NCBI GenBank assembly: GCA_902602105.1
Contig: CACKPP010000007.1
Span: 1 to 23,554 of the forward strand
Origin: an uncultured Pelagibacteraceae bacterium
Lineage (GTDB): Bacteria; Pseudomonadota; Alphaproteobacteria; Pelagibacterales; Pelagibacteraceae
Reading direction: 5' to 3'
Length of the DNA: 23,554 nucleotides
Positions 1 through 23,554 of the stretch are shown piece by piece. The notes under the pieces are model-generated. The model saw nothing but the letters and a program-made list of their open reading frames with translations. It had not been told where the DNA came from and made no database searches. Positions within the stretch are counted from its first letter, which is position 1; each line of letters begins with the position of its first letter. The position numbers and the translations under genes were made by a program.

Positions 1-573
1 GGATAGTATCAACAAAATTACAAAACCAAATAAACCAGTAAATGCATTTGTCAAACTAATATCTAAGTCCCTCAACTGTCTTGAAAAAACTTGAGAAAAA
101 GCAAAAGCTAATGCCATTAAACTTGCAAAGAATAATCCTAAAAAATTATCGACTAATTTTGGATCAAAAAATATTATTAATACACCAATAAAAGCGGAAA
201 ATATAAAAAACCATTTTTTTGGACTTATGTTTTCATTTAACATGAATGCGCTAGCAAGTATTCCAAAAGGTATTGCTAGTTGAGAACCTACAATTATAGG
301 TGAGATAATAGAGGAATAGTAAAGCGCAAGTGTCATAAACACATAAACCATCACACCCATTGAGATTGAAAAAGCTAACAATGAAGGCATATATTTCTTT
401 TCTGGTATTTTAAATTTCCAAAAAGGAATTAATATCAGCAATACTAATCCCATTCTTAGTGATGCCATAAGAATTGGAGGAACAGAGTCATTTAAAACCA
501 ATTTGGTAAAAGGAAATGCGCTCCCGTGAGCCATTGCAATAAAAAGTAAGATTAATAAATGTTTTAAAGGCAA
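1..573 (-). CDS. EamA/DMT-family permease, 3' part cut by window edge
   Basis: This is an inner-membrane drug/metabolite-transporter (EamA-type) permease, of which 191 codons are visible. The hydrophobic segments fit the first EamA repeat. TM1 covers about residues 4-22 and contains the AHGSAFPFTK stretch typical of the family, and later helices follow around SISMGVMVYVFMTLALYY and IIVGSQLAIPFGILAS. I chose a TTG start at 573-571 because the next in-frame ATG (534-532) would remove half of TM1. The TTG lies 3 bases after the stop of the aldehyde dehydrogenase, so it is the last visible gene of the leftward operon. It may export or import a metabolite of that pathway, but the substrate cannot be read from sequence. 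The C-terminal half is outside the window. The family call is fairly sure. Confidence 0.85.
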   Translation of the reverse strand, partial: MPLKHLLILLFIAMAHGSAFPFTKLVLNDSVPPILMASLRMGLVLLILIPFWKFKIPEKKYMPSLLAFSISMGVMVYVFMTLALYYSSIISPIIVGSQLAIPFGILASAFMLNENISPKKWFFIFSAFIGVLIIFFDPKLVDNFLGLFFASLMALAFAFSQVFSRQLRDLDISLTNAFTGLFGFVILLILS

Positions 574-576
574 GTT

Positions 577-2058
577 CTAACCCATTGTAAATGGATCAGT
601 CATCGGTTTATCTGATGAATTATACCATGTGGTCTTAATTCTTGTGTATTCTTTAATAGACTCAATACCAGCTTCTTTACCATAACCACTATCTTTAATA
701 CCACCAAAAGGAGCCATTGGAGAGATTAGTCGGTAAGTATTTATGAAAACTATACCAGCGCGTATAGCTTCAGATACTCTTAAGCCACGCGCAAAGTTAG
801 AAGTATAAACTCCAGATGAAAGTCCATATTTATTATCATTCATTTTATTTATTACCTCATCTTCTTTATCAAACTTCATAACTGATAATATTGGACCAAA
901 TAATTCATTTTCTGCAACAGGAAGGTTGTGATTTTTACATTCTATAATTGTTGCTGGAAAGTAGTAACCTTTATTTGAAACAGAAGATCTTTTCCCACCA
1001 CATCTAATCTTTCCACCTTGTTCAATAGTAGCTTTTATATTTTTTTCAATATTTTCTAATTGTTTAAAACTATTTAATGGTCCCATTTGAGTATCTTTTT
1101 CCATTGGGCCACCTAATTTTATTTTTTCAGCTTTAGAAATTAATTTTTTTAAAAATTCGTCATAAATATTAGATTGTAAATAAAGTCTAGAACCTGCAAT
1201 GCAACTTTGACCACTTGCTCCAAAAATTCCAGCAGTTATACCATTCAAAGCATTTTCTTGATCAGCGTCATCAAATACCACAACTGGACTTTTACCACCA
1301 AGTTCTAAGCTTACTTGAGATAAATTTTCTGCAGAGTTTTTGACAATATTTTTTGCAGTTTCTGGCCCACCAGTGAATGCTATTCTCTCTACAAGGTTGT
1401 GCGTAGTCAAAGCTTTTCCACAAGGCTCACCTAAACCAGTAATGATATTAATAACTCCTTTTGGTAATCCAGCTTTATCTATTAATCTTGCAAACTCTAA
1501 AAGAGTTACAGGTGCAAGTTCAGAAGCTTTAATAACAACTGTATTCCCCATAGCAAGAGCTGGAGCAAGTTTGACGGCTGTTAATAACATTTGAGAATTC
1601 CAAGGAATAATTGCAGCCACAACACCTATAGGAATTCTTGTTGTTGTAACTTGCATATCTGGTTTATCTATTGGGACAACAGTTCCTTCTACTTTGTCAG
1701 CTAAACCTGCAAAGTAATCATAATATTCTGCAATATAATTAGCTTGGGTTTTCGTTTCTCTATAAAGCTTACCAGTATCAATAGTTTCTATTTTTCCAAG
1801 ATGTTCTGCATTAGCTCTTAGTTGATCAGCAATTAATTTTAAATACTTTGCTCTTTCTCTTGGATGAAGTGTAGACCAATTATTTTCAAAAGCTTTTTGA
1901 GCTGATTGAACAGCTTTGTCTACATCCTTTTCATTTGCTTCAGGAACAGTTGCCCAAACTTCATTATTTTCAGGATTTAATGTTTCAATTTTTTTTCCAG
2001 AGGATGAATCTACCCATTCACCATTAATGTACATTTTAAAATTTTGAATTTTTGACAT
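577..2058 (-). CDS. NAD(P)-dependent aldehyde dehydrogenase (operon enzyme)
   Basis: This is a full-length ALDH-superfamily enzyme (493 aa, normal for the family) that oxidises an aldehyde to a carboxylate in the cytoplasm. The oxyanion-hole Asn is N154 in IPWN, the general-base Glu is E252 in LELGGKSP, and the catalytic Cys is C286 in GQSCIAGSR. A C-terminal PFGGIKDSGYGKEAG motif is typical. It resembles betaine-aldehyde and hydroxymuconic/succinic-semialdehyde type enzymes, but substrate cannot be assigned. Its ATG directly follows the hydrolase stop with no spacer, and the EamA permease starts 3 bases after it, so translation is probably coupled. In the context of a flavin monooxygenase and a hydrolase, it would plausibly oxidise the aldehyde made on ring opening or a semialdehyde released later (inference). 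It is clearly different from the second ALDH at 15829. Confidence 0.95.
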   Translation of the reverse strand: MSKIQNFKMYINGEWVDSSSGKKIETLNPENNEVWATVPEANEKDVDKAVQSAQKAFENNWSTLHPRERAKYLKLIADQLRANAEHLGKIETIDTGKLYRETKTQANYIAEYYDYFAGLADKVEGTVVPIDKPDMQVTTTRIPIGVVAAIIPWNSQMLLTAVKLAPALAMGNTVVIKASELAPVTLLEFARLIDKAGLPKGVINIITGLGEPCGKALTTHNLVERIAFTGGPETAKNIVKNSAENLSQVSLELGGKSPVVVFDDADQENALNGITAGIFGASGQSCIAGSRLYLQSNIYDEFLKKLISKAEKIKLGGPMEKDTQMGPLNSFKQLENIEKNIKATIEQGGKIRCGGKRSSVSNKGYYFPATIIECKNHNLPVAENELFGPILSVMKFDKEDEVINKMNDNKYGLSSGVYTSNFARGLRVSEAIRAGIVFINTYRLISPMAPFGGIKDSGYGKEAGIESIKEYTRIKTTWYNSSDKPMTDPFTMG

Positions 2059-2841
2059 TTAATTATTAATAAAATTTTTAATTTTCATATTAACATCATC
2101 TGCACATTCTATACTACAAAGATGTTTTCCATTTTTAATTTCAATATAAGTAGAATTAGCAAGGTCTTTTACTAATTCTTTAGACATTGCTGGAGTAGAA
2201 CCAATATCATCTGAACCAGTCATCACCAAAGTTTTTCGGTCTATCTTTTTTATAGCTTCAAAATCATCATAATGATTAGCAAATAACTCATAAGCTTTAA
2301 GAAAGTTTTTATGATCTTCTGGTTCTTTATTTAAGATTTTCATAAACAAATCATAAGTTTTTGGATTATCCTCAAGGTATTTGTCACTAAACCATCTTTT
2401 TAAAGCTTGTTTAGATATTGGTTTATTCAATTTTGCTTGATTATATCTATCTAACACAAGTGATCTCTCTTCATCTGATCTTTTATAAGTAGTGCCAATT
2501 AATATAAGTTTTTCTACTTTTTTTTTAAAATGAGATGAAAAATCCAATGCAATCAAAGAACCTAAAGAAAAACCTATAAGATTTATTTTCTCAACTCCCA
2601 AATGATCTAAAATTTCTAAAAGTTGATTAGAAAAATCTTTAAGACTAAGTTTGCCTTTATCACATGGTGTTTTTCCGTGTCCTAATAAATCATAAGTTAG
2701 AGTTGAATATTCATTGAAGTAAATGATTTGATTATCCCACATTTGATGATCAAGACCTACTCCATGGATAAATACAATAGGTAAAGAATTTTTTTTATTA
2801 AAAGAATAATAATTTTGATTTGGATCAAAATTTTGGGACAT
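2059..2841 (-). CDS. alpha/beta hydrolase (enol-lactonase / amidohydrolase-like)
   Basis: This is a 260-aa alpha/beta-hydrolase-fold enzyme with a complete catalytic set. FIHGVGLD near residue 24 forms the oxyanion region, S92 in GFSLG is the nucleophile, D211 or D212 in MTGSDD is the acid, and H240 in NGKH is the base. Overall it is closest in style to PcaD-like 3-oxoadipate enol-lactonases, a group that also includes hydrolases of amidomethylene-succinate intermediates in vitamin B6 and trigonelline breakdown. There is no signal peptide, so it is cytoplasmic. It starts 4 bases after the DUF1185 gene and its stop abuts the ALDH start. In this operon it plausibly cleaves an ester, lactone or enamide formed after oxygenation (inference). 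The fold is certain and the substrate unknown. Confidence 0.92.
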   Translation of the reverse strand: MSQNFDPNQNYYSFNKKNSLPIVFIHGVGLDHQMWDNQIIYFNEYSTLTYDLLGHGKTPCDKGKLSLKDFSNQLLEILDHLGVEKINLIGFSLGSLIALDFSSHFKKKVEKLILIGTTYKRSDEERSLVLDRYNQAKLNKPISKQALKRWFSDKYLEDNPKTYDLFMKILNKEPEDHKNFLKAYELFANHYDDFEAIKKIDRKTLVMTGSDDIGSTPAMSKELVKDLANSTYIEIKNGKHLCSIECADDVNMKIKNFINN

Positions 2842-2845
2842 TAGA

Positions 2846-3433
2846 TTATTTGGGATCTAATCCCATTTCTTTCATATCCTGATAACGGTCTCCAGTTCTA
2901 GCATGAGCTCTCCCACTTGATGCACCACCAATTGCAATTACAATTTCATCATCAAATGGTGCATCATGAATAGTAAATTCATGAGTCAAATAATAGGGTC
3001 TTAAACCAGAGTCTGTTTTATGCATCATAGGAATAGATATTTTAGACCCTGCAGGCCCTCTTGTATTTGTAAAACTTAAATATGAAGTACCACCAACAGC
3101 ATCTCTAAATTTATTTCCAAATCTTAAAGTATGAATAAAAGCTGATGCATGTTCTATTTCACCATTCAATCCTACAGTGCCAGCTTTTCCATAAGCTAAA
3201 ATTTTTTCAGGTGATCCAATTTCTTTAATTAATTCTGGTACTAAAATGTCACCAAGTTTTGGAGCTAAATCTAAAATAATTGGTTTTAAGTCTTCAACAA
3301 AACCTTGTCCGGTCCAAGGGTTTTTAAAAACAGCTGCTACTGAAACCAGTAAAACTGGTTCCTTAGCTTCTTTTCCACCTTCAATAAAAGTTTTATCTAC
3401 AAACTTTGTAAACTTCCTTAATTCAAGTTTCAC
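2846..3433 (-). CDS. DUF1185 / 'amino acid synthesis' (PF06684) family protein
   Basis: The 195-aa protein matches the family named AA_synth (formerly DUF1185). It has an N-terminal LRKFTKFVDKTFIEGG start, a VEDL motif, the YGKAGTVGLNGEIEHASAF block around residues 81-99, then the VGG segment and RGPAGSKISIPMMHK block, and a C-terminal IAIGGASSGRAHAR stretch. The family name comes from annotation history; I know of no firmly assigned reaction. The start is GTG (3433-3431), which shares its G with the TAG stop of the monooxygenase (TAGTG), so the two are probably translationally coupled. Members commonly sit beside luciferase-like monooxygenases and hydrolases in catabolic clusters (recollection, not checked), so a hydrolytic or isomerising step on the oxygenated product is a reasonable guess. 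There is no signal peptide. Confidence 0.88.
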   Translation of the reverse strand: MKLELRKFTKFVDKTFIEGGKEAKEPVLLVSVAAVFKNPWTGQGFVEDLKPIILDLAPKLGDILVPELIKEIGSPEKILAYGKAGTVGLNGEIEHASAFIHTLRFGNKFRDAVGGTSYLSFTNTRGPAGSKISIPMMHKTDSGLRPYYLTHEFTIHDAPFDDEIVIAIGGASSGRAHARTGDRYQDMKEMGLDPK

Positions 3434-4599
3434 TAACTAGCTTTCTCTATATCGTCGTTATCAAAGTTAATTTTAGGTATTACTTCATCATTAAACAGCT
3501 TTATACTTCTCATGCAAGCTTTATGGTCTATACCTGGAAAGTTTGACCAAACTTGTAAGTTTTGTAAGTTTAATTCTGATTTTAATTCATTAATTTTATT
3601 GACTACATATTCAGGGGTACCAAATAATAAATTTCTTTTATGTAAGAAATCATAGTTTAGAAGATCTAATTTATGCTTTGTTTCTGGTAACTCTTCACCT
3701 GGATCCATATGATTGCCTAAACCTCTCCAATGGCAAACCCATCTCATATAATTTATAATGTGCTCTCCAGCTAATTTTTCTGCTTCTTCCATTGTTTCTG
3801 CAACAAACATATCTCTAACTAAAGAAATACCCTCTCCTAATGGAACATCTCTATTTTCAGCTTTTGATTTTGCATCTCTATATATCTCAAATCTTTTCTT
3901 TAAGGCTTTAACAGTAGGTATCCACATTATAGTATTAAGACCATTTTGTGCTGCCCATTCTATTGACCTTGCACCATCTACTACCTGCCAAATTGGAGGA
4001 TGAGGTGCTTGTTTTGGTTTTGGAACAATACTTATTTTTTTAATTTCATTTGTCGTTGTATCTAAAAATTTTTCACTTGGTGGACTCATATCATGTTGCC
4101 ATACAAAATTTGGTGACGGATAAGTATAAAATTCACCCTTATGATTAAAAAATTCTTCGGTCCAAGCTTTTTTCATTATAGTTAAAGTTTCTTCAAATAA
4201 TCTAAAGTTTTTAGCCTGATCTTTAAGATCAGCCTCTTTATTCATATTAATTGCTTCCCTTCCATAAATACCTCTACCAATTCCAACCTCAACTCTTCCA
4301 TTGGATAACTGATCTAATAAAGCAATGTCTTCTGCTAATCTTATTGGGTTATGGAAAGTAATAACATTACAAGCCTGTCCTATTCTAATTTGTTTAGTTC
4401 TTGCAGCTGCATCAACACCCATCATTAAAGGGTTTGTGCAAGACTCCATTCCTTCATGATTAAAGTGATGCTCTGTGTACCAAATAGAGTTCCAATTATT
4501 TTTATCACAATAAGTAGTGATCTCCTTAGTTTCATCTAATAATTGTTTATAGGGCTTATGATCCCAGTTTGTGGTATTGCAAAAGTAACCAAATTTCAT
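3433..4599 (-). CDS. LLM-class (luciferase-like) flavin-dependent monooxygenase
   Basis: This is a 388-aa member of the bacterial luciferase-like monooxygenase family, which uses reduced FMN and O2. Typical landmarks are WYTEHHFNHEG (residues 40-50), the NPLMM and IRIGQACNVITFHNPIRLAE block (about 71-90), and LLDQLSNGRVEVGIGRG (about 95-110). The whole barrel appears present. It is the first gene of the leftward operon and has the clearest Shine-Dalgarno there, AGGAGG at 4610-4605, five bases before the ATG. It would catalyse the first oxygenation of the pathway, possibly opening an N-heterocyclic ring as TgnB does on trigonelline (inference). Such two-component enzymes need a flavin reductase, and none is visible here, so reduced flavin must come from elsewhere. 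The family is certain and the substrate unknown. Confidence 0.95.
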   Translation of the reverse strand: MKFGYFCNTTNWDHKPYKQLLDETKEITTYCDKNNWNSIWYTEHHFNHEGMESCTNPLMMGVDAAARTKQIRIGQACNVITFHNPIRLAEDIALLDQLSNGRVEVGIGRGIYGREAINMNKEADLKDQAKNFRLFEETLTIMKKAWTEEFFNHKGEFYTYPSPNFVWQHDMSPPSEKFLDTTTNEIKKISIVPKPKQAPHPPIWQVVDGARSIEWAAQNGLNTIMWIPTVKALKKRFEIYRDAKSKAENRDVPLGEGISLVRDMFVAETMEEAEKLAGEHIINYMRWVCHWRGLGNHMDPGEELPETKHKLDLLNYDFLHKRNLLFGTPEYVVNKINELKSELNLQNLQVWSNFPGIDHKACMRSIKLFNDEVIPKINFDNDDIEKAS

Positions 4600-4739
4600 T
4601 CTAACCTCCTTAAATAATTAAATCTAAGACGATTGATCCCACTTTCGTATTTTGTAAATATCGACGAGTTATGTATCGCTCAGACAAGACTGTAATTTAA
4701 CTAGACTATTTAATCAATATATATTTAATCAAGCTTTAA
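4600..4739. promoter_or_regulatory. divergent control region between the two catabolic operons
   Basis: These 140 bases separate the divergent starts of the monooxygenase operon and the racemase-like/transport operon, and this is the largest intergenic gap in the window. Two identical 11-base direct repeats, TATTTAATCAA, lie at 4707-4717 and 4722-4732, 15 bases apart start to start. A possible leftward promoter is TTGATT (4717-4712) and TACAGT (4694-4689) with a 17-base spacer; its -35 would fall inside the left repeat. This would give a leader of roughly 80 bases for the monooxygenase. No clear rightward promoter stands out. A regulator bound to the repeats could control both directions, but in such AT-rich DNA the repeats could be chance. 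Confidence 0.45.
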
Positions 4740-5483
4740 ATGAAATTAACCAAGATAGAACCAAAATATATAAAAAAGCATAATCCGAGGGTAGGGTTAA
4801 TTACATTAGCTAGCGACTTTAGAATCGAAAAAGATTTTAACAATGTAATTTATGGAAAGGACATAGATTTATATTGCAATAGAATTAAATGTTATAATCC
4901 TTTAACAAATGAAAAATTAAAAAAAATGGCAGATGATATTCCAAAAGTTACCGAGGATATTTTGCCAGATCAGCAATTGGATTGTGTTGCCTATGGATGT
5001 ACCTCAGGAACAATTGCTGCAGGATATCAATCAATTCATGATAAAGTTAACCTAGCAAAACCAAACACTAAAGTTACGACACCAATAACATCAGCAATAA
5101 ATGCACTGAAAAGTTTAAAAATAAAAAGATTGTCAATTTTTACTCCCTATACAGATGAGATTAATCAATCAGTAATTAATTATTTCAAAAAAGAAAATAT
5201 AGAAATTGATGAACTTTCTTATTTTGATATAGCCTCAGATTTAGATATTGGTAAAGTTGATCCACAATATGTATTTGAAACACTTGCAAAAATAGATTTA
5301 TCAAAAAGCGACGCTTTATTTGTTTCTTGTACTGCATTACCGGTCCTTTCAGTAATTAATGAATTAGAAAAAAAAATAAATAAAGTTGTTTTATCAAGCA
5401 ACCAAACTTTAATTTGGGATACACTTAAGGAAATTAATTTTAATAATAAAGTTGAAGGTTTTGGTGAATTATTTAATAATTAA
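4740..5483 (+). CDS. Asp/Glu racemase / maleate isomerase family protein (EutA-like)
   Basis: This 247-aa protein belongs to the Asp/Glu/hydantoin racemase superfamily, in the branch of maleate cis-trans isomerases, arylmalonate decarboxylases and EutA. The two active-site cysteines of the fold are present: C87 in YGCTSGTIAAG and C197 in FVSCTALPVL. Both are expected for isomerases and racemases; arylmalonate decarboxylase keeps only one. It may isomerise a cis-unsaturated diacid or a small amino acid derivative in the cytoplasm. It is the first gene of the rightward operon and ends 3 bases before the M24 hydrolase gene. In ectoine-degrading bacteria, EutA (same superfamily) and EutD (M24 fold) occur in one cluster, so this pairing is notable. 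The superfamily is sure; the reaction is open. Confidence 0.88.
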   Translation: MKLTKIEPKYIKKHNPRVGLITLASDFRIEKDFNNVIYGKDIDLYCNRIKCYNPLTNEKLKKMADDIPKVTEDILPDQQLDCVAYGCTSGTIAAGYQSIHDKVNLAKPNTKVTTPITSAINALKSLKIKRLSIFTPYTDEINQSVINYFKKENIEIDELSYFDIASDLDIGKVDPQYVFETLAKIDLSKSDALFVSCTALPVLSVINELEKKINKVVLSSNQTLIWDTLKEINFNNKVEGFGELFNN

Positions 5484-5486
5484 TTT

Positions 5487-6656
5487 ATGAATTTTACTAA
5501 CGAAGAATACAAATCAAGATTAAAAAAAGTTCAAGCTTCTATGCAAGAAAAAGGCATTGAGCTTTTAATCTCCCAAGATCCATCTAATATGAATTATCTA
5601 ACTGGTTATGATGCTTGGTCATTTTATTATGCCCAATGTGCAATAGTACATGTTAATGCTGACGAGCCGATTTGTTTTGTTAGAAATCAAGATGCTGGTG
5701 GTGCATATATTAAAACTTATTTAAAGAATGAAAATATAATTAAGTATCATGAGAAATATATCCATACTTGGCCTCTACATCCTTACGATGCACTTGTAGA
5801 TCTTATTAAAGAAAGAAAATGGGACAAACTTTCTATTGGACTAGAAATGGACAGCCATTATTTCACAGCTTATTGTTATAAAAAAATCAAACAAGGTTTA
5901 CCTAATGCTAAAGTTTTAGATTGTGAAAGATTAGTTAATTGGGTGAGAGTTGTTAAATCAGATGCTGAAATAAAGTTTATGAAAGCGGCTGCACAAATTA
6001 CTGAATTAGGAATGAAAAAAGCTTTTGATGCTATAAATCCTGGAGTAAGACAGTGCGATGCAGTTTCAGAAATCTATACTACATTAATAAAAGGAACGTC
6101 TGAATTTGGTGGCGATTATTCATCTATAGTTCCAATGATTCCAACAGGAAAAGGTACATCAGCATCACACTTAACATGGTCAGAAGATAAATTTGTAGAA
6201 GGAGAGGCTACAATTATTGAATTATCAGGAGTAAATAAAAAATATCATTGTCCAATGGCTAGAACAGTTTTACTTGGTAAACCTGATCAAAAGAAAATTG
6301 ACACAATGAAGAAAACAAATGAAGCACTTCAAGCTGGTATTGATTTAGTCAAAGCGGGCAATACTGCTGATGATGTTGCCCAAGCTTTTTGGAAAATATT
6401 AGATAAATATGGAATTGAAAAAACTTCAAGAACTGGATATTCCATTGGTATTGGCTATCCACCTGACTGGGGAGAACACACTTTAAATATATCAAAAAGT
6501 GATATGACCGTGTTACAACCTAACGTTACTTTTCATATGATTGCAGTAATGCAATTTGGAAATTGGGGAGTAGAAGCCTCTGAAGCAATTAGAGTTACTG
6601 ATAAAGGTTATGAATTATTTTGTAATTTTTCTAAAGAACTTCATATTAAAAGCTAA
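5487..6656 (+). CDS. M24-fold hydrolase, ectoine hydrolase (DoeA/EutD)-like
   Basis: The 389-aa protein has the two-domain pita-bread layout of M24 peptidases and creatinase: an N-terminal creatinase-like domain (about 1-150) and a catalytic domain (about 155-385). Phrases such as NYLTGYDAWSFYYAQ, LVNWVRVVKSDAE and GYPPDWGEHT recall ectoine hydrolases DoeA/EutD. The usual two metal-binding Asp of M24 metallopeptidases are not there: the positions read E245 (IIELSG) and P256 (YHCPMART). His228 and a late Glu (E366 in SEAIRVT) remain. This resembles the metal-free hydrolases of small cyclic or guanidino substrates, not a peptidase. The start ATG is 3 bases after the upstream stop. No deacetylase of the DoeB/EutE type is next to it, so true ectoine use is not shown. 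The substrate is probably a cyclic amidine, amide or related N-compound (inference). Confidence 0.88.
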   Translation: MNFTNEEYKSRLKKVQASMQEKGIELLISQDPSNMNYLTGYDAWSFYYAQCAIVHVNADEPICFVRNQDAGGAYIKTYLKNENIIKYHEKYIHTWPLHPYDALVDLIKERKWDKLSIGLEMDSHYFTAYCYKKIKQGLPNAKVLDCERLVNWVRVVKSDAEIKFMKAAAQITELGMKKAFDAINPGVRQCDAVSEIYTTLIKGTSEFGGDYSSIVPMIPTGKGTSASHLTWSEDKFVEGEATIIELSGVNKKYHCPMARTVLLGKPDQKKIDTMKKTNEALQAGIDLVKAGNTADDVAQAFWKILDKYGIEKTSRTGYSIGIGYPPDWGEHTLNISKSDMTVLQPNVTFHMIAVMQFGNWGVEASEAIRVTDKGYELFCNFSKELHIKS

Positions 6657-6708
6657 TTATTAATGGTTGATATTTATTCATACAAATGTTTTAAAGTTAC
6701 CTAAAATT

Positions 6709-7794
6709 ATGGCCTTAAAAAAAGATTTCGTAAAATTTGATAAAGTTGATAAAAGCTATGACGGTAAAGTTTTAGTAGTCAAAGATCTTCAACTAGATAT
6801 TGAAGAAGGTGAATTTGTTACAATGTTAGGACCCTCTGGTTCTGGTAAAACAACTTGTCTTATGATGTTAGCAGGTTTTGAAACTCCTACTAATGGTGAA
6901 ATATATTTAGATGGAAATGCTATCTCAAGTATTCCACCTCATAAAAGAGGTATTGGAATGGTTTTTCAAAACTATGCATTATTTCCTCACATGACTGTCT
7001 ATGAAAATTTAGCTTTTCCATTAAGGGTAAGAAAAATTCCAAAGGACGAAGCTGATAAAAAAATTGATAAAGCATTATCAATGGTATCACTACAAGGTTT
7101 TGCTCAAAGAATGCCAGGTCAGTTATCAGGTGGACAACAACAAAGAGTTGCTGTTGCAAGATCATTAGTGTTTGATCCACAGCTAGTATTAATGGATGAA
7201 CCTCTTGGAGCTTTAGATAAAAATTTAAGAGAAAGTATGCAGTACGAGATTAAACACATTCACGAAAGTATTGGAGTAACTGTTGTTTATGTAACTCATG
7301 ATCAAAGTGAAGCATTAACTATGTCAAACCGTATAGCAGTGTTCAACGATGGAAAAGTACAACAGCTTTCAAGTCCTGATGAGCTTTATGAAAAACCAGT
7401 TAATTCTTTTGTAGCGGAGTTTATTGGAGAAAATAATACTTTTGCAGGTGAAGTTTCAGATATTTCAGGAGGAAAGTGTAAAGTTAAGTTAGCTAATGCA
7501 GAAATTATGGCAAATCCAATTTCAGTAAAAGGCAAAGGAGATAAAACGACAGTATCATTGAGACCAGAAAGAGCTTTAATCAACCCAAGTGATAAGATGG
7601 ATAATTTACATAATGGAAAAATTGAGGAAGTTATCTATCATGGAGATCACACTAGAGTAAGAATTAATCTCCTTGGGAATTCAGAGTTTATTTTAAAAGT
7701 GCCAAACAGCTCATCCAATCTTGACATTAAACTAGGCAATGAAATTAAGATTGGTTGGAATAGTGAAGACGCTCGGGCTTTAGACCCAAAATAA
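6709..7794 (+). CDS. potA: ABC transporter ATP-binding protein, PotA-like
   Basis: This is the cytoplasmic ATPase of a spermidine/putrescine-type importer. All motifs are intact: Walker A GPSGSGKTT (41-49), Q-loop Q87 in VFQNYALFPHMTV, signature LSGGQ (139-143), Walker B LVLMDEP (159-165, catalytic E164) and switch H197 in VTHD. The C-terminal part from about residue 245 forms a TOBE-like regulatory domain. I start it at the ATG at 6709 (361 aa); a frame-open extension to a TTG at 6667 adds 14 residues unlike the family. It follows the M24 gene by 52 bases and precedes the binding-protein gene by 102 bases. The family is fixed by the motifs; the transported substrate, which could be another cationic or zwitterionic N-compound, is not. 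Confidence 0.95.
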   Translation: MALKKDFVKFDKVDKSYDGKVLVVKDLQLDIEEGEFVTMLGPSGSGKTTCLMMLAGFETPTNGEIYLDGNAISSIPPHKRGIGMVFQNYALFPHMTVYENLAFPLRVRKIPKDEADKKIDKALSMVSLQGFAQRMPGQLSGGQQQRVAVARSLVFDPQLVLMDEPLGALDKNLRESMQYEIKHIHESIGVTVVYVTHDQSEALTMSNRIAVFNDGKVQQLSSPDELYEKPVNSFVAEFIGENNTFAGEVSDISGGKCKVKLANAEIMANPISVKGKGDKTTVSLRPERALINPSDKMDNLHNGKIEEVIYHGDHTRVRINLLGNSEFILKVPNSSSNLDIKLGNEIKIGWNSEDARALDPK

Positions 7795-7832
7795 ACATCA
7801 ATTAAATCTTGTATAAATAACAAAAAGGGCTG

Positions 7833-7861
7833 TTGACTCTCATTATCGATCTTGCTGTAAT
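7833..7861 (+). promoter_or_regulatory. sigma70-type promoter for the binding-protein gene
   Basis: TTGACT (7833-7838) and TGTAAT (7856-7861) are separated by exactly 17 bases, five of six matches to each consensus box. Transcription would start near 7868, giving a leader of about 29 bases that includes the GGAGG ribosome site. This would let the substrate-binding protein be made in excess over the rest of the operon. It is seen in sequence; activity is not shown. Confidence 0.65.
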
Positions 7862-7887
7862 CCACTTTTATAAAAAAACGTTTAAAC

Positions 7888-7892
7888 GGAGG
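7888..7892 (+). promoter_or_regulatory. strong ribosome binding site of the binding-protein gene
   Basis: GGAGG lies four bases before the ATG at 7897. Most other starts in this window have little or no Shine-Dalgarno sequence, so this site fits high translation of the binding protein and fixes its start. Confidence 0.8.
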
Positions 7893-7896
7893 AAAA

Positions 7897-9018
7897 ATGA
7901 AAACAATTAGTAAATTATTACTAGCCATTTCTTTTGCTATCTCTGTAACTACTTCAGCATTTGCAGTAACTGCAGTGTCTTGGGGTGGCGCTTACACAGA
8001 GTCTCAAAAGTTAGGTTATGGTGATCCTACTGGTAAAGCCCTTGGTATAACTATCAACTGGGTTGACTATTCAGGTGGATTATCTGAGATCAAAGCACAA
8101 AAAGAAGCTGGCAAAATTACGTGGGATATAATCGACGTATTTGCTATGGACACTATCAATGGTTGCGATGAAGGATTATTTGTTGAATTTGATTTTGACA
8201 AAGACTTCCCACCTGCACCAGATGGAACTCCTGCAAGTAAAGACTTCTTTACTTCAATGCCAAGTAAATGTGCTGTAGGAAATATTTTATATTCTTGGAA
8301 CTACGCTTATAACACTCAAAATGTTAAAGGTACTCCAAAGACTATCAAAGATTTCTTTAACACAAAAAAATTCCCTGGAAAAAGAGCTATCTACAAAAGC
8401 GCTTTAACTAACTTAGAGATCGCGTTAGCTGCAGATGGTATTAAACCAGGAAAAGGTGGAGCAAAAATCTACAAAGCTTTAAACACTGAGAAAGGTGTTG
8501 AAAGAGCTATGAACAAGATCAAAGAATTATGTACAGATCCAAAAGGCGGATGTGTATTTTGGTCTGCAGGTGCTCAACCACCAGAATTATTAGTTTCAGG
8601 TGAAGTTGTAATGGCTACAGGTTGGAATGGTAGATTCTTCAATGCAGAAGTTGGAGAAGGTGCACCAATCAAACAAGTATGGGATGGACAAGGTCTTGAC
8701 TACGAGTACTTCGTACAAGTTAAGGGTGGACCAAACGATGCTAATGGTATGGCCAAAAAAGCTTTAGCTATGATGACTAGTACAGAGATGTTAGCAGGAA
8801 GTGCGAAATACATCGCATACGCTCCTTGGAGAAAATCTTCTATAGCGATTATGGAAGCAGGGGAGCCTTGGTATAAAGATGGTAAAACGAATATGGTACC
8901 ACAAATGCCAACTGCACCACAAAACACTAAAAACTATTTCTTAGTTGACCCAATTTTCTGGGCTGACAATGGAACAGAGCTTGGTGAGAAGTGGGAAGCT
9001 ATGAAAGCTGGTCTATAA
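7897..9018 (+). CDS. potD: periplasmic substrate-binding protein, PotD/PotF-like
   Basis: This is the periplasmic binding component (373 aa) of the polyamine-type ABC importer. A clear Sec signal peptide covers residues 1-23, with a positively charged start, a hydrophobic core and cleavage after SAFA. The mature protein begins with VTAVSWGGAYTES, a start typical of the COG0687 spermidine/putrescine-binding family, and keeps a C-terminal YFLVDPIFWADNGTELGEKW end. The ligand could be a polyamine, but family members also bind other cationic or zwitterionic compounds, and the neighbouring catabolic genes argue for a pathway-specific ligand (inference). It has its own promoter and strong ribosome site upstream and a terminator downstream, so it is probably expressed above the permeases. 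This fits the known abundance of binding proteins in oligotrophic marine bacteria. Confidence 0.93.
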   Translation: MKTISKLLLAISFAISVTTSAFAVTAVSWGGAYTESQKLGYGDPTGKALGITINWVDYSGGLSEIKAQKEAGKITWDIIDVFAMDTINGCDEGLFVEFDFDKDFPPAPDGTPASKDFFTSMPSKCAVGNILYSWNYAYNTQNVKGTPKTIKDFFNTKKFPGKRAIYKSALTNLEIALAADGIKPGKGGAKIYKALNTEKGVERAMNKIKELCTDPKGGCVFWSAGAQPPELLVSGEVVMATGWNGRFFNAEVGEGAPIKQVWDGQGLDYEYFVQVKGGPNDANGMAKKALAMMTSTEMLAGSAKYIAYAPWRKSSIAIMEAGEPWYKDGKTNMVPQMPTAPQNTKNYFLVDPIFWADNGTELGEKWEAMKAGL

Positions 9019-9019
9019 T

Positions 9020-9039
9020 TTAAGTTTTATTAAACTTAA
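9020..9039 (+). other. AT-rich hairpin just after potD stop
   Basis: TTAAGTTT and AAACTTAA form an 8-base inverted repeat around a four-base loop, starting two bases after the potD stop. No run of T follows, so it is unlikely to terminate transcription. It might stabilise the 3' end of the potD message, or be chance. Confidence 0.35.
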
Positions 9040-9055
9040 TTATATAATATAATTT

Positions 9056-9086
9056 AAGGGCGGTTATTTAATAACCGCCCTTTTTT
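9056..9086 (+). terminator. rho-independent terminator between potD and potB
   Basis: A perfect 12-base stem (9056-9067 paired with 9071-9082, core GGGCGGTTAT/ATAACCGCCC) with a three-base loop is followed by a run of six T (9081-9086). It is the only strong GC-rich hairpin I saw in the window. It ends only three bases before the potB start codon, so potB, potC and the following gene should depend on read-through or on another promoter. Two overlapping TATAAT boxes (9043-9048 and 9048-9053) just upstream lack a good -35. Confidence 0.9.
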
Positions 9087-9089
9087 ATT

Positions 9090-10343
9090 ATGAGCTCAGA
9101 AACAAAACAAATTTTAACGACTGATGGAATTCCTTTAGAGGTAAGTCTAAAGAAAGCTGAAAGAAGAAATAAAATAAAAGCTTTCTTACTAGTTGCTCCA
9201 TTACTATTATTTTTAATTATCACGTATGTGTTTCCTATTGGTGACATGCTAATGAGAAGCGTTGATGATAAAATGGTAACTGAAATGCTTCCCAAAACAT
9301 TTAAAGCAATGGAAAAGTGGGATGGAAAAGAATTACCAGAGGAGGAAGTGTTTGAGGCTTTTTATTTAGATTTTAGACAGTTGGTTGATGAAAAACGTGA
9401 AGGAAAACTATCTACACAACTTAATTACACAAAGAATGGGTTCAAAAGTATTATTAAAAAATTAAGAAGAAAATCAAAAAATTTTGAAGAGGGAAATTAT
9501 AAAGAACAAATCATGGCTGTTCACAAAAGATGGGCAGATGTTGAATATTGGAAAGCTATTAAACGAAGAGCTCCTGCAATTACTGGTCAGAAATATTTAA
9601 AGGGTATGGACATGTATAAAAATGAGAATGGAGAAATAGTTAGTGTTGAAGAAGATAGGAGAATTCATAGAATTTTATGGCTTAGAACTTTAGAAATTGC
9701 GTTTTTTGTAACATTGTTCTGCTTTTTAATGGCCTATCCAATTGCTCATTTGTTAGCCACTCTACCTATGAAGTATAGTAACTTACTAATGATCTGTGTC
9801 TTGCTTCCTTTTTGGACGTCATTACTTGTAAGAACTGCCAGTTGGATGATCTTGTTGCAACAACAAGGGGTCGTAAATGATTTCTTTGTCGGAATAGGTT
9901 TAGTTGCTGACGATGCAAGACCAGAGATGATGTATAATAAAACTGGAACATACGTAGCAATGACACAAATTTTACTGCCGTTTATGGTTTTACCTCTTTA
10001 CAGTGTTATGAAAACTATTTCTCCAAGTTTAATGAGAGCTGGAAAATCTTTAGGCGGAACACCTTTTGTGGCTTTTTGGAAGGTTTACTTTCCTTTAACA
10101 ATACCAGGTATTGGAGCTGGTTGTTTGTTATGCTTTATATTGGCCATTGGTTATTATATTACTCCTGCATTAGTTGGAGGTGCCTCAGGTACTTTAATTA
10201 GTAACCAAATAGCATTTCATATGAAAAGTACTCTTGATTGGAGCTTTGCATCAGCAATGGGATTAATGTTGTTAAGTGGAGTTTTAGTAATTTATTGGCT
10301 TTATAACAAAGTAGTTGGAATAGATAATATTAAATTAGGATAA
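9090..10343 (+). CDS. potB: ABC transporter permease, PotB-like, with large periplasmic insert
   Basis: This is one of two membrane subunits of the importer. Six helices are expected at about 30-50, 199-219, 231-252, 288-308, 341-362 and 386-406. The ATPase-contact EAA loop reads MRAGKSLGG near residues 315-323 and runs to PLTIPG at 335-340. At 417 aa it is much longer than a typical PotB of about 275-300 aa. The excess lies between TM1 and TM2 (about 51-198), a highly charged segment expected in the periplasm. The start is three bases after the T-run of a terminator and has no Shine-Dalgarno sequence. potC follows after 5 bases. The family is sure; the insert is of unknown function. Confidence 0.93.
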   Translation: MSSETKQILTTDGIPLEVSLKKAERRNKIKAFLLVAPLLLFLIITYVFPIGDMLMRSVDDKMVTEMLPKTFKAMEKWDGKELPEEEVFEAFYLDFRQLVDEKREGKLSTQLNYTKNGFKSIIKKLRRKSKNFEEGNYKEQIMAVHKRWADVEYWKAIKRRAPAITGQKYLKGMDMYKNENGEIVSVEEDRRIHRILWLRTLEIAFFVTLFCFLMAYPIAHLLATLPMKYSNLLMICVLLPFWTSLLVRTASWMILLQQQGVVNDFFVGIGLVADDARPEMMYNKTGTYVAMTQILLPFMVLPLYSVMKTISPSLMRAGKSLGGTPFVAFWKVYFPLTIPGIGAGCLLCFILAIGYYITPALVGGASGTLISNQIAFHMKSTLDWSFASAMGLMLLSGVLVIYWLYNKVVGIDNIKLG

Positions 10344-10348
10344 TTAAA

Positions 10349-11203
10349 ATGGCTTTACCAAAATATACAGAACCACATTACAGAATTTGGCATTATGTAT
10401 ATTTGACAATTTGTGGAGCTGTTTTCTTTTTTTTAATTGCACCGTTATTTGTAATATTTCCATTATCATTTAATGCAGAAGAGTTTTTAAGTTTTTCTGA
10501 TGGAATGAAGAATTTAGATCCAGATGCTTTTTCATTGAGATGGTATAAAGATATGATTTATGGAACAAAAAACCCATGGGGTTTAGCAGCTAAAAATAGT
10601 TTTATCATTGCAATTTTTGCAACCATAGGATCTGTATTGCTTGGAACTGTTGCTGCATTAGGATTAAGCAGCAGACATATGCCATATAAGGGCATTATCA
10701 TGGCAATACTAATCTCTCCAATGATTGTTCCTTTAATTATTTCTGGTGTAGCAATATTTTTCTTTATGGCAAAAGCTGGTTTAGCAGCTACACACACAGG
10801 AATAGTTCTTGCACATATTATTTTAGGGACACCATTTGTTGTAATTACTGTTACAGCTACACTATCAGGATTTGATCATAGCGTAACAAGAGCTGCAGCA
10901 AGCCTTGGAAGTAATCCAGTAAACACTTTTATGAAAATTACATTACCATTAATACTACCTGGTGTTATTTCTGGTGGATTATTTGCATTTGTAACATCAT
11001 TTGATGAAGTTGTGGTTGTTTTATTTTTAGCTGGCCTTGAAAATACAACTATTCCAATTCAGATGTGGACGGGTTTAAGAGAACAGTTAAGTCCAACTAT
11101 TCTTGCAGTTGCAACTTGTCTAATTATTTTGTCCACATTAATATTAGTTACTGCTGAGCTTTTAAGAAGAAGATCTGAGAGACTCAGAGGAATAAACCGA
11201 TAG
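10349..11203 (+). CDS. potC: ABC transporter permease, PotC-like
   Basis: This is the second membrane subunit of the importer (284 aa, normal for PotC). A first helix lies at about 15-40, then a periplasmic stretch containing SLRWYKDM, which is typical of PotC/PotI proteins. Further helices follow, and the EAA loop near 180-205 reads TRAAASLGS and TLPLILPG. It lies 5 bases after potB, and the next gene (FadN-like) begins 14 bases after its stop, so the three are probably one message. Together with PotA, PotB and PotD it makes a complete importer. Confidence 0.95.
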   Translation: MALPKYTEPHYRIWHYVYLTICGAVFFFLIAPLFVIFPLSFNAEEFLSFSDGMKNLDPDAFSLRWYKDMIYGTKNPWGLAAKNSFIIAIFATIGSVLLGTVAALGLSSRHMPYKGIIMAILISPMIVPLIISGVAIFFFMAKAGLAATHTGIVLAHIILGTPFVVITVTATLSGFDHSVTRAAASLGSNPVNTFMKITLPLILPGVISGGLFAFVTSFDEVVVVLFLAGLENTTIPIQMWTGLREQLSPTILAVATCLIILSTLILVTAELLRRRSERLRGINR

Positions 11204-11217
11204 TAAGAAAATATTTC

Positions 11218-13440
11218 ATGAAAATTAAGAACGTAGTGGTGATTGGCTCTGGAACAATGGGTAGTGGTATTGCTGCTCACTTATGTAATGCAAATGTACC
11301 TGTAACTTTATTAGATTTAAAAACTGAGATAAGTGAAAAAGCAAGAGAGAGAGTCCATAAGTCAAGACCTCCTCTGCTAATTGATAAATCTAAAATTAAT
11401 AATATTAAAGTTGGAAATATTTCAGATGATTTTGATGTAGTTAAGGATGCGGATTGGATTGTTGAAGCAGTAGTAGAAAGAATAGATATTAAACATCAAA
11501 TTTATGAAAAGATATTTAAAGCGAGAAAAGATGGTGCAATAGTTTCATCAAATACGTCTTCAATTCCTATTAAAGTTTTGTCTGAACATTTATCAGATGT
11601 TGAAAAAAAAGATTTTTGTATTACACACTTTTTTAATCCTGTCAGATATATGGGTCTACTTGAGATCGTTAAAAATGAAAACAATGATCTTAATAAGATT
11701 AATCAATTAAAAGAATTTTGTGAAGTAGAATTAGGTAAGGGTGCAATAGTTTGTAATGATACTCCAGGTTTTTTAGGAAATAGAGTTGGTGTTTATGCAA
11801 TGCAAGTTGCTATGACAGAAGCTTTTAAGATGAAACTTTCTGTTGAAGAAGCAGACGCAATATTTGGAAGACCGATGGGCATTCCTAAAACAGGTGTGTT
11901 TGGACTGTATGACTTAATTGGTATTGATTTAATGGCTGATGTATTGAAAAGTTTTATTAAAGAATTACCAGAGACAGATGAGTTTCATGAAGTTGCAAAA
12001 GAAATTCCATTAGTAAAAAAATTAATTGAGAATGGCTATACAGGAAGAAAAGGTAAAGGTGGATTTTATCGAATGAACAAAACTGGAGCCACTAAAGTAA
12101 TGGAAGCTATCAACCTTGAATCTGGAGATTACTCTCCTAGCAAAAAGATCGATGTTAAATCGGATAAAGTAGATCTACAGACATTAATCAATCGAAAAGA
12201 TAAATATGGTGAGTATGCTTGGGTAGTTTTGTCTAAAATAATCAAATATGCCTCCTCGTTAGTTCCAGGTATTACAAAAGAATTTAATGATATTGATGAA
12301 GCAATGAGACTGGGTTTTAACTGGTCCAAAGGTCCTTTTGAGATGCTTGAGGAAATAGGTGTAAAAAATTTCTTTAATAGAGTTGATGACTTTGCTGACA
12401 ATAGTTTTTTAGAAAATTTATCAAAAACTAAAAACGAGGATTTTTATGGTGAGAGACAAAAGTACACGAACATAGAAACTTTAGGAAAAGTTAAAAAAAC
12501 AGCATCAAGTTTAGATGGAAATGACTCTGCAAAAATCTATAGATTTAATGATTATAATATTGTTGAGTTTACCACTAAAGCTAACGCTCTAGACTATGAC
12601 TCAATGGATGCTTTAAAAAAAGCAACAGACAAACCTTTAATAATTATAAATGAAAGTATGCAATTTTCTGCAGGTGTGAACTTAACTTACACAATGCAAT
12701 TTGCAGACAAAAAAGATTTTAAATCGATTGAAAAATTTATTAAATATTTTCAAGAAACTTGTAAGCATTTAAAATATTCTAAATATCCAGTAGTTTCAGC
12801 TCCATCAGGATTAACTTTAGGTGGTGGATTTGAAGTAATGGTACAAAGTAATTTTGTTGCATCTCATACAAATATTGTTGTTGGATTAGTAGAAACTATT
12901 GTGGGTTTAATTCCAGCAGGGGGTGGATGTAAAGAAATGTTAGCAAGATGGCTTGATACTGATGAGGCAAAGAAAGATCCAAATTACGCACCTTTAAAAG
13001 TCTTTGATATAATTGGATACGGTAAAACAGCTGCCTCACCTGTTGAAGCAGAACCAATGAAATATTTAAGACCTTCTGATAAAAAGATAATGAATAGAAA
13101 TAGTTTATTAGAAGTTTCCAAAAAAATTATTACAGATAATAAAGATTTTAAATCACCAAGAGAACTTAAATTTAAGCTCCCAGGAAAAGCTGTAAGAGGA
13201 GAGATGGATAAAATTTTAGATAAACTTTACAATGATAAAATTATTTTAGATCATGGAGTTGAAGTTGCAAAAGAACTGGCCCATGTATTAAGTGGTGGTG
13301 ATACTACAATGGATAAAACTCTATCAGAAGACGATATATTTAAATTAGAGTTAGATGCCTTTATGAGATTAATTGAAACTCAAAAAACTCAAGATAGAAT
13401 TAAACATACTTTAGCGACAGGCAAGCCTTTAGTTAATTAA
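11218..13440 (+). CDS. 3-hydroxyacyl-CoA dehydrogenase / enoyl-CoA hydratase fusion, FadN-type order
   Basis: This is a two-function beta-oxidation-type enzyme of 740 aa. The N-terminal part is the NAD-binding 3-hydroxyacyl-CoA dehydrogenase: Rossmann motif GSGTMGSG (10-17), SNTSS near 111-115 and H137 in THFFNPVRYM. C-terminal helical dehydrogenase domains span about 183-285 and 320-390. The enoyl-CoA hydratase/isomerase domain follows (about 445-650), with oxyanion stretch GLTLGGGFE ending at E539 and E559 in VETIVGLIPAGGG as likely acidic residues. Dehydrogenase first and hydratase second is the order of Bacillus FadN, opposite to FadB/FadJ. No thiolase or acyl-CoA dehydrogenase is adjacent. 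Its place 14 bases behind potC suggests it acts on a CoA thioester from the imported compound, but it could also be general fatty-acid metabolism. Its last 12 bases overlap the convergent cyclophilin gene. Confidence 0.92.
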   Translation: MKIKNVVVIGSGTMGSGIAAHLCNANVPVTLLDLKTEISEKARERVHKSRPPLLIDKSKINNIKVGNISDDFDVVKDADWIVEAVVERIDIKHQIYEKIFKARKDGAIVSSNTSSIPIKVLSEHLSDVEKKDFCITHFFNPVRYMGLLEIVKNENNDLNKINQLKEFCEVELGKGAIVCNDTPGFLGNRVGVYAMQVAMTEAFKMKLSVEEADAIFGRPMGIPKTGVFGLYDLIGIDLMADVLKSFIKELPETDEFHEVAKEIPLVKKLIENGYTGRKGKGGFYRMNKTGATKVMEAINLESGDYSPSKKIDVKSDKVDLQTLINRKDKYGEYAWVVLSKIIKYASSLVPGITKEFNDIDEAMRLGFNWSKGPFEMLEEIGVKNFFNRVDDFADNSFLENLSKTKNEDFYGERQKYTNIETLGKVKKTASSLDGNDSAKIYRFNDYNIVEFTTKANALDYDSMDALKKATDKPLIIINESMQFSAGVNLTYTMQFADKKDFKSIEKFIKYFQETCKHLKYSKYPVVSAPSGLTLGGGFEVMVQSNFVASHTNIVVGLVETIVGLIPAGGGCKEMLARWLDTDEAKKDPNYAPLKVFDIIGYGKTAASPVEAEPMKYLRPSDKKIMNRNSLLEVSKKIITDNKDFKSPRELKFKLPGKAVRGEMDKILDKLYNDKIILDHGVEVAKELAHVLSGGDTTMDKTLSEDDIFKLELDAFMRLIETQKTQDRIKHTLATGKPLVN

Positions 13441-14076
13441 CATTCTAATTGTATTTATATAGTCAGGTCTTAAAACATACTGAGATTTATCAAGATATTT
13501 AATTTTTTCTAAAGCTTTTAAACCATAAATAACTTTCCCAATTGGAGTATATTCAGTTTCATATAAAGGCTCATCTCTTAGTACAATAAAAAATTGACTA
13601 TCTTCAGTGTTATATTTTTGAGTTCTTGCTAGGGCAACACTGCCTTTTTCAAAATTAAATGGACTATCTACTTCAGAATTAATAGTTCCAAGTCCTGATT
13701 TACCTGTTCCAATTTTTCCATAATCTATATTTCCCTTTTTACCAAATTCTAAATCTCCAGCTTGAACAAGTGTATCTTTAATTACTCTATGAAAAGCTAC
13801 ATCATCATAAGCTTTAGATTTTACCAAAGTTATAAATCTTTTTACTCCATTTGGAGAAATTTCAGGATAAAGTTCGATAATAACATTTCCACAGGGAACA
13901 TTTAATACTGCAATATTTTTTGGTTTATCAAATTTAATTTTTTTAGGATCATAATCTTTAACAAATAAACATTTATCCTTGATTAAAAAGAAAGAACCAA
14001 AAGAAAATAAAGCCAAAAGAATTATAAAAATAAAAATTACTTTTTCAGATTTAGAAGGTTTAATCTTTTGAATCAT
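13429..14076 (-). CDS. membrane-anchored cyclophilin-type peptidyl-prolyl isomerase
   Basis: This 215-aa protein has an N-terminal membrane anchor (about 13-33) followed by a cyclophilin domain (about 54-215) that would face the periplasm. The active-site block reads FHRVIKDTLVQAGD (F95, H96, R97, Q106) and SQFFIVLRDEP (Q161, F162, F163). The otherwise invariant catalytic Arg is present. It would catalyse cis-trans isomerisation of prolyl bonds during folding of exported proteins. Its ATG overlaps the stop of the upstream zincin-like gene by four bases (ATGA), and its 3' end overlaps the convergent FadN-like gene by 12 bases. Coupling to an exported protein of unknown function suggests they are co-made, but a functional link is not shown. 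Confidence 0.9.
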   Translation of the reverse strand: MIQKIKPSKSEKVIFIFIILLALFSFGSFFLIKDKCLFVKDYDPKKIKFDKPKNIAVLNVPCGNVIIELYPEISPNGVKRFITLVKSKAYDDVAFHRVIKDTLVQAGDLEFGKKGNIDYGKIGTGKSGLGTINSEVDSPFNFEKGSVALARTQKYNTEDSQFFIVLRDEPLYETEYTPIGKVIYGLKALEKIKYLDKSQYVLRPDYINTIRMLIN

Positions 14077-14795
14077 AAAATAAAATTTTTATCAATCTTC
14101 AATAAATTATCTTTTATGAACTGTATCTTTTTTTCTAAAATTGAGTCACTATTGTTAGGGCTTAAACCAATCATCAAATGCGAAAATACTTCAGCCATAT
14201 CTTCCGAAGCTGTCGATCTAGAATATTCTGTAAAAAAACCCTCTGTTTTTTTATAAGTATCCAATCCTATTTTATCAGTACAAGTAGAGCATTCTGCATA
14301 TTTAAAATTTTTTATATTAAACTCGGACCATACTTTTTCATTAAATATTTCTTTGAAACTGTCATTTATTATATGAAATACTTCATGATGAATTACTCTT
14401 TCAAAATATTTTTCATCAAATTTTATATCTAGGATTAAAGTTTTCATTATATTATCGGGTATTCCAGCAGTATTAATTGTTGAAATTGACAAATCTTCAC
14501 AAAGAACAATGTATTTAAGATTAATCTTTTTTAAAAATTTTTGATTATATCTATCCAAATTTTTTTGGATTATTTTATATTTTTCATCCAAAACTTTTTT
14601 TTCTGAATTAAAGCAATTAATATTATTATCTACACCAATGGTGAATGGTTGCTTGGCATACAAGTATCTAAGTTTATTTGAAGTATTGATCTTATAAATT
14701 TCAAGATTAGGAATTTTAATTAGATTATAAATTGTATCAGCTTGAGACTGAGTAAAGATAAATAAAGATAATAAAATTAATCTTATTAAGTTCAT
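14073..14795 (-). CDS. exported putative zinc metallopeptidase (HEVFH), family not recognised
   Basis: I do not recognise this 240-aa protein as a named family. It begins with a signal peptide (1-19, likely cleavage after SQSQA-type residues before DT), so it is exported. H137-E138-V139-F140-H141 is an HExxH zinc-protease motif inside a predicted helix (RVIHHEVFHII). About 60 residues later, SEDMAEVFSHL offers E198 or E202 as a third zinc ligand, the spacing seen in gluzincin-like proteases. Cysteines at about C61, C99, C169 and C172 (CSTC) might form disulfides. It is likely a periplasmic metallopeptidase-like protein or an inactive relative. It overlaps the cyclophilin gene by four bases and is divergent from the ureohydrolase gene. 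Confidence 0.7.
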   Translation of the reverse strand: MNLIRLILLSLFIFTQSQADTIYNLIKIPNLEIYKINTSNKLRYLYAKQPFTIGVDNNINCFNSEKKVLDEKYKIIQKNLDRYNQKFLKKINLKYIVLCEDLSISTINTAGIPDNIMKTLILDIKFDEKYFERVIHHEVFHIINDSFKEIFNEKVWSEFNIKNFKYAECSTCTDKIGLDTYKKTEGFFTEYSRSTASEDMAEVFSHLMIGLSPNNSDSILEKKIQFIKDNLLKIDKNFIL

Positions 14796-14833
14796 AAATT
14801 TATATATAGAAGATATTCCAAATTAAAAGAATG

Positions 14834-14842
14834 TGATACAAT
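14834..14842 (+). promoter_or_regulatory. possible extended -10 promoter for the ureohydrolase gene
   Basis: TGATACAAT fits an extended -10 (TG-N-TACAAT). No good -35 lies at the right distance. Transcription would begin around 14848-14849, which is at or next to the GTG start codon, so the message could be leaderless. This rests on a short motif in AT-rich DNA. Confidence 0.35.
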
Positions 14843-14848
14843 TTTACT

Positions 14849-15808
14849 GTGAAAAAAAAAAGAAATAAAGATCCAATCCAACCTGTAAGTGGAACTAAAG
14901 TGCCACGGTTTGCAGGCCCTTCAACGTTTGCAAGATTACCTGAGCTCAGGGATGTTGAAAGTTGTGATGTTGCAATTGTTGGAATTCCATTTGATGCTGG
15001 CACAAGCTATAGGCCAGGTGCTAGATTTGGACCACAAAGTATAAGACAAGCTTCAAGGCATTTAAGAACAAACTACCATCCAAGTTATGATGTTGAGCCT
15101 TTTAAAGTGCAACAAGTTGCAGATGCAGGAGATATAACTTGTAATCCGTTTAATATAGATGAAGCAATTAAACAAATTGAAGTCGGTGCAGAAGAATTAT
15201 TAAATAAAGTTGGTGGAATTATTAGTTTAGGAGGTGATCATACAATTGCATTTCCTTTATTAAAGGCAATTAATAAAATTAATAATGGACCTGTAGCATT
15301 AGTTCATTTTGATGCTCATTTAGATACGTGGGATACTTATTTTGGTGCACCGTATACTCATGGAACTCCTTTTAGAAGAGCTAGAGAAGAAAATTTATTT
15401 CTTGATGATGCTTCAATGCATGTGGGAATACGAGGACCGTTGTATAGTAGAGATGATATTAAAAATGACGAAAGTTTTGGATTCAAAATTATTCATTGTG
15501 ATGAGTTTCAAACGCAAGGTACAGATAAAATTGCTGAAAGAATAAAAAAGAGAGTAGGGAACAATCCTTTATATTTATCTATTGATATAGATGTTTTAGA
15601 CCCTGCTTTTGCACCTGGGACAGGTACTCCTGAGATTGCAGGAATGACAACAAGAGAAATGGTCAATGTAATTAGAGGATTGTCGGGTCTAAATCTTATC
15701 TCTGCTGATGTAGTTGAAGTTTCTCCAGCATATGATCACGCAGAAGTCACTTCACTTGCTGCTGCTACCATCGTGTATGAGTTAACAAATTTGTTTGCAA
15801 AAAAATAA
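14849..15808 (+). CDS. ureohydrolase (agmatinase / guanidinobutyrase-type)
   Basis: This is an arginase/agmatinase-family manganese enzyme (319 aa, usual length) that would split a guanidino compound into urea and an amine in the cytoplasm. All six metal ligands are visible: H131 in GGDHT, D155, H157 and D159 in HFDAHLD, and D246 and D248 in SIDIDVLDP. The N-terminal PRFAGPSTFARLPE and the HVGIRGPLYS segment are typical of the agmatinase and guanidinobutyrase/guanidinopropionase branch, not of arginase. Sequence alone does not decide the substrate. The start is GTG, because an in-frame upstream ATG is followed at once by TGA. An aldehyde dehydrogenase gene follows after 20 bases. The pair suggests breakdown of agmatine or guanidinobutyrate-like compounds towards an aminated acid (inference). 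Confidence 0.92.
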   Translation: MKKKRNKDPIQPVSGTKVPRFAGPSTFARLPELRDVESCDVAIVGIPFDAGTSYRPGARFGPQSIRQASRHLRTNYHPSYDVEPFKVQQVADAGDITCNPFNIDEAIKQIEVGAEELLNKVGGIISLGGDHTIAFPLLKAINKINNGPVALVHFDAHLDTWDTYFGAPYTHGTPFRRAREENLFLDDASMHVGIRGPLYSRDDIKNDESFGFKIIHCDEFQTQGTDKIAERIKKRVGNNPLYLSIDIDVLDPAFAPGTGTPEIAGMTTREMVNVIRGLSGLNLISADVVEVSPAYDHAEVTSLAAATIVYELTNLFAKK

Positions 15809-15828
15809 GGAAAGGTTAGGAGTCTGTT

Positions 15829-17262
15829 ATGGAAAATAAAAAAAATTTTTATATTGATGGAAAATGGGTAACACCTAACAGTAAAGAAGAAATTAAAGTA
15901 ATTAATCCTGCAACTGAGGAAAATTGTGCAGTTATATCCTTAGGAAACAAAGAAGATGTTGATTTAGCAGTTAGTTCAGCAAAAAAAGCATATAGCTCTT
16001 GGTCGTTTTCAACAAAAGAAGAGAGAATAAAGTTATTAGAGAAACTTTATGAAAATTATAAAAAAAGATGGGCAGATATTGCGGATGCAATTACTACTGA
16101 AATGGGAGCCCCTAAAGATTTTGCCACAAAGCTTCAAGCCGGTACTGGAGCTGCACATTTAAAATCATTTATTAAATATTTAAAAGGCTTTCAATTTGAA
16201 AAACCCTTAGGAGAACACGCTCCAAATCAAAGATTAATTTATGAACCCAAGGGTGTTTGTGCTTTAATTACACCGTGGAACTGGCCAATGAACCAAGTTT
16301 GTTTAAAGGTAATGCCAGCATTAGCTTCTGGATGTACAATGGTTTTAAAACCGTCTGAACTTGCTCCATTATCTTCAATAATTTTAGCAGAACTTATTGA
16401 TGAAACTAAATTTCCTCCTGGAGTTTTTAACTTAGTTAATGGTGATGGAGGAACAACAGGAGATGCCTTAACCAGTCATCCTGATGTAAATATGATTTCA
16501 TTTACCGGTTCTACTAGAGCAGGAGCTTTAATTTCCCAAAATGCTGCTAAAGATTTTAAAAGAGTTAGTCTAGAGTTAGGTGGCAAGGGGGCTAATATTA
16601 TTTTTAAAGATGCAGACCCTGAAGCAATTGAGAGAGGTGCTTTAAGATGTTTTAGAAACTCAGGACAATCATGTAATGCACCAACAAGAATGCTTGTTGA
16701 AAAATCGATGTACAAAGAAGCAGTTGAAAGGTTGAAAAAATATACAGAAAATTTTGAGGTAGGTGACCCTAAAAAAGAGGGAGAACACATTGGTCCAGTA
16801 ATTTCGGAGACACAATATAATAAAATTCAAACTTTAATTAAAAAAGGAATTGATGAAGGTGCAAAATTAGTTGCAGGAGGTCCTGGCAAACCTAACGGTT
16901 TAGAAAAAGGATATTTTGTAAAGCCTACAGTTTTTGCTGATGTGAATAATGATATGGATATCGCCAGAACAGAAATTTTTGGGCCTGTATTATCTGTAAT
17001 GCCATTTGAGACCGAAGAAGAAGCAATTCAAATTGCTAATGATACTCCATATGGATTAACAAATTACATTCAAACTCAAGATAAAGAAAAAGTTAAGAGA
17101 GTTGCAAGAAAATTAAGATCAGGGATGGTAGATATTAATGGCGCTGGTATTGCTGTCGACGCACCTTTTGGAGGTTTTAAACATTCTGGAATTGGTAGAG
17201 AGGCCGGGCAACATGGTCTTGACGAATTTTTAGAGGTTAAATCAGTTGGTGGTTGGAGTTAA
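15829..17262 (+). CDS. aldehyde dehydrogenase (second copy, with ureohydrolase)
   Basis: This 477-aa NAD(P)-dependent aldehyde dehydrogenase is complete. The oxyanion Asn is N151 in PWNWPMNQ, the general base is E249 in SLELGGKGA, and the catalytic Cys is C282 in SGQSCNAP. The C-terminal APFGGFKHSGIGREAG motif is present. It has a good AGGAG ribosome site (15818-15822) six bases before the ATG. Paired with the ureohydrolase, it may oxidise an amino- or guanidino-aldehyde such as 4-aminobutyraldehyde or 4-guanidinobutyraldehyde (inference). It could equally be a broad-range enzyme. Its stop overlaps by four bases the stop of the convergent M20 gene. It is clearly different in sequence from the ALDH at 577. 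Confidence 0.95.
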   Translation: MENKKNFYIDGKWVTPNSKEEIKVINPATEENCAVISLGNKEDVDLAVSSAKKAYSSWSFSTKEERIKLLEKLYENYKKRWADIADAITTEMGAPKDFATKLQAGTGAAHLKSFIKYLKGFQFEKPLGEHAPNQRLIYEPKGVCALITPWNWPMNQVCLKVMPALASGCTMVLKPSELAPLSSIILAELIDETKFPPGVFNLVNGDGGTTGDALTSHPDVNMISFTGSTRAGALISQNAAKDFKRVSLELGGKGANIIFKDADPEAIERGALRCFRNSGQSCNAPTRMLVEKSMYKEAVERLKKYTENFEVGDPKKEGEHIGPVISETQYNKIQTLIKKGIDEGAKLVAGGPGKPNGLEKGYFVKPTVFADVNNDMDIARTEIFGPVLSVMPFETEEEAIQIANDTPYGLTNYIQTQDKEKVKRVARKLRSGMVDINGAGIAVDAPFGGFKHSGIGREAGQHGLDEFLEVKSVGGWS

Positions 17263-18449
17263 TTTAAAATTGATTGTTTTTTTAAATCATCAAGAAATTT
17301 TAAGCATTTTTTTAATTCATTCAGTTCAATAAACTCATCTACTTTATGAGCTTGTTCAATTGAACCTGGACCACATACGACAGTACTAATCCCAATTTCT
17401 TGAAAAAGTCCTGCTTCAGTTCCAAATGAAACTACTTCTCTTGAATTATCACCAGTTAAACTGGAGACTAACTCACAAGCCTCAGATTTTTCAACTCGGT
17501 CAAATCCTGTAACTTCTCCTATAATTTTTTTTCTAATGCTTGATTTAGAAAATACTTTTTTCATTTCTGGTAAAAGAATTTCATTTGCATATTTATCAAT
17601 TTCATTATTTAAAAAAATTCCATCTTCTTTTACTACTGGTCTTGTTTCCCAGTTGATATGACACTTATCTGCAATTACATTGTGAGCTATTCCCCCAAAT
17701 ATTCCTCCTACTTGTAAAGTAGAAAAAGGAGGATCAAATATAGAGTCTTTTGGAACTCTTTTTTTTAATTCTTCTCTAAGTTCAATTAGTTTAGTCGCAT
17801 ATCTTGCAGCAAACTCAACTGCACTTACCCCTTTATGTGGCGCTGAACTATGCCCTGCTAAACCTTCAAAATAAGTAGTGTACTCATAACATCCTTTATG
17901 TGCATCTATAATTTTCATTTTAGTTGGTTCACCAATAATGCAAATACCATCTTGAATATTTCTTTTTTTCAATTCTTCAATTAGTATGGGTGCTCCCAAA
18001 CAAGCTGTTTCTTCATCGAACGTAAATGAAAAATGAATATCTCTATTTAAATTTGATTTGGAGTAAATTGGAGCATAAGCTAAAGCACATGCTATAAAGC
18101 CTTTCATGTCACATGCACCTCTTCCATAAAGTTTACCATCTCTGATAGTTGCTAGAAAGGGATCTGTGCTCCAACTTTTTGAAACTGGTACAGTATCTGT
18201 ATGTCCAGATAAAATTATTGGTTTAATACCATTTATTTTTTTTGCTTTTAAAGTTGCAAAAAGATTTACTCTTTTTTTTTCATTATCAAAAGTTTTAAAA
18301 GATGTAGCCCCAAGTTTATCAAGATAATTTTCACAGTAGTTTATTAAAGCACTATTATCTTCCCCAGAAATAGTTCTAAAACCTATTAGATCAGCCAAAA
18401 TCTTTACTGAATTGTTGTATAATTCTTCTAAATTAATCTCTGTACTCAT
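17259..18449 (-). CDS. M20-family deacylase, acetylornithine deacetylase (ArgE)-like
   Basis: This 396-aa cytoplasmic zinc hydrolase removes an acyl group from an amino acid or splits a small peptide. The M20 motifs are complete: H83 and D85 in LSGHTDTVP, bridging D114 in GRGACDMKG, general base E146 with E147 in FDEETA, E174 in GEPT, and a late His (H368 in EQAHKVDE). The dimerisation 'lid' domain sits at about 190-300, starting with EGLAGHSSAPHKG. ArgE is the best match in length and phrasing; succinyl-diaminopimelate desuccinylase is the main alternative. It is convergent with the ALDH gene (4-base overlap) and divergent from the CsaA-like gene with only 29 bases between starts. Whether it serves arginine synthesis or degradation of N-acylated compounds is open. 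Confidence 0.9.
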   Translation of the reverse strand: MSTEINLEELYNNSVKILADLIGFRTISGEDNSALINYCENYLDKLGATSFKTFDNEKKRVNLFATLKAKKINGIKPIILSGHTDTVPVSKSWSTDPFLATIRDGKLYGRGACDMKGFIACALAYAPIYSKSNLNRDIHFSFTFDEETACLGAPILIEELKKRNIQDGICIIGEPTKMKIIDAHKGCYEYTTYFEGLAGHSSAPHKGVSAVEFAARYATKLIELREELKKRVPKDSIFDPPFSTLQVGGIFGGIAHNVIADKCHINWETRPVVKEDGIFLNNEIDKYANEILLPEMKKVFSKSSIRKKIIGEVTGFDRVEKSEACELVSSLTGDNSREVVSFGTEAGLFQEIGISTVVCGPGSIEQAHKVDEFIELNELKKCLKFLDDLKKQSILN

Positions 18450-18478
18450 AACTAATAATTAATATAAATACTGCATTT

Positions 18479-18820
18479 ATGAAAGAACAAATAACATACG
18501 ATTTATTTGATAAAGTTGATATTAGAATTGGGACTGTAATATCTGTAAGAAAAAATGAAAAAGCTAGAAAACCATCATTAGTTGTTGAAGTAGATTTTGG
18601 AAAAGAAATTGGTGTAAAGCAATCCTCTGCTCAAATCACTCATTATTATAACGAAGAAAATTTGAAAGGAAAACAGGTAATAGGTGTTTGTAATTTCGCT
18701 GAAAAAAATATTGCTGGAGTAATTTCTCAAGTTTTAATTTTAGGTTCGATTGACAAAGAAGGAAAAGTAATTTTAGTTCATCCTTCTCAGAAATCTGAAA
18801 ATGGACTTCCTATAGCTTAA
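18479..18820 (+). CDS. csaA: CsaA-like tRNA-binding-domain protein
   Basis: This small 113-aa protein consists of a single OB-fold tRNA-binding domain, as at the C-terminus of methionyl-tRNA synthetase. VDIRIGTVISVRKNEKARKP at the start and the VIGVCNFAEKNIAGVISQVLILG stretch are family landmarks, and the length matches CsaA. Bacillus CsaA has been described as a chaperone linked to protein export and also binds tRNA. It lies 4 bases before the LysE-family gene, so they are probably co-transcribed. A TATAAA box (18463-18468) is a possible -10. The family is sure; the role here is not. Confidence 0.92.
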   Translation: MKEQITYDLFDKVDIRIGTVISVRKNEKARKPSLVVEVDFGKEIGVKQSSAQITHYYNEENLKGKQVIGVCNFAEKNIAGVISQVLILGSIDKEGKVILVHPSQKSENGLPIA

Positions 18821-18824
18821 ATCG

Positions 18825-19415
18825 ATGCATCCTGAAATTTTATCAATGGCTTTATTTTGGATAGTCGCAGCATATACACCAGGTCCAAATAATGTAATTG
18901 CATCGTATTCAGGTTTTAATTTTGGTATAAAAAAAACATTACCGCATATTTTTGGAGTTACTTTTGGATTTACTTTTTTAATTTTCTTATTAACCATCGG
19001 ATTAGTTAATGTATTCAAAATCTTTCCATTTATACAAGTCTTTTTAAAATATCTTGGAAGTATTTTTTTAATTTATTTGGCTTATAAAATTTATTTTTCA
19101 AAAATAGATGGTGAAAAGAAAAATGATAATCCAGTAAAATTCATTGAAACTTTTTTATTTCAATTTCTAAACCCTAAAGGTGTATTAATTGGAATTATTA
19201 TTGTTTCAACTTATGTCGAACATGGTGAAAATTACTTAATTTATGCGACTCAAGTAGTTTTTTTTGCATTTGTAGTCTCTTTCAGTAGTATTACTTTTTG
19301 GACATTTGTGGGCAAATACCTTAGAAAATTCGCGACAAATGAGAAATTTATTAAATACTTTAATTGTGTTATGTCAGTGCTTCTTTTATTAAGCATAATT
19401 ACATTTTATATATAA
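18825..19415 (+). CDS. LysE/RhtB-family amino-acid exporter
   Basis: This 196-aa inner-membrane protein has the family hallmark TPGPNN at residues 18-23, just after the first hydrophobic segment, and the conserved FLNPKG at about 115-120. The hydropathy suggests about six helices. Such proteins export amino acids or derivatives such as lysine, threonine or homoserine lactone; the substrate here is not deducible. It is a little shorter than the usual 205 aa. It starts 4 bases after the CsaA-like gene and ends 3 bases before the aconitase gene, so it may share their transcript. Confidence 0.9.
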   Translation: MHPEILSMALFWIVAAYTPGPNNVIASYSGFNFGIKKTLPHIFGVTFGFTFLIFLLTIGLVNVFKIFPFIQVFLKYLGSIFLIYLAYKIYFSKIDGEKKNDNPVKFIETFLFQFLNPKGVLIGIIIVSTYVEHGENYLIYATQVVFFAFVVSFSSITFWTFVGKYLRKFATNEKFIKYFNCVMSVLLLLSIITFYI

Positions 19416-19418
19416 AAT

Positions 19419-22088
19419 ATGAAACCAGGGATAAAAAACTCATATAATTCTTTATCAGATATTAAGATCAATAATAAAAATTATAAGATTTTTTCGCTAT
19501 CCAAAGCTGAAAATAACGGTTTAAAGGGTATATCTAAATTACCAAAATCTCTTAAAGTTCTTCTTGAAAATCTTCTTAGGTATGAGGATGATTTATCAGT
19601 TAATAAGAACCAGATTGAAGCAATAAAAGATTGGCTTAACGATAAAAAGTCTAAAACAGAAATAGCCTACAGGCCTGCAAGAGTTTTACTTCAAGATTAC
19701 ACAGGTATACCTGCAGTAGCCGATTTAGCTGCAATGCGAGAAGCTGTAAAAGAAAAAAATAAAGATCCAAACACTATCAATCCACTTTCTGCAGTTGATC
19801 TTGTAATTGATCACTCAGTGCAAGTTGATCAATCTGCTAAGTCAGATTCTTTTGATAAAAATGTAGAAATTGAATTTGATAGAAATGGTGAGAGATACTC
19901 TTTTTTAAAATGGGGACAGCAAGCATTCAATAATTTCAGAATTGTTCCTCCAGGCACTGGAATATGTCACCAAGTAAATCTGGAATACCTTTCAAAAGTT
20001 GTTTGGTCTGAAGAATTCAAAGGTGAAAATTATTTATTTCCAGATACACTTGTTGGTACTGACAGTCATACTACTATGGTGAATGGATTATCAGTTTTGG
20101 GCTGGGGAGTAGGAGGAATTGAAGCTGAAGCAGGTATGTTGGGTCAACCTATATCAATGCTAATTCCGGAAGTAATAGGATTTGAGGTAAAAAATAAAAT
20201 GCCTGAAGGCACTACGGCTACTGACTTAGTTTTAACAATTGTTAAAATGTTGAGAGACAAAGGTGTTGTTGGAAAATTTGTAGAATTTTATGGAGATGGT
20301 CTAAAAAATTTAACCCTTGCAGATCGAGCAACTATAGCAAATATGGCACCAGAATACGGTGCAACATGTGGTTTTTTTCCAATTGATGATGAAACTTTAA
20401 AGTATCTTAAATTTTCAGGAAGAGATCAATCAATTGTGAAAATAGTAGAAGAATATGCAAAAATTCAAGGTTTGTGGGCAAGTAATGATATTGAATTTAC
20501 TGACTCTATATCATTAGACATGTCGACAATTGTTCCTACGATTTCTGGCCCTAAGAGACCTCAAGATAAAGTTTTATTAACAGATGCTTCATCAAGTTTT
20601 AAAAAAAGTTTTCAAGAAATTACTGATAAAAAAGATTTTTCTATATCCAAAGTTTCTGATACTGATTATGAAATTGAAGATGGATCAATTTTAATTGCTG
20701 CAATTACCTCTTGTACAAACACATCAAATCCCAATGTGCTCATAGGAGCTGGATTATTGGCAAAAAAAGCTGTTGAACTTGGTTTAGAAGTCAAACCTTG
20801 GGTAAAAACTTCGTTAGCTCCTGGCTCACAAGTAGTAACTGATTATTTAACAAAAGCAGGTTTAGATACTTATTTAGATAAACTTGGTTTTAATTTAGTA
20901 GGCTATGGATGTACTACTTGTATTGGAAATTCAGGACCATTAGCAGAAAATATTGTTGAAGCAATTCAAAAGAAAAATATATATGGAGTATCAGTATTAT
21001 CAGGTAATAGAAATTTTGAAGGAAGAATTTCTCCTCATATTAAAGCAAACTATTTAGCTTCTCCTCCTTTGGTTGTGGCTTATGCTTTGGCAGGACATAT
21101 GAATTTCGATTTATATAATGACCCCTTAGGTAAAGATAAAAATGGTAAGGACATTTTCATGAAAGATATTTGGCCATCAAATAAGGAAATAGAAGAAACA
21201 CTAAAATTATCTTTAAGTGCAGAAATGTTTATCAAAAGGTACTCTAATGTTTCGAAAGGACCTAAGCAGTGGCAAGATATTAAAACAGAAAAAAGTAGTA
21301 TTTATAATTGGGAAGATAATTCAACATACGTAAAAAAACCTCCTTTTTTTGATAATTTACCAGATGAACCTGAGGGTTTTAAAGATATTAAAGATGCTAG
21401 ACCATTATTGATTTTAGGAGATATGGTTACAACTGATCATATATCTCCTGCTGGTAATATTCAAAAAGAAAGTCCGACTGGTGAGTATTTTATGAAACAT
21501 CAAATCTTACCCAAAGACTATAACTCATATGGTTCTCGAAGAGGTAATCATGAAGTAATGAAGAGAGGAACGTTTGCAAATATTAGAATAAGAAATGAAA
21601 TGGCACCAGGAACGGAAGGTGGTTATACCAAACTATATCCTGAAGGAAAAGTAATGCCAATTTATGATGCTGTTGTTGAGTATAAAAAAAGAGGAACAGA
21701 CCTAATAGTTATAGGAGGAAAAGAATATGGAACAGGTTCATCTCGAGACTGGGCAGCTAAGGGAACCAAATTGCTAGGAGTTAAGGTAGTGTTAGCAGAA
21801 AGTTTTGAGCGAATTCATAGATCAAATTTAATTGGTATGGGAATTTTACCATTACAATTTATAAATAAAATAAATAGAAAAAATTTAAATTTAGTGGGTT
21901 CAGAGTTGATAAGCATTAATGAAATTGAAAAGGGAATCATTCCTTCAGATAAAGTCACAATAGAAATTAAGTATACCTCTGGAGACATAAAAAAAATAGA
22001 AACATTATGTAGGATAGATACAAAAAATGAGCTAGAGTATTATAAAAATGGTGGAATTCTTCAGTATGTTCTTAGAAATATGATTTAA
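19419..22088 (+). CDS. acnA: aconitate hydratase A
   Basis: This full-length 889-aa aconitase interconverts citrate and isocitrate in the TCA cycle. The [4Fe-4S] cysteines are C432 in SCTNTSNP and C498 and C501 in YGCTTCIGNSGP. The N-terminal domain includes LQDYTGIPAVADLAAMREA and DSHTTM. The swivel domain carries GDMVTTDHISPAG, YGSRRGNHEVM and KEYGTGSSRDWAAKG, with the substrate-contact Ser and Arg of SSRD. Length and motifs fit AcnA/IRP type, not AcnB. It lies 3 bases after the LysE-family gene and 2 bases before the YfgM-like gene. I see no promoter of its own. Confidence 0.97.
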   Translation: MKPGIKNSYNSLSDIKINNKNYKIFSLSKAENNGLKGISKLPKSLKVLLENLLRYEDDLSVNKNQIEAIKDWLNDKKSKTEIAYRPARVLLQDYTGIPAVADLAAMREAVKEKNKDPNTINPLSAVDLVIDHSVQVDQSAKSDSFDKNVEIEFDRNGERYSFLKWGQQAFNNFRIVPPGTGICHQVNLEYLSKVVWSEEFKGENYLFPDTLVGTDSHTTMVNGLSVLGWGVGGIEAEAGMLGQPISMLIPEVIGFEVKNKMPEGTTATDLVLTIVKMLRDKGVVGKFVEFYGDGLKNLTLADRATIANMAPEYGATCGFFPIDDETLKYLKFSGRDQSIVKIVEEYAKIQGLWASNDIEFTDSISLDMSTIVPTISGPKRPQDKVLLTDASSSFKKSFQEITDKKDFSISKVSDTDYEIEDGSILIAAITSCTNTSNPNVLIGAGLLAKKAVELGLEVKPWVKTSLAPGSQVVTDYLTKAGLDTYLDKLGFNLVGYGCTTCIGNSGPLAENIVEAIQKKNIYGVSVLSGNRNFEGRISPHIKANYLASPPLVVAYALAGHMNFDLYNDPLGKDKNGKDIFMKDIWPSNKEIEETLKLSLSAEMFIKRYSNVSKGPKQWQDIKTEKSSIYNWEDNSTYVKKPPFFDNLPDEPEGFKDIKDARPLLILGDMVTTDHISPAGNIQKESPTGEYFMKHQILPKDYNSYGSRRGNHEVMKRGTFANIRIRNEMAPGTEGGYTKLYPEGKVMPIYDAVVEYKKRGTDLIVIGGKEYGTGSSRDWAAKGTKLLGVKVVLAESFERIHRSNLIGMGILPLQFINKINRKNLNLVGSELISINEIEKGIIPSDKVTIEIKYTSGDIKKIETLCRIDTKNELEYYKNGGILQYVLRNMI

Positions 22089-22090
22089 TT

Positions 22091-22735
22091 ATGGATGAGG
22101 ATTTAGCAGTTATTAACACAAACACAAGAAACGAAAAAATTAAAAATTTTTTTTTAAATAATTCAAAAAAAATTATAATTTTAATATCAATTATAATATT
22201 AATTTTATTAAGTTATTTTGGATATAGTGAGTTCAAAAAAAGACAAAAAATAGAAATTTCTAATTTATATCACTCAACAATAATTGAATATTCAGAAAAT
22301 AATAAAGAATTAACAACAAGTAATTTAATAAATATTGTTAATAAAAAAGATCCAACTTATTCGACTTTATCCCTTTATTTTATTATAGATAAAAGACTTA
22401 TTGGAGATAAAAAAAGAATTAATGAATTGTTTGATACATTAATTAATAAGACACCATTAAAAAATGAAATTAAAAATTTAAACATATATAAAAAAGCCCT
22501 TTTTAATGCAGACTCAATTACAGAAAATGAACTTTTAGAAATTTTAAATCCTCTCATAAATTCAAAAAGTATTTGGAAATCTCATGCTTTATATTTAGTG
22601 GCAGAATATTTTTATTCTAAAAATGAAAAACAAAAATCAAAAGAATTTTTTAATCAAATTATAAGAACAGAGAATGCTGATAAAGATATAATTAAAGAAG
22701 CACAAAAAAGACTTAATAGAGATTTAAGTGATTAA
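22091..22735 (+). CDS. YfgM-like membrane-anchored TPR-type protein
   Basis: This 214-aa protein has a short charged cytoplasmic tail, one transmembrane helix (about 27-45, IIILISIIILILLSYFGY) and a Lys/Asn/Glu-rich helical region facing the periplasm. Helical segments such as SHALYLVAEYFYSKNEKQKSKEFF resemble a TPR unit. This layout, and the fact that a BamB-like gene follows directly, match Escherichia YfgM, an ancillary partner of the SecYEG translocon encoded just before bamB. Sequence likeness alone is weak, so the call rests partly on context. The next gene starts inside its 3' end (8-base overlap). Confidence 0.75.
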   Translation: MDEDLAVINTNTRNEKIKNFFLNNSKKIIILISIIILILLSYFGYSEFKKRQKIEISNLYHSTIIEYSENNKELTTSNLINIVNKKDPTYSTLSLYFIIDKRLIGDKKRINELFDTLINKTPLKNEIKNLNIYKKALFNADSITENELLEILNPLINSKSIWKSHALYLVAEYFYSKNEKQKSKEFFNQIIRTENADKDIIKEAQKRLNRDLSD

Positions 22736-23554
22736 ATATAGTATATTTATTTTATATATCCTGCTACTTGGTTGTTCTTTTGATACTAAGTCAGGTATTT
22801 GGACTGAAGAAAAAAAAATTTCTGAGTTAAATAAAAACATTTCAGAAGTTTTTAAAAAAAAAGAAATAATTCAAAAAGAATTTAATTCTAAATTACTAAT
22901 CAAAATAAACGATAATCCAAAAAATCATTCTGATGAGCTCAAAAATAAAATTGGTATAAAGGATTTTGAGGAAAAATTAAATAAATCATCAAGATTTAGG
23001 TTTTCTAAAATTAACAATTTTGCACATTTTGAACCTGAATTAACTTTTGATGGAGAAAACTTTATTTTTTTTGACCACAAAGGAAATTTGATAAAATTTA
23101 ATGATAATTTTGACATTATTTGGAAAAAAAATTTTTACTCAAATCAAGAAAAAAAACTGAGTCCAATATTAACTTTATCAAATGACAAAAATTTTTTAGT
23201 AGTTATTGATAATATTTCTAAGGTTTACGTTGTAGATTTAAAGTTAGGAAATTTAGTTTGGTCTAAATATAATCAAAATCCTTTTAATTCACAGGTGAAA
23301 ATATTTGATAATAAGATATTTGCAGTAGATATTAATAATGTTTTAAGATGTTTTTCATTAATTGATGGTACAGAAATTTGGAGATTTAATAGTGAGAATA
23401 CTTTTTTAAAATCAAGCAAAAGAAACTCATTGGTAATAAATAATGGTATAGTTTATTTTAACAATTCTATTGGTGATATAGTTGCTGTTGATATTGATAA
23501 AGGTTCACTGATATGGCAAACTCCTACTCAAACAAGTGCAATATATGAAAATGC
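22728..23554 (+). CDS. BamB-like outer-membrane lipoprotein, 3' end cut off
   Basis: The frame is open from a GTG at 22728 to the window edge (275 codons visible). The N-terminus is a lipoprotein signal with lipobox LLGC (Cys16), so it is lipid-anchored and exported. A charged Lys/Glu-rich stretch follows to about residue 95. Then come beta-propeller blades with the PQQ-like pattern: VYVVDLKLGNLVWS, LRCFSLIDGTEIWRF and VAVDIDKGSLIWQT. This fits BamB, the propeller subunit of the BAM complex that inserts outer-membrane proteins. The GTG overlaps the YfgM-like stop by 8 bases, implying translational coupling. Other starts are unlikely, because the next one would lose the lipobox. The call is good for a PQQ-propeller lipoprotein and fair for BamB. 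Confidence 0.8.
   Translation, partial: MIKYSIFILYILLLGCSFDTKSGIWTEEKKISELNKNISEVFKKKEIIQKEFNSKLLIKINDNPKNHSDELKNKIGIKDFEEKLNKSSRFRFSKINNFAHFEPELTFDGENFIFFDHKGNLIKFNDNFDIIWKKNFYSNQEKKLSPILTLSNDKNFLVVIDNISKVYVVDLKLGNLVWSKYNQNPFNSQVKIFDNKIFAVDINNVLRCFSLIDGTEIWRFNSENTFLKSSKRNSLVINNGIVYFNNSIGDIVAVDIDKGSLIWQTPTQTSAIYEN

Follow-up and report, generated by a model that had tools for sequence, protein, structure and literature searches.

A SAR11 four-gene operon resembling the trigonelline operon, with an oxygenase from another clade: a candidate module for opening carboxylated N-heterocycles

Described operons and the layout of the locus

The steps of the trigonelline (tgn) pathway were reportedly worked out in Acinetobacter by Perchat and colleagues in 2018. 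Our tgn anchor was the NCBI protein name 'flavin-dependent trigonelline monooxygenase oxygenase component' (Acinetobacter proteins P0121-P0123); these are 90-92% identical to the LLM (luciferase-like monooxygenase) of an Acinetobacter junii plasmid, whose operon served as the tgn reference, with the labels TgnA, TgnC, TgnD, TgnE, and TgnF assigned to its neighbours by kind and position. According to the excerpt of PMC7913881, the tgn operon already includes a DUF1185 gene, TgnF, and the coumarin pathway also has a DUF1185 protein. Plasmid operons of Mesorhizobium and Agrobacterium combine genes for a flavin reductase, an ALDH, an LLM, a hydrolase, and CMD and DUF1185 proteins, that is, the same gene kinds as the operon examined here. 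Homarine catabolism genes of marine bacteria, in which an Mgd enzyme takes part (Ferrer-Gonzalez et al. 2026, as cited in PMC13390433), possibly concern the same substrate class.

The window, by which we mean the whole stretch of DNA analysed, comprises 23,554 nucleotides of contig CACKPP010000007.1 from an uncultured Pelagibacteraceae bacterium. Genes for an LLM, a DUF1185 protein, a PcaD-like hydrolase, and an ALDH form one block on its minus strand, and a fifth ORF follows them:

3433..4599, minus strand: LLM flavin-dependent monooxygenase, candidate ring-opening oxygenase, not TgnB (388 aa; PF00296, E 8.1e-45)
2846..3433, minus strand: DUF1185 / PF06684 protein, TgnF-like (195 aa, GTG start; PF06684, E 1.4e-63)
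2059..2841, minus strand: PcaD-like alpha/beta hydrolase, putative N-acyl/enamide cleavage (260 aa; PF00561, E 2.8e-24)
577..2058, minus strand: ALDH of the tgn-operon clade, TgnC-like (493 aa; PF00171, E 4.4e-164)
1..573, minus strand: EamA-type transporter, incomplete and running off the window, possible operon member (PF00892)

The preliminary description had called this a four-gene operon, and rightly so: all four ORFs lie on the minus strand, each is confirmed by Pfam, and the order is kept in relatives. Its spacings of 1, 4, and 0 bases need one correction, since the LLM and DUF1185 genes overlap by 1 base rather than being separated by it; 4 bases do lie between the DUF1185 and hydrolase genes, and 0 between those of the hydrolase and the ALDH.

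The co-directional EamA-type ORF, omitted from the earlier reading, begins 3 bases past the ALDH stop codon. By hand count, an EamA gene lies downstream of the ALDH in 15 of the 72 complete SAR11 loci among the best 80 of 578 candidates. An Rfam search of the window gave zero matches. Promoter-like sites numbered 16 in the window versus 22.9 in shuffles, and terminator-like sites 5 versus 1.8, every one of the latter within genes.

Distribution in SAR11 and genomic surroundings

The locus set consists of the best 80 of 578 confirmed candidates from one contig scan, with an LLM identity of at least 82% throughout. Within it, 72 of 80 loci carry the four genes contiguously and in order, with gaps mostly of 15 bases or fewer, and the remaining eight stop at a contig edge ahead of the missing gene; the arrangement is therefore far beyond chance. 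Sequence titles of these best 80 name Pelagibacteraceae, Pelagibacterales, or Pelagibacter in 77 cases and Alphaproteobacteria only in three (L127, L130, and L132), so that no named distant carrier appears among them.

Roughly one third of 147 sampled Pelagibacterales genomes possess the operon, and the LLM and DUF1185 genes occur together in 47 of the 51 carriers. The carriers include a genome from Lake Baikal (L110); the substrate, therefore, need not be exclusively marine. Among 385 genomes of the class, 10 besides G001 have the LLM type with an E-value of 1e-60 or lower, and in a phylum sample (398 genomes, 1e-45) it appears only in G001 and G397, both of the same class. Two other families repeat the combination with the same LLM type, at L051 (plus a flavin reductase) and L052. 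In five of the seven non-SAR11 loci read closely (L053-L057), neither DUF1185 nor the hydrolase was detected in the stretch beside the LLM type, which indicates that this oxygenase can also occur apart from the module.

A flavin reductase gene was found neither in the window operon nor in the operon loci among the best 80 of 578, and a search for the flavin reductase family PF01613 across the genomes of the nearest genus gave no match. When six carriers and six non-carriers were searched for other candidate reductase partners, PF03358 was present in 12 of 12 genomes and PF00881 in 1 of the same 12.

Neighbouring EutA, EutD, and Pot transporter genes invite the reading that the operon cooperates with them on an ectoine-like or polyamine-like solute. 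EutA is present in 46 of the best 80 loci (of 578 candidates), and in L129 and L130 the operon is immediately preceded, in the same orientation, by genes for a Pot-type ABC transporter and a DAO oxidoreductase; however, the downstream genes of these two loci (glutamine-synthetase-like, ALDH, and Fe-ADH) suggest a separate polyamine locus, and in the window the operon and the EutA/EutD/Pot sets are divergent. Because 114 of 147 genomes, operon carriers and non-carriers alike, have an EutD relative, the functional tie was set aside, and we regard such cooperation as very improbable. Methylamine use was also discarded as a tracer: 108 of 147 genomes exceeded the cut-off of TIGR03105 (GmaS-like), whose presence did not track the operon (list read by eye).

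The four proteins compared with known enzymes

The preliminary description had likened the operon to trigonelline breakdown, an analogy that survives for the ALDH and the DUF1185 protein and, in its residue set, for the hydrolase. The exception is the LLM, which had been set beside TgnB: it is 24-27% identical to TgnB and falls in a separate clade of the tree. A grouping with alkane, sulfonate, or nitrilotriacetate monooxygenases, which would have told against a ring-opening role, was not seen either. SsuD (alkanesulfonate) and RutA (pyrimidine) lie across a branch with support of 100/99, long branches being noted, and the two SsuD models gave 30.4 and 26.7 bits against cut-offs of 518 and 510. 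Membership in NtaA/DmoA (nitrilotriacetate/dimethylsulfide) was likewise rejected on the score of TIGR03860 (28.6 bits, cut-off 279.7), the tree itself containing no NtaA/DmoA member.

The best-scoring model for the LLM is a luciferase-like one (98.6 bits), and its nearest solved relatives include luciferases and Baeyer-Villiger enzymes of non-N compounds. The closest folds, those of RslO1, luciferases (among them bacterial luciferase), and 3,6-diketocamphane monooxygenase, belong to proteins that are 18-26% identical to the LLM and have different operon partners. One could thus picture the LLM as a type II Baeyer-Villiger-like enzyme that oxygenates a cyclic ketone without nitrogen, or something similar, with the hydrolase opening the lactone and the ALDH oxidising the product. 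The resemblance of the hydrolase to an enol-lactonase (its nearest solved sequence is PcaD, 2xua) would fit, as would the DUF1185 protein of the coumarin pathway, coumarin being a lactone (excerpt of PMC7913881). Yet TgnB of the tgn operon also tops out on the same luciferase-like model, meaning that the branch includes an N-ring opener, and relatives of the DUF1185 protein and the ALDH occur in N-ring operons; we consider this route rather unlikely.

The ALDH provides a link to tgn: it is 50-51% identical to the tgn-operon ALDH and forms one clade with it (support 100/99). The hydrolase is strongly diverged (21-28% identity to tgn hydrolases) and the tree gave no resolved grouping, but a residue set is common to both. 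The alignment places the triad S92, D212, and H240 in the tgn-operon hydrolases as well, together with R121, R132, R149, W150, Y184, S215, and M219, and the full set was found in 0 of 4 control hydrolases.

The DUF1185 protein matches PF06684 ('Amino acid synthesis') at 214 bits (cut-off 27) and is 54-58% identical to the members from the tgn and Mesorhizobium operons. LLM-linked DUF1185 proteins, including that of the window, share one side of a tree branch that is weakly supported (SH-aLRT 74). It had been stated that a role for this protein would be new; given TgnF (excerpt of PMC7913881), its place in such an operon is not, and any novelty would lie in its chemistry. Ring-catabolism genes accompany DUF1185 in 32 of 52 sampled loci, among them a 6-hydroxynicotinate reductase in 19 of 52 and a tgn- or Mesorhizobium-type LLM in 13 of 52, all being raw counts with relatedness included.

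Taken as a whole, the operon resembles tgn in bringing together DUF1185, hydrolase, LLM, and ALDH genes, two of whose products group with their tgn counterparts and a third of which shares the hydrolase residue set. It differs in the clade of its LLM and in lacking an adjoining flavin reductase, a tgn-type GntR, an NCS1 permease, and a succinate-semialdehyde dehydrogenase; having neither a TgnB-type LLM nor a TgnA flavin reductase, it was not classed as a tgn operon proper. The Mesorhizobium operon is close in its DUF1185 protein (58% identical to that of the window) and hydrolase (32%), whereas its LLM (27%) lies beside TgnB in the tree and its ALDH falls outside the clade of the window and tgn enzymes.

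A proposed ring-opening module and its meaning

We propose, with a probability of about 0.5, that the operon encodes a SAR11 ring-opening module of the tgn kind in which the oxygenase has been swapped, its target being a related N-heterocycle that carries a carboxyl group. The proposal is built on gene content and order, co-inheritance, clade membership, and conserved residues. Since the oxygenase and hydrolase have changed and the ALDH and DUF1185 protein have been kept, the compound degraded is probably not trigonelline itself but one chemically akin to it. Degradation of trigonelline itself by a non-orthologous LLM with the substrate of TgnB would agree with the grouping of the ALDH and DUF1185 protein with the tgn operon and with the common hydrolase residues, but the oxygenase of another clade and the strong divergence of the hydrolase make it unlikely. 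A marine pyridinium betaine is a possible substrate, homarine being our first guess.

In the proposed module, the LLM would draw reduced FMN from a reductase whose gene lies elsewhere, and would oxygenate and open a carboxylated N-heteroaromatic ring; an enamine with an N-formyl (or N-acyl) group and an aldehyde or lactol would result. The ALDH, judged by its clade, would oxidise the aldehyde to a dicarboxylate. The PcaD-like hydrolase would then cut the N-acyl/enamide bond to yield formate, an amine, and an acid of central metabolism, and its conserved arginines could grip the carboxylates. As for the DUF1185 protein, our guess is that it aids an intermediate step, after the ring has been opened and before hydrolysis, for example, the opening of a lactol or the isomerisation of a double bond.

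A bolder and less likely version is that the new LLM clade, joined to a tgn-type finishing module, would give SAR11 access to homarine or to some other pyridinium compound carboxylated at position 2, that a thiamine-diphosphate enzyme found within the operon of some relatives would take the resulting 2-oxo acid, and that DUF1185 would be an opener or isomeriser of intermediates in N-heteroaromatic ring breakdown. The DUF1185 pattern would swap a misleading family name for a testable role. SAR11 bacteria rank among the most numerous cells in the ocean. If the operon does open a pyridinium betaine such as homarine, this would put a name to one sink of an abundant phytoplankton compound, and the operon would be a gene marker for that sink.

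Gene order and distribution in SAR11

The operon comprises four genes on the minus strand, running from position 4599 to 577 of the window in the following order:

First gene, minus strand: luciferase-like (LLM) flavin monooxygenase, 388 aa
Second gene, minus strand: DUF1185 (PF06684) protein, 195 aa
Third gene, minus strand: alpha/beta hydrolase, 260 aa
Fourth gene, minus strand: aldehyde dehydrogenase (ALDH), 493 aa

The LLM and DUF1185 genes overlap by 1 base, 4 bases separate DUF1185 from the hydrolase, and none lie between hydrolase and ALDH. An incomplete ORF for an EamA transporter starts 3 bases beyond the operon and leaves the window. The host can be assigned to SAR11, since the LLM is 98–99% identical to those of Pelagibacteraceae single-cell genomes (loci L071–L078); that of the nearest genome, G001, is 99% identical.

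Among the closest 80 of 578 confirmed candidates in a scan of named genomes for LLM loci, 77 bear the title Pelagibacteraceae, Pelagibacterales, or Pelagibacter, and three are titled only Alphaproteobacteria. The complete four-gene order is present in 72 of these 80, of which 54 have a gap of −1 between LLM and DUF1185; the remaining eight of the 80 break off at the end of a contig, short of the gene that they lack. One carrier (L110) is titled Baikal.

Across 147 Pelagibacterales genomes, the LLM gave a strong match in 50 and a weak one in a 51st (G101), DUF1185 is present in 48, and both occur in 47. Three genomes have the LLM without DUF1185 (G040, G042, and G052) and one the reverse (G028); all four are drafts, and coordinates place the genes of G040, G042, and G028 at the edge of a contig. 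Within the genus to which the nearest genome belongs, the two genes mark the same 35 genomes. Given the 47 shared genomes and these identical sets, the operon is a variable trait, carried by about one-third of genomes and inherited as a unit.

Divergent from the operon, at 4740–11203, lie genes resembling EutA and EutD, together with a Pot-type ABC transporter. Their scores against the NCBI ectoine-enzyme models (187/318 and 473/613 bits) are both under the cut-off. EutD is found in 114 of the 147 genomes; its substrate is, therefore, a question separate from that of the operon.

Variation among SAR11 loci

Five of 13 larger SAR11 loci (L060, L061, L067, L068, and L069) carry an extra protein of 562–567 aa between LLM and DUF1185. 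In L061 this is a thiamine-diphosphate enzyme, scoring well under the cut-offs of both the sulfoacetaldehyde acetyltransferase (404 bits; cut-off 620) and acetolactate synthase (389 bits; cut-off 538) models; no such enzyme separates the two genes in the window.

Across the 69 SAR11 loci in which none of the four proteins is truncated, identity to the window averages 93% for DUF1185, 91% for LLM, 85% for ALDH, and 68% for the hydrolase (2059–2841), which diverges much faster than its partners. In L129 and L130, a Pot-type transporter and a DAO oxidoreductase precede the operon, and ALDH, glutamine-synthetase-like, and Fe-ADH genes follow, a polyamine-like neighborhood.

Relation to the trigonelline operon and the DUF1185 family

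Plasmid relatives of DUF1185 (52–60% identity) sit in a conserved operon ordered GntR, DUF1185, hydrolase, flavin reductase, LLM, and ALDH, often with NIPSNAP or DUF1330 plus an ABC or NCS1 transporter. Its hosts include Rhizobium, Leisingera, Chimaeribacter, Shinella, Pantoea, Burkholderia, Thioclava, Marivivens, Paraburkholderia, and Acinetobacter; Acidiphilium keeps the order, with an insertion sequence in place of the LLM. The Acinetobacter junii LLM is 90–92% identical to proteins that NCBI names flavin-dependent trigonelline monooxygenase oxygenase component. A paper on a coumarin pathway describes its DUF1185 protein, HcdD, as homologous to TgnF, which is said to stimulate TgnE, and reports that a comparable effect of HcdD could not be shown (PMC7913881). 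DUF1185 is, therefore, already a known, if poorly understood, member of the trigonelline (tgn) operon.

Between the window and the tgn set, ALDHs share 50–51% identity and form a single clade (100/99), and DUF1185 proteins share 54–58%; all 31 LLM-linked DUF1185 rows fall on the same side of one branch, with a support of only 74. The hydrolases share 21–28%, and their tree does not resolve the grouping. Residues S92, D212, H240, R121, R132, R149, W150, Y184, S215, and M219 are, however, identical in 17/17 operon hydrolases and in locus L184, as against a full set in 0/4 control hydrolases; in PcaD, the nearest sequence of solved structure, part of the set is matched in the alignment.

Outside SAR11, locus L051 (another family) combines a flavin reductase, a window-type LLM (56%), DUF1185 (62%), a hydrolase (32%), and an ALDH that shares 63% identity with the tgn type, adjoining a Rieske oxygenase and a DAO oxidoreductase. 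L052 has two window-type LLMs (44–45%), DUF1185 (58%), a hydrolase, and an ALDH with 62% identity to those of the tgn type, with a distant thiamine-diphosphate enzyme nearby. In the other five of these seven loci (L053–L057), DUF1185 and hydrolase were undetected within the stretch beside the LLM, which is thus not strictly tied to them. The nearest plasmid LLMs (L036 and L037; 28% and 34% identity) adjoin a metallo-beta-lactamase-fold hydrolase and 3,4-dihydroxy-2-butanone-4-phosphate synthase.

PF06684 occurs in 41 of 299 Pseudomonadota genomes. Our survey covers 52 loci from the 58 matches listed, leaving out the SAR11 locus and a fragment; four tandem partners were counted together with the genes next to them. 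A tgn- or Mesorhizobium-type LLM is present in 13; L184 and L186 have DUF1185, hydrolase, ALDH, flavin reductase, CMD, and GntR together, with no LLM found within their 12.5-kb stretches. 6-Hydroxynicotinate reductase and UPF0280 occur in 19, 17 of them with molybdenum hydroxylase; 18 lack all of these partners. The reductase pattern recurs on two named plasmids (L173 and L174); in this setting, the DUF1185 genes sometimes form tandem pairs. The Pfam name traces to a 2010 structure paper, which based its argument on genomic context and on a fold resembling that of chorismate mutase (PMC2954203). K83, H95, R110, E163, and R179 are invariant across 76 aligned members.

Candidate substrate

The content, order, co-inheritance, clades, and residues of the operon are observed, and its chemistry, substrate, and products are all inferred. 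A 2-carboxylated ring such as that of homarine could give rise to a 2-oxo acid, and the thiamine-diphosphate enzyme found in some relatives would be suited to such a product; homarine is, on this guess, an attractive candidate. TgnA/TgnB are argued to be unlikely to act on homarine (PMC8269262). Literature on homarine or trigonelline in SAR11 apparently holds no description of the operon in the titles, abstract openings, and passages covered, subscription literature lying mostly outside this scope. A homarine pathway paper, known through citing literature, came out in 2026; if it describes this operon, then the operon is already known.
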